Of a DNA stretch of 64,000 nucleotides, positions 1 to 64,000 are shown in pieces. The stretch lies in NCBI GenBank assembly GCA_009784945.1, contig WQXH01000001.1, forward strand, positions 87,257 to 151,256, read 5' to 3'. A program made the translations under genes and the position numbers. Below the pieces are notes generated by a model, which did not search any database, was not told where the DNA came from, and saw nothing but the letters and a program-made list of their open reading frames with translations. The DNA is from Coriobacteriia bacterium. GTDB taxonomy: Bacteria; Actinomycetota; Coriobacteriia; Coriobacteriales; UBA8131. Every line of letters begins with the position of its first letter. Position 1 is the stretch's first letter.

Positions 1-1
1 A

Positions 2-1402
2 CTCCGTGGCATCTGTGAAGGTCTTAAGGATGCTGAGGGCTTTAGTGCTGAGGTTGTCTCAGCAGCAGCTGATAGAAGCGTAGAGGTGGCTTTTAATGCA
101 GTGCGAAAGCCTGTTGAGGGCACCATACTCACCGTGCTCAAGGATAGCGCAGCTGCAGCAGCAAAAGCTGTAGAGGAAGGTGTTGATGGGCTGCAATGCC
201 TACAGGCCGTTGCAACAGAGGCTTTGGCATCAGTGCGACGCACTCCCGACTTGCTGCCGGTGCTCAAAGAAAACAACGTTGTAGACGCTGGCGGCTACGG
301 CTTGGCCATACTGCTGGAAGTTTTTAGCGCTTCATTGAGTGGCGAGGAGATGGTGCAGCCAACCATTGTGCACTATTCTGCATCGGATACTACGGTTGCC
401 ATCGAACAAATTAACGACTGGGAGGACAGCGCCTACCTTTACTGCACCGAGTTTCTCTTTTATTGCGAGAGCCTTGATGAAGAGAGTGCCCTGAATTTTC
501 TGGAAAGCGTTGGAGACTGCGAGCTCTTGGTAGGTTCTGCCCCGCACTTCAAAGTGCACGTACACACCAATGAGCCGGGCACCGTGCTCTCTTATATGAC
601 CGAGCGCGGACAGGTTTCTGAGGTACATATCCACAATATGCAGCTGCAAAGTAGCGCGAGGGAGCAAGGTGTGACTGGCGGGCTCACAGGCCAGTCATCA
701 ATCATGAAGCCTCAAAGTAACGACAATAGTGCTCACGTTTCGCCCAAGGAAATTGGATATATTGCGGTAGCCTCAGGCCCAGGAATAGTTCGCATACTCG
801 AGTCGCAAGATGTAGACTATGTGGTTCACGGCGGTCAGACCATGAACCCCTCAACAAAAGACTTCATTGATGCCATAGATGCCGTAAACGCCAAGTCGGT
901 GATACTGTTTCCCAATAACAAAAACATCATTTTGGCGGCCAATGCTGCCGTAGACAATGCCAGCAAACCAGCTGCTGTTGTTCCCACTACCAGCATTCCT
1001 CAGTCCTTTTCTGCCCTGTTTGTGGCAAATCAGGAGGCAAGCCTGGACGAGAATGTAGAATGCATGATTGAAGCGATTGACCAAGTAAAAACTGCCGAAG
1101 TTACCACTGCCATCAAAAAGGCAAAGGCTGCAAACGGCGATCCGATTGCTGCTGGCGACATTATCGGCATCACAGAGAAGGGTATCACTTCGGTTGGCAA
1201 AGAGGTTGCTGAGGTTGCCCTGGAGCTGGTAGGGCTTATTGCAGAAGATGCTGATGTTTTGACCATCTTAGCCGGAGTGGACTTTAGCAATGAGCAGCTT
1301 GATGCATTAAACGAGCGTATCAACGTTGAGTGGCCCGACTTAGAGACCGACTGCCAGCGAGGCGATCAGCCACTCTACCCGCTCATACTAGCAGCGGAGT
1401 AA
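2..1402 (+). CDS. fakA: DAK2-domain/DegV-like protein (FakA/YloV family), 5' truncated by window edge
   Basis: Frame is open upstream of the listed GTG at 86 to the window edge (LRGICEGLKDAEGFSAEVVSAAADRSVEVAFNAVRKPVEGTILTV...). 'RKPVEGTILTVLKDSA' and 'NNVVDAGGYGL' are typical of DAK2-fusion YloV/FakA. Located directly before recG. Confidence 0.85.
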   Translation, partial: LRGICEGLKDAEGFSAEVVSAAADRSVEVAFNAVRKPVEGTILTVLKDSAAAAAKAVEEGVDGLQCLQAVATEALASVRRTPDLLPVLKENNVVDAGGYGLAILLEVFSASLSGEEMVQPTIVHYSASDTTVAIEQINDWEDSAYLYCTEFLFYCESLDEESALNFLESVGDCELLVGSAPHFKVHVHTNEPGTVLSYMTERGQVSEVHIHNMQLQSSAREQGVTGGLTGQSSIMKPQSNDNSAHVSPKEIGYIAVASGPGIVRILESQDVDYVVHGGQTMNPSTKDFIDAIDAVNAKSVILFPNNKNIILAANAAVDNASKPAAVVPTTSIPQSFSALFVANQEASLDENVECMIEAIDQVKTAEVTTAIKKAKAANGDPIAAGDIIGITEKGITSVGKEVAEVALELVGLIAEDADVLTILAGVDFSNEQLDALNERINVEWPDLETDCQRGDQPLYPLILAAE

Positions 1403-1415
1403 TAGCGGGGCGGCC

Positions 1416-3587
1416 ATGCCAACGCGCGCTGTACAGACTGGTTTACTTGATACCGATGTCTCAGCCGTGCGCTTTGCTCACGGAAAACGCCTACTGGGCC
1501 TACATGAGCTTGGCATTCTGAGCATACGTGACCTCTTGACGCATTACCCCTTCAGGTACGATGACTTTTCAAAGGTGGTCAAAGTTGTCAATCTACCTCT
1601 CGGCCAAAAGAACGCTGTTCTTGGCACCATTCATGAGGCAAAGGGCAGACGCACTGCAAAGGGTGGATTTTTATACGAAATTGCAATAACAGATGGTACA
1701 GGCGTGCTTAAAGCTGTCTGGTTCAATCAAAAGTGGCTGGCGGATACGCTCACAGTGGGCAAGACAATCATGCTGCTGGGCAAGGTAGAGCACCATAGTG
1801 GCTATGCCCGCATGACCTCCCCCTTGCACACTCTGGTTACTTCTGAGCCGACGAGCATGCCTTCGCAAGATCATGATAAGGATATTTTGAGCGTTGACTC
1901 AGGCCCTAATCCTGTAGGCATTGCACCGGTATACCGTGCCAATGGTAAGGTGAGTTCTAACTGGATCAAACGTATCGTGCTTGAATCTCGCAAGCTAATC
2001 CTTGAGCCTTTGGATCCGTTGCCTCCTGCCGTTCGCATCAAGCACAATCTGGTAAGCAGGCAGATAGCCTGGCAAAACATTCACACCCCCTCTGTTCAGG
2101 AGGATTACGAGCTGGCTCATCGGCGGCTTGCGTACGAGCAGGTTTTCTTTGCTCAACTAAGCTTTGCTTTTGAGGATGTCCAGTCACAACAAGGGCTTTG
2201 TGCTTATACCCATACAAACTGCGAAGGCTTCAATACAGAGCTAGCTGCCCTCCTGCCCTTTGAACTCACTGATTCTCAGCAAAGAGCCATCAATGACCTT
2301 TACACTGACATGGCAAGCCCCAAGCGCATGAACAGGCTGCTTTTAGGCGATGTGGGATCAGGCAAAACAGTGGTTGCCTTACATGCCCTTCTTGCTGTGT
2401 CTAAAAGCGGTTGGCAAGCAGCCATGATGGCACCAACTGAGGTGCTCGCTCAGCAGTATGCATCCAGCCTGGGGCCTATATTGGATGCCTTAGGCGTGAG
2501 CTGGACAATGCTTACTTCAGCTCTGAGCGCCAAGGATCGCAAGGAGGCTTACGCTGGACTTGCGACTGGGGATATTAGCATTGCGCTGGGAACTCATGCA
2601 CTCATCGAACCCGAGGTAACATTTAAGACCCTCTCACTCATAGTGATAGATGAGCAGCATCGATTTGGTGTTGAGCATCGACATAGGCTTATTGCCAAAA
2701 GCCCCGCGGCAGATTTTTTCAGTATGACTGCTACACCCATCCCCCGATCTCTTGCGTTGGTGCTCTACGGCAGTGTGCAGGCAAGCTACCTGGCACATCG
2801 CCCAAGCAAGGCTGCTACTCACACCTATTTCTTAGACAGCGCGCTTGCCTACAAGGCCTATGAAGCCGTTCGCAAGGCCATTAGAAGGGGAGAGCAGGCA
2901 TTTATCGTTTGTCCCTTTATCTCGGCTCAGCCGCCTGGCGACGATGAGGATGTACTCTATCTTGACGATCTGGAGCATTTTTCTGATGAACCCTATATTA
3001 CTGCCGCTGAAACAGAACTCTTGCACCTGAGGTCAAAGGTGTTTCCGGAGTATCGTATCGAGCTTCTCACCTCTCGCGTCAAAAGCGAAGACAAGAAGCG
3101 TATTATGAGCGACTTTAAACTGGGAGTTGTAAACATTCTCGTTTCTACCACAGTCATCGAGGTAGGAGTTGACGTGCCAAATGCCACCACGATGATTATT
3201 CTTGACGCCAATAGGTTTGGCCTGGCACAGCTTCACCAGTTGAGGGGGCGGGTTGGACGCGGCACAAAGGACTCTCAGGTGTTCTTAGTGGCTCCTAAAC
3301 CGGGCGAGAGCGCACGCAGACGACTTCGCACCTTAGAAAAAGTCTCCGATGGCTTTAAGCTTGCTGAAGTAGATTTGGGAGAACGTCGAGAGGGCGACAT
3401 TGCTGGAACTCGCCAACACGGAGCAGGCTCTCTCAGCCTTGTCAATGTCATACGTGACAGTGCGCTAATCGAGGCTGCTCATGGCGACGTTGTGCAGTTG
3501 CTCGAAGAAGACCCAGCGCTCACTCTATCCAAGCATCTCCACCTACGCCAGGAGCTGTTTCGTATGCAGGGAGCCGGTACCAACTAA
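1416..3587 (+). CDS. recG: ATP-dependent DNA helicase RecG
   Basis: Walker A GDVGSGKTVVA, DEQHRFGV, TATPIPRSLAL, QLRGRVGRG; wedge/OB N-terminus. Confidence 0.97.
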   Translation: MPTRAVQTGLLDTDVSAVRFAHGKRLLGLHELGILSIRDLLTHYPFRYDDFSKVVKVVNLPLGQKNAVLGTIHEAKGRRTAKGGFLYEIAITDGTGVLKAVWFNQKWLADTLTVGKTIMLLGKVEHHSGYARMTSPLHTLVTSEPTSMPSQDHDKDILSVDSGPNPVGIAPVYRANGKVSSNWIKRIVLESRKLILEPLDPLPPAVRIKHNLVSRQIAWQNIHTPSVQEDYELAHRRLAYEQVFFAQLSFAFEDVQSQQGLCAYTHTNCEGFNTELAALLPFELTDSQQRAINDLYTDMASPKRMNRLLLGDVGSGKTVVALHALLAVSKSGWQAAMMAPTEVLAQQYASSLGPILDALGVSWTMLTSALSAKDRKEAYAGLATGDISIALGTHALIEPEVTFKTLSLIVIDEQHRFGVEHRHRLIAKSPAADFFSMTATPIPRSLALVLYGSVQASYLAHRPSKAATHTYFLDSALAYKAYEAVRKAIRRGEQAFIVCPFISAQPPGDDEDVLYLDDLEHFSDEPYITAAETELLHLRSKVFPEYRIELLTSRVKSEDKKRIMSDFKLGVVNILVSTTVIEVGVDVPNATTMIILDANRFGLAQLHQLRGRVGRGTKDSQVFLVAPKPGESARRRLRTLEKVSDGFKLAEVDLGERREGDIAGTRQHGAGSLSLVNVIRDSALIEAAHGDVVQLLEEDPALTLSKHLHLRQELFRMQGAGTN

Positions 3588-3588
3588 T

Positions 3589-4326
3589 ATGCGTATCATT
3601 GCTGGCATACACAAAGGAAGAAGGATACAGGCCGTTGACAGCATGGGCACTCGTCCTACCACAGACCGCGTACGAGAGGCTTGGGCGTCAACACTGAGCT
3701 GCCTTGCTCCTCATGGCAGGGTATCGGGCTTAAGCGTACTGGATGCGTTTGCTGGCAGCGGTGCCCTGGGGCTGGAGTTGCTTTCTCGCGGGGCAAGGAG
3801 CTGCCTTTTTCTCGAGAACAATAGCAAGGCGTTTGCAGCGCTTAAAGCTAATATTGCTGCTTTAGGCTATGGTAGCAGGGAGGCCTCGTGCAAAATGGTA
3901 GACTGCCTGGCTCCACAGTTGCTCAACACTCAAATGTGCGAAAGTCCCTTTGATCTCATAGTGCTCGACCCTCCCTATGCTTTGTCGCAAGAAAGAATAG
4001 GGGAGTTCTTGGGCAACCTGGCCAGGGCTGGACTTTTGAGCACACAGAGTGTTATCAGTTACGAGCATGCGCACACTGTTTCATCTGTATCAGACTTCGG
4101 GAAGACAGAAGCAAAGGACGACACTCTTGACAATCTCACCCTTGGAAAAGAGCGTAATCCACTGCGCCTGAAGTTGGTAAAGAGCAAAAAGTACGGTACG
4201 ATACAGATTGATTACTACATGGTTCTTAAAGTACACGAATTAGACAGTGAGCCACAACAAAGGAGGAGTAATGACAAAGGCATTAATACCAGGAACCTAC
4301 GACCCCGTAACCCTCGGACACATTGA
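3589..4326 (+). CDS. rsmD: 16S rRNA (guanine966-N2)-methyltransferase RsmD
   Basis: MRIIAGIHKGRRI, RPTTDRVREAWAS, DAFAGSGALGLELLSRGA, DLIVLDPPY. ATG at 3589 fits better than the listed 3481 start, which lies inside recG. The C-terminus overlaps coaD. Confidence 0.92.
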   Translation: MRIIAGIHKGRRIQAVDSMGTRPTTDRVREAWASTLSCLAPHGRVSGLSVLDAFAGSGALGLELLSRGARSCLFLENNSKAFAALKANIAALGYGSREASCKMVDCLAPQLLNTQMCESPFDLIVLDPPYALSQERIGEFLGNLARAGLLSTQSVISYEHAHTVSSVSDFGKTEAKDDTLDNLTLGKERNPLRLKLVKSKKYGTIQIDYYMVLKVHELDSEPQQRRSNDKGINTRNLRPRNPRTH

Positions 4327-4765
4327 CGTTATTGAACGCGCGGCCAGGGTGTTTTCTCATGTTATCGTTGCAGTAGCCGCCTCTCCACAAAAGGGCGCTG
4401 GCCCCTTCTTCAGCCTTGAAGAGCGCACAGGTTTCATCAAAGATGCTATTGCCCACCTCCCCAATGTAGAGGTTCACTCCTTTAGCTCACTTCTGGTAAA
4501 TTTTGCAGAAGAAATGCATGTTGACACCATCGTCAAAGGCCTGAGGGCTGTTACCGATTTTGAGTGGGAGTTTCAACAGGCCTCTATCAACTTTCAGCTT
4601 AACCCCAAGCTGGAGACCATGTTCATTATGGCAAATCCTCGATTTATGTACCTTTCTTCTTCAATGGTTAAGGAAATTGCTGCCATGGGCGGTGATATTT
4701 CGCACTGGGTGCCTCCTAAAGTACAGAGAGAGCTTGCCATTCGCTTGGGCTCAGAAGAGCACTGA
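4271..4765 (+). CDS. coaD: Phosphopantetheine adenylyltransferase
   Basis: ALIPGTYDPVTLGHIDVIERAA, SSSMVKEIA. SD aggaggag immediately before ATG 4271. Confidence 0.95.
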   Translation: MTKALIPGTYDPVTLGHIDVIERAARVFSHVIVAVAASPQKGAGPFFSLEERTGFIKDAIAHLPNVEVHSFSSLLVNFAEEMHVDTIVKGLRAVTDFEWEFQQASINFQLNPKLETMFIMANPRFMYLSSSMVKEIAAMGGDISHWVPPKVQRELAIRLGSEEH

Positions 4766-4959
4766 TGGAGTTATGGTGTAACCCCATATACTCTCAACAG
4801 TCGCCGTAAAAACATTCTTCTTCCTAACAAAAATACTTTTGAACACTGTGCTACACTATTACGCGGGTCAACGACCCAATAGGATTGGCGATACGCCTAG
4901 CTTGGCGGCTGGTTTATCGCGCATTTAAGCTCATTTGAGCTCAAAAAGAAAGGCAAGAC

Positions 4960-5163
4960 ATGGCAGAAGGCAAGGTAAAGTGGTTTAACCCAGACAAGGG
5001 ATACGGATTCATCGCCCGTGATGAAGGAGAGGATCTCTTCGTTCATTATTCCGAGATCCAAGGTGATGGATTTAAAACACTTGAGGAGAATTGTGATGTA
5101 GAGTTTGACATCACCACCGGACGTGAGGGTAAGCTCCAAGCAAGTAATGTGCGCTTGGTATAA
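4960..5163 (+). CDS. Cold-shock domain protein
   Basis: [30 protein letters not shown] (RNP1/RNP2 motifs). Confidence 0.97.
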
Positions 5164-5183
5164 AATCTCTTTACACACGTGAG

Positions 5184-5210
5184 AAAAGGCGGTCAGTTGG
5201 CCGCCTTTTT
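5184..5210 (+). terminator. Rho-independent terminator after csp
   Basis: AAAAGGCGG-tcagttgg-CCGCCTTTTT hairpin followed by a T-run. Confidence 0.85.
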
Positions 5211-5259
5211 AAATGAGTAAGTCACCTGTAAGCTCTGCCTTAAAGGATATGATTGCATC

Positions 5260-5898
5260 ATGCCAAAGCATGTACACACCCTGCTGCTTCATTGTTGCTG
5301 TGCGCCGTGCACAACGATACCGCTTGCTGCACTACAAAATGATGACTGGCAAGTCTCGCTCTTCTTTTTTAACCCCAACATTCAACCGCAAGAAGAATAT
5401 CAGCGTCGTCTTATGTGCGCTCAATCCTTTGGTGCAGAGCGGAACTCAGATGTAGTAGTGGGGGAGTACTGCACTGACAACTGGGAAAAAGAGGTGGGCG
5501 CACTGGGCGGCCCTTATCCCCTTATAGAGGGAGAAGACAATTTTTGCCAGATGCTCAAAGCAAAGAAACAACGGTGTAGAGCTTGTTATGACCTCAGGTT
5601 TACTGCCTTGGTTGCACACGCAGTAGAGCTTGGTGTTATGCATGTAGACACTACGCTCTCAATCTCTCCCTATCAGTTTAGTGAAGAGATCCAGCTTTCG
5701 TTAGAGGGGTGTGCTCGTCAAGCAAAGATACAAAGTCTTGGCAGTAATTGGAGTGCAAGCTATGGCGAGTCCGTTCGTTTGTCACGAACCCTTGGTCTTT
5801 ATAGACAGAATTACTGCGGTTGCAGATTTTCCAAGGAAGAGGCATTTCTTGAGCGTGAAATGGCCCGGGTAAACAAGGAGAAGCGAGACAAACTGTGA
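5260..5898 (+). CDS. queH: Epoxyqueuosine reductase QueH (DUF208 family)
   Basis: HCCCAPC, NPNIQPQEEYQRR, RCRACYDLR, YRQNYCGCRFS; adjacent to queA and tgt. Confidence 0.92.
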   Translation: MPKHVHTLLLHCCCAPCTTIPLAALQNDDWQVSLFFFNPNIQPQEEYQRRLMCAQSFGAERNSDVVVGEYCTDNWEKEVGALGGPYPLIEGEDNFCQMLKAKKQRCRACYDLRFTALVAHAVELGVMHVDTTLSISPYQFSEEIQLSLEGCARQAKIQSLGSNWSASYGESVRLSRTLGLYRQNYCGCRFSKEEAFLEREMARVNKEKRDKL

Positions 5899-5940
5899 TA
5901 GGTCTAGAGTGGGTAAGTGCCCCAGCAAGCGTGTGTAACT

Positions 5941-7005
5941 ATGAGAACTGACTCTTTTGACTACGATTTACCAGACGAATTGATAGCTCAAAGTCCGGTA
6001 ACTCCGCGAGATTCCTGCAGACTCCTGGTGGCACAACGACAGAAGGGGGTCATCAAACATATACAGTTTAAGGAGATACTTGATTATCTGGACCCAGGAG
6101 ATTTACTCGTGGTCAACAATACCAAGGTCATGCCTGCACGGCTCTTTGGTCATAAAGAAGAAACCGGTTGCAAGGCTGAGGTGCTCCTGCTTCGCAGACT
6201 CGAGGAGCTCGACCAGGAGGACTCTGCCTTAGAGCAGCACTGGGAGGCATTAGTAAAACCCGGCCGACGACTTAAACCGGGGTCTACTATTCTTCTGGAA
6301 GGTTTTAGCGCCAAGGTGTTGGACTGGGGAGGAGAAAAGAGCAAGGGAAGGCGTGTCGTCAAGCTGCTGTCTGGCGGAAGCAAAACGCTTGAGAAAGCAC
6401 TGCGTGAAACTGGTTCGCTGCCCCTGCCACCCTACATCAAAGACTACACCGGAGACAGCTCACTGTATCAAACTGTGTATGCTGAGAAGCAAAACTCTGC
6501 GGCTGCTCCCACTGCAGGCCTGCATTTTAGTAGCGAGCTGCTTAGCAAAGTAGAGGCCAAGGGTATACATCTTGCCAATATTTGCCTAGAGATAGGACTG
6601 GACACCTTTAGAAGGGTTGAAGAAGACTATATTGATAATCATGTTATTCATAGCGAATACTATTCTTTAAGCAACAACGTAGTTGAGGCTGTGCAACTCG
6701 CCAAGCAGCGAGGTGCGAGGGTCATTGCCGTGGGCACTACCGTGGTAAGAGCACTTGAAAGCTCTGTGAGTTGTGACGGCACCCTTTTGGCAGCAGATCG
6801 CAAACAAACCAGCCTCTACATTACCCCTGGATACCACTTTAAGGTGATTGATGCGCTCGTTACCAATTTTCACACTCCACGCTCCACTCTCTTAATGCTT
6901 GTGGCTGCCTTTGGTGGCTATGAAACGATGATGAGTGTTTATCGTCAAGCTCTTGAAGAGCGCTATCGATTCTTATCATTTGGCGATGCCATGTTGATTA
7001 TTTGA
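5941..7005 (+). CDS. queA: S-adenosylmethionine:tRNA ribosyltransferase-isomerase QueA
   Basis: FDYDLPDELIAQSPVTPRDSCRLLV, VVNNTKVMPARL, AAPTAGLHF. ATG 5941 preferred; a GTG at 5917 is possible. Confidence 0.95.
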   Translation: MRTDSFDYDLPDELIAQSPVTPRDSCRLLVAQRQKGVIKHIQFKEILDYLDPGDLLVVNNTKVMPARLFGHKEETGCKAEVLLLRRLEELDQEDSALEQHWEALVKPGRRLKPGSTILLEGFSAKVLDWGGEKSKGRRVVKLLSGGSKTLEKALRETGSLPLPPYIKDYTGDSSLYQTVYAEKQNSAAAPTAGLHFSSELLSKVEAKGIHLANICLEIGLDTFRRVEEDYIDNHVIHSEYYSLSNNVVEAVQLAKQRGARVIAVGTTVVRALESSVSCDGTLLAADRKQTSLYITPGYHFKVIDALVTNFHTPRSTLLMLVAAFGGYETMMSVYRQALEERYRFLSFGDAMLII

Positions 7006-7013
7006 ACTGAAAG

Positions 7014-8159
7014 GTGCGTATGAACCCTCACTTTTGCTTTGAACTAATAGCTACCGATCGCGGCAGCGGGGCACGTGCAGGTGTTTTGCATACCCCACAT
7101 GGGTCTATTGAAACGCCTATCTTTATGCCCGTAGGTACTCGTGCCAGTGTCAAGGCACTTACGCGATCACAGCTACTGGAATTAGACTCACAGATAATTC
7201 TTGGCAATACCTACCACCTCTTTTGCCGCCCAGGTTCTACCATGGTAGAAGAGGCGGGTGGTCTTCATGGATTTATGTCCTGGCCACGTCCTATTTTGAC
7301 TGACTGCGGTGGGTTTCAGATCTTCAGTCTTAATAACACCATGAAGCTAGATGATGATGGGGTGAGCTTCAAGTCGATAATTGATGGCTCAGACCATCGC
7401 TGGACGCCCGAAGACAACATGCGCATTCAACAACAACTGGGTGCCGACATCATCATGCAGTTGGATGTATGTGCCCCTTATCCTGCAGAGCGACCAGAGG
7501 TAGAGCTCGCAATGCGCAGGTCGGCCATGTGGGCAAAGCGCTGCCGCATAAGCCACCAAGAGCCCAAGCAGGCCCTCTTTGCCATAGTGCAGGGTGGTAT
7601 GCATACCGACCTCAGACGCGAGAACATAGAACGGCTTAAAGAAATCGAAGCACAAACCACAAGTTTTGAAGGCTACGCCCTTGGAGGTTACTCGGTTGGT
7701 GAGCCACATGAGATTATGCTCGATGGCATAGGCGAGATTGGCGGACTTCTGCCGCACAATCGCCCACGTTACCTGATGGGACTTGGCAACCCAACGAGCA
7801 TGCTTGCTTCCATAGGCCTGGGTGTTGATATGTTTGATTCAGTGCTCCCTACGCGAACAGCACGCTTGGGTACAGCTTTTTCGAGCGAGGGACGCTTGAA
7901 CCTCCGCAATGCCCGCTTTGCCCGTGACTACTCGCCTTTGGATGCTCAGTGCACTTGTCAAACCTGCCAGCATCATACACGAGCCTATCTACGACACCTG
8001 ATTCAGAGCAAGGAGATTACCGGCGCGGTTCTTCTTTCGCTCCATAATATTCACTATCTCCTAGATCTTACACGCAAAGCACGTGCATCCATAATTGATG
8101 GTAATTACCGGGATTTTCTAACTTCTTGGTATGATTCGCCAGCTTCTGATGATTATTAG
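7014..8159 (+). CDS. tgt: Queuine/preQ1 tRNA-guanine transglycosylase
   Basis: HGSIETPIFMPVGTRASVKALT, DCGGFQIFSL, QGGMHTDLR, zinc ligands CTCQTCQHHTRAYLRHL. Confidence 0.97.
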   Translation: MRMNPHFCFELIATDRGSGARAGVLHTPHGSIETPIFMPVGTRASVKALTRSQLLELDSQIILGNTYHLFCRPGSTMVEEAGGLHGFMSWPRPILTDCGGFQIFSLNNTMKLDDDGVSFKSIIDGSDHRWTPEDNMRIQQQLGADIIMQLDVCAPYPAERPEVELAMRRSAMWAKRCRISHQEPKQALFAIVQGGMHTDLRRENIERLKEIEAQTTSFEGYALGGYSVGEPHEIMLDGIGEIGGLLPHNRPRYLMGLGNPTSMLASIGLGVDMFDSVLPTRTARLGTAFSSEGRLNLRNARFARDYSPLDAQCTCQTCQHHTRAYLRHLIQSKEITGAVLLSLHNIHYLLDLTRKARASIIDGNYRDFLTSWYDSPASDDY

Positions 8160-8211
8160 GAGCAAAACCGCTATAATCCACTACGACCTATAATCTATTC
8201 GGAGGGGCACT

Positions 8212-9789
8212 GTGGCTGACAAACGCTTCAAACCTAAGAAAAGACCTTCCAGGGCAAGGAAACATGTACTGTTGCTGGTACTGCTTGGCTTGCTCATGGC
8301 AGGCGCGGTCTTTATGTTCTATCCTCCCCAGGAGAAGATACAGCAAGGGCTGGACGTACAAGGCGGGCTGTCCATCATCATGGACGCCACAAAGACAGAT
8401 GGTAGCATTGTTACCTTAGAAGAAATGGAATCTGCTCGAGAAATCATCGACAGACGTGTTAATTTACTGGGAGCCAGTGAGGCATCGGTACAAACACAGG
8501 GAAATAGCCAACTTCTGGTGCAAATACCCGGCAGCATTGATCAAACTCAGGCACTTTCTACCATCGGGCAGACGGGTGTTCTTGAGTTTATTAACCTTGC
8601 TGATGTAGAGGAGCAAGATGCCGTGGTTGCCCTCCTCAACTCCTATACCTTGTCGCACGAAGACATCAACAGAATGCTTGCCTTTGACGAGATAGAAGTT
8701 GAGCAAATTGGCGAGGAGCTGGTAAATGGACGAGCACCTGCCGGTCTTTACGCACCTCAATCACAGTCCGTGACTATCGACGAAGACTCTACTGACTTTG
8801 ACTTGGCCGCGGCGCAAGGCCCCACCATCTATAAGCTCCTGGCACTTGAGCCCGGAAGCTATGAGCCCATTTTTACGGGAGCAGACATCAACACAGTGCG
8901 CGTTGGCATGGATGGCGAGCTCAGTCTCAATTATGCGGTCAACCTCGAACTCAATTCAACGGCCTCAAGAGCCTTTGGCGAGGTCACTACTGCCCTGGCG
9001 CCAACCAAAGGTAAGGTCGCTATCATTTTGGATGGAGTCATTCAGAGCGCTCCTGCTGTTCAAGTTCCCATCACCGATGGCAACGTGTCCATTACCGGTA
9101 ATTACTCGCTCAGAGATGCCAACTCCTTGAAAACCGTACTGGATTCGGGCTCTCTGCCGGTAGCGCTCTCTGTCATATCCTCTCAAATGGTAGGACCAAC
9201 ACTGGGTCAAGAGGCGCTTGCCCGAGGTATCATGGTAGCTTTGATTGGCTTGATACTGGTGGCGCTCTACCTTGTAGTGTTTTATAGGGGCATTGGTTTT
9301 ATGACTTCTGCCTCAATCCTGGTATTTGCCGTTCTCTATATGGGAGTGCTGGCATTACTGAGCTACTTTGGACTTTTTGCTCTCTCTCTTGCTGGCATTG
9401 CCGGTATCGTATTGGCAATCGGTATGGCGGCAGACTCTTCAATTCTTGTGCTGGAGCGCTTCAAGGAAGAAATCCGCATGGGACGAAGCGTGCGCGCTTC
9501 TTCTGTAACTGGTGTCAGGCACGCAATCATCACATCAATTGACGCAGATCTGGTAGCACTCATTTCTGCTCTTACCATCTTTATTGCACCCTTGGGTGCG
9601 GTAAGCGGCTTTGGACTGGCGCTTGCCATTGGTGTCGTGTGTGACATCATTGGCATGCTGTTTTTCAAGGCTCCCCTTATTCGCCTCTTGGCACCGCGCA
9701 TCATCACCAGGCATCCCGGTTTTTGGGGTGTCAAGGAAGATGAGGAGTACGCCGAACAAGCAGGCGAGCTTGTCAGAGAGGAGGGATAA
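8212..9789 (+). CDS. secD: Protein translocase subunit SecD
   Basis: IQQGLDVQGGLSIIMD, AIGMAADSSILVLERFKEEIRMG; followed by secF. Confidence 0.95.
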   Translation: MADKRFKPKKRPSRARKHVLLLVLLGLLMAGAVFMFYPPQEKIQQGLDVQGGLSIIMDATKTDGSIVTLEEMESAREIIDRRVNLLGASEASVQTQGNSQLLVQIPGSIDQTQALSTIGQTGVLEFINLADVEEQDAVVALLNSYTLSHEDINRMLAFDEIEVEQIGEELVNGRAPAGLYAPQSQSVTIDEDSTDFDLAAAQGPTIYKLLALEPGSYEPIFTGADINTVRVGMDGELSLNYAVNLELNSTASRAFGEVTTALAPTKGKVAIILDGVIQSAPAVQVPITDGNVSITGNYSLRDANSLKTVLDSGSLPVALSVISSQMVGPTLGQEALARGIMVALIGLILVALYLVVFYRGIGFMTSASILVFAVLYMGVLALLSYFGLFALSLAGIAGIVLAIGMAADSSILVLERFKEEIRMGRSVRASSVTGVRHAIITSIDADLVALISALTIFIAPLGAVSGFGLALAIGVVCDIIGMLFFKAPLIRLLAPRIITRHPGFWGVKEDEEYAEQAGELVREEG

Positions 9790-10754
9790 TGGTCAGACCA
9801 TTCAAGAAAGACATCAACTTCCTCTCAAAGAGAAGGATTTTCTTTATCATTTCGCTGGTACTGCTTGTGTTGTCCATAACAGCACTTCTCGTGAGAGGAC
9901 CCAACCTCGGAATCGAATTTGTTGGCGGCACATCAATCAACTTTACCAGCGCGGGAGACATCACCACCGAAGAAATGCGGAGTGCTTTTACCGATGCTGG
10001 CTCCGAGATGCCTTTGGTACAAACCACTGCTAGCGCAGACGGAGAACAAGGTTTTGTAGTGCGCACCTCAGAGGATGATTCTGCTGCTGCCTCTGCACTT
10101 GCAGACGAAGTGGCTCTAGCCCTGGGTCTGGAAGATGACAGCTTCCAGGTCATGACCATAGGCCCAAGCTACGGCATGGTTATTGCCAAAAACTCAGCCA
10201 TTGCCTTTTTGGTTGCCATAGGACTTATTATTCTCTACGTGGCCCTTCGTTTTGAGTACAAGATGGGCCTTGTGGCTGTACTGGGACTGATTCACGTCCT
10301 CGTCATCGTCATGGGCATTTACGCCATTACTGGACGAGAGGTGACGCCCAACGTCGTGGCCGCCCTTCTCACCATCATGGGCTATTCGCTCTACGACACG
10401 GTTGTCGTTTTCCACCGAATAAAAGATAACAGTGGCACAACCAACCGCCATTCCTTTATGACAGTGGCCAACCATTCCATCAACCAAGTGCTCATGCGCT
10501 CTATCAACACCACGACCACCTCTTTGGTGCCCGTGCTTGCCATGCTCTTCTTTGGTGGAGAGACCTTGAAGGACTTTGCCTTTGCCATGGCCTTTGGCCT
10601 CGTACTTGGTTCGTGCACGTCTCTCTTTATATCAACACCGATTTACGCGCTGTGGAAGCAACGCGAACCTAAATTCAAGAAGCTCTTCCAGAAGTATGGC
10701 GACGGCGTTGGGGTCTTTACCGCAGCAGACAACTTGGGAGATTCTTCAAAGTAA
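9789..10754 (+). CDS. secF: Protein translocase subunit SecF
   Basis: GPNLGIEFVGGTSINF, YSLYDTVVVFHRIKDN, SINTTTTSLVPVLAMLFFGGETLKDFAFA. Confidence 0.95.
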   Translation: MVRPFKKDINFLSKRRIFFIISLVLLVLSITALLVRGPNLGIEFVGGTSINFTSAGDITTEEMRSAFTDAGSEMPLVQTTASADGEQGFVVRTSEDDSAAASALADEVALALGLEDDSFQVMTIGPSYGMVIAKNSAIAFLVAIGLIILYVALRFEYKMGLVAVLGLIHVLVIVMGIYAITGREVTPNVVAALLTIMGYSLYDTVVVFHRIKDNSGTTNRHSFMTVANHSINQVLMRSINTTTTSLVPVLAMLFFGGETLKDFAFAMAFGLVLGSCTSLFISTPIYALWKQREPKFKKLFQKYGDGVGVFTAADNLGDSSK

Positions 10755-10762
10755 CATTGCTG

Positions 10763-10801
10763 AAGAATTGAGGGGCTGGTAGCAGCTGCCCCTCAATTCT
10801 T
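10763..10801 (+). terminator. Terminator-like hairpin after secF
   Basis: Perfect 14-bp stem AAGAATTGAGGGGC / GCCCCTCAATTCTT with an 11-nt loop; T-run is short. Confidence 0.7.
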
Positions 10802-10902
10802 TACTCTATCTATGCCACTAGCCCTCGTTAACCTGATATGCTCGACATATGAGCCAGGGCTTGTCCTGCTATCTTTTTCTATCATTAGGATAGAATAGGC
10901 AC

Positions 10903-12978
10903 ATGACTCAAACCATCTATCAAATGGGATTTTTAGGATTTACCTCTGCAGTGCTCACACTTGCTGTGGTAGCCCTTCTTATTTGGGTAATGCTACAGCG
11001 TCGCCGTGTGTTTAACCGGGCAATCCAGCTGATGGCACTCGGAGTTTTTTTAGTTGGAGCGGCCTTCTACCTTGTAGGCTATCTCTCTTTAAACCTCGGT
11101 CAAGGAGATCTGTTCCTCACGTTGTCTGGACTACTCCGTGCATTATTTTCTGCTGCTGCCATGTTTGCCTTCCAAGACAATGTAGCTGTGCTTGAGCGTG
11201 GCTTAAGCCCCTGGTTTACCAATAACACAGCACTGCAGCTGCTCTTTTGGATGACACATCTCCTTGCAGCCGTGGTAACTGCATCTGCCCTTCTGTCAGT
11301 TTTTGGCAGGCAGTTCCTCGAGCGCATTTCTTTACACTTCCGCCGCTTTCCCAAACGGTACTATCTATTTGGCAACGCCCAGGAGGTCATTACTCTTGGT
11401 CGCAACATCGCCTTGCATGACAATGCACGCATCAGGCCTGATCGCAAGCGCCTCTTGGTGTGCATGGCACCGGTATTTACCGAGGAGCAGGTAGATGCTG
11501 TACGTGCCTTTGAGGGCATTGTTATCGAAAGCAACCTGCCTGATCTTGAGGAGCGACTGGAGTCAGCAAGTGCATTTTACCGAGTCTCAAAAAGAGAACA
11601 GCGGCACATCATTTTACTGGTTGACGATGACAGTGCCGCGCTTGCGGCTGCAAAGCAACTGGCCGTGAGATTGGAGAAGCTGGATGAGCCGCACTATGTT
11701 GAACTTTCTGTAAGAAGTCACAACGAGTGGATGATGCAGGAACTGGACAACTTGAGTGCAAGAACCAGCTTTGCGCTTAACAGTATAGCCCTGCACACCA
11801 TGGCGGTGCGCAAACTGCTGCTTGAGCATCCACCTTTCAAGTTTTTGCACTTTGAGAAAGCTGTAGCCAATCGTGGTTTACATGCTCTGGTGGTTGGCTT
11901 TGGGCAGGTGGGACAAGCGGCAACGCTTGCGTTGGTAGAAAGCGCGCCTTTCTTAGGCGGTCTGCCTCAGATTGACATCGTGGACACTCAAGCAGTGGAC
12001 AAGCAAGAGCGCTTCTATATTGATTATCCCGCCTTCCGTCCGGGTGCTGTGGTAGAGCCTTTTGCCTCCTGTGAGTTTTATGAGCTCGATGTCACTTCTT
12101 CTATATTCTGGCAAAGCTTGCAGTCCAATGAACCACTTGCAAAACACTACGACTATGTGATAGTTGCCTTAGGGCACGACAATCTCAACCTTGATGTTGC
12201 CTATCGTATTGTACGTTTGCTTCAACAGGAAACCAGCCGCGAGGCAGACAACGGGGATGCAGGGGGTGCTGATGCCTGCTCAAAGGATCCTTGTCTCACG
12301 TCACTCATAGCAGTGCAGCTCTCAAAAAGCAGTATGCTTTCTTTGGCTTCAAAAGATAACCTGGTGGCCTTTGGGCAGCTCGATAGCTTGCTTAACGATG
12401 CCTGTATCATCAACGCAAACGTTGACACACTGGCAAAGGCTGTCAACCTTGTACATGCTCAGTCTTTGGCATCGAGTGATGGTTTAAGCACAAGCTCGCT
12501 CTGTAGCACTAAACTCTGGGCGCAACTCTCAGGCTTTTTGCGCTCCTCAAACCGCTCTGTGGCAGACTTTATTCCCGCTTATTTGCATCTCGCAGGAACT
12601 ACCTGCAAAGAGGTGCTTTCTGAAGAAGGCGCCACTTTAACCAAAGATAAAGACCTATTGGAAAACCTTGTGCGCACGGAACATCGCCGCTGGGCTGCTT
12701 TCCACTACTCTAAGGGATATCTCCCCATGAGCACTCAGCACATGAGCGCTCGTGCTGCCATCCTCAAGCGAGCTGATAAGAATCTCGCCTCATGTCATAA
12801 AGACGAAGAACTGCGCAGTCATGCATGCTTGGTTGCGTATGAAGATCTGTCCTCTGTAAACGTTTGTTACGCCAAGCTCACTGGCGATACGAAGCGAGAC
12901 TTTTACACAAACAACCTGAGCAATATCATCATGATCCCAAAGTTCCTCCGATTACTTGGTAGTGAGAACAAGGGCTGA
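10903..12978 (+). CDS. Membrane protein with Rossmann/TrkA-N-like cytoplasmic region and C-terminal RyR domain
   Basis: Four or more N-terminal hydrophobic segments; 'GLHALVVGFGQVGQAATLALV' nucleotide-binding motif; C-terminal 'LVRTEHRRWAAFHYSKGY...SHACLVAYEDL' resembles bacterial RyR domains. Confidence 0.7.
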   Translation: MTQTIYQMGFLGFTSAVLTLAVVALLIWVMLQRRRVFNRAIQLMALGVFLVGAAFYLVGYLSLNLGQGDLFLTLSGLLRALFSAAAMFAFQDNVAVLERGLSPWFTNNTALQLLFWMTHLLAAVVTASALLSVFGRQFLERISLHFRRFPKRYYLFGNAQEVITLGRNIALHDNARIRPDRKRLLVCMAPVFTEEQVDAVRAFEGIVIESNLPDLEERLESASAFYRVSKREQRHIILLVDDDSAALAAAKQLAVRLEKLDEPHYVELSVRSHNEWMMQELDNLSARTSFALNSIALHTMAVRKLLLEHPPFKFLHFEKAVANRGLHALVVGFGQVGQAATLALVESAPFLGGLPQIDIVDTQAVDKQERFYIDYPAFRPGAVVEPFASCEFYELDVTSSIFWQSLQSNEPLAKHYDYVIVALGHDNLNLDVAYRIVRLLQQETSREADNGDAGGADACSKDPCLTSLIAVQLSKSSMLSLASKDNLVAFGQLDSLLNDACIINANVDTLAKAVNLVHAQSLASSDGLSTSSLCSTKLWAQLSGFLRSSNRSVADFIPAYLHLAGTTCKEVLSEEGATLTKDKDLLENLVRTEHRRWAAFHYSKGYLPMSTQHMSARAAILKRADKNLASCHKDEELRSHACLVAYEDLSSVNVCYAKLTGDTKRDFYTNNLSNIIMIPKFLRLLGSENKG

Positions 12979-13342
12979 AACCATTGTCAAGGGGAGAGGA
13001 GTGTTCAGAGCATAAGCGAATCTATCGGTTCTACCATTGGTCGATTCTTACAATTTCTTAACTTGTATGTTGATTATTGGGGTATAATTACTAGCAATTT
13101 GTACACTCGGTATTGGCATATTGAGTGTTAAGCAGAGGTATATTGAAGAGTGGGTGTGGGCATTTTGGGTAGCTGACAAGATCCCTGCCTTTTAGCAGCT
13201 GACAGTGTGAGAGTATGTATGTACATGCTGTCCATTTGGTTGCAAGGAGCAGCAGGAGAAACTCTCCGCTCCATAGCCATTTTTCTTTAGGCCGTTACAC
13301 TAAGTACAAACAGAGCAATAAGGTCAAGGGAAAGGTTGTAAG

Positions 13343-16186
13343 ATGAAAGACGCTCACGCATTAACAAAGACAAATGGTATGAGGAAAAAGGTTGCGCGAA
13401 CAAGGAAATTTCTTTGTTACTCGCTCGCCTTCCTCTTGTCCATCAGCCTGTTACCCGCAATGCCTCTCATGGCATTTGCTGATGAGGCTGAAGCACCCGA
13501 TATCGAGCTGGTCAACGAGGAGCAGGATTTCTCTTCGGAAGAAGACCTAGATGGGGCATTTAAATCTGATGAGTCAGAAGGTGAAGATGCCGCTGGCACA
13601 CCTGAACAGGAAGTGCCGTCTAACGATGAGCCAGTGCAGCCCTTCGAGCCGGATTTCAATGATGAAGAGCAGAAAACGCTTCAAGAGCGTGATGCTGCAG
13701 ATGCCTTAGAGGCTGAAGAAGCTAATGACTTGGAGCTTCTAGACGCAGAGGGCCTAGCTGTTACAGAGCTCAGCTTTGAAGTGTTAATGCAAGCTAATGC
13801 TGCCATGATTGAGATTAAGGCTCAAGCAAGCGGACAGCTTACCGTGGCAAACCAATGGGATAGTACCATTGTCGTCTCTCGTAACAACGGCACAGGTACA
13901 CAGGTTGCTCCATGGGGCAAAACCACTTTCTCTGTGAATAATGGTGACACTATAAGAGTCATAGAGTCCAACCCAGGCGTTACCTTCAGGGACTGGTCAG
14001 GCACTAACAATCCCCTCGTTTCAGGTGTAAAGGCTGCTATTGCCGCAATGCCTGCCATGTCTGCCTTCACTACGACCTCAGCGGGCACGGCTGCCGGGCC
14101 CAATTTCTTCAATGCCTTCAACTACGAGGGCACTCTTGCTTCTCTTCCGGCTGGATCGCTCAACACCTCTAAAATTACCACTGCTGATAGAAAGTTCTTC
14201 GCTAGCTTCAACTATAAGGGTTCTCTCTCCTCCCTTCCAGCAGGCTCATTCAAGACATCTGCAATCACCAAAGCGGGCATGTTCTTTTTTCAAAGCTTTA
14301 ACGAAAGCGGAGCTTTGAAATCCCTTCCAGCGGGATCCTTTAATCTCTCTGGTCTTACCACCCTTAATGCCTGGAGCTTTTCTTGGTTCAACGCTGAAGG
14401 TGCTCTCACTTCTCTCCCAGTAGGGTCATTTGACACCTCAAGACTTACCACTGCTGATGGTCAGGGAGTCTTTTGCTATTTCAATCGCAAAGCCAGGCTC
14501 TCTACACTACCAGCTGGATCGTTTAACACATCAAAGGTTACTTCGGTAGGAAATTCCTTTTTTTCCGCGTTTAACTCACAAGGTGGCATTACCTCTCTGC
14601 CAGCCGGGTCATTTGATCTTTCAAAAGTCACTAAAATTGGTGAAGAATTTTTGCAGTCCTTTTGCTACTCAAGTCCTATAGCCTCACTTCCAGCTTCTTT
14701 TAAGCTGCCTCAAAAGCCAAGTACGGTTGGCGCAAAATATTGTGATAGCATGTTTTCATACTCCTCACTCACTCACGGAAACCGATCTGTCTCGCTATAC
14801 TTTGCCGCGCCAGCTCGAAGTGCCTTTTTTTACACTCAAATAACACCAGATAGTCCTGCTATGGGTGCAACGGTCAAGGTAAATGGTCAAGCAGCGCCCA
14901 AAACCTATACGGTGTCTTACAATGCCAATGGCGGAAGCGGAAGTGTGACTAGTCAAAAGGTAACCAACGGAGCAAGCTTTTCCACCAGAGCAAATGGCTT
15001 TACTCGCACTGGATATACCTTTACCGGCTGGAACACCCAAGCCAACGGAAGTGGAACTTCTTGGGCTGCCAGTACTACGCGTACCTATACGGCAACCAGC
15101 AATACTACCGTGTATGCGCAGTGGAAAAAATCTACCACCGGTACAAAGCCCAAGGTCACCACAACAACGGCTTCGGTTCACAGCGGCGTTGTAGGCGTTA
15201 ACTACAAAAAGACGATTGCAGCAAGCGGCACCAAGCCTATAAACTGGACCCGCTCATCAGGAAGTCTGCCCCCAGGACTGAAACTGTCAGGTGCAGGTGT
15301 AATCACCGGAAAGCCAACCAAGACAGGCACCTACTCCTTTGTTGTCAAAGCAGCAAACTCTGCTGGCAGTACTACCAAAACCTTTAAAATCACCATAGGC
15401 GCAGTAAAGATCACTACAGCCAAAGATTCAGTTCATGCAGGCATTACCGGCATAAGCTACAAAAAGACGCTTGCAGCAAGCGGCGCTAAGCCTATCACTT
15501 GGAAGCGTGTTTCAGGAAGCCTACCTCCAGGGCTTAAGCTCTCAAGTGCAGGTGTCATATCAGGTAAACCAACCAAGCAAGGCACCTATACCTTCAAGGT
15601 AAGAGCTACCAATAGCCATGGAAATACCGAGAAGACCTTTACCATCAAAGTCAATAACCCAAGCATATCAATAAGCTACCAAACCCACGTACAATCCGTA
15701 GGTTGGCAAGCTTTCAAAAAAGATGGTGCCATGAGTGGTACTTCAGGCAAAGCCTTAAGGCTTGAAGGCATCAAGATCAACTTACAAAACAACACGGGAA
15801 TCTCTGGAGGCATAAGCTATTCCACTCACGTGCAGTCCATCGGCTGGCAAAAGAAGGTAAGCCTCAACACCAACGGCAAAAGCTTAAAAGACGTCAAAGG
15901 CCCCATGAGTGGCACCTCAGGAAGAGCCTTAAGGCTTGAAGCCATTACCATAGAACTGACCGGAGACTTAAAGAAGCACTACGACATCTATTACCGAGTG
16001 CATGCACAAAAAGTAGGCTGGATGGGCTGGGCAAGAAATGGCCAAGAAGCAGGCACAGCTGGTCATGCCTATAGGCTTGAAGGCATACAGATAGTGTTAG
16101 TACCCAAGGTAGGCGGCAAGAAGCCGGGTAATACCTTCAAGGGCATTACCACGCCACCAAGTACAAAAAGCTTTATTAAGAAGTAA
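13343..16186 (+). CDS. Large secreted/surface protein: signal peptide, ~30-aa BspA/DUF285-like repeats, Listeria-Bacteroides (Flg_new) repeat, two He_PIG-like Ig domains, three ChW repeats
   Basis: N-terminal hydrophobic segment; repeats 'FNxxGxLxSLPAGSFxTSxxT'; 'YTVSYNANGGSGSV...GFTRTGYTFTGWNT...VYAQW'; two 'GSLPPGLKLSxAGVIxGKPTKxGTYxFxVxAxNSxG'; C-terminal 'THVQSxGWQ...GTSGxALRLE'. Confidence 0.85.
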   Translation: MKDAHALTKTNGMRKKVARTRKFLCYSLAFLLSISLLPAMPLMAFADEAEAPDIELVNEEQDFSSEEDLDGAFKSDESEGEDAAGTPEQEVPSNDEPVQPFEPDFNDEEQKTLQERDAADALEAEEANDLELLDAEGLAVTELSFEVLMQANAAMIEIKAQASGQLTVANQWDSTIVVSRNNGTGTQVAPWGKTTFSVNNGDTIRVIESNPGVTFRDWSGTNNPLVSGVKAAIAAMPAMSAFTTTSAGTAAGPNFFNAFNYEGTLASLPAGSLNTSKITTADRKFFASFNYKGSLSSLPAGSFKTSAITKAGMFFFQSFNESGALKSLPAGSFNLSGLTTLNAWSFSWFNAEGALTSLPVGSFDTSRLTTADGQGVFCYFNRKARLSTLPAGSFNTSKVTSVGNSFFSAFNSQGGITSLPAGSFDLSKVTKIGEEFLQSFCYSSPIASLPASFKLPQKPSTVGAKYCDSMFSYSSLTHGNRSVSLYFAAPARSAFFYTQITPDSPAMGATVKVNGQAAPKTYTVSYNANGGSGSVTSQKVTNGASFSTRANGFTRTGYTFTGWNTQANGSGTSWAASTTRTYTATSNTTVYAQWKKSTTGTKPKVTTTTASVHSGVVGVNYKKTIAASGTKPINWTRSSGSLPPGLKLSGAGVITGKPTKTGTYSFVVKAANSAGSTTKTFKITIGAVKITTAKDSVHAGITGISYKKTLAASGAKPITWKRVSGSLPPGLKLSSAGVISGKPTKQGTYTFKVRATNSHGNTEKTFTIKVNNPSISISYQTHVQSVGWQAFKKDGAMSGTSGKALRLEGIKINLQNNTGISGGISYSTHVQSIGWQKKVSLNTNGKSLKDVKGPMSGTSGRALRLEAITIELTGDLKKHYDIYYRVHAQKVGWMGWARNGQEAGTAGHAYRLEGIQIVLVPKVGGKKPGNTFKGITTPPSTKSFIKK
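14117..14717 (+). repeat. Six to seven coding repeats of about 90 bp (30 aa), BspA/DUF285-like
   Basis: FNYEGTLASLPAGSLNTSKITTADRKFFAS / FNYKGSLSSLPAGSFKTSAITKAGMFFFQS / FNESGALKSLPAGSFNLSGLTTLNAWSFSW / ... Confidence 0.85.
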
Positions 16187-16201
16187 TGATGATAACAGCT
16201 G

Positions 16202-16230
16202 GCAAGGCAGGAGAAAAGCTCCTGCCTTGC
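16202..16230 (+). terminator. Hairpin downstream of the surface-protein gene
   Basis: Perfect 12-bp stem GCAAGGCAGGAG-aaaag-CTCCTGCCTTGC; no strong T-run. Confidence 0.6.
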
Positions 16231-16356
16231 ACGTGCAAGTAGGCTCTGCAACATTCGGCTACGCCGAACGCGACAGGGGGGTTTGCCTTAGGCCAAACGC
16301 AACAGGATGACAGGAGAGTTTAGCTTTCGTTCAAACGCGATAGGACGACAGGAGGG

Positions 16357-17160
16357 TTATGAGGAGGCACTCCAGGTTACGAGGAGATCTTCCGAGTAGG
16401 CGAGGGCTGAGGGCTGATAGACGATAAGCTTGGGAACCGGTGTCTCACCGATCACAGTTCCATCTGCATCTACGGGAGCAGATAGGGCAAAGTATAGCTC
16501 TCCACTAAACCGGGCTTGTGCAGAGAGCTCATGTGCTTCAAAGTTTGAGGAAAGGGTAGTGCCGTCTTCTGATGATCCAACAAAGGTGTCCAGTCGCACG
16601 CCAGCAGAAGTTTCGAGCATCCATTGAGTTGAATACAGAGTTGTGGTTGCATCTCGTGTATTTTCAAATTCTACCAAGGTGATATACACTTGCGCACCAC
16701 TGGCGGTAACTGGGCCAGCCTCCACAGACTTAACGCTTACCTTAAGGCCACTATTGTCGATAGTGGTGCCTGGAGAAAGACTTTTGAGGGAGCTGTTTGA
16801 AGCGCTGCCAATGACTTGCGGTAACTCAGGTGTAGCTGGCGAGGAGGGGGAGGTGCTTTCTTCTGGAAGATTGACATTTATGAACCATACAACAAGCGCT
16901 GCGACGACAAAGACTACGATAATCCAAAACCAAAATCGTGCAAACACCGGGCTGAGCGAGCGACCACAGAAGGGGCAGTGGTCAACATTGCTCACTACCC
17001 TGCTGCCGCATCTAAGACAGTGTATTATGTCTCGTTTCAATGCGGGGGAGATAGGTTTCTGTCTGCTTCGTTGCCTTGGCTTCGGACGACCATCAAATTT
17101 GGTTCCGGTATCCGAAAAGCGCCATGAGCCACGTCTGCCAAACCTGGATTTTCTGACCAA
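16357..17160 (-). CDS. Zinc-ribbon membrane-anchored protein with extracytoplasmic DUF4352-like domain
   Basis: CLRCGSRVVSNVDHCPFCGRSL zinc ribbon, single TM FWFWIIVVFVVAALVVWFI, then a beta-rich domain (DNSGLKVSVKSVEAGP...). Confidence 0.6.
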   Translation of the reverse strand: MVRKSRFGRRGSWRFSDTGTKFDGRPKPRQRSRQKPISPALKRDIIHCLRCGSRVVSNVDHCPFCGRSLSPVFARFWFWIIVVFVVAALVVWFINVNLPEESTSPSSPATPELPQVIGSASNSSLKSLSPGTTIDNSGLKVSVKSVEAGPVTASGAQVYITLVEFENTRDATTTLYSTQWMLETSAGVRLDTFVGSSEDGTTLSSNFEAHELSAQARFSGELYFALSAPVDADGTVIGETPVPKLIVYQPSALAYSEDLLVTWSASS

Positions 17161-17387
17161 GTTCCGCTCCTCGTGTATAGTACTACGCGCAACAGTTTAC
17201 CTGGAAGCATCAACCAAAGAATTGCCACTCCCGTTACTGCATTATTCTACCGCATACTGCCAATAAATTGCCCGTGCCACGTGAATATATAGTCGATGCT
17301 GGCAGTTATAGTTCGTGCGCTCGGACAAGCTCGGGTACAATGGTTGCTTGCTTTATTAGCACAAATACTACCGTCAAAGGATTGACT

Positions 17388-20369
17388 ATGCGCTGGAAGA
17401 TGAAGTCCTTTTCTGCACAGCTGGTAGAAAAGCTGAGTGTAGAACTGGGGGTTTACCGAATTGTTGCCACAATTCTCGCTTTGCGTGGAGCAACAGATCC
17501 ATCAAGCGCCCGTCGCTTTCTTAACCCTGCCTTAGAGGAGCTTTGGAGCAACCCAGAAGATATTCCAGGCATGATAGAGGTAGCAAATGGTGTAGAAAAC
17601 GCCATGCGTACCAATAAACGCATGGTGATATTTGGCGACTACGACGTTGACGGCATTACAGCCTCGGCGCTCATGTATAACGTGTTGCTCTCACTTGGCG
17701 TTAGGGCGCAGGTTGTCTTGCCTCTGAGAGCAGGGGAGGGTTACGGTCTCACAGAGGAGGTTTTAGGGCGCATTCTCTCTTTAGATCCCGAGGTAGTGCT
17801 CACCGTAGACTGCGGTGTTACGGCCGTAGAGGAAGTCAGTTATCTCAAGGCACGTGGTATTGAGGTCTTTGTAACCGATCACCATGAAGTCTCTGATACT
17901 ATCAGCCTTCCTGCCCCTGCGGCAAACCCCAAGTTTGACCCAGATAACCCCGCTGTGATTCTCTCAGGTGTGGGTGTGGCGCTCAAACTTGCGGCTTTAC
18001 TCTGCCATCGTTTTGATAAACCCGAGCTCTGGAAAAGTCAACTTGACCTTGCGGCACTTGGCACCCTCGCAGACTGCATGCTACTTAGTGGCGAAAACAG
18101 AGCGATCGTTTCTGCAGGTATCAGGGCCATCAACACTCAACCACGACCTGGCATTTCTGCACTACTCGAAGTCTCTGGTAGCGCTACAAAAAGTATCAAT
18201 GCGGAGGCTCTTTCTTATGGTCTCATACCACGACTCAACGCTGCCGGACGGGTAAGTGACCCGCTCATATCCTTTAATCTCCTCTGCACCCTGGATCCAG
18301 GCAGGGCAATGCAGTTGGCTCAAAAGCTAGAAGGTCTCAATACCGAGCGCAAGGAGATAGAGGCTGCCCTTATGTCCAAGGCGGTAAGACAAATCGAGGC
18401 CTTGGAGCCTGGTAGAGCCTCTCTGGTTGTGGGAGGTGAGGATTGGCACGAAGGCGTGCGAGGGATAGTTGCCAGCCGGTTAGCTCGTCAGTACGGAGTA
18501 CCTGTAGTAGTTTTTTCATTCGAAAACGAGCTGGCGGTTGGCTCTGGCAGAAGCGTGGGCACCGTTAACCTCTACGAAGCGGTGAGCAGGCTTGAAGACC
18601 ACTGTGTGAGATTTGGTGGTCACGAGGCTGCCATTGGCGCTACCATTAAGAAAAAAGACATTGAAGAGTTTTCCAGGCGCTTAGAAGAGGCTATTAAGGA
18701 GAGTCCCACAGAAACGTTTGAATTAGTTGACGAGATTGACTGCACTTTAAGCTTTGAACACCTGAGCTTTGACGCTATTGATGAACTTGAGATTCTTGAA
18801 CCATTTGGCAATGGCAACCCTGAGCCGCGACTGCTTACCACAGGCCTCATGGTTAGGTCGCCTCGCTATGTCGGAACAGGAGAGAAGCACCTGTCGTTTA
18901 CTCTCTTCGATGGCACAAGAGAGTTTTCTGCTATTTGGTTTAATGCCACATGTAAGTCAATAGATGAGCTGCCTACGATTGCTGATGTAATCTATCATGT
19001 TCGCATCGATAGCTGGCGAGGCAGACGAAAGATAAAACTGCATATTCTTGATCTTTTTGCCGCTGGAGCTGGCTCGCTTAACAGTGAGCGCCCTGCGCTG
19101 GACAAACTGAAACAACTGCTCTTACTTGGTAGTAACAGCGACATATATCAAGAAGTGGCACATTGCATTAATGGTCGTGAGGTAACACTGCGTCGTGCTC
19201 AGTCTAAGTGTTTAGAGACCCTCGCTCAGGGCACTTCGACCTTGGCAATCATGGCAACTGGTAGGGGCAAGTCGTTGATATTTTATACCTTTGCCGCAAC
19301 GCAGGCGTTAAGAAAAGGAAAGGCCAGTCTTTTCATTTACCCACTGCGTTCGCTCATTGGAGATCAAGAATACTTCCTTGCTCATGCACTAAAGCAGCTT
19401 GGGCTTACCTGTGCCAGCCTTACAGGCGCCACTCCCGAGGCCGAGCGACAAAGAATCTATCAGGCTGTTCAGCAGGGCTCGTTATCTGTGGTGCTCACTA
19501 CCCCTGAGTTTGTTCTCGCGCATAGCCACAACTCCAGCCTCTGGTCCAACTTCTCCTTTGTGGCGATAGACGAGGCGCACCATATTGCTACTTCAAGCAA
19601 GTCGTTTAGGCCAGACTACACACGCCTTGAACGCCTGCGCACCCTTATTCCTGGAGCAGTCATGCTTGGACTTTCTGCTACCTCAGATAAACCTACCACT
19701 GATGACATTGTCAAAAGCCTGGGCGTTGAACATATTGTTATTGATACAAGCAAGCGGCCTAATCTCAAGCTTGTTGATCATAGAAATGCAGATTTGCGCG
19801 ATGAGGAATTGGTAAGTATTGTGGCTGGTAGTTTGCGCACCCTTGTTTATGTTTCCTCGCGCGGTGCCACTATCGAGCTCTGTAAACTACTCAGAAAAAA
19901 GCTCGATGGCAAGGCTCAGCGTATAGCCTTTTACAACGCTGCTCTTGAAACAGACGACAGGCGTTCGGTAGAGGAGGCCTTTAGACAAGGCAAGCTCGAC
20001 TGCCTCGTTGCCACCTCTGCTTTTGGCGAAGGGGTCAACATTGCCGATGTGCGCGATGTTGTGCTCTACGATCTACCTTATAGCATCATTGACTTCAATC
20101 AAATGGCCGGAAGAGCCGGTCGAGACGGACTGGAAGCTCATGTACATATATTGGCCAAGCAAGAGGACACTGAACAGCTTCTTACATACCTTGAGCAGCA
20201 AGACGATGTACATCAGAGTGCAGAACAGGCCAAAGCAGAGCATGACGAGCGACAAATGAGCGCAAGACAACTAAAATTGTTTTCTGATTGGTTATTTGAC
20301 GCCAGCCCGCATACGCTGCAGGCTGTCATCCAAAAGCCATTAACGCCGCTTGAGGGTCTTGAGGAGTAA
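17388..20369 (+). CDS. recJ: RecJ single-strand exonuclease fused to RecQ-type helicase
   Basis: RecJ half: GDYDVDGITASALMY, VTDHHEV, GRVSDP, RFGGHEAAIGATI. Helicase half: MATGRGKSLIFY, IDEAHHIA, LGLSATSD, ATSAFGEGVNIADVR, QMAGRAGRDG. Uninterrupted ORF; ATG 17388 has an upstream AAGG, and the listed ORF starts at 17268. Confidence 0.88.
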   Translation: MRWKMKSFSAQLVEKLSVELGVYRIVATILALRGATDPSSARRFLNPALEELWSNPEDIPGMIEVANGVENAMRTNKRMVIFGDYDVDGITASALMYNVLLSLGVRAQVVLPLRAGEGYGLTEEVLGRILSLDPEVVLTVDCGVTAVEEVSYLKARGIEVFVTDHHEVSDTISLPAPAANPKFDPDNPAVILSGVGVALKLAALLCHRFDKPELWKSQLDLAALGTLADCMLLSGENRAIVSAGIRAINTQPRPGISALLEVSGSATKSINAEALSYGLIPRLNAAGRVSDPLISFNLLCTLDPGRAMQLAQKLEGLNTERKEIEAALMSKAVRQIEALEPGRASLVVGGEDWHEGVRGIVASRLARQYGVPVVVFSFENELAVGSGRSVGTVNLYEAVSRLEDHCVRFGGHEAAIGATIKKKDIEEFSRRLEEAIKESPTETFELVDEIDCTLSFEHLSFDAIDELEILEPFGNGNPEPRLLTTGLMVRSPRYVGTGEKHLSFTLFDGTREFSAIWFNATCKSIDELPTIADVIYHVRIDSWRGRRKIKLHILDLFAAGAGSLNSERPALDKLKQLLLLGSNSDIYQEVAHCINGREVTLRRAQSKCLETLAQGTSTLAIMATGRGKSLIFYTFAATQALRKGKASLFIYPLRSLIGDQEYFLAHALKQLGLTCASLTGATPEAERQRIYQAVQQGSLSVVLTTPEFVLAHSHNSSLWSNFSFVAIDEAHHIATSSKSFRPDYTRLERLRTLIPGAVMLGLSATSDKPTTDDIVKSLGVEHIVIDTSKRPNLKLVDHRNADLRDEELVSIVAGSLRTLVYVSSRGATIELCKLLRKKLDGKAQRIAFYNAALETDDRRSVEEAFRQGKLDCLVATSAFGEGVNIADVRDVVLYDLPYSIIDFNQMAGRAGRDGLEAHVHILAKQEDTEQLLTYLEQQDDVHQSAEQAKAEHDERQMSARQLKLFSDWLFDASPHTLQAVIQKPLTPLEGLEE

Positions 20370-20376
20370 GAGTTTC

Positions 20377-22752
20377 GTGTACGAGCACCGTGACATAGAA
20401 AGAATTGACAGCTTTATCGACCTGGAGCCAGATGACTTTAAAACTGGCATAGGCATTCCAACCGATGCCTCAAGTTCAACCGAGGCCTTTTCTAAACTTG
20501 ATGATGCGCTGGTGCATATTGACTTTGCTTTGGTGTTAGAGAAGGTATCGTCATATATGAAGGAGCCGGAGCTTGAACAACTCAAGCGTGCATACCATTA
20601 TGCCAACGACGCCCATGCTGGGCAGACTCGCAAAACCGGCGAGGCTTTTATTACACACCCTGTACAGGTGGCTCTCATTTTGGCAGAGCTGCGCATGGAC
20701 GTTGACACGCTCACTGCTGCCATACTTCATGATACGGTTGAGGACTCCTCACGCTCACTTGAAGATATAGAGCGAGAGTTTTCTTATGACGTCATGGTGC
20801 TTGTAGACGGAGTAACCAAGATAACGCGCATAGAAATCGAGACTTTGGGAGAGCAGCAGGCCAAGAATCTGCGTAAAATGCTGGTGGCCATGAGCCGCGA
20901 TATACGCGTTATTGTCATCAAACTGGCTGACAGACTACATAACATGCGCACCCTGCAAGCACTTCGCAAGGACAGGCGTATCTTTAAAGCACGCGAGACC
21001 ATGGAAATCTATGCGCCGCTCGCTCATCGCCTTGGAATCAACTCAATCAAATGGGAGCTCGAAGACCTCTCTTTTTATTACCTGGAGCCTGTACGTTTTG
21101 GCCAAATCCAACGTATGGTTTCTGAGTCTCGTGATGGTCGCGAATCCTACCTTCACAGCACTATCGAGCTCCTCGAAGAGGAGTTCATCAAAGATGGTGT
21201 TGCGGCACGAATTACCGGTAGGCCCAAGCACCTCTACTCCATCTACCAAAAAGTTGCAGAAAAGGGCAAGGACTTTTCTGATATCTACGACCTTATTGCC
21301 CTCAGGGTAATCGTAGAAAGTGTTGCTGAATGCTACGCCTGCCTCGGTGCCGTGCACACACTGTGGAGCCCTATGCCAGGGCGATTTAAAGATTATATCG
21401 CCATGCCCAAGTTTAATATGTACCAGAGTCTGCATACGACGGTCATAGGCCCTGCCGCCAGACCTCTGGAAATACAGATTCGCACCAAGGACATGCACTA
21501 CGCAAGCGAGTTTGGTGTTGCTGCTCACTGGCGGTACAAGAACAGCTCGGGAGAAAGTGCTGATGCCATTTCTGACGAACAGTTGATGTGGCTTCACCAA
21601 ATGCTCGACTGGGCAGATGACACTACCGACCCCAGCGAGTTTCTCGATGCCTTGCGGCTTGACCTGGAATACTCTGAGGTCTTTGTCTTTACTCCAAAAG
21701 GCGAGGTCATCAGTTTGCGTGCCGGCTCAACACCCATAGACTTTGCCTATGCCATTCATACCGAAGTAGGCAATCACTGTATAGGTGCCAAAGTTAACGC
21801 TTCCATTGTGCCGTTGAGCTACGAACTGCAAACAGGCGACCGCGTAGAGGTTCTTACACAAAAGGGCTCTGGCCCTTCGCGAGACTGGCTTTCTATCGTC
21901 AAGACTCCCTCGGCGCGACAAAAAATCCGCAGTTATTTTTCCAAGGTCACCCGCTCAGATGACATTTTGAGAGGCCGTGAGCTTCTCGCAAAGGAAATGC
22001 GTAAGCATGGCCTGGGAATTTCGTCGTTACGCTCCACTCAGGCTCTCTCAAAGGTCTGTAAAGAACTGGGGGTGAGCGTCAGTGACGAGTTGATGGCTCA
22101 GATTGGCTCCGGTAAAACAAGCCAACGCATGATAGCCAACAAGCTACTAAAGATCTTGGTAAAGCCAGATCAAGAACATTGGTCTGAAGTTACTAACATT
22201 GCTGGTCTTACTAAAACTACGCATGCTGCCATTGCACCAGAAAAGAGGGGCGGACGCAGGTCGCAAAGTGGCGTTTTGGTCAAAGGTTTAGAAGACGTTT
22301 TAGTGCGCCTTGCTCAGTGCTGTAATCCTGTTCCAGGAGACAGCATCATCGGCTTTGTTACCCGTGGCAAAGGAGTGAGCGTGCATCGCATCGACTGCCC
22401 CAACGCCGACAGCCTTCAAAAAACACCCGAGCGCATCATTGAGGTGAGCTGGAAGCAAGAAGCAAGACAAGAAAACACCTTTAATGTTGAGGTTTTTATC
22501 GAAGCATTGGATCGCCTGCGCCTGCTGCAAGACGTTACCATTGCCCTGGTTAATAATGGTGTTAACATCTTAGGCTCCACCACTGTTGTGCACGGCGACG
22601 GCATTGTGGACATGCGCTTTCTTTTTGAAGTTGGAAGCACCATGCAAATTCAAAAAATCCTCGGTGATCTGCAAAGTGTAGAAGGCGTCATTGATGCCAA
22701 ACGAAGCCTGCCGGGTCAAGTTATTAAGAAAAGCAAGGAAAGGAGTCTCTGA
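20377..22752 (+). CDS. relA: RelA/SpoT-family (p)ppGpp synthetase/hydrolase
   Basis: HD domain AILHDTVEDS, LADRLHNMRTL; synthetase MPKFNMYQSLHTTV; TGS AYAIHTEVGNHCIGAKVN; ACT at the C-terminus. GTG 20377 has GAGGAG upstream; the listed TTG 20350 is the alternative. Confidence 0.95.
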   Translation: MYEHRDIERIDSFIDLEPDDFKTGIGIPTDASSSTEAFSKLDDALVHIDFALVLEKVSSYMKEPELEQLKRAYHYANDAHAGQTRKTGEAFITHPVQVALILAELRMDVDTLTAAILHDTVEDSSRSLEDIEREFSYDVMVLVDGVTKITRIEIETLGEQQAKNLRKMLVAMSRDIRVIVIKLADRLHNMRTLQALRKDRRIFKARETMEIYAPLAHRLGINSIKWELEDLSFYYLEPVRFGQIQRMVSESRDGRESYLHSTIELLEEEFIKDGVAARITGRPKHLYSIYQKVAEKGKDFSDIYDLIALRVIVESVAECYACLGAVHTLWSPMPGRFKDYIAMPKFNMYQSLHTTVIGPAARPLEIQIRTKDMHYASEFGVAAHWRYKNSSGESADAISDEQLMWLHQMLDWADDTTDPSEFLDALRLDLEYSEVFVFTPKGEVISLRAGSTPIDFAYAIHTEVGNHCIGAKVNASIVPLSYELQTGDRVEVLTQKGSGPSRDWLSIVKTPSARQKIRSYFSKVTRSDDILRGRELLAKEMRKHGLGISSLRSTQALSKVCKELGVSVSDELMAQIGSGKTSQRMIANKLLKILVKPDQEHWSEVTNIAGLTKTTHAAIAPEKRGGRRSQSGVLVKGLEDVLVRLAQCCNPVPGDSIIGFVTRGKGVSVHRIDCPNADSLQKTPERIIEVSWKQEARQENTFNVEVFIEALDRLRLLQDVTIALVNNGVNILGSTTVVHGDGIVDMRFLFEVGSTMQIQKILGDLQSVEGVIDAKRSLPGQVIKKSKERSL

Positions 22753-23348
22753 TGCATATAGAAACCATACCGGTCATGATTGGCGGCAATCGCTTTTTTA
22801 CTGAGAACTGTTACCTCGCCTCTGCAACTGATGAGAGTGCGTGTGTCATTGCCATTGATCCCGGAGATGAACCAGAAGCAATCTTAGGCCATCTTGGTTC
22901 TCGTAGCCTCGCTGCTATAATCATCACGCATGGACACGAAGATCACACTGGAGCCATTCCTCGATTGATTGAGCATACAGGCGCCTCTCTCTATGCCCAT
23001 GAGGGCGATCTTGAGTGGCTTGACGAGGGCGTTAGTAAGCATGTCACCACCTTGTCTGATGGAGAGCTTCTTGATTTGTGCGATTTGAAGCTACTTGTCA
23101 TGCATACCCCTGGCCACAGCCAGGGGTCAATATGCCTCTATAGTTCCGAAGACAGCATTTTGATCAGTGGCGACACACTCTTCAAGGGAACCTGCGGAAG
23201 AACAGACCTGCCAGGCGGCAATCCATCGAGCATGCACGACACCTTGGCACTACTGTCAGCGCTACCGCCAGAGACAAGGGTCTACCCGGGACATGATGCA
23301 CCCACCAGCATAGGTGGGGAGCTAGACCGCGGACTTGCAGAATACTAA
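22752..23348 (+). CDS. MBL-fold hydrolase (glyoxalase II-like)
   Basis: THGHEDHTGAI, HTPGHSQGSICL, SGDTLF, YPGHD. Confidence 0.9.
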   Translation: MHIETIPVMIGGNRFFTENCYLASATDESACVIAIDPGDEPEAILGHLGSRSLAAIIITHGHEDHTGAIPRLIEHTGASLYAHEGDLEWLDEGVSKHVTTLSDGELLDLCDLKLLVMHTPGHSQGSICLYSSEDSILISGDTLFKGTCGRTDLPGGNPSSMHDTLALLSALPPETRVYPGHDAPTSIGGELDRGLAEY

Positions 23349-23362
23349 CGCCGGGAGAACCT

Positions 23363-25174
23363 ATGTTTATTGCCGTTGTTCAATTCAATCCCAAGGTAGC
23401 GGCGCTGACCGAAAACTGTGAGCGCGCCTTGGCCATGATTGATGAGCTGGCTCTTTTACCCTATCCACCCGACCTGGTAATCTTTCCCGCCCTTGCGCTT
23501 TCGGGCGCAGAGCTCGGAGGCCTGGTTACTCACAATGCCTTTGCAGCAGAAGCTTTGGACGTAGCGCGAGTCTTTATGACCAAGGCTTCGCTTCCTACCT
23601 TGATAGGCACTGTTCTGCCACGACCTGCCATGGCTAATACCCGTTTTGTATGCGAGGAAGAAATACTCTTTGCTGTCAATGGGCGGGGGAGCGCCCTGGG
23701 CTTCATAGACATGAAGTGCAATGCCGAGAGTCAAGACTACGTTGAGAGCATCAGCATCAAACTCAACGGGCTTACCATCACCATCATACTGGACGATTTT
23801 ATCGATCCGGATGCGCGCTACGCCGACTCCGATGTCATTCTCTCTATGATTGCTCGACCTTATCAAGAAACCAATGGGCTGCTCACTGCCTCAAGCCAGA
23901 TCGACAGCTTGAGAACTGATGCCATTTCCAACGATGCGTGGGTCGTAGTTGCCAGCCTCTGTGGCGGAGAGGACTCCTTTGTTTACGAAGGTGCCAGCCT
24001 CGTGCTGGCTCCCGATGGCACGGTCATTGATTCGGCAGCACCCTTTGAGGAGGCTGTATTTACGGTAAACCTCAGCAGGCAGAGTGAGACTCCTCTTGCC
24101 ACTGATAAAGACACCCACCATGACATCGACTCAATGGACACCAAAACGCTAGCCAAGAAGCTTTCGCCTGCATTGAGCCGCAAGCATGATAAAAAGCGCA
24201 TACGACCTCTCTTGCCCTACGAAGCCACCTGGAAGGCACTTGAAGTTGGGTTAAGAGACTACGTGCTCAAAAATGGCTTTGAGGGCGTAGTGCTCGGGCT
24301 TTCGGGAGGCATAGACTCTGCAGTAGTAGCAGCTCTTGCCAGCGACGCTTTGGGAAGTTCGTTGGTGCACGCAGTTCTAATGCCCTCGCCTTATACTCAA
24401 GAGAGCTCAATGGTAGACTCAAAAGCGCTCGCACAAGCCTTGGGGCTCGAGCTTTTGAGCTTTCCCATAACCGATCTTTACGAAAGCTTCCAAACGCAGG
24501 CTGAGTTTAATTTAGGTGACCCAGGTACCGAAAGAGCGCTGCAAAACCTTCAGGCGCGCCTCAGGATGGTCATCTTGATGCACCTATCTAACTCACATGG
24601 ATGGCTCTTGCTCAACACAAGCAACAAATCCGAGATTGCAGTGGGGTACTCCACCCTGTATGGCGACACTGCCGGTGCCATCTCTCCTTTGGGCGGACTC
24701 TATAAAACCGATGTATATGGAGTTGCACACTGGAGAAACAGTCGCGACATGGTTATACCACAAAGTATTCTCGATAAGGAACCCTCTGCAGAGCTCTCTT
24801 TTGGGCAGCTGGATAGCGACGTCTTGCCTCCTTATGAATCTTTGGATCAGATACTACGTTTGCACATCGAAGAGAATCTTGGAGTCGATGAGATACTGGA
24901 GCTCATCAATGGTTATCCACTTAAAACCTGTGTAGATGCTGCAACCATTGTCGATGTCCTAGACCGCGTAAAAGCTGCGGAGTTCAAACGAAGACAAGAG
25001 CCCCCTTCCTTTCAGTTTGATGGTATCAATATCACCGACCACAGAGCCTGGCCTATTACCAATGGTTTCAATGATCATAGTCGAGACATCGTTGTTCCCA
25101 CAGAGATCATAAACTATCTTGGGCTACTCTACCGCGAAATAGGCCAAGGCGGCTTTAATCTCATGGATAACTGA
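23363..25174 (+). CDS. nadE: Glutamine-dependent NAD+ synthetase (nitrilase + NAD synthase)
   Basis: Degenerate nitrilase domain followed by LGLSGGIDSAVVAALA and NTSNKSEIAVGYSTLYGDTAGAISPLGGLYKTDVY. Confidence 0.92.
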   Translation: MFIAVVQFNPKVAALTENCERALAMIDELALLPYPPDLVIFPALALSGAELGGLVTHNAFAAEALDVARVFMTKASLPTLIGTVLPRPAMANTRFVCEEEILFAVNGRGSALGFIDMKCNAESQDYVESISIKLNGLTITIILDDFIDPDARYADSDVILSMIARPYQETNGLLTASSQIDSLRTDAISNDAWVVVASLCGGEDSFVYEGASLVLAPDGTVIDSAAPFEEAVFTVNLSRQSETPLATDKDTHHDIDSMDTKTLAKKLSPALSRKHDKKRIRPLLPYEATWKALEVGLRDYVLKNGFEGVVLGLSGGIDSAVVAALASDALGSSLVHAVLMPSPYTQESSMVDSKALAQALGLELLSFPITDLYESFQTQAEFNLGDPGTERALQNLQARLRMVILMHLSNSHGWLLLNTSNKSEIAVGYSTLYGDTAGAISPLGGLYKTDVYGVAHWRNSRDMVIPQSILDKEPSAELSFGQLDSDVLPPYESLDQILRLHIEENLGVDEILELINGYPLKTCVDAATIVDVLDRVKAAEFKRRQEPPSFQFDGINITDHRAWPITNGFNDHSRDIVVPTEIINYLGLLYREIGQGGFNLMDN

Positions 25175-25193
25175 GTTAGTTGGCCGGGTTTAT

Positions 25194-26144
25194 ATGGATC
25201 ATCGCTCACCTCGTTTTAAGCAAGTAGCTTCAACTGGCCTGCTGCTACTTGCAGCAATAATCTGGGGACTTTGCTTTGTTGCGCAACGATCTGCCATGGA
25301 ATACATTGGTCCTTTCCTTTTTAATGGCGTCCGACTTATGCTTGCCACTGCTGCCCTCAGCGTAATACTGCTGATTATTCTTGGCATAAGGCGCATGCGC
25401 CGGCCTGCTTGCAAGCAACATTCAAATATCAAAGTGAGCTATATCATAAAGGTCAGTCTGCTCTGCGGCATCATTCTTTTTGTTGCGTCTAATACGCAGC
25501 AGATAGGTTTGGTCACCGTCACTGCCTCAAAGGCCGCATTCATTACTGCGCTCTATATTGTTCTGGTGCCCGTTGTAGGTCTCTTCCTCAAGCAAAAGAC
25601 CCGCTGGAACACCTGGGTGAGCGTAGGGGTTGCGGTGGCTGGCCTCTATCTTCTTTGTGTAAGCTCCTCTTTTACCCTGGCACTTGGAGACATCATTTTG
25701 ATTGTTTGCGCGCTCTTTTGGGCTTTTCATATTTTGGCAGTTGGGCACTATGCACCGCTCATCACACTTTTGCAGCTCTTTGGCATGTGCACCCTTCAGT
25801 TTGCCATTGCAGGAATCCTCTCCCTTGTTTGTGCACCCTTGGCTGACCAGAGCTTTGTATCAGCCCCTCTCACCTTTGATGCAGTTACCAAGGTGGCTCC
25901 TGAGCTGCTCTACGCAGGATTGCTCTCAACCGGCGGTGCTTTTACCCTCGCCGCCGTTGCGCAGCGGCATGCCAAGCCTACACCGGCTGCCATCGTCATG
26001 AGCACCGAGAGCGTCTTTGGCCTCTTAGGAGGCATGTTTTTACTGGGAGAAACAATGTCTGCAAGAGAGGGTGTCGGATGCTTTCTTATGCTGGTGGCAG
26101 TGCTGCTCACACAGTGGGAGTTTAAGAGGGCAGCACCCAGCTAG
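25194..26144 (+). CDS. EamA/DMT-family transporter
   Basis: About ten hydrophobic segments; LLLAAIIWGLCFVAQRSAMEYIGPFLFNGVR and TESVFGLLGGMFLLGE motifs. Confidence 0.88.
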   Translation: MDHRSPRFKQVASTGLLLLAAIIWGLCFVAQRSAMEYIGPFLFNGVRLMLATAALSVILLIILGIRRMRRPACKQHSNIKVSYIIKVSLLCGIILFVASNTQQIGLVTVTASKAAFITALYIVLVPVVGLFLKQKTRWNTWVSVGVAVAGLYLLCVSSSFTLALGDIILIVCALFWAFHILAVGHYAPLITLLQLFGMCTLQFAIAGILSLVCAPLADQSFVSAPLTFDAVTKVAPELLYAGLLSTGGAFTLAAVAQRHAKPTPAAIVMSTESVFGLLGGMFLLGETMSAREGVGCFLMLVAVLLTQWEFKRAAPS

Positions 26145-26258
26145 TGCACTGTGCCAGCTAAAAGGCAAGCATCAGAGGTTCGCATCATTGCATCTTGAAA
26201 TTTTTACACCTTGCCTGTGCTAATATCATAGATATCAAACTCGATCAAAGGAGGCGCC

Positions 26259-27209
26259 GTGCCACTCATTACAGCCCAGGATGTTCGTATTCCGGCAGAC
26301 GTACTACCCGAGGCTCACGAACTTTATGTAGAAAACTATCTGGCGGCAACAAGAAGCACCGGAAGACTCATGCTGTTTGCCTGCGACCAGAAATTAGAGC
26401 ATCTCAATGATGATTTCTTTGGCAAGGGAATTAATCCGGCCGACAATAATCCAGAGCACCTGTTTAGGATTGCCACCAAGGGCGTAGTAGGTGTTATGGC
26501 AGCGCAGCGTGGGCTCATAGCTCAGTATGCCAATGATTACCCAGGCATCAACTACCTGGTTAAAATGAACTCCAAGACGCATCTCATCAAGCCATCACAA
26601 GACGACCCCTACTCTCCACAGCTCAACTCACTTGATGCAGTTATAGCCATGCGCGAGGCAGGGGTAAACATTGTTGGCCTGGGTTACACTATTTACCTTG
26701 GGTCAGAATATGAATCAACCATGCTTGCAGAAGCTGGAGAACTTGTTGCTGAGGCTCATGCCCAAGGCTTCATAGTGGTGCTTTGGATATACCCCCGAGG
26801 CAAGGCAGTGGTCGACGAGAAGGATGCCCACCTTATTGCCGGTGCAGCTGGCACAGCCGTGTGCCTTGGCGCTGACTTTGTTAAAGTCAATCCGCCCCAA
26901 GCTGCCGACGGCCTCAGCTCTGCGCAGCTGCTTGCTCGTGCCTGTGAGGCATCGGGTAGAACAGGCTTGGTTTGCGCGGGCGGATCTTCAGTAGATGCCT
27001 CCTCATTCCTCACCCAGCTTTATGAACAAATCCACATTGGCGGTGCCCAGGGTAATGCTACCGGACGCAACATTCATCAACGCTCACTCGATGAGGCAGT
27101 ACGCCTCACCAAGGCAATCAGCGCCATTACGCTTGCTGATTATGATCCAGATGAGGCTCTTGACGTGTATGAAGGAAAAGAAAACTTCAGGCTACCACAC
27201 TACCACTGA
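26259..27209 (+). CDS. DeoC/LacD/DhnA-type class I aldolase family protein
   Basis: LMLFACDQKLEHLNDDF, AGADFVKVNPP-like strand (LGADFVKVNPPQA), VCAGGSS; TIM-barrel pattern. Confidence 0.75.
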   Translation: MPLITAQDVRIPADVLPEAHELYVENYLAATRSTGRLMLFACDQKLEHLNDDFFGKGINPADNNPEHLFRIATKGVVGVMAAQRGLIAQYANDYPGINYLVKMNSKTHLIKPSQDDPYSPQLNSLDAVIAMREAGVNIVGLGYTIYLGSEYESTMLAEAGELVAEAHAQGFIVVLWIYPRGKAVVDEKDAHLIAGAAGTAVCLGADFVKVNPPQAADGLSSAQLLARACEASGRTGLVCAGGSSVDASSFLTQLYEQIHIGGAQGNATGRNIHQRSLDEAVRLTKAISAITLADYDPDEALDVYEGKENFRLPHYH

Positions 27210-29230
27210 GAAGGATGTTTCTTGAAGAAATCAAAGCGTGGAGGAAGTTCCTTGAGAGGATGTCCGCCCTTTTGTAGGTCAGCAGGCGAGAAGAATATGT
27301 CGTTTCCGTCTCCTATGAACTTCCAGGAAAAGTACACATCTGCGGACACATCAAAATTGAGCTGCTTGAATATCAGTTCGCAGCCCTGAGGCACAATAGG
27401 GTGCATGAGCAGCAGAGCCATACGGAGGAGATAAAAGGCAGAGGCCAGGGTGGTTTTACGTGCCTGCGTGTCTTCTCCTGCATCTTTGATGCTGTCTGAC
27501 CAATGCTTGTTGGCTCTTCTCAGGTACTCAGAAGCAATCTCAAAGGCAGTGTGCAGCTCGGTCTTGTACATCGCCCATTCATAGGCACGGTAGGTATCTT
27601 GAGCGTCGTGCAGCAGCTTCTCGGGAATGTCTGCCAGGGGTAAGAGACCCCCAAAGTTCTTTTGAGCCTCATAGAAGCACGAGCGTGCCAGGCGATTAAA
27701 GATATTGGTCAACAGCGCGCTTTCTTTGAGCACAGGATCTGGATCCTTCTTATTGGCGTGTGGGTCTAAAACTTGAGGCCTAAAACTGACGGGCTTCTTG
27801 CCAAGACCCAGTGCAATAAAGTGGGCACGCAATTGCTCGGCAGTATAGTGCTCCAGGAGATCATCTGCCATGGGAGGCTTGATATCCGCCGAAGATGACG
27901 CCTTTTTGTCAAGAAAGAGCAGATGGTAGTTTGCCACCAGTTTAGTTTGCTGAAGCTGTCCTTCCTGGGCAAAGGCTGAAGGAGTTGAGGCGGTACACGC
28001 ATTATGGGCTGCCCATAAAGCTGTTTGCGCTATGCCGTAAAAAAAGATATTGTCTTGACCTATGAACTGATACACCGTTGCATCCTTGCTACACCAGTAG
28101 TCTTCAAATGACCCCTTGCTTGAACCACGTGCAGATGCGTTGAGTGACTCCACTCCTTCGCCTTTGTTTTTGAGCCAGGCACGTGTAAAGCTCAGAGGCG
28201 CCCAGAGCGATTCTGGCCAGCACCATACCGTTAAGCCTTCTATGGACTCTATAACAGGCGCAGAAACGCCCCAGGAGGCGTTTCCAGTGATACGAAAGGG
28301 CACCAGCGCCTTGCCAGTTCGAAATCGAATACCGTGCTCACTTAATAGTGCGCGCGCCTTGTCTCGACTGTCAAGGCAGTTAAACTCAAGTTCGAAGGAG
28401 GCTTTGCCCTTTTCGGTGGCTCGGTAATGGTGAGTTGGCAGCTTTGACGCAAGAGCCTGGTACGCTTGGAGATGCTCTTGCTTTACATACATCAGGGGTG
28501 CAACCAAGAACTCTTCCATGGTGTCAGTTACCACTGATCGAGTAATATCATCGCTTCGTAGATAATCAATGTGTTGTTTGAGTGCCTCGGCCATTTCTGG
28601 AAGCTTAAAGTACCAGTTGTTAACTTCACAAAGCTCTGGCGTAGTTTGAGTAACAGTGCTCTTGGGGTTAAGAAGATCCTCTGGTCTATACTGGTGCCCC
28701 ATATCGCATTCATCAGCGTAGGCGCGCTGACTCTTGCAGCCTTGCACAGGGCAGTAGCCTTCGACCTGTCGCCCATTGAGAAATACTTGTGCCTCGGTAT
28801 CATAAAACTGGGCAGTAGAGTCCAGATGTAACCATCCGTTTGCGTGCAACCTCGTAATGATTTCTTCGGTGTACTGCTCATGCACCTCTTTGCTCAAACC
28901 CAGGCTTGAGCCTTCGTAGATGTCAAGAGAAATATTATAGGCTGCAAGACTTGCGCTTTGCTCGTCATGGTAGTGCAAAACGAAGTCATGCACACTTCCC
29001 TGGTAGGCTTCATTTTCTTTAAGCTTGCGATATCCCTCATCTATTGAAGAGCCGTAACAGTCGGTTCCCGAAACAAAGAGTACCTTGTCTTTGCCTATGC
29101 GATTTCTTAAAAAGCGTGCATAGCAATCGGCAGGCACAAACACACCGCCAATATGGCCAAAATGCAGGCCTTTGTTTGCATAGGGCATGCCTGCGGTCAC
29201 CAATGCGCGTTTAGGAAACTCGGGTCTCAT
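27200..29230 (-). CDS. metG: Methionyl-tRNA synthetase (class Ia)
   Basis: GMPYANKGLHFGHIGG (HIGH), FVSGTDCYGSSI, CPVQGC zinc knuckle, FIGQDNIFFYGI. Canonical KMSKS not seen. Confidence 0.85.
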   Translation of the reverse strand: MRPEFPKRALVTAGMPYANKGLHFGHIGGVFVPADCYARFLRNRIGKDKVLFVSGTDCYGSSIDEGYRKLKENEAYQGSVHDFVLHYHDEQSASLAAYNISLDIYEGSSLGLSKEVHEQYTEEIITRLHANGWLHLDSTAQFYDTEAQVFLNGRQVEGYCPVQGCKSQRAYADECDMGHQYRPEDLLNPKSTVTQTTPELCEVNNWYFKLPEMAEALKQHIDYLRSDDITRSVVTDTMEEFLVAPLMYVKQEHLQAYQALASKLPTHHYRATEKGKASFELEFNCLDSRDKARALLSEHGIRFRTGKALVPFRITGNASWGVSAPVIESIEGLTVWCWPESLWAPLSFTRAWLKNKGEGVESLNASARGSSKGSFEDYWCSKDATVYQFIGQDNIFFYGIAQTALWAAHNACTASTPSAFAQEGQLQQTKLVANYHLLFLDKKASSSADIKPPMADDLLEHYTAEQLRAHFIALGLGKKPVSFRPQVLDPHANKKDPDPVLKESALLTNIFNRLARSCFYEAQKNFGGLLPLADIPEKLLHDAQDTYRAYEWAMYKTELHTAFEIASEYLRRANKHWSDSIKDAGEDTQARKTTLASAFYLLRMALLLMHPIVPQGCELIFKQLNFDVSADVYFSWKFIGDGNDIFFSPADLQKGGHPLKELPPRFDFFKKHPSQW

Positions 29231-29317
29231 AGTAACTGTCCTCCTTCATCTTGATGATTATCGCATAAGCTCTGTCCATTGATATGTTACAATTTTTTGC
29301 TGCACATAGCTTTTCTT

Positions 29318-29401
29318 GCCCGGGTGGTGGAATGGCAGACACGGAGGTCTCAAAAACCTTTGTCGCGAGACGTGTGGGTTCAAATCCCACCCCGGGCACC
29401 A
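29318..29401 (+). tRNA. tRNA-Leu(CAA), CCA encoded
   Basis: Acceptor GCCCGGG/CCCGGGC, anticodon stem-loop GAGGT-CTCAAAA-ACCTT, variable arm, GGTTCAAATCC T-loop, ACCA end. Confidence 0.95.
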
Positions 29402-29493
29402 AGCATGAACCCAAACACCTCTACACACTGGCCTATTGTGGGCACCAGGTTGTAGCTCTTGCTTCTTTGTAAGGGGTGTAAACCGATAGGGGA

Positions 29494-30123
29494 GTGGCCT
29501 CCATGCACACCATCTTCGTAACTGGTTCTATGGCGTCTGGAAAGCGCTCGGCCTGCCGCCATCTCGCCACCAAGGGTTTTACTCATATCGACTTGGACGA
29601 GGTAGCAAAGGAGTTCCTTGCGAGCGAGTCTGTCAAGCACCAATTGGCTTTATCGTATGGAAAGGGCATTTTTGACGATGAGGGAAATATCAACAGTTCC
29701 GAACTTGCTGCACGTGCCTTTACGAGCAAAGAGAGTACAGCTGCACTTAATGAAATCATGTGGCCATTGGTAGCTAATCGCCTTGCCAGTTTGTTGTCTT
29801 GCGAGGACGGTCTGGATGGTCGCTTTTCTGCTAAGCATGTGGTTGAGATTGCCATGCTTGCCGAGGCTCCTGGATTTTCCCAACTTGCTGACGCAGTCAT
29901 CGGCATAAGTGCACGAGAAGACATACGGATCAAACGAGCGTTGGCCAGGGGCATGCATCTGGAGGACATTCACAAAAGAATGGCTCTTCAGGCATCTGAC
30001 AGCGAGCGTGCCGATTGTTGCGATGTGGTGATAGAAAACAATGGCAGTCTTGCCGATTTGCACGCGAGGCTCGATGAATGGTTTCATACGTATAACGTAC
30101 AACTAGCGGAACATATGTTCTGA
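29494..30123 (+). CDS. coaE: Dephospho-CoA kinase (CoaE family)
   Basis: TIFVTGSMASGKRSACRHLATKGFTHIDLDEVAKEFL, adjacent to uvrB. The Walker A motif is atypical. Confidence 0.75.
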   Translation: MASMHTIFVTGSMASGKRSACRHLATKGFTHIDLDEVAKEFLASESVKHQLALSYGKGIFDDEGNINSSELAARAFTSKESTAALNEIMWPLVANRLASLLSCEDGLDGRFSAKHVVEIAMLAEAPGFSQLADAVIGISAREDIRIKRALARGMHLEDIHKRMALQASDSERADCCDVVIENNGSLADLHARLDEWFHTYNVQLAEHMF

Positions 30124-30136
30124 TATACTGGTAACT

Positions 30137-32260
30137 ATGAAACAACCACTTAAGATAACTCATGAGCATCTGGCGGATAACAAATTTGTTGTACGCTCTC
30201 AGTTTGACTTGGCAGGCGACCAGCCTGAAGCCGTTGACGCACTAGCCAAAGGGCTTGCTCGTGGTCTTCGCTATCAAACCCTGCTTGGTGTAACTGGATC
30301 CGGTAAAACCTTTACTATGGCCAAAGCAATCGAAAGGGCTCAACGTCCGGCTTTAATCATGGCGCCTAACAAAACCCTGGCTGCTCAGTTAGCGGCCGAG
30401 CTCAAGGAGTTCTTTCCAGAAAATGCTGTTTCGTATTTTGTCTCCTACTACGATTATTACCAGCCCGAGGCCTACGTGCCTACCACAGACACCTTCATCG
30501 AAAAAGACGCTTCTATTAACGAGGAGGTAGAAAAGCTCAGGCATGCAGCCACCGCCGCACTGCTCTCTCGACGTGATGTTATCGTGGTTGCGAGTGTATC
30601 TTGCATCTATGGCATCGGCTCACCCGAAGACTACGCTGGCATGGCGGTGTTTTTAGATAAAAGCCAGTCAACGAGTCGCGATAAACTTATTTATCAGCTC
30701 ATCGATATCCAGTATGACCGAAACGACTACGAGCTTCTCAGGGGTACCTTTAGAGTGCGGGGAGACACCGTGGATGTGTTTCCACCTTATGGCGATCACC
30801 CACTGAGAGTTGAGTTCTTTGGAGATGAAATTGAAAACATCTATGAGGTAGATGGAGTCAGTGGCGAGATTCTCAAAGCCTACAAAACCATACCGGTATG
30901 GCCCGCTTCTCACTATGTAACTGCCCGACCTAAAATCGAGAAGGCGCTGTGCACCATAGCTGACGAGAGGGATCTTCGAGTCGCAGACCTCAAGAGTTCT
31001 GGCAAGCTCCTTGAGGCACAGCGCCTTGAGCAACGCACCAACTACGACCTTGAGATGCTTGAGACGATGAGCTTTTGCTCTGGCATAGAAAACTACTCAC
31101 GCCATTTGGACGGACGTGAAGCTGGAGTCCCTTCATTTACTCTCATAGACTACTTTCCCGATGATTTCTTTTGTATCATAGACGAGAGTCATGTAACCGT
31201 TCCGCAAATTGGTGGCATGTATGAGGGCGATCGCTCTCGAAAAACTACGTTGGTAGAGCACGGATTCAGGTTGCCGAGCGCCTTGGACAACCGCCCTTTG
31301 CGTTTTGACGAATTTGAGCAACGCGTCAAACAATTCGTGTATGTCAGCGCCACTCCGGGCGACTATGAGGAGCGTGTGCAAGAACAACTGGTAGAGCAGA
31401 TCATCAGGCCCACAGGATTACTCGACCCAGAAATCGAGGTACGACCAGCCAAAAACCAAATTGAAGATATAGTTGATGAGGCCAAAGAGCGTGTGGATAA
31501 AAATGAGCGCGTGCTCATCACCACCCTTACCAAGAAGATGGCAGAAGACCTCACCGACTACCTTCTTGACAGGCAGATCAACGCACGCTACATGCACTCT
31601 GATATTGGCACGCTCGAAAGAATCGAGATATTACGCGATCTTCGCAAGGGAAGCTTTGATGTCTTGGTGGGCATCAACCTCTTAAGAGAGGGTTTGGATT
31701 TGCCCGAGGTAACCCTGGTGGCTATTCTTGATGCCGACAAAGAGGGTTTCTTGCGTAATCGTCGCTCGCTTATACAGACGATTGGCCGAGCTGCTCGCAA
31801 TGTGTCTGGCAAGGTGCTTATGTATGCAGACAAGTTGACAAAATCCATGGAGGTGGCCATCGATGAAACACAGCGGCGAAGACAACTGCAGATGGAGTTT
31901 AATACTGCACGTGGCATACAGCCTCAAACCGTACGTAAGGCCATAAGCGATATCATGGATTATATGGAGCTGGCAGTTGAGGCCACCGAAGAAACTACTG
32001 AGGCGGTTGCCAATGAACTGGCAGCACTGGGCAAGAGTGAGGCTGCTCGTATTATCAGCTCTATGGAAGACGAAATGGCAGAAGCAGCCTCAAGCATGGA
32101 CTTTGAACGTGCTGCTCGCTTGCGTGACCAGGCTGTCAAGCTCCGCGCGGCTCTTGAGGGCACCGATGAGTCAGCAGTTTTGGAAAAACTACGCGAGAGC
32201 GCACGCAAGGGCGGCACCTACGGCACGAGAAAATCTCGCGCACGCTCTCGAAAGAAGTAA
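30137..32260 (+). CDS. uvrB: Excinuclease ABC subunit UvrB
   Basis: LLGVTGSGKTFTMA, YYDYYQPEAYVP, GINLLREGLDLPEV, C-terminal UVR motif. Confidence 0.98.
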   Translation: MKQPLKITHEHLADNKFVVRSQFDLAGDQPEAVDALAKGLARGLRYQTLLGVTGSGKTFTMAKAIERAQRPALIMAPNKTLAAQLAAELKEFFPENAVSYFVSYYDYYQPEAYVPTTDTFIEKDASINEEVEKLRHAATAALLSRRDVIVVASVSCIYGIGSPEDYAGMAVFLDKSQSTSRDKLIYQLIDIQYDRNDYELLRGTFRVRGDTVDVFPPYGDHPLRVEFFGDEIENIYEVDGVSGEILKAYKTIPVWPASHYVTARPKIEKALCTIADERDLRVADLKSSGKLLEAQRLEQRTNYDLEMLETMSFCSGIENYSRHLDGREAGVPSFTLIDYFPDDFFCIIDESHVTVPQIGGMYEGDRSRKTTLVEHGFRLPSALDNRPLRFDEFEQRVKQFVYVSATPGDYEERVQEQLVEQIIRPTGLLDPEIEVRPAKNQIEDIVDEAKERVDKNERVLITTLTKKMAEDLTDYLLDRQINARYMHSDIGTLERIEILRDLRKGSFDVLVGINLLREGLDLPEVTLVAILDADKEGFLRNRRSLIQTIGRAARNVSGKVLMYADKLTKSMEVAIDETQRRRQLQMEFNTARGIQPQTVRKAISDIMDYMELAVEATEETTEAVANELAALGKSEAARIISSMEDEMAEAASSMDFERAARLRDQAVKLRAALEGTDESAVLEKLRESARKGGTYGTRKSRARSRKK

Positions 32261-32289
32261 GCTGTTCTCAAGTTGTCCTCAGTGGTGTA

Positions 32290-34413
32290 TCAGTATGATA
32301 TCACCGTGGTTCCAGAAGGTATATTGTCGTAAATCCATTTGGCATTTTGTAAGTCGAGTCGCACACAGCCTGCTGAGGCAGGCACTCCCATTCTTCCATC
32401 CTTTACCACAAAGGTGCCTTGGTAGTACGAAACAGAGTGAAACAGATAGTCACCATAGAACTGTGTCCACCAATAGCACGAAAAGCCGTTGCCAAAAACG
32501 TACCCTCTGCTGCCAACCGAAAAGGTGCCCTTGACCGTGGGTGTTTGAGGGAGTCCCGGCGAGCACACCCAAAAGTACTGATTGACCCAGCCAAGGCTGG
32601 TTTTACGGTACACCCCAACCAGACAGTTGCCACTGTCGATGGCAAGAAGCCAATTGGTGGGGCTAAAACGTCCAGCCACTCTGGAATTCATCATAAACTG
32701 CGCATGCGTCAGGGGAGGGGCTTCCCAATATGCACCGCTTGTTTGCCCAGGAGCTGGAGACCCTTTAATCACGAGAACCACCTGAAAGGCCTCCATAGCG
32801 CTGTTGAGGGTTGTGGTGCCCGAGTTAGAGCCGTTTCGCGCCCAGCCCAGCCAACCCCAGTTAGCCGAGTGTGCTCGATAGTACACATCAAAATACTGGG
32901 CCATCTGCCCAGTTAATCGTATCCTGATAGCCTCAACCCGCTTGCCCCCATTGGCTATGCCCGACTCGGTACCATTGCTCACCCAGCCCTGCCAGCCTTG
33001 ACCTTGGACATATGAATTGTACTGAATTCCACCGCTGACATTTGAGCTTACATTGAGTTTATAAGCTTGCAGCTGCCTTGACTGTTTGGTGGTTCCCACT
33101 GTTGCGCGAGCAGACACAGTTGATAGCCAGCCTCTGCCAGCTACGTGAGCCTGAGCACTGAGGGAGGCATCAAGAGAGGGTGGTCCAGCGCTTAAGAATG
33201 GCGTGTTATCTCCATGGGGTATGAGCCTTACCTGTATGGCCTCCACTCTGCATGAAAAGCCTACGGTTCCAGCCATGGAACCATCTTGGCCAGAAGTCCA
33301 GCCCAGCCAGCCAACGCCCGCTGAGTGAACACGATAAAACACTTCATAATGGCTGGCGAGTTGGCCAGTGAGCCGGATTTGAATGGCTTCAACGCGCAAG
33401 GAGCGTCCGGTAGTGCCTGCATCTGCTCCATCCTTTACCCAGGGTTGCCAGCCGATTCCCTGTACGTGTGTACGGTATTCGATAGACCCAGAATGCTCAG
33501 GACTGGCGATTCTCAGGCGCAGTGCTTCCATACGCAGTGCACGTCCGGTAGTGCCTGCGGTATCTCCACCCGCTCTCCATCCTTGCCAGCCAATTTTTTG
33601 GACATGGGCATGAGCCTCAAGCGTCATAGGGCGCTTGACAAAGGCATTGGTCTCCACTGTTGCGCTGCCAAGAGGTACAAGTTTGATTTCCAAAGCTTCA
33701 ATCCTGTGGCCATAACCTGAGGTTCCCGCATGTCCTCCATTTGCTGTCCAGCCAAGCCATCCAAACTGTGCCGAGTGCACCCGATATTGCACGTCAAATG
33801 CCTGTGCAAGCTCACCGGTAAGCCTCACGTTGAGTATGTCAAATCTGAGCGCCTTGCCTGTAGTGCCAGATAAGGCACCATCCTTGACCCAGTTTTGCCA
33901 GCCAGCACCTTGTACATGAGTTCGATACTCTATCGAACCTGTCACATTGCTATTTGCCAATCGGATATTGATTGCTTCTGCTCGCAGTGCACGTCCGGTA
34001 GTGCCAGCCTGTTTGCCACCTTTAACCCAGTTTTGCCAGCCAATGCTCTGAACATGAGTCCGGTACTCCAGAGCTGCTGTGGGCGGTTTGGCGCTCTGCA
34101 CTGCCAGTTCGTCATCAGCCTGCATAAGGTCTATGCTGTACCCTTCATTGGCAGTTTCTTCAAGTTGTCCAGCAGGCTCAGCCTCCTTAGGCTTGGTAAC
34201 CACCGCCTCACCAGAGACCTCTCGCTTCAATTCATTTGGCTCAACGGCTTCGAGCGCTTCTTCTTGACCCTCTTCTTCTTGAGGCTGGATGGCGTCATCT
34301 AAAGAAAGCTCGTCTGCCCACGCAGTCTCAAACTCTACCAGAGGCAGTAGGGTAGCGCATAAAACGACTGATAACAGTGCTTTTGATATCTTTTTCATCA
34401 TATCTTTTCTCAT
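32290..34413 (-). CDS. Secreted protein with nine ChW repeats and C-terminal L,D-transpeptidase (YkuD) domain
   Basis: Signal peptide; nine 'YRTHVQxxGWQxWVKxGxxxGTTGxxLRxEAIxIRL' units; C-terminal HSVSYYQG...GVPASAGCVRLDLQNAKWIYD (YkuD H and SxGCxR motifs). Confidence 0.92.
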   Translation of the reverse strand: MRKDMMKKISKALLSVVLCATLLPLVEFETAWADELSLDDAIQPQEEEGQEEALEAVEPNELKREVSGEAVVTKPKEAEPAGQLEETANEGYSIDLMQADDELAVQSAKPPTAALEYRTHVQSIGWQNWVKGGKQAGTTGRALRAEAINIRLANSNVTGSIEYRTHVQGAGWQNWVKDGALSGTTGKALRFDILNVRLTGELAQAFDVQYRVHSAQFGWLGWTANGGHAGTSGYGHRIEALEIKLVPLGSATVETNAFVKRPMTLEAHAHVQKIGWQGWRAGGDTAGTTGRALRMEALRLRIASPEHSGSIEYRTHVQGIGWQPWVKDGADAGTTGRSLRVEAIQIRLTGQLASHYEVFYRVHSAGVGWLGWTSGQDGSMAGTVGFSCRVEAIQVRLIPHGDNTPFLSAGPPSLDASLSAQAHVAGRGWLSTVSARATVGTTKQSRQLQAYKLNVSSNVSGGIQYNSYVQGQGWQGWVSNGTESGIANGGKRVEAIRIRLTGQMAQYFDVYYRAHSANWGWLGWARNGSNSGTTTLNSAMEAFQVVLVIKGSPAPGQTSGAYWEAPPLTHAQFMMNSRVAGRFSPTNWLLAIDSGNCLVGVYRKTSLGWVNQYFWVCSPGLPQTPTVKGTFSVGSRGYVFGNGFSCYWWTQFYGDYLFHSVSYYQGTFVVKDGRMGVPASAGCVRLDLQNAKWIYDNIPSGTTVISY

Positions 34414-34580
34414 GCCAATTCTCCTTTTGGCTCATTGTGCAATCTTGCCCTTAATGATGCTCCTCTCATAATAATACAAAACTATTGAAAAAAAGACTTG
34501 TGGCAGACCGTGGGTGGCGTATGCACATCCTTTTGTTGCACAAATAATATAGAGCAAATCGCTACAATATACCAAGCGCA

Positions 34581-35108
34581 ATGATGGCCACCAGTAATCA
34601 GAAAGTGTGCAGGAGAACCATGAGCAGGCGAGACAAAACTAATTACTACCTTGATATAGCCGAGCAGGTTTCAAACCGCGGTACTTGCATCAGGAGGCAT
34701 TTTGGTGCAGTCATCGTTAAAGATGATGAAGTTATTTCTACTGGCTATGTGGGTGCGCCCAGAGGGCGACAGAACTGCTCGGATATTGAGTCGTGTTATC
34801 GCGAAGAGCGTAAAGTGCCTCGTGGCGAGCGTTATGAGCTTTGTCGTAGCGTTCATGCAGAGGCAAACGCCATAATCAGTGCAGCAAGAAAAGACATGAT
34901 AGGCAGCTCACTTTACCTGGTAGGCATAGACATGAGCACCAATGAATACGTAGATAGAGCCAACTGTTGCGCCATGTGCAAGAGATTAGCGCTCAACGCA
35001 GGCATTGAAACAGTATACGTTCGCGACACCAGGAGTGATTTTCGAGTCATCGAGGTAGCAAGCTGGATAGCTAACGACGATTCGCTCTCAGACGAGCTTG
35101 GGTATTAG
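34581..35108 (+). CDS. dCMP deaminase/ComEB-family cytidine deaminase
   Basis: STGYVGAPRG, CRSVHAEANAI, CCAMCKRLALNAGI zinc-deaminase motifs. Confidence 0.9.
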   Translation: MMATSNQKVCRRTMSRRDKTNYYLDIAEQVSNRGTCIRRHFGAVIVKDDEVISTGYVGAPRGRQNCSDIESCYREERKVPRGERYELCRSVHAEANAIISAARKDMIGSSLYLVGIDMSTNEYVDRANCCAMCKRLALNAGIETVYVRDTRSDFRVIEVASWIANDDSLSDELGY

Positions 35109-35130
35109 ACAGACGAGCTTGGGTATTAGA
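35089..35130 (+). repeat. Exact 21-bp tandem duplication spanning the comEB-like stop codon
   Basis: cagacgagcttgggtattaga repeated twice back to back (35089-35109, 35110-35130). Confidence 0.95.
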
Positions 35131-35317
35131 AAGCTCCGGAGAAGCAGAACTCACGTTTGCTGCAACATTACTCTACATAACAATTATTATCAGAATTACC
35201 CATAGCATATCATGAGCATTAAAAGCGGTATTCATCAATTCGCATACTACCCGTTTTAATATGCAGCGTGTTTTCTTGGTTAAACCAGTTGACACTACTT
35301 GACGATGCCCAAGTAAA

Positions 35318-35337
35318 TTTTCCATTCAAATCGAAAA
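35318..35337. promoter_or_regulatory. Operator-like 20-mer TTTTCCATTCAAATCGAAAA
   Basis: Matches TTTTCYATTCRAATCGAAAA, repeated at 36364 and 36923. Confidence 0.6.
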
Positions 35338-35453
35338 TTTACCAGAACAAAAATACTACCACAAAACCACTCGTATCGCTCACCACACATTGAGCGAAAA
35401 CAACATGTCATACTGCGCAAATTAATTTGACACAACTATATAGTTAACGTATG

Positions 35454-35829
35454 TGTAACGTGAAAAAAAGCACTAAAAACAGCTATTATCTTATGAAACC
35501 CCTGGTAAACCCCTATGTAACGTTGTAACACTGTAACACATATAGGGTAGTAAATGATAATTAATAACACAATAAGTAGTGGAATTTGAGGAAAAACCAC
35601 CTAAAAAGGCAAATAAAAAGAGTGAAGGACTTCGCGTTACGCGTTACAAACCCCAAAAACAGCCATCTACCAGCACTTTAGCCGTAACACAGCCTGTAAC
35701 GTGACTACTTTTAACCTTCACTCCACGCACAAACCTGTAACGTAAGAGCCGTTTTTCATGTAACAGCTAATAACATATCTACATAATTTGTAACACAAAC
35801 AAGCTCAAAATATAACTGCTAACGTAACA
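35454..35829. repeat. Iteron-like cluster of YGTAACR 7-mers (at least 12 copies)
   Basis: Copies start at 35454, 35516, 35524, 35532, 35635 (inverted), 35642 (inverted), 35683, 35695, 35736, 35759, 35789 and 35823 in an A/T-rich region without a listed ORF. Confidence 0.85.
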
Positions 35830-35939
35830 AACAATTACAACGCGTCCACCATCTGACAACCCCTTAAAAGACATAAAAGCAACACCCAATACGGTTGATA
35901 ACGTCCTGCGTTGGAGGTTGCAAAAAGGAAGGAATCACC

Positions 35940-36296
35940 ATGCACACAGTAATAGGCAATTCGCAAGTCCTAGCAATCAAGTCAGCCAGCCACCAGCACG
36001 CACTCCTAAAAGAGCACGAAGCCAAACAAATAAAAAGAAAGCTACCACTCAAAAACGGGCAAAAGGTATTAAACCTCATGCACCCGGAAGACCGAAAGCT
36101 ACAAGCAAGCACACCACTACCGGTATCAGCCTTCGTAGTCAGTGATTGGGCAATCAGCGTACACCCATACGCTAAAAACAACCAAATAATCAAGCTACCA
36201 AAACCACGCCGCATGACACCAAAGCAAATGCTAGAAGCAGCACAAGCTGCCGGGCATACAAGGCAAGCGCAAGTAGTAGCGGCTGTAGCAAGATAA
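35940..36296 (+). CDS. Small basic hypothetical protein (118-119 aa)
   Basis: ATG 35940 preceded by aggaaggaatcacc; first ORF after the YGTAACR cluster. Confidence 0.6.
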   Translation: MHTVIGNSQVLAIKSASHQHALLKEHEAKQIKRKLPLKNGQKVLNLMHPEDRKLQASTPLPVSAFVVSDWAISVHPYAKNNQIIKLPKPRRMTPKQMLEAAQAAGHTRQAQVVAAVAR

Positions 36297-36313
36297 CCAA
36301 CTCCCAGCAAGCC

Positions 36314-36341
36314 CTCCCCTCTTTCTCCAATCGGAGGGGAG
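36314..36341 (+). terminator. Possible attenuator/terminator hairpin
   Basis: CTCCCCTC-n12-GAGGGGAG; weak T-run. Confidence 0.4.
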
Positions 36342-36363
36342 CGCTTTGCTATACCCAAAAACA

Positions 36364-36383
36364 TTTTCTATTCGAATCGAAAA
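36364..36383. promoter_or_regulatory. Operator-like 20-mer TTTTCTATTCGAATCGAAAA
   Basis: Near-perfect inverted repeat, 43 nt upstream of ATG 36427; identical copy at 36923. Confidence 0.65.
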
Positions 36384-36426
36384 CTTCGATTTAAAACACA
36401 CACTCAAAACAAGGAGGGATCCCACC

Positions 36427-36645
36427 ATGGCGCAAATACTAATGCCGCTAAGCTCATACGAACCGTGGAGCGGCGCAAGTGAAACATACAAAACCATAGA
36501 AGAAGCTAGCAAGCTAGATGAGTTAGATGAGCTGATAGAAAAGTTGTACCCAAACGGTATTGATGAGACAACGCTAAATGACTTTTTGTGGTTCGATGCT
36601 GATTTCATCTTTAAGAGTCTTAAGATTGAAACGGGGCCAACATGA
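36427..36645 (+). CDS. Hypothetical small acidic phage protein
   Basis: ATG 36427 after aaggagggatcccacc. Confidence 0.6.
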   Translation: MAQILMPLSSYEPWSGASETYKTIEEASKLDELDELIEKLYPNGIDETTLNDFLWFDADFIFKSLKIETGPT

Positions 36646-36899
36646 TAGTTGATGGAAGAAAGATACTTGACTTAATAAAAAAAGACCCTGATAGCCCGTA
36701 CCTAGCTGATGACATTGCAACAGGCATAGAGCTTGGTTCTTTTGACATCGCAAGCTGCGAAACCTGTCGATACAAAAACAGGCTATGGGCTGGTGGTTAT
36801 CAGTGTAAAATCACAGGACAATTCATAACAAGAATTAAATATTGCGGGATGTACGAGTTAGCGCTGACAGACTTGTCAAAGTACAAGCGTCTGGATTAG
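36642..36899 (+). CDS. Mini zinc-finger-like phage protein (CETC...IKYCG family)
   Basis: CETCRYKNRLWAGGYQCKITGQFITRIKYCGMYE; ATGA overlap with the previous ORF; paralogous to 38956-39216. Confidence 0.65.
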   Translation: MIVDGRKILDLIKKDPDSPYLADDIATGIELGSFDIASCETCRYKNRLWAGGYQCKITGQFITRIKYCGMYELALTDLSKYKRLD

Positions 36900-36922
36900 C
36901 AGCTTCACCCTGCCAAGAATTA

Positions 36923-36942
36923 TTTTCTATTCGAATCGAAAA
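36923..36942. promoter_or_regulatory. Operator-like 20-mer TTTTCTATTCGAATCGAAAA
   Basis: Identical to 36364-36383; just upstream of ATG 36960. Confidence 0.65.
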
Positions 36943-36959
36943 ACAAGGAAGGAATCATA

Positions 36960-37319
36960 ATGAGCAACAAGACGAGCAACGAGGAGCTCGGTAAACTGCT
37001 TGCGTTTGTTTACCTGGCTGAAAAGGGTATAAACATCATTGAAAAAAGCTGGAGTGATGGAGATTTACAGGTTGACGCAATCATAGAAGAAGACAAAGAC
37101 CTAGTGTTTATTCAGATAAGAACAAGCTGAATACCTGGTGAATTTCCCAGGACCAGCTTTACTAAAAAGAACCGCGAAGAAGTAGAAAAGGCGGCTATCG
37201 CATACCTAATGAGAAATAAAGTAGAGTCAAAAAAGGTGAGGTTTGACATCATCGACATAGCTATCACTGGTGAGCAGCAGTGTTTCCTCAGACACCATCG
37301 TGATGCATTTGCTGTGTGA
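36960..37319 (+). pseudogene. UPF0102/YraN-like ORF interrupted by one in-frame TGA (37128-37130)
   Basis: Translation: MSNKTSNEELGKLLAFVYLAEKGINIIEKSWSDGDLQVDAIIEEDKDLVFIQIRTS*IPGEFPRTSFTKKNREEVEKAAIAYLMRNKVESKKVRFDIIDIAITGEQQCFLRHHRDAFAV*, matching the YraN layout on both sides of the stop. Confidence 0.65.
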
Positions 37320-37325
37320 GCAAAA

Positions 37326-37344
37326 TTTATATTCAAGTTGAAAA
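37326..37344. promoter_or_regulatory. Degenerate operator-like element TTTATATTCAAGTTGAAAA
   Basis: Partial match to the 20-mer, immediately upstream of ATG 37354. Confidence 0.4.
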
Positions 37345-37353
37345 GGAGGCGTC

Positions 37354-37593
37354 ATGACCTACGTATTGAAAATCGAGTGTGTCGATTGTGGCACAACATT
37401 AGATGAAGGAAGTTTCGATTGCCTTGGTGAATTGATAGATTACGCCGAGTGTTCTGACATTCGGCACAGCAAGGACACTCACTGGCTTCATGTTTGTTCT
37501 GTTTGTATGGTCAACAGAAGAGTATCTAACACACTCGTGCGTACAGAGAGCCACGGTTGGAGGCGCTATGAAGAGGCGCAGTTCTTGTTATGA
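37354..37593 (+). CDS. Hypothetical Cys-rich small phage protein
   Basis: SD aaggaggcgtc; ECVDCGT...CSVCMVNRR. Confidence 0.6.
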   Translation: MTYVLKIECVDCGTTLDEGSFDCLGELIDYAECSDIRHSKDTHWLHVCSVCMVNRRVSNTLVRTESHGWRRYEEAQFLL

Positions 37594-37751
37594 GGACAAA
37601 GTTAACACTGGTGATAGCTCTGTTTGTACTAACAATATTTGCCATGCCGGTTCTTGCTTGCACTGTTGAACAAATAACCATGCCACCGACCAGGCTTGCC
37701 AAACCGGACTATCAACAACTACTAACAACAATAGGAAGGAGACCGCTATGA
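37590..37751 (+). CDS. 53-aa putative lipoprotein (not in supplied ORF track)
   Basis: MRTKLTLVIALFVLTIFAMPVLACTVEQITMPPTRLAKPDYQQLLTTIGRRPL*; ATGA overlaps with both neighbouring ORFs; signal peptide ending in lipobox-like VLAC. Confidence 0.65.
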   Translation: MRTKLTLVIALFVLTIFAMPVLACTVEQITMPPTRLAKPDYQQLLTTIGRRPL

Positions 37752-37990
37752 CAGTTCTAATACACACGGACAAGCCTGAAAGCTGCATTCATTGCACTTT
37801 CTATAGTAAGTATGATGAAAAGCTGTTCCGCTGCCACGCTATGCCGAAAAGAGAGGGGTGGTTTGCTCCGCACTTAGAATGTCTTTATTTTTTACCAAGC
37901 TGGTGCCCACTTATCGAGGTAAAAGCTGGCACAGTCCATGATGCAATCATGGGCGAGGTTACTGTCTGGGTGGAGGTGGCAGCATCATGA
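37748..37990 (+). CDS. Mini zinc-finger-like phage protein
   Basis: CIHCTFYSKYDEKLFRCHAM...WCPL. Confidence 0.65.
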   Translation: MTVLIHTDKPESCIHCTFYSKYDEKLFRCHAMPKREGWFAPHLECLYFLPSWCPLIEVKAGTVHDAIMGEVTVWVEVAAS

Positions 37991-38496
37991 GCATAACTAA
38001 GGAACTACGAAACTACGCGATGTCTATCAACAGCCCCGCTTTTCGCAAAACAATAAGTACCACTGCTGACCAGATTGACGAAGCCCACCAAAAAGTATTG
38101 GACGCTCAGTGGAGCAAAGCACTGGAAAGCCTCAGAGGCACCTTCGCGGAATCCCACATCGAGCTACCCAAAGACGCTAACGACAATCACATCAAGGCTG
38201 GGGACAGGATAAAAACTGGTGACTTTTCTTATACTGCTAACTTCGTTGGTCGTGACGCTGCCGGCAACGGTATCGTTGTAGAGACTGAACGTATGACATG
38301 GATGCCAAGCTTCAGCGTAACCCTTGACAAGCACGATTCTCAAGAGGCGATAGACGCAGATGCAGAGTTAGATTGGGTTGACTACCTTGAAAAACACAAC
38401 CTTGAGGACGTGCCAAGTGGTTGCGTGAAAGTGCAAATGCTCCACCTTCTCCGCCGCCAACGTGAATTGCTGGAGGGTGCTTATGTCGATTACTAA
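37987..38496 (+). CDS. Phage protein with 'MSITKELR...ADQIDEAH' N-terminal module
   Basis: N-terminal module shared with 38483-38782. Confidence 0.65.
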   Translation: MSITKELRNYAMSINSPAFRKTISTTADQIDEAHQKVLDAQWSKALESLRGTFAESHIELPKDANDNHIKAGDRIKTGDFSYTANFVGRDAAGNGIVVETERMTWMPSFSVTLDKHDSQEAIDADAELDWVDYLEKHNLEDVPSGCVKVQMLHLLRRQRELLEGAYVDY

Positions 38497-38782
38497 AGAG
38501 CTTAGAGAGTGGGGTTGGTGCAATCTTGATGTGATAGATAACAGAAAAAGTAGTCTTGTAGCCATTGCCGACCGCATAGATGAAGCGCATACCAATATGG
38601 GAGACAACATTGCTGAGCTAGCGAAGGAAAACGTCATACTATGTGAGGATGCGATGAAGTACCGCAACAAGGCTCTCAAGTACTGCTGCTATCAACGCAA
38701 GTGCAATTTCAGAGACATATGCGAGCACCCTGATGGTGAGTGGTGTGAGGATGTCGTTAAGGAGGTAGATAGCGATGTCTGA
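38483..38782 (+). CDS. Phage protein with 'MSITKELR...IADRIDEAH' module and C-terminal Cys motif
   Basis: ATG 38483; C-terminal CCYQRKCNFRDICEHPDGEWC. Confidence 0.65.
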   Translation: MSITKELREWGWCNLDVIDNRKSSLVAIADRIDEAHTNMGDNIAELAKENVILCEDAMKYRNKALKYCCYQRKCNFRDICEHPDGEWCEDVVKEVDSDV

Positions 38783-38969
38783 CGTATGCCACTGGACAGA
38801 AGAAGAAGATAGCAGCTATTGGGAAACTGATTGCGACCAAGCCTTCACGCTCATTGACGGCAAACCCAGCGACAACCTCATGGTTTACTGCTGCTATTGC
38901 GGCAACGAGCTGGAAGAAGTGCCGTACTCAGATATAGACGAAAGCGAGGTAGACAATGAGACCGATTGA
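38775..38969 (+). CDS. Phage zinc-ribbon mini-protein
   Basis: CHWTEEEDSSYWETDCDQAFTLIDGKP...YCCYCGNEL, a common phage C-W/CxxCG layout. Confidence 0.7.
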   Translation: MSDVCHWTEEEDSSYWETDCDQAFTLIDGKPSDNLMVYCCYCGNELEEVPYSDIDESEVDNETD

Positions 38970-39216
38970 TAGGGATAGGCTGCTGCGACATGTTGATTCA
39001 GAACTGTCAAGCGAGCATGAGGAATCCGAGTGGGACAAAGGGTACAACGATGCGCTTAATAACGTGAGAATGCTCATTGAGTATGGCAACCTCGACCTCG
39101 GCACCTGCGAGACGTGTAAACGCGCACAGAAGAGATTTGAACAGAGAGATAGATGCGAACGAACCGACATCTATTGCACAAGCATCAAATACTGCGGCCT
39201 ATGGGAGGAGCACTAA
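38956..39216 (+). CDS. Mini zinc-finger-like phage protein (CETC...IKYCG family)
   Basis: CETCKRAQKRFEQRDRCERTDIYCTSIKYCGLWEEH. Confidence 0.65.
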   Translation: MRPIDRDRLLRHVDSELSSEHEESEWDKGYNDALNNVRMLIEYGNLDLGTCETCKRAQKRFEQRDRCERTDIYCTSIKYCGLWEEH

Positions 39217-39283
39217 ATCTTATTATTAGAGCGCTGCAAGACGCTCAACTAACTTAATTAAACAAATATTGAAAGGATTTACC

Positions 39284-40564
39284 ATGGAACACAGACGTGT
39301 GATAGGTGAGCGCGAGCATGAGATTTTGCGCTCATATGACGTGAGAACGACTTACTCAAAAGTTTTTGCCGAGCTTGATGAAGTGTATGTGAAACGAGAA
39401 GAACTCTGGGGCTATGCTGGGTTCGAACACGGCACGATATATAACATCCCGCCGTTTATCAGTGAACTCGAAAAAAACGAGATAATGGAGATTGATGAAG
39501 ATACACCTAAACGCAGTAACTCGATGTTCGAGGTACGCATGGTTGCAGCTGACAAACTCATTGTTAAACTAGAAACCAAGTCGTACAGACTGAATTTTCA
39601 CCCAGGTGCGATAATCTCTGCTGCACAAAAGGCTGGCTCAAGTATCGGGAGTGAAAGATCAGGCTCAGTTTGTTGTTTTGGTTACGAAAAGGAGTACGAA
39701 GGAACTGCTCTGCAACTCGCTTTTGACCCTCATATAGCCGTCTTGGAGCCTCTTGACAATGAGGGAAGGAAGAAAACAGGCTTTCAAATGCTCTTCTTGG
39801 GAACAACAGGGCTTCATGCCTATGGGAACCTTTATAGAGGTAATGGTCACTGTATCGACAGGATGTCCACAGAACTCATAAGAGACATTTCTATGATCGA
39901 GCTTTCGGTGAAAGACCCTGATAATCATCTTGATGTTGATGTCGCAACGGCTTTGTGCCGTATCACTAGTATGGCCAACGCTTGGACTGTACACTTGGCT
40001 ACCTGTCTTCATCAACGCACAGACATCACACCAGGGCAACTTGTCTGCTGTGACGAAGATGTGTTTGACCTAGAGGAGTGGACTCCATTGGCAGGTAGAA
40101 ACAAGAGTAGCCACTGGGACGAGTATGGAGAGCAAATTGAAAACGAACATGACAGTATATTTATGTGCTATATGGACTCGCGCATTAGTGGTACGGGGAA
40201 TTGGAAGGCAAAAGAGATTTACAGGCCATTTTCCACTAGAGAAGTTCATGAATTGGTAGAGAAAACGCACTTGTTTTCTAGCTGGAAAAAATGTCCGAAC
40301 TGTGGCGAAATACTTACGCGAAAAGATAGGGAAGAAGTAAGATACACCATTGGAGAAAGTCTTGGTCTAGAAGGTATTTACTGCTCACTTCAGTGCGCTA
40401 TAGAGAGTGCTCACTATCACTGCACCAAATCAATGGCAGTGGGCGATGAAACAGTATCGCTTGTGAATGGAAAAATGGTTATAATCCCCGCTGTGGCTGA
40501 GAGACGCTGCCGACCGCGCCAAGCTGAAGGTGGTGAGGAAAGTGGACATCAAAGCGCTGCTTAA
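39284..40564 (+). CDS. Hypothetical phage protein with C-terminal zinc-binding motif
   Basis: Long ORF, SD 'gaaagg'; KKCPNCGEIL...GIYCSLQCAIES. Confidence 0.65.
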   Translation: MEHRRVIGEREHEILRSYDVRTTYSKVFAELDEVYVKREELWGYAGFEHGTIYNIPPFISELEKNEIMEIDEDTPKRSNSMFEVRMVAADKLIVKLETKSYRLNFHPGAIISAAQKAGSSIGSERSGSVCCFGYEKEYEGTALQLAFDPHIAVLEPLDNEGRKKTGFQMLFLGTTGLHAYGNLYRGNGHCIDRMSTELIRDISMIELSVKDPDNHLDVDVATALCRITSMANAWTVHLATCLHQRTDITPGQLVCCDEDVFDLEEWTPLAGRNKSSHWDEYGEQIENEHDSIFMCYMDSRISGTGNWKAKEIYRPFSTREVHELVEKTHLFSSWKKCPNCGEILTRKDREEVRYTIGESLGLEGIYCSLQCAIESAHYHCTKSMAVGDETVSLVNGKMVIIPAVAERRCRPRQAEGGEESGHQSAA

Positions 40565-41471
40565 AATGAGTCAACAAGAAATAAAAGACGCAGCTCTCGG
40601 CCTCAACGGAGCCAGAGAAATTGTCGGTTCTACAGGGAAATCATCAGTAATTGTTCAAGGTACAGTTCCATTTGTGCTAATGGCACACATGGATACCTAT
40701 TACTGCGATGAACCAAAGACAATCATTTACGAGAGAGGGAGATTGTCTGTTCCAAAAAACTCAGTAGCTGGGGTGGGAGGCGACGACCGCTGCGGTTGCT
40801 GGACACTTTTTAAAGCCGCTGACTGGGAGCGCTCTCCTACCCTGTTGTTTTGTGAAGATGAAGAGCTTTGTGGAACTGGCTCTTCTCCAGGACTACATTT
40901 GCATGATTGGTCTGAGTATAAATGTTTTGTTGAGGTTGATGGCCCTGGATATGGGGTTTTTTACTCCGGAAGCACGTCAAATTCGACTCTCGACAGCTTT
41001 ATGGAAAATGAGCTTGGCCTAACAAAGCAGCTAACGTCATATAACGATATAGCTGAAATATGCAGACCAGGAAACCCTCCAGGAATAACACTGGGAGCGG
41101 CTTACTACAACCAACATGACGCGTCCAGGGAGTGGATTTCTGAATTCGGGCTTGTAGTTCAGCTTGAAGTTCTCAAACAAATGGTTCGTGTAATCGGCCG
41201 CCTTGATTGGTCTGTAGTGCCTCAAGTGGCGAAATCACGTTGGAGGACTGGCTCATGTTACAGCGCCTATTCCCACGGCTTAGGACATGAAGGCGAAAGG
41301 GTAAAAGGTAAAAAACCAGAGTTGGGTGAGCAAGCTACTGTAAAGATAATCAATGAGCCGACAGAAAAGCACAGCTACGATTACGGAGCCATGGGCGAGT
41401 GTGAGCTTGCACCGTCATGCTCTGGCTGCAAGTGGGAAGAAGCATGTGGGTACGATATATATGCGGCGTAA
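40530..41471 (+). CDS. M20/M28/M42-like zinc metallopeptidase-fold protein encoded by the phage
   Basis: LMAHMDTYY, GVGGDDRCG, FCEDEELCGTGS, FVEVDGPG, YYNQHDAS: H-D-EE-D-H ligand order. Start GTG 40530 or ATG 40566. Confidence 0.65.
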   Translation: MVRKVDIKALLKMSQQEIKDAALGLNGAREIVGSTGKSSVIVQGTVPFVLMAHMDTYYCDEPKTIIYERGRLSVPKNSVAGVGGDDRCGCWTLFKAADWERSPTLLFCEDEELCGTGSSPGLHLHDWSEYKCFVEVDGPGYGVFYSGSTSNSTLDSFMENELGLTKQLTSYNDIAEICRPGNPPGITLGAAYYNQHDASREWISEFGLVVQLEVLKQMVRVIGRLDWSVVPQVAKSRWRTGSCYSAYSHGLGHEGERVKGKKPELGEQATVKIINEPTEKHSYDYGAMGECELAPSCSGCKWEEACGYDIYAA

Positions 41472-41538
41472 CAAATGAATAAGTACTGGTGTTTATTTAC
41501 TAGTGCGCATATACACGCAGATGGCTAGGTGTTTATGG

Positions 41539-41544
41539 TATAAT
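41539..41544 (+). promoter_or_regulatory. -10-like TATAAT upstream of 41623 gene
   Basis: gtgtttatggTATAATatctacatgg in an intergenic gap. Confidence 0.45.
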
Positions 41545-41622
41545 ATCTACATGGAAGGAGCGACTAACACACTAGGCATCTAGCTTTTATTTATCATTTA
41601 AAAACAATAGAAAGGAGCCAAG

Positions 41623-42063
41623 ATGGCGCAAGCAGTAGTGGTACAAGGTGAAACATACGATGAAATAAGAACTCTCCTAAGCTTTATCTCAAATGGGCTT
41701 GACTCATACAATGCAGAGGAGGACTTGTGCGACCCAACCAAAGAGCCTGATTACGCTGATAAGTCTGGAACAGACCTATATGACGAGTTGTACGAGGAAG
41801 GTAAAGATGAACGATTCAGCACAGCCAAGAATGCAGAAAGAGCATTTATTAAGGTTCTTGATGATCTGAGGTTAAACGTGATTGAAGAAGGTGACGACTA
41901 CATAACAGTCGAGACAAAAGACATTGAGCCGCTCACTCAACTCGAGCTGCAAGAGCTACTCCAAGCTTCATGGAACTATCGTTCGACAGTTTCCAGGGAA
42001 TTCCGTTATGATTCACCAAGGCTAAGTTACAAAATACGGAGAGCAGCCGACCAAGTAGATTAG
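41623..42063 (+). CDS. Hypothetical acidic phage protein
   Basis: SD agaaaggagccaag upstream of ATG. Confidence 0.6.
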   Translation: MAQAVVVQGETYDEIRTLLSFISNGLDSYNAEEDLCDPTKEPDYADKSGTDLYDELYEEGKDERFSTAKNAERAFIKVLDDLRLNVIEEGDDYITVETKDIEPLTQLELQELLQASWNYRSTVSREFRYDSPRLSYKIRRAADQVD

Positions 42064-42093
42064 TATCCAATTCTTCGAGCGAGAGGTTTAAAA

Positions 42094-42342
42094 ATGGTAA
42101 AAAATATCATAACTGACGAAGACTTTGAACTTCGAGAATTCGCAGAAGCTAACGGGCTAAGAGACGTGGTAATCGCTCGTGACAGAAAGTACGCCACAAT
42201 TCGACAAACACCAGATGCTAGGAGATTTGTAATCTACATCGGCAGGTCATACCGAGGCTGGTCAAAAGAATACGAAGTTGCTATAAGGAAAGCTAAGGAG
42301 CTACTTGCAGTCATGTCTGGTGATAAATATGTCGCCGCGTAA
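42094..42342 (+). CDS. Hypothetical phage protein
   Basis: ORF in co-directional operon context. Confidence 0.5.
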   Translation: MVKNIITDEDFELREFAEANGLRDVVIARDRKYATIRQTPDARRFVIYIGRSYRGWSKEYEVAIRKAKELLAVMSGDKYVAA

Positions 42343-42367
42343 GACAAAACCAATTAAAGGTCAACAA

Positions 42368-43885
42368 ATGACCACGTTTGAGTCAAATCCAGTTAAGCAA
42401 AGACTACTTGCTATTCTTAGTTACGATTGGAGGCGACTCCCTTATCGAGTCGCATCGTCATTTGAACACGACATGGCACGTATCTGCTGGACTGACAGCA
42501 AAAACTTATATTACGGAACAGGGAACCCAGATGCACCAATTGCCACCGAGCCTCTTGACTGCCTACAAGGGCTCATGACAAAGATGCCTAGGGCGATTTA
42601 TCGAGGAGACTTGACCTTTTATCCAATAAAGAAAAAGACAGAGCACGGCGCTGTGAAGCTACAACCGCAGCTGCTGGACAACGCTTACTTGGAATTTTTC
42701 TACGATATTCTAGCAGGGACTCTTGGAGTCTATGCGGGGATGAGAAAGCCAGAGCTTTGGAGACGTATAGGGAGGTTAACGGGAAGAATAGAAAGCATCG
42801 AAGATTTTTATGGTGTTTCAGGAGGTAAGCAACTTGCTGGAATATATCAGATATTCATGGACATGCTCACGCTTAGCCCAGAACTTGCACCAATGGAGGT
42901 CTGCTCAGCTGTTGCTATTGGCAACACGCTTTATGGCGGCCTTCTCAGAGAAGAGTTAACGGACAAAATGATTCCAAAGCACATCATACCAAGCACCACA
43001 TTTAACCTCAAGAAAGCTGAAGCGTTCTTTGACCTGGTTTGCCCAGACGAAGACAGCCGCCACAACCTCATACTAGCGACAGTATATCCATACTACAAAA
43101 GAGGTAACGAGAAATTCTTTGTCCTCAAAGGCGCTGGTGGCTCCGGCAAATCAAGCTACATTGAGCACTTTGAATGTTTACTTGGTGACAAGTATTCCGT
43201 CACGGACTTTTCTGGTTTGTCCTCTCAAGGTCATGAAAGGTATCAGGCAAACGCACGGCTGCAAAACAAATTGGTGCTACATGCTCCTGAAAGTAAAATG
43301 TCTGGCGCCGACAAATTCATGTCTGAGTTAAAGAAACTGGCTACAGGAGATAAGTTCATAGGCAGAACCATTGGTGTCAATGCACATGATTTCATCCCTG
43401 ATGGTGTTCTTTATGTTGACACCAACGAAAAGGTAGCACTGGACAATAGCGATGCAATACTGAGGAGAAAAGTTGGAATTACCTTCTCAGAGAGAGGTTT
43501 TGCCAAGTTTGAGTTCGCTCCTTACTACAAGTGGTTACGATCTGTGACTGGTGCAGCGAGTCTATTTTTATATGCCTACAACTATTACCTTGAAGACTGT
43601 GGCGGTATATTTGAATTTAATCAAATCGACCTAAACGACAAAGAAGACTTTCCACCTGTACTTGAAGACGCAACGTATCGTCTCATGGCAAAGTATGATT
43701 TGAGGCACGGCGCATACATACATGGAACAGAAGTAAGAGAGGTCGCAAGGTTTGAGAAGACACGCTGGTTTAATTACTACGGCCTTAGCTCAAAGCCGAT
43801 GCGTTTTGAAGGAGGCATTTCAAGGGTTATTGCTGTCACTGACCATGATGTGTTTAGGACGAGAATGAAAGAAGAGGGACTATGA
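42368..43885 (+). CDS. SF3/D5-like phage replicative helicase
   Basis: FFVLKGAGGSGKSSYIEHFECLLGDKYSVTDF Walker A; GVLYVDTNEKVALDNSDAILRRKVGI. ATG 42368 has SD aaagg; the listed start is 42305. Confidence 0.8.
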   Translation: MTTFESNPVKQRLLAILSYDWRRLPYRVASSFEHDMARICWTDSKNLYYGTGNPDAPIATEPLDCLQGLMTKMPRAIYRGDLTFYPIKKKTEHGAVKLQPQLLDNAYLEFFYDILAGTLGVYAGMRKPELWRRIGRLTGRIESIEDFYGVSGGKQLAGIYQIFMDMLTLSPELAPMEVCSAVAIGNTLYGGLLREELTDKMIPKHIIPSTTFNLKKAEAFFDLVCPDEDSRHNLILATVYPYYKRGNEKFFVLKGAGGSGKSSYIEHFECLLGDKYSVTDFSGLSSQGHERYQANARLQNKLVLHAPESKMSGADKFMSELKKLATGDKFIGRTIGVNAHDFIPDGVLYVDTNEKVALDNSDAILRRKVGITFSERGFAKFEFAPYYKWLRSVTGAASLFLYAYNYYLEDCGGIFEFNQIDLNDKEDFPPVLEDATYRLMAKYDLRHGAYIHGTEVREVARFEKTRWFNYYGLSSKPMRFEGGISRVIAVTDHDVFRTRMKEEGL

Positions 43886-44559
43886 TAGAGCAAATGAAAG
43901 GGTTCAGAACGCACAATAAAGTGCCTTGCGAGGAGTGGAGGAGTGGGGCTAACAGAAGCCCTGTCGAACTACTGTTTCACGGCGGTGCTGCTCAGGTCGG
44001 AATAGTTCCGGCAGAGCACGGCTGCGTTGTTCTTGATGTTGACGTTAAGGGAGAAGTAGATGGCACAAAGAGTATCTCAAAACTTCCTGAACTACCGAAC
44101 ACCTTACGGTATAAAACAGCGAGTGGAGGCTGGCATGTTTGGTACAAGGTGCCAAGCGACATAGTTATCCCACAAAGAAAGCTGACTGCTGGCGTTGATG
44201 TTCGCTATGCGGACGGCTATGTGTGCGTTGGCGCAGACTATGAAGTCCTCAGTAAGCATTACATTGCAACTGCCCCTGGCTTTCTTGTCAGCATGTTGAC
44301 TTTAGTGAAGCCAAAAAAGGCGTATCCATCAAAACGCACAGCAAGCTCAAGCATGTGCTATAACCTCTCCCCTCTCCCGAAAGGGAACAGAAACAACATG
44401 CTTTACTCTTGGGGCTATGGCCTGCTGAATGGAGTTGAAAAAGGGGAATTGTCAATACAGGACTTGTCAGAGTTAGTGCATCTAAGGGGCAGAATATCTG
44501 GACTTCCTTATCAGGAATGTCAGACTGTTCTTAGTTCGCTTTTGGCAAGCAGGAAATAG
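43882..44559 (+). CDS. Bifunctional DNA primase/polymerase (PrimPol) domain protein
   Basis: GCVVLDVDVKGEVDG, LRYKTASGGWHVWYKVP; ATGA overlap with the helicase gene. Confidence 0.8.
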   Translation: MIEQMKGFRTHNKVPCEEWRSGANRSPVELLFHGGAAQVGIVPAEHGCVVLDVDVKGEVDGTKSISKLPELPNTLRYKTASGGWHVWYKVPSDIVIPQRKLTAGVDVRYADGYVCVGADYEVLSKHYIATAPGFLVSMLTLVKPKKAYPSKRTASSSMCYNLSPLPKGNRNNMLYSWGYGLLNGVEKGELSIQDLSELVHLRGRISGLPYQECQTVLSSLLASRK

Positions 44560-44561
44560 TA

Positions 44562-44768
44562 ATGAAAGAAAGGAGGACTATGACCGAAAGAGTCCCACCA
44601 TTGGAAGAGAGAGCTTACTGTGTAAAAGCCCTCAAGGAAAAACAAGGAGAAGACGGAAGTTGGAACGTTGGCCCATACCAAACAGGTCTCTACAACGGGC
44701 TTGAGCTGGCTGATGCAATTCTGGACGACCGTGACCCTGAGTTTAAAGAGCTTGAAAAGGAGGATTAA
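44562..44768 (+). CDS. Hypothetical small phage protein
   Basis: Short ORF between PrimPol and YqaJ genes. Confidence 0.5.
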   Translation: MKERRTMTERVPPLEERAYCVKALKEKQGEDGSWNVGPYQTGLYNGLELADAILDDRDPEFKELEKED

Positions 44769-45334
44769 TGAGGGACTACATCGGCTCTGCTGATGCTTAC
44801 AACATCTACATTGGAAGCTATGACTCGCTAATCAAATCAAAGCTAGCTGACAGTGGCTATATGAGTGATGAAATGATTCGCGGTATTAGACTCGAAAGAG
44901 ACATCATAGAGCAGTTTTGTCTCGCAGAAGAGCATGAAGAGGTAGAGCTGCAAGTAAGCATCAAAAGAGATTATTGCAGAGCAACGCTTGATGGCCTGAT
45001 TCGCAGCGCAAGCCTTGTTATAGAAGCCAAGACATCCAAGTATGATTGTCCTTTAAATCTCATGAAGGATTACCCAAGGTACTATTACCAGGTACAATGG
45101 CAACTGTGGCTGCTTGGGTTAGAAGAGAAAGTCGAGCCGTTCGGTGTTCTGCTTTGGTGCAAGTGCCCTCAAATCGACAGTGGCAAAAGCCCTTATGACG
45201 AAGAGGGGCACCTTGACATTACCGTAATTAAAATTGCTCCAGATGCAAGTGTCCATGAAGTGTTTGAAAAAAACTCTAGGGAGTTTTGGGTTAAGTGGAG
45301 GGAGGCAAAAGTTGGTACCAAAAGAGGCAATTAA
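44768..45334 (+). CDS. YqaJ-like viral recombinase/exonuclease
   Basis: RGIRLERDIIEQF, RATLDGLI, LVIEAKTSK, YYYQVQWQLWLLG (PD-(D/E)XK). Confidence 0.82.
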   Translation: MRDYIGSADAYNIYIGSYDSLIKSKLADSGYMSDEMIRGIRLERDIIEQFCLAEEHEEVELQVSIKRDYCRATLDGLIRSASLVIEAKTSKYDCPLNLMKDYPRYYYQVQWQLWLLGLEEKVEPFGVLLWCKCPQIDSGKSPYDEEGHLDITVIKIAPDASVHEVFEKNSREFWVKWREAKVGTKRGN

Positions 45335-45899
45335 TCGAAACGGTGAGCGCTACGGCTCGCTGACTGTCATTAAGGCGGTCGGTGGTGGTCGCTCCTTGTT
45401 TAAGTGTGATTGTGGAAACGAAAAAGTCATATCGACAAGCGCTGTTGTACTAGGGCGAACACACTCTTGTAGCTGCAAGCAGTACAAAGACAGAGGCACT
45501 CACAAAAGGTACCATCACAAGCACTATTCAAGGTGGATTTACTGGCGCAAGGACGGTCTGTTGTGTTCTGAGTGGCAAGAAGACATTGAAGTATTCATTA
45601 AGTGGATGGACGACAACGAGCCGGACACATGGCACAGGACTGAGCGTATTGACAAAGAAAAGCCCTATGGGCCTGATAATTTGCTCTTTCGAGCAAAGAA
45701 AGTCGATGTTGAAAAAGAGAAGTTAAAAGAAGCCAAGGTAGGAATTGTGTTAATTAGCGACAGTGAGCATCTGTCGTTTGAATCAATGGTAGAAGCTGCA
45801 AGGTTTTTGGGCATATCAAAGCAGCGAGTAGAACAACTCACAAAAAAGACTGCTCAGCGATCTGGTGGCTACTATGTTAGGAGGGCAAGTGAAGCTTAG
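45312..45899 (+). CDS. HNH/AP2-type homing-endonuclease-like protein
   Basis: NRNGERYGSLTVIKAVGGGRSLFKCDCGNEKVISTSAVVLGRTHSCSCKQ; HRTERIDKEKPYGPDNLLFR; C-terminal NUMOD-like HTH. TTG 45312 after ggagggaggcaaaag. Confidence 0.7.
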   Translation: MVPKEAINRNGERYGSLTVIKAVGGGRSLFKCDCGNEKVISTSAVVLGRTHSCSCKQYKDRGTHKRYHHKHYSRWIYWRKDGLLCSEWQEDIEVFIKWMDDNEPDTWHRTERIDKEKPYGPDNLLFRAKKVDVEKEKLKEAKVGIVLISDSEHLSFESMVEAARFLGISKQRVEQLTKKTAQRSGGYYVRRASEA

Positions 45900-45929
45900 T
45901 GAAACGAACAACATAGGAAGGAGTAAAAA

Positions 45930-46589
45930 ATGGCACTAAAAATAAAGGTTATGAAGGCAACTCAAAGGGTGAACGAGGTCGTTATGGGCTCGCCGCTATC
46001 TGGCAAGACAACCTACGTGAATAGCCAAGTTGACCTGCCTGAAACACTTTTCATCAGCACCGATGGAAATGCACATGATGGATGCCAGGTCGCAGAAGCA
46101 GACAACTGGGACGACTTGATGGATGCGATTAAGTATGGTGTGTCAGGAGGGTCTAAAGGTAGTTTAACAACAATAGTATTAGATCTTCTTGACGATGCAG
46201 TCGCGTTTGCCGAACAACGAGCCCAAAAGTCCCTTGGTATGACTGGCAAGGCTGACTCACGTGGTGCCTACGGCAAGTTCACGCTAACTGTTGGTGAGCT
46301 GGTAAAAGAACAGGTTTTAAGACCACTTTTGGGCAGCGATAAGCAGGTCTACATCGTCATGCATAGCACTGAGAATGCTGAGGGCGTTGCTGTTCCCTGC
46401 TTTGGCTCGTACAGCAGAGACGCAACTGACATTTTGAACTGGGTAAAGGGACGCTGTGGGAAGGTCGTTCGATGCGAAAATCCCATGAGCGGTGTTTATG
46501 ACGTTATTGTGGAGGCCGAGAGGATCAACAGGGCTGAGGAACCAGCTAAACCACCGATTAAAAGAGCAAGCAAAAAGCAAGCGGCGTAG
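45930..46589 (+). CDS. Sak4-like/AAA_24 RecA-fold phage ATPase
   Basis: VVMGSPLSGKTTYVNSQ, TIVLDLLDDAVAFAEQ, VYIVMHST. Confidence 0.75.
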   Translation: MALKIKVMKATQRVNEVVMGSPLSGKTTYVNSQVDLPETLFISTDGNAHDGCQVAEADNWDDLMDAIKYGVSGGSKGSLTTIVLDLLDDAVAFAEQRAQKSLGMTGKADSRGAYGKFTLTVGELVKEQVLRPLLGSDKQVYIVMHSTENAEGVAVPCFGSYSRDATDILNWVKGRCGKVVRCENPMSGVYDVIVEAERINRAEEPAKPPIKRASKKQAA

Positions 46590-46601
46590 GAAGGAAAAGA
46601 C

Positions 46602-47138
46602 ATGGCGCGATATGATGTTATTGAAGGATACATTGAAGATATTTACTTAGGCAAGACTTCTAATGAGACAGAATACCTTGGTATTAAGTTTCACAGTCAT
46701 GAAGAGACTGAATACCCAGGTTTTAGAGAGATCAAGTGGTTTTTTACACCAAAGGCAAGAGAAATGTCTCAAGACAAAGTTTTGCGCGTTCTCAAGATGG
46801 CTGGGCTTGAGCCAACTGGGAGCAAGCCAACAACGCCAAAGACAGCCCTCAAGCTGTTGGCAAGAGAAGAGCTTGTCTACCTGAAAATCCCTATTACCGT
46901 ACAGCCAAACGAGTACGAAGGCAAGGTAAGATCACAGTTTGACCTTGGCTGGGATAACGATGGCGAGCCTCTTGGTCTCGTGTCGTCTGGCTTTGACAAG
47001 TTTGGTGACTTGCTTGCTAAACGAAGAGAGCAGACAGAAAGTGACTCCAAGCCTAATGCCGACCAAAGCGCCAAACCGGAAGTCACTGTTTTCGATGATA
47101 GCACACTCGATGTTTACAATGACGAGATTCCTTTTTAA
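46602..47138 (+). CDS. Phage ssDNA-binding protein (SSB-like)
   Basis: Acidic C-terminal tail DDSTLDVYNDEIPF mimics the SSB C-terminal peptide; follows the Sak4-like ATPase. Confidence 0.7.
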   Translation: MARYDVIEGYIEDIYLGKTSNETEYLGIKFHSHEETEYPGFREIKWFFTPKAREMSQDKVLRVLKMAGLEPTGSKPTTPKTALKLLAREELVYLKIPITVQPNEYEGKVRSQFDLGWDNDGEPLGLVSSGFDKFGDLLAKRREQTESDSKPNADQSAKPEVTVFDDSTLDVYNDEIPF

Positions 47139-47150
47139 AAGGAGGTTGTC

Positions 47151-47582
47151 ATGCCGAGAACTCGCTCAAGAAAGTGGCAAGAATCTGTCACCTGGAAAGC
47201 CTTTGCCGACTACATAAAGATGCGTGATGCCATCAGAACTACTGGAACACTGGCAGAAGTTCATTGTATGTATTGTGGCAGGAGGCACTACAGGGCAGAA
47301 AGTCAAGCCGGACACATGATAAGCAGGACTTACGGAAATGCTCTTTACAACCCAAAAGTCGTATTCGCCAGTTGTTCTAACTGCAACTTATATCGTGAGG
47401 GTAATCATGTCTCTGGCTACCTTAACCTGGTCGAAATGGTGGGGCCTAAGCAGGCGAGTTCAATTGTCATAGATGCAATGAAGCCGAAGCCTTACACAAT
47501 GGAAGAACTTGAAGACATCGAGGAGGGCTGCCTTGCCGCCGTAGAGATAATGGAGTCTTATTATGAAGCTCATGCAAGATGA
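47151..47582 (+). CDS. NinG/Rap-like recombination nuclease
   Basis: HCMYCGRRHYRAESQAGHMISRTYGNALYNPKVVFASCSNCNLYREGN. Confidence 0.72.
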   Translation: MPRTRSRKWQESVTWKAFADYIKMRDAIRTTGTLAEVHCMYCGRRHYRAESQAGHMISRTYGNALYNPKVVFASCSNCNLYREGNHVSGYLNLVEMVGPKQASSIVIDAMKPKPYTMEELEDIEEGCLAAVEIMESYYEAHAR

Positions 47583-48147
47583 TATTGAAGCTCGCCTTGA
47601 CTATCTTGAAGAAGTAGCAGGACTTGGAGCTAAAGTTGACATGATTACTCAACTTGAAGACTTTGCAACCATCGAGTTGTTCAAGTATGAAGTTCAGCGA
47701 AAGGCCGTAGAGGCAGAAGGTGTCTCCACCGGCCTACTCCCAGCTGTTGCAGAAGCGACACGTGCTGAAATCAAGCGCATGGAAAACCTGTTTGACTCCT
47801 GCTTTTCGCAAGAGAGAATAAGGCCACAAGCGCTATTTGATGGGTGTTTGAACATAAGAGACAAGGTGGCAAGGCTTACCGACCTCACTGAAGGTCAATT
47901 GGTCTTGATTGTTGACGACCTGACTGTCGAGTTCGTTGTAAGAAAGTATGCCAAGGCGATGCTTGAAGGCGACATTGACGACATGCACAAAATTTTAGAC
48001 CAGTCACTTGGCAAACCACTAGAGCAAAGAGTTACAGAACACAGAGAGCTATCTGTGGTAGCAGGGCTCACGGAGGCTGAACTCCGTGCCCTGCTACCAG
48101 CAGGTGAGTCAAGCGTAGAAATGGAGATTGAAATTGAAGACGAGTAA
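47563..48147 (+). CDS. Hypothetical phage protein, possible terminase small subunit
   Basis: Position two ORFs upstream of TerL; helical, acidic C-terminus. No specific motif. Confidence 0.4.
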   Translation: MKLMQDDIEARLDYLEEVAGLGAKVDMITQLEDFATIELFKYEVQRKAVEAEGVSTGLLPAVAEATRAEIKRMENLFDSCFSQERIRPQALFDGCLNIRDKVARLTDLTEGQLVLIVDDLTVEFVVRKYAKAMLEGDIDDMHKILDQSLGKPLEQRVTEHRELSVVAGLTEAELRALLPAGESSVEMEIEIEDE

Positions 48148-48451
48148 AATCAAAAAGAGGCTTGCCGCTGCGAGTCGCCTTGTCCTGGACAACATAGAAA
48201 CAATAGAAGAACTAAAGGCACATCCTGTTGTTCTCCCTGCAATTGATGGTGTAAATATTGTCTACCCAAGAACGGTGATTTTTTGGGCAGATGGTTCAGC
48301 AACTGTTGTTAAGTGCACAGAAGGAGAAACGTGGGACACAGAAAAGGCCATTATGGCAGCTATGGCTAAGAGAGCATATGGTAACCGTGGCTACAACGAC
48401 ACTGTTCGCCGGGCTATCTCCATGGCCACTGGCAGAAAGGTAAGGAGATAA
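48128..48451 (+). CDS. Conserved small phage protein
   Basis: VIFWADGSATVVKCTEGETWDTEKAIMAAMAKRAYGNRG resembles a phage family often annotated hypothetical. Confidence 0.6.
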   Translation: MKLKTSKIKKRLAAASRLVLDNIETIEELKAHPVVLPAIDGVNIVYPRTVIFWADGSATVVKCTEGETWDTEKAIMAAMAKRAYGNRGYNDTVRRAISMATGRKVRR

Positions 48452-48726
48452 TGTCTCAAGTAATTACCAATAAAGAAGTGGCAGAGACTTTTCAGCAGTA
48501 TGCCAACCACGTACAAGATGCCATAAACGCTTTCAATCGAGCGGACACACTGCCAGTGTGCAATGTGAGAGCTGAGATTCGAGCAAGAAAAATAGCTGCT
48601 GAGATTTTACACCCTATCCAGCAGCTGTTTGCTACGGCTGCTCAAAACTTCGGGTATGAAGCAGCCCTTGAAATCGAACAGCCACAAGACATGGAGCCAA
48701 TTGACTATGGCCAAAGCTTCTATTAA
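48451..48726 (+). CDS. Hypothetical small phage protein
   Basis: ATG overlap with the upstream stop; operon context. Confidence 0.55.
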   Translation: MSQVITNKEVAETFQQYANHVQDAINAFNRADTLPVCNVRAEIRARKIAAEILHPIQQLFATAAQNFGYEAALEIEQPQDMEPIDYGQSFY

Positions 48727-50215
48727 CAAACTTGATGCAGCCGGTGAGCGTCTCGTTCGCATTGAGCTTGCTCGCAGGAATTTCTGGGAGTACTGCAAGT
48801 TGCGTATACCAGCAGTCTATAATGAGAAACGACCCTGGCTAAAAGATATGTGCACAACAATGCAACTGTTCTTTGAGCAAGACGAAAAACGTATCTTAGT
48901 TTTGAACCTGCCTCCACGTCACTACAAGTCTCTTACTGCTCAACTTTTTACCGAGTGGACTTTCGGACGAGACAGAAATGCACGGGTTATGACTGGCTCA
49001 TATAATGAAGTCTTGGCTACGAGGTTTTCAAAGAAGACTAGAAACGCAATCCAAACTCCAACAGGGCAAAGCAAGAAGATTCAGTACGGTGACATCTTTC
49101 CAGACACCAAGGTCTCAAAAAAGGATGCTGCTGCTGAGTCTTGGGCGCTTGTTGGAGCGAGGGATGCTCCCTCGTACCTGGCCACATCACCAGGCGGAAC
49201 AGCCGTAGGGATGGGTTGTACGCTAATGATTTTCGATGATATTATCCGTAGCCCAAAAGAAGCTTATTCAGATTCAGTGCTTGAGGACTTGTCAGCCTGG
49301 GTGTTTGACACCATGATGTCAAGGCTTGAAGGTGACTGGAAGATCATAGTTGTGATGCAACGTTGGAGCCTCAAGGACATAGCAGGGCAGTTTCTTGCTG
49401 AGTATGATTGTATGCATGTTGATTACCCAGCTTACTCAGTTGACAAGGACGGGAAAATGACCTTTCTTTGTCCTGAGCAACTTGACGAAGCATCATGGAG
49501 AGCAAAGACAAGGCTCATGTCACCACATGTTGAGCAAGCTATCTACCTTCAAAAGCCTGTTGACATAGCAGGTCGTCTCTACAACGAGTTTAACACCTAT
49601 CCTGTCAGAGATATAGTCCCTGGCAAAGAGGAGTGCGTCTATTCCGTCACAGACACAGCAGACAAGGGCAAGGATTACCTTTGCTCATACGTATACATAC
49701 TACGTGACGGGACAGCGTACATACTTGACCACGTTTTATCAGACGCTCAAATGGAGATTACAGAAGTTCAAGTAGCCGAAATGTTTGACAAGTGGGCAGT
49801 CAAAATCGCTTTCACCGAGTCAAACAATGGCGGTCGCCTGTTTGCAAGGAATGTGCGTCGCTTAATGAGGAGAAAAGACTGCGTGTTTCTAAGTGAAATG
49901 ACGACCACCAACAAGGAGGCAAGGATATTGCTAAGCGCTGGCTGGTGTCAGAATTATGTCTGGTTTCCTGAGCCATGGAAGCACTCCTGGTCACCACTGT
50001 ATGACCAAATAATGAGCTACAACGCAAAAGGCAAAAATGTCCATGACGACGCTGTTGACTGCATGAGTTTTGTGTTTGATAGGTGCACTCAACAAGTTGA
50101 AGTAACCCAAACTGACTATGATGGAGACTCTGCATTTGCGTTTTCGAGTTACAGAGAGGACAGTAATCCTTATGGGCAAAAGACGTATCAGACATACTGG
50201 AACTGGGCTGAATGA
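48707..50215 (+). CDS. Phage terminase large subunit
   Basis: LNLPPRHYKSLTAQL Walker A variant, TLMIFDDIIRSPKEA Walker B, nuclease SVTDTADKGKD...DDAVDCMSFV. ATG 48707 preferred over 48629. Confidence 0.93.
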   Translation: MAKASINKLDAAGERLVRIELARRNFWEYCKLRIPAVYNEKRPWLKDMCTTMQLFFEQDEKRILVLNLPPRHYKSLTAQLFTEWTFGRDRNARVMTGSYNEVLATRFSKKTRNAIQTPTGQSKKIQYGDIFPDTKVSKKDAAAESWALVGARDAPSYLATSPGGTAVGMGCTLMIFDDIIRSPKEAYSDSVLEDLSAWVFDTMMSRLEGDWKIIVVMQRWSLKDIAGQFLAEYDCMHVDYPAYSVDKDGKMTFLCPEQLDEASWRAKTRLMSPHVEQAIYLQKPVDIAGRLYNEFNTYPVRDIVPGKEECVYSVTDTADKGKDYLCSYVYILRDGTAYILDHVLSDAQMEITEVQVAEMFDKWAVKIAFTESNNGGRLFARNVRRLMRRKDCVFLSEMTTTNKEARILLSAGWCQNYVWFPEPWKHSWSPLYDQIMSYNAKGKNVHDDAVDCMSFVFDRCTQQVEVTQTDYDGDSAFAFSSYREDSNPYGQKTYQTYWNWAE

Positions 50216-50387
50216 GTTCGAAAGCTTTGTTGAATTGGTGTACTCAAAGTGGAGAGACGAAAACAAGGATAAAGAAGCTCTGCGAAATTACATCTTGAAA
50301 GGCTGGGGCACCCCAGATAGAATGGCAATTTGGAGATTGTTTGCCGAGTCTAATTGGTGGAGCGGCTCTGATAGCAGCAGTCAGTAG
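50172..50387 (+). CDS. Hypothetical small phage protein
   Basis: ATG 50172, overlaps the TerL 3' end. Confidence 0.45.
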   Translation: MGKRRIRHTGTGLNEFESFVELVYSKWRDENKDKEALRNYILKGWGTPDRMAIWRLFAESNWWSGSDSSSQ

Positions 50388-50394
50388 ACCGATT

Positions 50395-50431
50395 AAAAAA
50401 GTCTGCCTCAGTCAGTGAGGCGGACTTTTTT
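50395..50431. terminator. Bidirectional terminator between convergent phage modules
   Basis: AAAAAAGTCTGCCTCA-gtcag-TGAGGCGGACTTTTTT, 16-bp stem with one wobble pair. Confidence 0.93.
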
Positions 50432-50464
50432 GTCTCAAACCACGAAAGACCACGCAAGCTGCTG

Positions 50465-52432
50465 CTACCTAATTACACTCACTGAGCAAGGCTGAATAAC
50501 CCCGTTTTCATGAACTAAAATTACATGATAGCGAGTGTTTCCCATCATGATAGCATGGGTGTCGTTTTCTACAGTTAAAGTAGTGACAGATGCCTTGTCC
50601 CAAAGGTCGCTAGTGACTTCAATTTTTAGTGTAAAGTTGGTCTTTGGTGGTGTGATTGCTGGAGAGAACACCCTTTCGGTTCCATCTTCTGTATAGTCAA
50701 AATTGCTCCCTAGCTCCCACGCTAAAACATTGTCAACGTATAATTTCGCGCGACGTGGGTACGCTTTGTACCAGTCATTACCAGCTAGCCTGATGGTTGC
50801 CGCTTTCGTGCTCTTGTTGTAGGTTAGTGTTGCAGGGATAGAGTCTCTGCCAACCAGAATCGGGCTGCTTTCTGACCAATTACTTGTCCTTGTGCCGCCG
50901 CCCCAGCCAGTTCTTGTTGCTCTACAACGAAGTTTGACCAGCCTCCTGCCAACTGGATTTGTCACAGAGCTTGAGGAGGTAAACCCGCTCGAAGTACTGT
51001 TTCCAATGCTAGCCCAAGAAGACCAAGTAGAGCCATTATTACTCGAAGTTGAGTATTGGTATTCAAAAGTTGTCGTACCTGTTGGGACTTCTGGGGCACT
51101 TGCAAACCCCCACGATGCTTGCGCTTGTACAACATGGTTTGAATTGCCATACGCTACCAGTGCTAGCGTACTTTTTGTAGCACTCAAAGCTGGGAGCGTA
51201 GTCGAGTGAGGGCCAGTTTGCACCCATGCACTGTTGCCAGCGGCATTGACAGCCCTGATTCTTATCCACCTTCTCGTATTGGTGGACGCTGCAACTGAGT
51301 ATGCAGTTGCTGTTCCAGCTAGAGTAGCAGCGCTTGTCCATGATGTTCCATTAGTGGATGTTTCTACAGCAATGGAACTGTATGGTTTGTTTGAGGCACT
51401 GGCGTTCCTCGTCCAGGACAAGGCGATGGTGTTACTGTTAAAAGTCCCTGTCCTTACCAAGTTTGATGGCGCATCCGGGGCGAGCATGGTTATTGCTGTT
51501 GCAGTGTTGCTTGGGCCTGTGTTTCCATAGCTTGATGGCCCTGTTGCATAGACTCGGTAATAATAAGTGCCAGACGGCGGTGTGTAAGTCAACTCTTTTA
51601 CAACAGCGCCTTTATAAATGTCAGTGGTTGCAGCAAAGTTACTGGTGGTAGACCTTTGGACTAACACACCTGTTGCATAGGTAGCGTTGTTCGTCCATGC
51701 GAGCTTCACGTTTGCGCCACTTATTGCAGCAGTCAGATTGCTTGGGGCCGACGGCTGGGTGTAGTGAACACCACTTGTTGCGCCAGTCACCTCCACGCCG
51801 TTATAGCCTGTTGCTGTGTAACGAAACCAAACTCGTGAGTTAGCCGTAAGACTCCTGTTGACAGCAGTGCCGGCAGTAACGCTACCGTGCCGTGTCCAAG
51901 TTGAGTTGTTGTACGAATAATAAAGCGCATAGCTTACCCCGTTTGTCACGGCAGGGCAGGTCACGCTCCTTGAGTTGCCAGTGCCACTTACTGTAGGAGC
52001 AGGAGGCTTTGCGGCCTCTTTGAGCTTTGGGACAGTGACATTTCTTGTGAATTCAGAAAGCCCCCAAGGAGACCAAAATCGAACTCTCAATGTCAAGGTG
52101 TAGTCAGTGTCCTTTTTGAAATAGGCCCTACCAGCAGACAGTTTCTTGACTTGGTTCCAGCCGAAATTAGTTGTGTTTATCCCCGCTGGCTTCCACTCGT
52201 TAAGCCAGACTGTGTTTGCAGGAAAGCTACCTGCGCTGTTGTCTGAGATTCCACAGTGCAAGCCCCAGGTGGTTGCTCCGTGAGAAAGTTTGTTTTCAAC
52301 CCAAGCGGCACCGTCAAAGTCTACACGAGTAGTATATTCTGTGCCTCCGACTGTCAAGTCGTACATACTTGCACACAAGTTGCCATACGTATGCTTTATG
52401 TAGTTACCATCACCGTTGTGCACTGCTGCCAT
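50465..52432 (-). CDS. FnIII-repeat phage tail/receptor-binding protein
   Basis: Several FnIII units (PSAPSNLTAAISGANVKLAWTNN..., PDAPSNLVRTGTFNSNTIALSWTRN...). Confidence 0.75.
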   Translation of the reverse strand: MAAVHNGDGNYIKHTYGNLCASMYDLTVGGTEYTTRVDFDGAAWVENKLSHGATTWGLHCGISDNSAGSFPANTVWLNEWKPAGINTTNFGWNQVKKLSAGRAYFKKDTDYTLTLRVRFWSPWGLSEFTRNVTVPKLKEAAKPPAPTVSGTGNSRSVTCPAVTNGVSYALYYSYNNSTWTRHGSVTAGTAVNRSLTANSRVWFRYTATGYNGVEVTGATSGVHYTQPSAPSNLTAAISGANVKLAWTNNATYATGVLVQRSTTSNFAATTDIYKGAVVKELTYTPPSGTYYYRVYATGPSSYGNTGPSNTATAITMLAPDAPSNLVRTGTFNSNTIALSWTRNASASNKPYSSIAVETSTNGTSWTSAATLAGTATAYSVAASTNTRRWIRIRAVNAAGNSAWVQTGPHSTTLPALSATKSTLALVAYGNSNHVVQAQASWGFASAPEVPTGTTTFEYQYSTSSNNGSTWSSWASIGNSTSSGFTSSSSVTNPVGRRLVKLRCRATRTGWGGGTRTSNWSESSPILVGRDSIPATLTYNKSTKAATIRLAGNDWYKAYPRRAKLYVDNVLAWELGSNFDYTEDGTERVFSPAITPPKTNFTLKIEVTSDLWDKASVTTLTVENDTHAIMMGNTRYHVILVHENGVIQPCSVSVIR

Positions 52433-52440
52433 GTGACCTC

Positions 52441-53145
52441 CTAAATAGTTGCCTCAAGCAAAATGTCTCTGGTTAAGTTAACCTCAACTTGCTCTCTGTT
52501 GATCTCTATGATTCCATAAGCATTAATGCGACTCGGTACAGGTGGCACGATTGTTACTTGTTCTTCATCATCGCCATCATCGCCATCGCCACCGTCACCG
52601 TCGTCACTGCTATCGCCATCATCGCCATCGCCGTCTTCGTCGTCACCATCGTCGCCAGGTCCAGGGTACTCATGCTCGCTTGCATCTTCTGACAAAGGAG
52701 GGATGTGGACAGCGAGAGGCATATCCGTCGGCAGATGGTCGTCAGACAGTGGGATGAGCCCATCACCAAATGGCGTGAAAGCAGATGCGCAAAGGATCAC
52801 ATAGTATCCTTCACTTTTCCTTTCAACAGTTACGACTGAAGTGATTGGGTTAACATCATGCCAACCAGCGCCGGCTACCACGACATCTTGGAGCAACCAG
52901 CTATCAAGTTGCAGTTGCTGTGGATATCCAGATTCAGTGCTCATGTTTCGGTAGCTGGTTTGAAGTTGCCAGCCTGTTATCAGTCCGAAGTCGCCAGGCT
53001 CAGGTCGTATCAGCGTGTTCTCTACTTGTATATCTGATTCGAAGAGAATTACTGTCTGAGTCAGTGAGTGGTTAACACTCTTCAGCTCGAGCGAGAGCCT
53101 GATTCCACCACCTGGGTGTTGAGCGAAGTTGTCGTAATAGTTCAT
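52441..53145 (-). CDS. Phage structural protein with Asp/Gly-rich linker
   Basis: GPGDDGDDEDGDGDDGDSSDDGDGGDGDDGDDEEQ between N- and C-terminal domains. Confidence 0.6.
   Translation of the reverse strand: MNYYDNFAQHPGGGIRLSLELKSVNHSLTQTVILFESDIQVENTLIRPEPGDFGLITGWQLQTSYRNMSTESGYPQQLQLDSWLLQDVVVAGAGWHDVNPITSVVTVERKSEGYYVILCASAFTPFGDGLIPLSDDHLPTDMPLAVHIPPLSEDASEHEYPGPGDDGDDEDGDGDDGDSSDDGDGGDGDDGDDEEQVTIVPPVPSRINAYGIIEINREQVEVNLTRDILLEATI
52561..52656 (-). repeat. Low-complexity trinucleotide tract encoding the Asp/Gly linker
   Basis: tcatcatcgccatcatcgccatcgccaccgtcaccgtcgtc... repeats on the + strand. Confidence 0.85.
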
Positions 53146-53153
53146 GTCAGCTC

Positions 53154-53636
53154 CTAAAGAGGTTTAAGAAAGACGATAGTTCTCCCAGGAATAGCACTAG
53201 GAGTAGGGCTAGAGCTGCTAGCTCCGATAGAAAACACTAAAGGGTTGCCTCCGTCTTGTCTCCTAAGCCCAGCTGCCCCATCGTCAGCAATGTTAGCTCT
53301 CAAAGTGTCAACAATATCGTTTGCCCACACATGAGAGGGCACAACAGTTGCAAAGTGTCCGTATGCTGGAAGTACATTAGTAGCACCACCAACTCTAGTG
53401 GCTTTAAGACTAGTGTGACCTTCCACTGTCCCTCTCCAGACCACACGAGAGGATTCAATCACACTTCCGTTGTCGTCTCTTGCGTAAGTAATGAAATCAA
53501 CCTCACTGGGCCATGCCTCAAGAGGACGATCTACAGACATAGTAATCATGGTTCCACTCACTTGTGACTCTCCTGAGATAGCCACTTCTCTTGCTTCATC
53601 AGTGTTATTCGCGGACACTCTTCTTAGTTTTGTCAT
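53154..53636 (-). CDS. Phage structural/tail-associated protein
   Basis: Located in the virion gene cluster; no specific motif. Confidence 0.5.
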   Translation of the reverse strand: MTKLRRVSANNTDEAREVAISGESQVSGTMITMSVDRPLEAWPSEVDFITYARDDNGSVIESSRVVWRGTVEGHTSLKATRVGGATNVLPAYGHFATVVPSHVWANDIVDTLRANIADDGAAGLRRQDGGNPLVFSIGASSSSPTPSAIPGRTIVFLKPL

Positions 53637-53644
53637 GTCGCCTC

Positions 53645-54136
53645 CTAAATTACGTTAACTGTGTTGTCTGTAATGCGAATCTTGCCCTTGAGGGCTTTTA
53701 CGACTTCGCCATCGGGCAGCAAGATGTCAATTGAGTAGTAAACAATGCCAACAGGGAGGAGCATTTCTTCTCTAGTAAGCCTTATGGTTAACTCGCCTTC
53801 TAAAATGTTGTTGCCAACCGAATTAAGCTCTGTCCACTCGCTTCCGTCAAAAGCAACTGCCCTACCATTTTCTAAGAGCCAGCAGATGTCTCCACTCATG
53901 ACACCAGGTAGCTCTTGTAAGCCAGCTGCGTCAATAGCAGAGTGACAGGCAACACGCCTTTTTACTAAAGCAGTATCATCAGTTTTGCTGTCTTCCCACT
54001 TCTCTTTGCGTATTACTAAGACGACAACACAGCCGACCAGCTGAACTGGTGCTCCTGTTTCGATGTCAGATAGACTAATTTTTATCGGAGGGTTAGTCCC
54101 TCTCGGCCAGTCTCTGATGTTATAGGTGTTGCTCAT
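53645..54136 (-). CDS. Phage tail/baseplate-associated protein (BppU-N-like)
   Basis: PPIKISLSDIETGAPVQLVGCVVVLVIRKEKWEDSKTDDTALVKRRVA... layout of N-terminal baseplate upper-protein domains. Confidence 0.5.
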   Translation of the reverse strand: MSNTYNIRDWPRGTNPPIKISLSDIETGAPVQLVGCVVVLVIRKEKWEDSKTDDTALVKRRVACHSAIDAAGLQELPGVMSGDICWLLENGRAVAFDGSEWTELNSVGNNILEGELTIRLTREEMLLPVGIVYYSIDILLPDGEVVKALKGKIRITDNTVNVI

Positions 54137-55761
54137 AGCTCACCTTCTTTCTTGCGCTCAAGCACGGGCTGTGAGCCTGGTGCTTGGATAACGCTGTTTG
54201 AGTTGACAGGTTGATATGAGTCCAGTGCTGTTTGGTAAGTCTTAGCTGCTGGGAGTGTGTAGGCTGATGTATACTGGTCTGCTTTCGTATTTGCTTGACT
54301 GTCGCTTGCTTGTTGTTGTTGATTCCCCCAGAAGTCCATCTGCTTTTGGTATGTGCCAGCTTGCTTCGCTGCGTAACTTTGCATTTCTTGAGAAGACATG
54401 TTCGAAGCGCTGTTAAGTCGATTGCCTTGTTGGTCAAACATAGTTCCGAACCAGTAGTTAGGGTTTGCGTAGATGGACATCTGCTCGTAGTTTTGCCCTG
54501 CTTGCTGACCAACTTTTCCCCAGTAGTCAGCCCATGCTTTAGCGCTTGATTGATTGAACTGGTTAGTGTATTGCGCCCTCTGATCTTCGAGAGTCATGCG
54601 AGCGTCACCATAGTTGGAGTCAGCTTCCCTCATGGCCTTGTTGTAGGCTAACGCCGTGACCTGGTTGGCATTATTTGCAGCTTCAGAGGCAATTTGACCG
54701 AGCCTTCCGCCAAGGGATGAGCCGCCCAGGTTATGTTGACTTAATATGCTGTTCGCTTCTCTGGAGTTTTTGACAGCATTGGATGCGGTCTCGTTTGACG
54801 ACATGAGTAACTCTTGATTGTTCTTGAGTTTATCTGAAGCGTAGTCCTGGTCAATCTTTTGAAGGTTTCGATTGTACTGCTGCATGTAGCCGTCGAGCAC
54901 AGACTGAGCTGCCCCGATTGCGTAGTCACGCTCAGCGCTTGATTGCATGGCGGTAACTTCTGCTTGAGCCTTTGCAGAAACAGCAGCGTTGTCAGCGTTG
55001 AGTGCCTTTTGTTGGTCAGCTTGCTGCTTTTGCCTGAGTTCTGAAGCTGACATACCACCGTTGTCTTCAGAAAACTGAGTTGAAACCGTGTTGCCCTTAT
55101 CATCAGTAATGGTATAAGTTTTGACGACTCGCACATTGTCGCCGTCTCCTGTGGTCGAAACACCGACAGAAACGTCAATGGTGTTTGCTTTATGTTTCAC
55201 TTCTCCAAACTTAGTTTCCAGACCAGCCACTTTTGCTCTTTGGTCTAAGATGATTTGAGACTGGTTTTTATCCATACTAAAGTTCGGATACTGCATTTCA
55301 AGTCGTGCAAGCTCAATTTTCTCAAAGTTCAGCTGAGAGCCGACAGCCTCTGCCTCCTTTTTCCAGTAATCACCACTGGCAATCCAAAACTGAGCCTTTT
55401 GTTCATCTGTTGCATTTGGCTTGAGGGCTGCTGGTAGCTTCAAGTCGTTGGTTACAATCTTGACTGTGTTGTTAAGCGACAGATCGAACGAGGAAGGAGC
55501 TGCTGCTCCCCCACCGCCTCCACCGCCTCCACCCGAGAAGCCAAAGCTTGATGTCTGTGTTTGTTGGTCAGGATAAGGTGCGTTTAAGCCGGGAACTCGA
55601 CCGACCTTACCAGCTGTAGCGCTTGTATTTGGAACAAATATTCCAGCTGAATTAAACGTGCCAGCCTGCCCTCCCAGTGTTGGGTCTGCAAGAGGGTTAC
55701 CAACGTTGGGAAGTGGTGCGACTGGGCCTTGTGCGACTGGGCCTGTGTACCTGTTAACCAT
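54133..55761 (-). CDS. Phage virion-associated coiled-coil protein with Gly-rich N-terminal linker
   Basis: GFSGGGGGGGGGAAAP linker, extended helical QN-rich C-terminus; shares a base with the portal stop. Confidence 0.55.
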   Translation of the reverse strand: MVNRYTGPVAQGPVAPLPNVGNPLADPTLGGQAGTFNSAGIFVPNTSATAGKVGRVPGLNAPYPDQQTQTSSFGFSGGGGGGGGGAAAPSSFDLSLNNTVKIVTNDLKLPAALKPNATDEQKAQFWIASGDYWKKEAEAVGSQLNFEKIELARLEMQYPNFSMDKNQSQIILDQRAKVAGLETKFGEVKHKANTIDVSVGVSTTGDGDNVRVVKTYTITDDKGNTVSTQFSEDNGGMSASELRQKQQADQQKALNADNAAVSAKAQAEVTAMQSSAERDYAIGAAQSVLDGYMQQYNRNLQKIDQDYASDKLKNNQELLMSSNETASNAVKNSREANSILSQHNLGGSSLGGRLGQIASEAANNANQVTALAYNKAMREADSNYGDARMTLEDQRAQYTNQFNQSSAKAWADYWGKVGQQAGQNYEQMSIYANPNYWFGTMFDQQGNRLNSASNMSSQEMQSYAAKQAGTYQKQMDFWGNQQQQASDSQANTKADQYTSAYTLPAAKTYQTALDSYQPVNSNSVIQAPGSQPVLERKKEGEL

Positions 55762-57488
55762 TACATCACCCCTTGTTGTCTAATTGGATTTGGGATTTGG
55801 GTCTGCATTGCTGGATTTGGTTGCCCTTGGCCTTCAGCCATTTGCATTGCCATTTCTGGTGGTATAGGTTGTCCTGCAAACGGGTCACCACCAGCAGGAG
55901 GCCCCATGTTTGGAGAGTCTAGGAACGAGAGTTTTTTTGCAATGGCATCATTGTTGAGGCCACTGGCAAATACGATCTCTTTGATTAAGTCGTCAGCGAT
56001 GCCAAGAGACATGACACGCTGGGCCAACATTGGAGACTGCTCTAGGAGACCCAACATCTTCATCACGCTGTCAAGCTTCATAGCATCAACATCATTGTTA
56101 CCTGAGTCAATGTCTATCTCATAGTCGTACATGTTTAGCTCATTTTCCACCAGCACTACACCATCTTGTACGAACCTCTCAGGAGCTATAGGCATAAGAC
56201 GCTGTACATACTCCTGACTTACCTCAACTAAGAAGGTCTCCGGGAGATTGTGGAAGTAGATTTTTAGAGACTCAACACAGAGTTGCTCTAAGAAGAGTTT
56301 GAGCGAGTGCTGGGTCTGGTTATCAGCAGCGTCAATGTTAGACTGTGCTTGTTTAATTGCGGTTGGCGTTTTGCCTATAGCAGCAGAGCTGGTCACATCA
56401 CCAGAGACGTTAGCCACAGGGTTATCAGCTATCTGGAATATAAGCGCTTGGTCGGCACTGTGGTTTTGGTTGTAGTTCAAAAGGCTAGGTGTCTCTAGCT
56501 TGAACGGATCAAGCTTTGCTTCTTGGGGCAACGTGATAAGTGTCCCTGGCTTTACTTGAACTTTACCGACATTGTAGCCACGCAATATGAGCATTGGATC
56601 AATCTCAAGTTCCTGGGCTTTCCTTCTAGATTGCTGTGACTGGTCAAGGTCAATTTGGATACCACCTATGAGCGACAGCAATGAGCACCCATATGCCGTG
56701 AGGTCGTCGTGGTCGTTGTAATATGTTACGTGTCCCCTGCTTGGAAGCTCCTTTTTTTGAATGGTCAACTCGGAGTTGCCTGGCATGAAGATATAAAGCA
56801 TGTACTTGCCATCTTCTAAGACGTAGTAGCGAACAACTTCGTAACCCAAGTTTGGCACATTGGCTCGGATGTTGGCTTCACTTTGAAGTTTCAATGAGCG
56901 AGAAGATGGTTTACTTTCTAGCAGCTCCTTCAGCGCCTTTTTGTCTAACGTGTCGTCTTCGCCTGCTGCCTTTATGAGTGCCTTAATGTCTTCTTCTGAC
57001 CACCAGTCTCGGATGAACACGTCACCATCGTTAATATTTTTGACGCCAGGAGCCGGGAACACATCTGCCCAGTAGTGCATCTTGAAATCGACAGTGTAAG
57101 CACCATTAACCTTAGTGAAGTAAGGCGTAACTGTCTTAAAGCCAAAGGTTAAGCCGTCTCTGATAACGACCCAGCAGGACTGAATGAGCCCCTCTTGCAG
57201 ACGAGCAAAACGAAAGAAAATCTCCTCGACAATGAATTCGCATATGACACACATGAATTCATTGGCGATATTTCTTAGTTTTCCTTTTGGCATTTGCTTG
57301 AGAACTCGCTGAGCTTTCTTTATAATAAGCGAAGCACTCGTCCCCTCGCCGTAAGGGAACGGGTTGCTACCGTAAGTTCTTGCGGCAACATTGCCAGCTA
57401 GTTTTTGGTACTGAGAGAACGTTCCCTCGAACTGCTGTGCCTGTTGCCTGGCTTCGGAGTAATTGTCTTTGATCTTAGTTATGTCCAC
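55761..57488 (-). CDS. Phage portal protein
   Basis: GLIQSCWVVIRDGLTFGFKTVTPYF, LIGGIQIDLDQSQQSRRKAQELEIDPMLILRG, Pro/Gly/Gln/Met-rich C-terminus. Confidence 0.72.
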   Translation of the reverse strand: MDITKIKDNYSEARQQAQQFEGTFSQYQKLAGNVAARTYGSNPFPYGEGTSASLIIKKAQRVLKQMPKGKLRNIANEFMCVICEFIVEEIFFRFARLQEGLIQSCWVVIRDGLTFGFKTVTPYFTKVNGAYTVDFKMHYWADVFPAPGVKNINDGDVFIRDWWSEEDIKALIKAAGEDDTLDKKALKELLESKPSSRSLKLQSEANIRANVPNLGYEVVRYYVLEDGKYMLYIFMPGNSELTIQKKELPSRGHVTYYNDHDDLTAYGCSLLSLIGGIQIDLDQSQQSRRKAQELEIDPMLILRGYNVGKVQVKPGTLITLPQEAKLDPFKLETPSLLNYNQNHSADQALIFQIADNPVANVSGDVTSSAAIGKTPTAIKQAQSNIDAADNQTQHSLKLFLEQLCVESLKIYFHNLPETFLVEVSQEYVQRLMPIAPERFVQDGVVLVENELNMYDYEIDIDSGNNDVDAMKLDSVMKMLGLLEQSPMLAQRVMSLGIADDLIKEIVFASGLNNDAIAKKLSFLDSPNMGPPAGGDPFAGQPIPPEMAMQMAEGQGQPNPAMQTQIPNPIRQQGVM

Positions 57489-57510
57489 TAGGCGCTCCTA
57501 ACGGTCGGGA

Positions 57511-57538
57511 ACCATTTTCGTGACGTTGCGAAAATGGT
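57511..57538. promoter_or_regulatory. Perfect 10-bp inverted repeat ACCATTTTCG-tgacgttg-CGAAAATGGT
   Basis: Between the divergent portal (-) and zinc-ribbon (+) genes; contains TTTTC-N10-GAAAA. Confidence 0.7.
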
Positions 57539-57578
57539 GTAGATGGGTGCTGGTCTTTTGAGGGGTGTAGGTGGTTTC

Positions 57579-57746
57579 ATGAACGAGTACTGCCCAAATT
57601 GCGATGCTGTAGTTTTAGACAGTACGGTTGAATGCCCAGAGTGCTCAGTCAGATTTATTAGTATTAGTGAAGGCGTGCTTATGGTTGCGGTGCCAGAGAA
57701 AACTGGCAAGTGCCCTGAGTGTGGGTTCACCGTAGTCAGCATTTGA
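57579..57746 (+). CDS. Double zinc-ribbon mini-protein, inserted plus-strand cassette
   Basis: MNEYCPNCDAVVLDSTVECPECSVRF...KTGKCPECGFTVVSI. Confidence 0.65.
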   Translation: MNEYCPNCDAVVLDSTVECPECSVRFISISEGVLMVAVPEKTGKCPECGFTVVSI

Positions 57747-57767
57747 TTTTTTAGAAAGGAGGAACCA

Positions 57768-58169
57768 ATGCTCAACCAAATGTTTGAACCGACAAACGAC
57801 TTCTCAGTCATTGAAGCGCTATCTTTATATTTATCAATTTTGCCTTGGCATGTGGTCGCTGTCCTTGTTATTACTATTCTATTGTTACCGTTCTTTGCTT
57901 TGTGGAAGAGGATGGAGGATTCAGGGTCAGCAGAAAAGCTTAAGAAATCCGCCGCCGCCTTAGTAGCCGGAGCTGGTCTTGGTTTCTTCCCGGCTCTCCT
58001 GCTAACCTGTGTAGTTTTTTTCGCTGCTGCACAAATAAGGCCACACACAGGGCACATTCCGATTCTTGACGATGTTTCAGCTCTCGCAACTTTCTTCATT
58101 ATCTTTGCAGCTTGCACCACTCTTGTCATCTTCTTGGCAAAGCCAAGCGAGAAAGATAGCGGCGCGTGA
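57768..58169 (+). CDS. Three-TM small membrane protein (holin or moron product)
   Basis: SD agaaaggaggaacca before ATG; hydrophobic segments WHVVAVLVITILLLPFFAL, SAAALVAGAGLGFFPALLLTCVVFFAAA, ALATFFIIFAACTTLVIFLA. Confidence 0.65.
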   Translation: MLNQMFEPTNDFSVIEALSLYLSILPWHVVAVLVITILLLPFFALWKRMEDSGSAEKLKKSAAALVAGAGLGFFPALLLTCVVFFAAAQIRPHTGHIPILDDVSALATFFIIFAACTTLVIFLAKPSEKDSGA

Positions 58170-58188
58170 CACGAGCATGGTACTGTGA

Positions 58189-61100
58189 TCATATCCTCAC
58201 TCCTCCCGCTGTGTAACCTGTCTTGAAGCTGCTTTGAGCAGAACCGCCCTTTGCTAATCGCATGTAGTTGGTATCTGTTACTGGCTGGCTTGTCTCGCCC
58301 TTCTTGTACTTGACGGTGCTGGCTGTATTCTGGAAGTTCATGGGTTCTATTTTCATGCCTTTACCTGCGCTAACCGTAGGCTTGGAGTAGTCTAGAGTGA
58401 TTGGTGCGTTCGGTTTTTTGCTTGTTGTTTCGCTGAATGATTGCTTTCCCTTGCCTTTGGGGAAGAACTGCTCTAATTTTAGGTCTGACAATGAGGGAAC
58501 ATGGTAACGAGTCGAGCCACCACCACCGCCGCTTCCTCTGCGACCGCCGCCCGAGACACCTGAGCCGTCTCTGGAGCCTTTGGTTTCGTAGTACTTATTT
58601 TTGTTATGGTTACTATCTTTTCTTGAGCATCCTTTCCCTGCTCTTAGTGTGTCATACCACAAAAGTCTTTCATAAAGTTCGTAGTCCTCATCTTTTAGCT
58701 CTCTCCATTCAGTAAGATTGATTGACCTATACAACTCTTGAAGTCTTGGGTCTATGTCGTAGATAAGATTGACTTCTGCCGCTGCAAGCTGATAAGCGAG
58801 GCTGTTTGTATACTGAAGGTTGCGGTCTGCTTCAGTAAGCTGATCAAGCAACTCCTTGTTATTCCACGTGGCTCTTAGATAAGTGAAGTTGTTGGTGTTG
58901 TCTTCTAGCCACTTACCTTGATCGTCAGTATCGAGAAGCCTGTAGGCTCTAAGAACTGCTAGGTCTTCCTCTGAGAGTGAGTCGCTATAGTCATAAGTGG
59001 TGCTAATTCCCTCAACATTAGAAACGCCCAGTCTTTGCAAGGTCTCAGCGACAACTGCGCCTTTGTTTTCGTCTCTGGCCTTAAGCCATGCCTTTTGCTG
59101 TTCTTCTGGTGTCATTTCTTCCCACTCATCTGACCTTACCAGCATGTCGAGCCTGTGCATAGCATTCATTCCGACCGCAGAGTAGACTGCGTGTTGTTCT
59201 TTCGTGTCAAGATTAATCCTGTTCCCATCAGCATCGTTGGCAACTATCGGTCTGTTCGACGGCATCACAGGAAGGTTAAGTGAATGGAGCCTTCTTGCGT
59301 TTTCGAGAACTGGGTGATCGTCATTAACATTGAGGCTCGCTATGGTAAACATTCTGAATCTGTCAAAATTCGTCAATTCTTGACCTATGGAATCTTGCTT
59401 GATGGGCATAAAGAACCGACCTCCAACGCCTTTGACGGACGTTGCTGCCAGTCCCGCGAGCCAGCTTGTGATGTTGTCTTTTGACCATGGTACTTCATTG
59501 TTGATTGGCACATTTGAGTACCTTTGATACGGGTCGGCCAAACTTGTTGACTGATTAATGAAGGAGCCAAACGGGATTTGCATCTTTATCATGCCGGCTG
59601 CGAATGTCTGTAGGCCGCGAGGTGGCCCCTGTTCAATGTTGGAAAGAAAATGGCTTATGTCCTTGGTCGCTTTCAAGAGGTTCTCAGCCCCAGAAAAACT
59701 GCCAAAGCTATCTATAGAAGCAATTGTCGCATCAACAATTATTTTCTCAGGCGAATGGCCCCTCTTAACTCCGTCACCAAGCGTTGAATAAACAATAAAT
59801 GGTGTAGCGAATCCACCAAGGTGACGAGCTAGTTCAAGGTATGTATCTCCAACTTTTATTGAATACGGCTTTCTCCCTTCAGCCTCCCAGAGTGCGATCT
59901 CTTCGTCGCTGTCAGGCATTGCACCAGTCACCATTCCTACTATCCCAGCAAAAAAACCTAGAGCACCTACCTCAAGCCCAGACTTGCAGTCAACAACAGC
60001 CCTTCTAACTTCCAGGGCTCTTTCGAGCGACCCCTCCTTGGTGGACAGCATCGCTTTACCAAACTTTGCTATGCCGAGTGAGGCACGACTAAGGCCCCTC
60101 ATGCCAACTCTAACCTGAACATTCCAGTAGCCAAACAAGGCTCTCTCCACAGTTTTAACTGCGTTTTCTTTTGCGAAACCTGATGCTGGTACTTTTTCTA
60201 AGAGTTCATTCAGCCCCTTTCTGACGATTCCCGACAGGCTATAATTGACTGTTCCGAGTCCTTGTTCAAAATACATCTTCTCCTCAAAGATTGGGACAAT
60301 CCCATCTGGGTCAACCAGAGACTTCAGGTATGCTTGCTCGATAGTCATGTTTGCATCCTTGTACCAGGCTATGGCAAACGACCTTGACATCCCTCTGATT
60401 GGCATGTCACCAAGCTGAGTAACATAGGTTGTTATCTCTCTCATTACTGCACCAGCTGCGGTATTGTGCTTAACCTTTGATTTCCTGCTGTCACCTTTGG
60501 TTCTCAGTGCTGCGCGATCGGCCATAGCACGACTGCCCTCAGCAAATGCCTCTTGCACTCCGTACCTGACAGCAGCCGCGCCCTCAAGACCTCTCGGAAC
60601 CCCAATGTGACCAGCTGGCTGGACTTTTCTCGTCCCAATGACATCTCCTTTTGAATTTGTTACATCTATTGTTAGCTGACCACCTTTCGTCGCGATCCAT
60701 TTGGCAAAGTTGAGGTTTATGGCCCTCGTTAAGGGTAGGTTCTCCTCAAAAGCAACCTGCCAACCATTCAGCTGGTCAAATATCCTACCAGCAGGACTTG
60801 ACAACAGTGACATATCAACCCATGAGTGAAGGTAAATACCCTGCTGCTGAATATAGTCATAGAGCGCATTCTTTTTCTCTGATTTCTTCATGCCAGAATC
60901 ATCAATGACCTTTGCGAACCACGCATGTCTAGCAGCATCTTGTTGTCTAATACTTTTCTCAATCTCTGTAGCCCGTTTCCTGATGCCACTAAGGTCTTTG
61001 CTCGACTTGATGGAAGCCTCAGCTTCGATCTCAGTCCATAATCTTTGTCTCTCTTCAAGAAGTGGTTTGTACCCATCAGATATTGCCCTAGCGTCACTGA

Positions 61101-64000
61101 GAACTTCACTTGACAACTGTAGGCTCTTGTTAACACCCTTGACTGTTCTGGTCATTGCTGACATCACTTCGCCCGTCGTGGCAGTTCCGTTTGAAATGTT
61201 TTCCTTCAGATTTTTCGTGAACACCTTTGCAGATTGAAGAATCTGTCCACCAAGAGAGCTTATTCGAATGTCAGCTTCTAGAACCTTATTGTATGTCTTA
61301 TTGTCTAGTTCCAGCTTCCCCTCTTCTGCCATCTGTATAATGCGCTGAAAGCCTTGACTGTTGTTAATCTCAACAGGCTCACCCCTCACAGCAGCATCAA
61401 TCATGTCTTTTAGTTCAGCAAGAGAGTGCTCTTCAACCCAGGTCTCCGCAAATTTCCTCTGTCTTTCATTTTCGACAGCCTCATACTCAACGGTTCCATC
61501 TGTATTTTTCTTGCTTTGTGAAGTCTTCTTCTTTCCTGTCTTGCCCATGGGGTCAGCCACTATTTCGCCGTTTTCTTTTTCTGCCTTCGCTCTCTCTTTT
61601 TGCTCCTCACCTTTGATGCCTTGTTCCTCGCTTGACTTGGTGCCAGGCTTGTTTTCGGGAGTTGAGCCTGGGGCCGACTCACATTGAGCTGGAGTCGGCT
61701 CTGATTCTTTTACGGACTCAGAAGGCGTCCCATCTTTAGTTTTCATTGATTCAACGTATGACTGAGCGTCTTCAACCAGCATCTTGGCCCTGGTTGGTGA
61801 CATGTCGGCTATTTCAGCAACATCTGCCTCAAAGGTTGAGAGCTGGTGCATTCTTTCACCCCTGGTGAGGGTGTTATCTGCCCTTAAGGCTTGAGCCATT
61901 GGCTCTATGAGCGCGCTAGCCTCAGAGATATAATCTGGCTTAGCGCCCATAGCGTCTCCTTTCGTATTTGGATTATCAACAGCGGGTTTGTTTTCATGAC
62001 GCAGCTCAGTTGGCTCCGCTCCTTGCTGAGAAGCCTCATTTTCCAGCCTCGCTTGCTCAGCCTCAAATATCTGCCTAATCTCTTCGTCTGAAACAGTGCG
62101 ACCATGCTCTTGCGGAGCCGTCTCAGCTGTGTCACCTATGTTAATAGACTTTGTTTGGTCTACGTAGTTTTGAATCTCTTGAAAATATGCACGTTGGTCA
62201 CCAAGCTCCCACCCGTCGATGCTGCCAACCAGCGTGGTTTCAACCTCTGCAACGAGCTCCTTGGCCTCCTTCGGCGTGTAAGCTGGATCAGCTTCTATAG
62301 TCTCCTTAAACCTTGGGAGTAATTCTCTTATCCGAGTTTTATAGTCATTTGTTGTGTCTTTACCTTTTTCAAACATTTGATCAATGAGAGGATATGCGTC
62401 AACTTTCGTGTCTCCGTCAACTTTCACAGGGGCATCGACACCAGCCTTTAGATTCGCTCTCACTGTTCCAGCACCAGTGATGCCACCAGCTACAGCCAAG
62501 CCTGTGACTCCACCGAGCAGCCCAGCGTAGACAGCCTCGTCCTTGTTAAACACACCGCCTTGTGCCTCATTTCTAAGACCATAATTAGTGGACTCAACTG
62601 CCGCATTAACTGCCCCAGCCTCACCACCGTGCATAGCTATATTGCTTGCTGCTTGCCTGGCTGTTTGCTTGAGCCCAGCCCTGCCAGCAACTGCCGCACC
62701 CTTAAGTGGCTTTCCGAGAATTGGAACCATTGATGCTATATCTAGACCAGTAGCAGTTGCTTCAAGACCTAGCTGAGCAGCAGTTTGTGACTCCCTACTG
62801 AAGAGATTTGCATTGCCACTCCTTGCTTCATTGGCATAATCCACAATGTTTTCGTAGTTCGGCGACAAGGTATACCCTGCCCGAGCATCGCCAGCATTGG
62901 CGTGAATATCACCTGGTATATAGCCAATGCCGAGTATCCCTAGCATCACGTCCCTTGGAAATGAGCCTTCTGGTGCCCAGACATTAGTACCAGGGTTCGC
63001 TGTTAAACCCTTGTCAGCGAGTTGCATAACATTGTCCATCCCAAACCGCCAAGCATGTCCCATTCTTTGGGTCAGAGATCCATCTTTACTCAACTCTTTT
63101 CTCGCCTCAGCGGCAAGTTGATTGTCATTTGCCCATTCTTGGATCCCTTCTCCGTACACGCGGGAGAAGTTTTCTAAGTTAAACTGCTGGGAATTTCGTG
63201 CATCAGCCAGGTGCGCCCTTCCAAGTTCAGCAGCGTTATACTCAGGGCGGTAACCAGTCTCTTTTTCGTAGATGGAAGCTGCTTGAAGTCTTTGCTCTGG
63301 AGTAACGGAGTGGTCATTTGGCCAAACTCCAAACTGCTCCTTGAAAGCTCTTTCTGCTGCATCTGCCTGTGCATATTCATTTTTCAGTTGCTCGTCGAAT
63401 GGTGCTCGTGGCTTCCCCATCATCACTTCGTACCATATCTCACTGTCGGTCGCATTTGGTCGCTTTTTTTTGATAGAAGAAAAAGCTTGGTCTGCCAGCA
63501 CTCCAGCCTGTTCCTCTGTGAGGTCTACAGTCTCTCCTTTGGCAGTGCCAATAAGGCCGAGCGTGTTTGCGCTCGCGCTGCCCGAGCCTCTCCTGCCCTC
63601 TCCTGCCATACCTTGAGTAAGCCTGATTGCTGTCTCTCTGTTCTGGCGATAGTAATCATTTGGGTTCGCTGACGGGCCCAGCGTACCTTGACCAATTTGA
63701 GGTTCAACTTGCTGCCTGATTAGTTCCTCGACGCTTGCTCCTGGCTGATTTGCTCCCACCATCTGGTCAAACGCTAAATTGTGTTTCGTTTGCCTTTGAT
63801 AGATTGGGTTTTCTTCGAGTGTGGTAACGTCTCTAGCCATCTGCCTTATAGGTTCACTCATATCTGGTGCTACAGGCTTGTTAAAGAACTGACTAGTGTA
63901 GTCAGCCCTTGAGTTTTGTATTGCGAACGGGCTCCTGTCTACATACCTCGGTTGCTCTCGTTCCCAGCGCTCCCTAGCCACAGCCAGCGCGGCATCTACG
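58189..64000 (-). CDS. Giant phage internal virion/large polyvalent-like protein (>1930 aa), 5' truncated by window edge
   Basis: Frame open past GTG 63981 to the window edge (VDAALAVARERWEREQ...). Position next to portal and mixed helical/low-complexity regions are typical of ejected internal proteins. Confidence 0.6.
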   Translation of the reverse strand, partial: VDAALAVARERWEREQPRYVDRSPFAIQNSRADYTSQFFNKPVAPDMSEPIRQMARDVTTLEENPIYQRQTKHNLAFDQMVGANQPGASVEELIRQQVEPQIGQGTLGPSANPNDYYRQNRETAIRLTQGMAGEGRRGSGSASANTLGLIGTAKGETVDLTEEQAGVLADQAFSSIKKKRPNATDSEIWYEVMMGKPRAPFDEQLKNEYAQADAAERAFKEQFGVWPNDHSVTPEQRLQAASIYEKETGYRPEYNAAELGRAHLADARNSQQFNLENFSRVYGEGIQEWANDNQLAAEARKELSKDGSLTQRMGHAWRFGMDNVMQLADKGLTANPGTNVWAPEGSFPRDVMLGILGIGYIPGDIHANAGDARAGYTLSPNYENIVDYANEARSGNANLFSRESQTAAQLGLEATATGLDIASMVPILGKPLKGAAVAGRAGLKQTARQAASNIAMHGGEAGAVNAAVESTNYGLRNEAQGGVFNKDEAVYAGLLGGVTGLAVAGGITGAGTVRANLKAGVDAPVKVDGDTKVDAYPLIDQMFEKGKDTTNDYKTRIRELLPRFKETIEADPAYTPKEAKELVAEVETTLVGSIDGWELGDQRAYFQEIQNYVDQTKSINIGDTAETAPQEHGRTVSDEEIRQIFEAEQARLENEASQQGAEPTELRHENKPAVDNPNTKGDAMGAKPDYISEASALIEPMAQALRADNTLTRGERMHQLSTFEADVAEIADMSPTRAKMLVEDAQSYVESMKTKDGTPSESVKESEPTPAQCESAPGSTPENKPGTKSSEEQGIKGEEQKERAKAEKENGEIVADPMGKTGKKKTSQSKKNTDGTVEYEAVENERQRKFAETWVEEHSLAELKDMIDAAVRGEPVEINNSQGFQRIIQMAEEGKLELDNKTYNKVLEADIRISSLGGQILQSAKVFTKNLKENISNGTATTGEVMSAMTRTVKGVNKSLQLSSEVLSDARAISDGYKPLLEERQRLWTEIEAEASIKSSKDLSGIRKRATEIEKSIRQQDAARHAWFAKVIDDSGMKKSEKKNALYDYIQQQGIYLHSWVDMSLLSSPAGRIFDQLNGWQVAFEENLPLTRAINLNFAKWIATKGGQLTIDVTNSKGDVIGTRKVQPAGHIGVPRGLEGAAAVRYGVQEAFAEGSRAMADRAALRTKGDSRKSKVKHNTAAGAVMREITTYVTQLGDMPIRGMSRSFAIAWYKDANMTIEQAYLKSLVDPDGIVPIFEEKMYFEQGLGTVNYSLSGIVRKGLNELLEKVPASGFAKENAVKTVERALFGYWNVQVRVGMRGLSRASLGIAKFGKAMLSTKEGSLERALEVRRAVVDCKSGLEVGALGFFAGIVGMVTGAMPDSDEEIALWEAEGRKPYSIKVGDTYLELARHLGGFATPFIVYSTLGDGVKRGHSPEKIIVDATIASIDSFGSFSGAENLLKATKDISHFLSNIEQGPPRGLQTFAAGMIKMQIPFGSFINQSTSLADPYQRYSNVPINNEVPWSKDNITSWLAGLAATSVKGVGGRFFMPIKQDSIGQELTNFDRFRMFTIASLNVNDDHPVLENARRLHSLNLPVMPSNRPIVANDADGNRINLDTKEQHAVYSAVGMNAMHRLDMLVRSDEWEEMTPEEQQKAWLKARDENKGAVVAETLQRLGVSNVEGISTTYDYSDSLSEEDLAVLRAYRLLDTDDQGKWLEDNTNNFTYLRATWNNKELLDQLTEADRNLQYTNSLAYQLAAAEVNLIYDIDPRLQELYRSINLTEWRELKDEDYELYERLLWYDTLRAGKGCSRKDSNHNKNKYYETKGSRDGSGVSGGGRRGSGGGGGSTRYHVPSLSDLKLEQFFPKGKGKQSFSETTSKKPNAPITLDYSKPTVSAGKGMKIEPMNFQNTASTVKYKKGETSQPVTDTNYMRLAKGGSAQSSFKTGYTAGGVRI

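Follow-up and report, generated by a model that had tools for sequence, protein, structure and literature searches.

The window analyzed here is a 64,000-nucleotide stretch of the draft genome of a Coriobacteriia bacterium (contig C1:87257-151256 of an assembly of 96 contigs). It carries a 38.4-kb tailed prophage, located at what we read as the host dif site, that starts at window position 35178 and ends 9.6 kb beyond the window (C1:122434-160857). The prophage encodes a terminase, a major head protein and a portal-like protein. About 260 bp in from its left end lies an array of short repeats with the sequence YGTAACR. The main features, in window coordinates, are as follows.

35170 to 35197, minus strand: left attachment site, a dif-like XerC/XerD site, AATTCTGATAA-TAATTG-TTATGTAGAGT
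35318 to 35337, plus strand: 20-bp near-palindrome TTTTCCATTCAAATCGAAAA
35454 to 35829, plus strand: whole 12-iteron YGTAACR array, the proposed replication origin
35940 to 36296, plus strand: 118-aa basic protein without a family match, first gene of the early region
42368 to 43885, plus strand: P4-family (DUF5906 / primase_Cterm) helicase, the proposed initiator, with a PF19263 match above cut-off
43882 to 44559, plus strand: Prim-Pol domain primase/polymerase
44768 to 47582, plus strand: YqaJ/RecE-like exonuclease, Sak4-like annealing protein and NinG/Rap-like endonuclease, the remaining replication/recombination module
48629 to 50215, plus strand: terminase large subunit, which marks the element as a tailed phage

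The prophage ends share a 19-bp att core, TAACAATTATTATCAGAAT, found at 35178-35196 and again at C1 160838, the right end. A 15-base part of this core has only these two copies in the genome. On the opposite strand the core reads AATTCTGATAA-TAATTG-TTATGT, which fits a consensus, ATTCTGATAATATATGTTATGT, present in one or two copies in each of eight family relatives. In the relative G008, a site of this type lies just 3' of uvrB and brackets a 5.2-kb element. We read ATTCTGATAATATATGTTATGT-type sites as dif. The G008 element itself (contig C46, L046 7935-13210), between two such sites downstream of uvrB, is filamentous-phage-like and encodes what we take to be a Zot-like ATPase, as read from its translation and not by family match. 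A 21-bp tandem repeat, CAGACGAGCTTGGGTATTAGA, at 35088-35130 was also considered as the att site of the prophage and was rejected because the right end has no copy. This tandem duplication is external to the prophage but close to it, at the 3' end of a dCMP deaminase gene.

A family search of C1:122434-160857 found no tyrosine or serine integrase (PF00589, PF00239), and the host genome encodes XerC- and XerD-like proteins. Because the prophage lacks an integrase of either type and has dif-like flanking sites (window 35170-35197; L001 13830-13860), its sequence suggests that it uses host XerC/XerD. In its integration at dif without an integrase of its own, the prophage is like the Xer-exploiting filamentous phages; it differs from them in being a 38-kb tailed dsDNA phage. 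Searches of IMG/VR, GTDB and 401 genomes of the class with the helicase, TerL, MCP, ORF118 and portal proteins recovered no close phage relatives, and BLAST of the array sequence against phages gave chance-level matches only.

The array contains exactly 12 YGTAACR heptamers, 10 on the plus strand and 2 on the minus strand, and GTAAC carries the Y and R flanks in all 12. The sites fall into a small number of parts.

Plus-strand sites: 35454, 35516, 35524, 35532, 35683, 35695, 35736, 35759, 35789 and 35823
Minus-strand sites: 35635 and 35642
35516 to 35538, plus strand: direct iteron triplet with an 8-bp period (TGTAACG t TGTAACA c TGTAACA)
35539 to 35634, no strand: central AT-rich spacer of 96 bp, 69% AT, the proposed unwinding region
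35635 to 35648, minus strand: inverted iteron pair CGTTACG-CGTTACA, 7-bp spacing
35683 to 35829, plus strand: six outlying single iterons (35683, 35695, 35736, 35759, 35789, 35823)

A further outlying single iteron, apart from these six, lies at 35454. An earlier reading of the DNA from its sequence only had described at least 12 sites in an A/T-rich region without an open reading frame, and this description holds up. When the motif count was compared with 2000 dinucleotide shuffles of the region, the 12 real sites stood against an average of 0.5 per shuffle and no more than 5 in any of them. The AT fraction is 0.64 in the array region and 0.53 in the prophage, and no convincing ORF was found in the region. 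The three sites at 8-bp spacing (35516, 35524 and 35532) are confirmed. The inverted pair, given as CGTTACGCGTTACA, is present, and its spacing is 7 bp instead of 8 bp.

The richest other 376-bp stretch of the window has 2 YGTAACR sites. Across the whole window, the motif occurs 25 times compared to 19.7 expected. The signal is thus one of clustering and not of window-wide enrichment. The 8-bp-period tandem triple, with one mismatch allowed, occurs once in the 2.27-Mb genome, and the motif density of the array is unmatched elsewhere in the genome. No DnaA boxes (TTWTNCACA) were found between 31500 and 44619. Segments resembling AAAAACAGCYAT are repeated inside the array at 35476-35490, 35655-35666 and 35745-35757. 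Cumulative GC skew along the prophage is lowest at 36464, a point 0.6 kb away from the array. In the circular form, almost every prophage gene on either arm is directed away from this minimum. The skew minimum and the gene layout fit a bidirectional origin at the array, with the proviso that skew also tracks the direction of transcription.

Similar arrays are found in other phages. We scanned IMG/VR for three YGTAACR heptamers at an 8-bp period and used the reversed pattern as a control. Tandem YGTAACR was found in 110 stretches and the reversed pattern in 22, 4 of which lie in real-array loci. When an opposed tandem cluster within 250 bp was scored, a measure picked after the real arrays had been seen, 55/110 YGTAACR loci had one compared to 0/18 control loci. 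The scan pattern needed one triplet only, and the opposed cluster was not part of it. A density count (six or more sites within 600 bp) did not cleanly split off the control loci, because reversed-pattern matches include plain octamer tandem runs (9/18 control loci), and opposed clusters were therefore used as the separator. The gap between opposed clusters measures 37-95 bp. Its AT content exceeds that of its own locus by a mean of 0.105 (36/53 positive, Wilcoxon P = 6e-6, an optimistic value since related loci were kept). Several arrays come close to perfect mirror symmetry, such as that of L125, with spacings of 21, 11, 45, 8, 8, 56, 8, 8, 45, 11 and 20. Some IMG/VR phages carry two YGTAACR arrays about half a genome apart (L123/L137 in G450, L124/L138 in G451, L108/L145 in G441 and L080/L092 in G428).

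We then consider what lies beside these arrays. PF19263 matches occur in 10/42 array-bearing viral records, 9 of them over the family cut-off; a tally of 12/45 also takes in G000 and G324. In 8 of the 10 positive viral records, the helicase gene abuts the array. Other YGTAACR arrays abut DUF927/Cch helicases (as in L136 and L107), AAA_25 helicases or a DUF3854 protein. Twelve IMG/VR loci that form one group have the array at a distance of 84 bp from a terS gene, and another group has it between head genes. A cis-acting origin would be expected to lack a single fixed neighbor in this way, unlike a one-gene operator. The sequence-only reading had looked to conservation in related phages. Close relatives are missing, but the type of array is kept in unrelated phages. 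In a genus relative (G020:C15, L172 1501-1531), four tandem YGTAACR heptamers in one orientation lie upstream of a lipoprotein-like gene. This run was considered as a related array and set aside, since an inverted partner is missing and the run resembles the upstream region of a host gene; it is probably unrelated.

An out-of-sample set of about 14 phage records was selected solely by homology to array-adjacent helicases. In seven of these records, 7-10 short repeats are clustered immediately next to the helicase/primase gene, and four of the seven clusters have a GTAAC core. The repeats are given here.

phiRg507T2_3: GTAACAA
THSA-485A: GGTAACCGA
MT835739: GTAACCA/TGTAACC
Epona: TAGGTGAAAC
Halomonas H4907: TCAGACA
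Acinetobacter phage Acjo_20: YGTAACR
phiAH14b: GGGGAACA

At the search sensitivity used, no repeat cluster was found in AC844P1, Jekyll, MT835534, BP677P1, CN1, phiVC8 or PBb002. BP742P1 is ambiguous, as the region is partly masked. Since the repeat sequences differ among the seven phages, the motif diverges with the phage and the cluster beside the helicase recurs. The reverse complement of the Acjo_20 core has three direct repeats and an inverted pair at spacings of 8, 8, 102 and 7, compared to 8, 8, 103 and 7 in the window, a likeness that was spotted post hoc. A different sequence, ATGCGGGTTT, recurs within the iteron arrays, or next to them, in three phages whose helicases are of the Cch/DUF927 type (L256 31581; L257 30901 and 31081; L259 19700), and is possibly a second origin element.

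Among the closest known systems is satellite phage P4, whose ori and crr also consist of 7-8-bp iterons clustered in both orientations (P4 alpha iterons GGTGAACA). P4 alpha and the window helicase belong to the same family, and crr lies near attP (~200 bp) as the window array lies near att. The two differ in iteron sequence, and also in that P4 is an integrase-bearing satellite, whereas the window element is a complete tailed prophage that lacks an integrase. In the P4 record, type-1 repeats are annotated within both ori and crr. We built a displacement profile from 60 YGTAACR arrays and compared fits with random placements. The geometry of P4 ori and crr fits this profile (P = 0.003 and P = 0.001, respectively). 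The window array fits it with the triplet included (P = 0.033, which is partly circular since the triplet was the search pattern) and not when the triplet is left out (P = 0.39). It is therefore the triplet-spacer-inverted-pair core that places the window array in the geometric family, and not the outlying sites, whose spacings are off the P4 pattern. Spacings of 103, 41 and 12 in the window had been noted as a match to L071/L091; this match was dropped because the geometry is not significant without the triplet.

PICI and SaPI origins are also similar to the window array, with two iteron sets around an AT-rich region and an element-encoded initiator helicase (PMC6092414, PMC7581432); in the window, the initiator is proposed. 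PICI origins always have iterons in two sets, one on either side of an AT-rich region, an organization that a 2018 study reported in "no other known bacterial replicon" (PMC6092414). The C-terminal domain of SaPI Rep acts on iterons beside rep, and Cch2 binds iterons and needs them (PMC7581432). SCCmec Cch and Cch2, like the system proposed here for phages, are mobile-element helicases that bind repeats beside their own gene, although their iterons are AAGTG, number only three copies and are not from a phage. The PICI origin lies immediately 3' of rep, whereas in the window the helicase gene follows the array only after 6.5 kb. P4 ori is likewise apart from alpha, so helicase adjacency defines PICI origins but not P4 origins. 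The sequence-only reading had remarked that no Rep is adjacent. None is, but a P4-family helicase and a Prim-Pol lie 6.5-8 kb downstream on the same strand.

The window helicase matches TIGR01613 ("phage/plasmid primase, P4 family") at 3e-9, below the model cut-off. By hhalign, the DUF5906 group and P4 alpha compare at 93%; the window helicase compares more weakly with the DUF5906 group and P4 alpha, at 51% and 41%. AlphaFold gave no usable model of it (pLDDT 36). The 118-aa product encoded at 35940 had been put forward as the binder of the motif; it has no family match and no relative was found, and the P4-family helicase is a better candidate. The host genome also encodes a second DUF5906 helicase (L213 7331-9556, G000:C20), near a tyrosine recombinase and with no detectable repeat array nearby.

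These data indicate that the array is probably the replication origin of a dif-integrated, integrase-less tailed prophage, of the P4/PICI type and served by the phage helicase and Prim-Pol. We give this reading a probability of roughly 0.82. An origin is the most likely function because like repeat clusters occur in many unrelated phages, often beside replicative helicase genes, and the earlier suggestion of iterons for an initiator at a phage replication origin is well supported by this comparison. After the prophage excises and circularizes, an initiator encoded by the phage would bind the two opposed iteron clusters, which are the three direct repeats at 35516-35538 and the two inverted repeats at 35635-35648. 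The likeliest initiator is the P4-family helicase (42368-43885). It would then melt the AT-rich spacer between the clusters and load as opposed rings facing in two directions, and the Prim-Pol (43882-44559) would prime synthesis. We infer that the window copy is active and that the helicase reads the heptamer. The proposed binding, melting and loading are modeled on what P4 alpha, SaPI Rep and Cch2 do. The helicase as reader of the motif is the weakest point of the model. The helicases beside YGTAACR arrays belong to classes with no detectable mutual homology, suggesting that the motif reader may not be the helicase. No small protein common to the array-bearing contigs, which are fragments, was seen.

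The early genes follow immediately downstream of the array, three of the iterons overlap weak sigma-70-like boxes, and YGTWACR is a pseudo-palindrome. These properties would suit an operator array, through which a phage repressor or activator bound to the YGTAACR sites controls the early region from 35940. We consider this unlikely. Promoter-like matches number 5 compared to 2.6 in shuffles (sd 1.6), which is not significant, and 12 sites over 376 bp would be unusual for an operator. Arrays elsewhere lie beside terS, between head genes and just downstream of helicase genes, and not only at promoters. The prophage also has a separate near-palindrome, TTTTCTATTCGAATCGAAAA, in four related copies at 35318, 36364, 36923 and, by extrapolation, 72722 (beyond the window), three of which are just upstream of start codons. 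From this placement, the 20-bp near-palindrome is probably a phage operator with a motif separate from YGTAACR.

The sites could instead be accessory Xer sites that replace the arm sites of an integrase and control excision at the dif-like att 260 bp away. This would agree with the missing tyrosine/serine integrase, the dif flanks, the host-encoded XerC and XerD, and the closeness of the array to att. It is nonetheless very unlikely, as many arrays adjoin head or helicase genes and, in an unsystematic look, no dif-like site was noticed near the arrays of other phages. Moreover, P4 crr is also ~200 bp from attP, so proximity is no proof. Partition sites resemble clustered short repeats, and the array is such a cluster near the end of an element. 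The centromere-like alternative of the sequence-only reading, a partition site with a plasmid-type centromere-binding protein, fared poorly: the early ORFs scanned gave no ParA/ParB-type family match, the element is chromosomal, and the helicase/primase genes often found beside arrays elsewhere are unexpected for a centromere. We regard it as highly improbable. A packaging site (pac/cos) read by the terminase small subunit, as the 84-bp distance from terS in the 12 IMG/VR loci might suggest, is the least credible, since those loci are one related group, other arrays abut helicase genes, and terL of the window is 13 kb from the array.

Origins with iterons that depend on a helicase encoded by the element itself have been described before. 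In the literature we searched, mostly outside subscription papers, the YGTAACR iteron, its wide distribution among tailed phages from many hosts and its occurrence in a tailed prophage that sits at dif without an integrase appear to be new. A more tentative idea, which we hold to be doubtful, is that one heptamer iteron, YGTAACR, is common to tailed-phage origins in very different hosts and with at least three helicase classes that share no detectable homology, either because it is read by a separate, travelling phage module or because origins are swapped as cassettes. If this were true, unrelated phages in one cell could cross-recognize or interfere with each other's replication.

By sequence comparison, our results argue that the layout of two iteron sets around an AT-rich region is wider than PICIs and is similar in tailed phages, which would extend the PICI-type origin layout to full tailed phages. 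Origins are unmapped in most tailed phages, and a recognizable iteron array may allow the origin and its initiator to be predicted in many uncultured phages. The array also marks a 38-kb tailed prophage that apparently relies on host dif/Xer.
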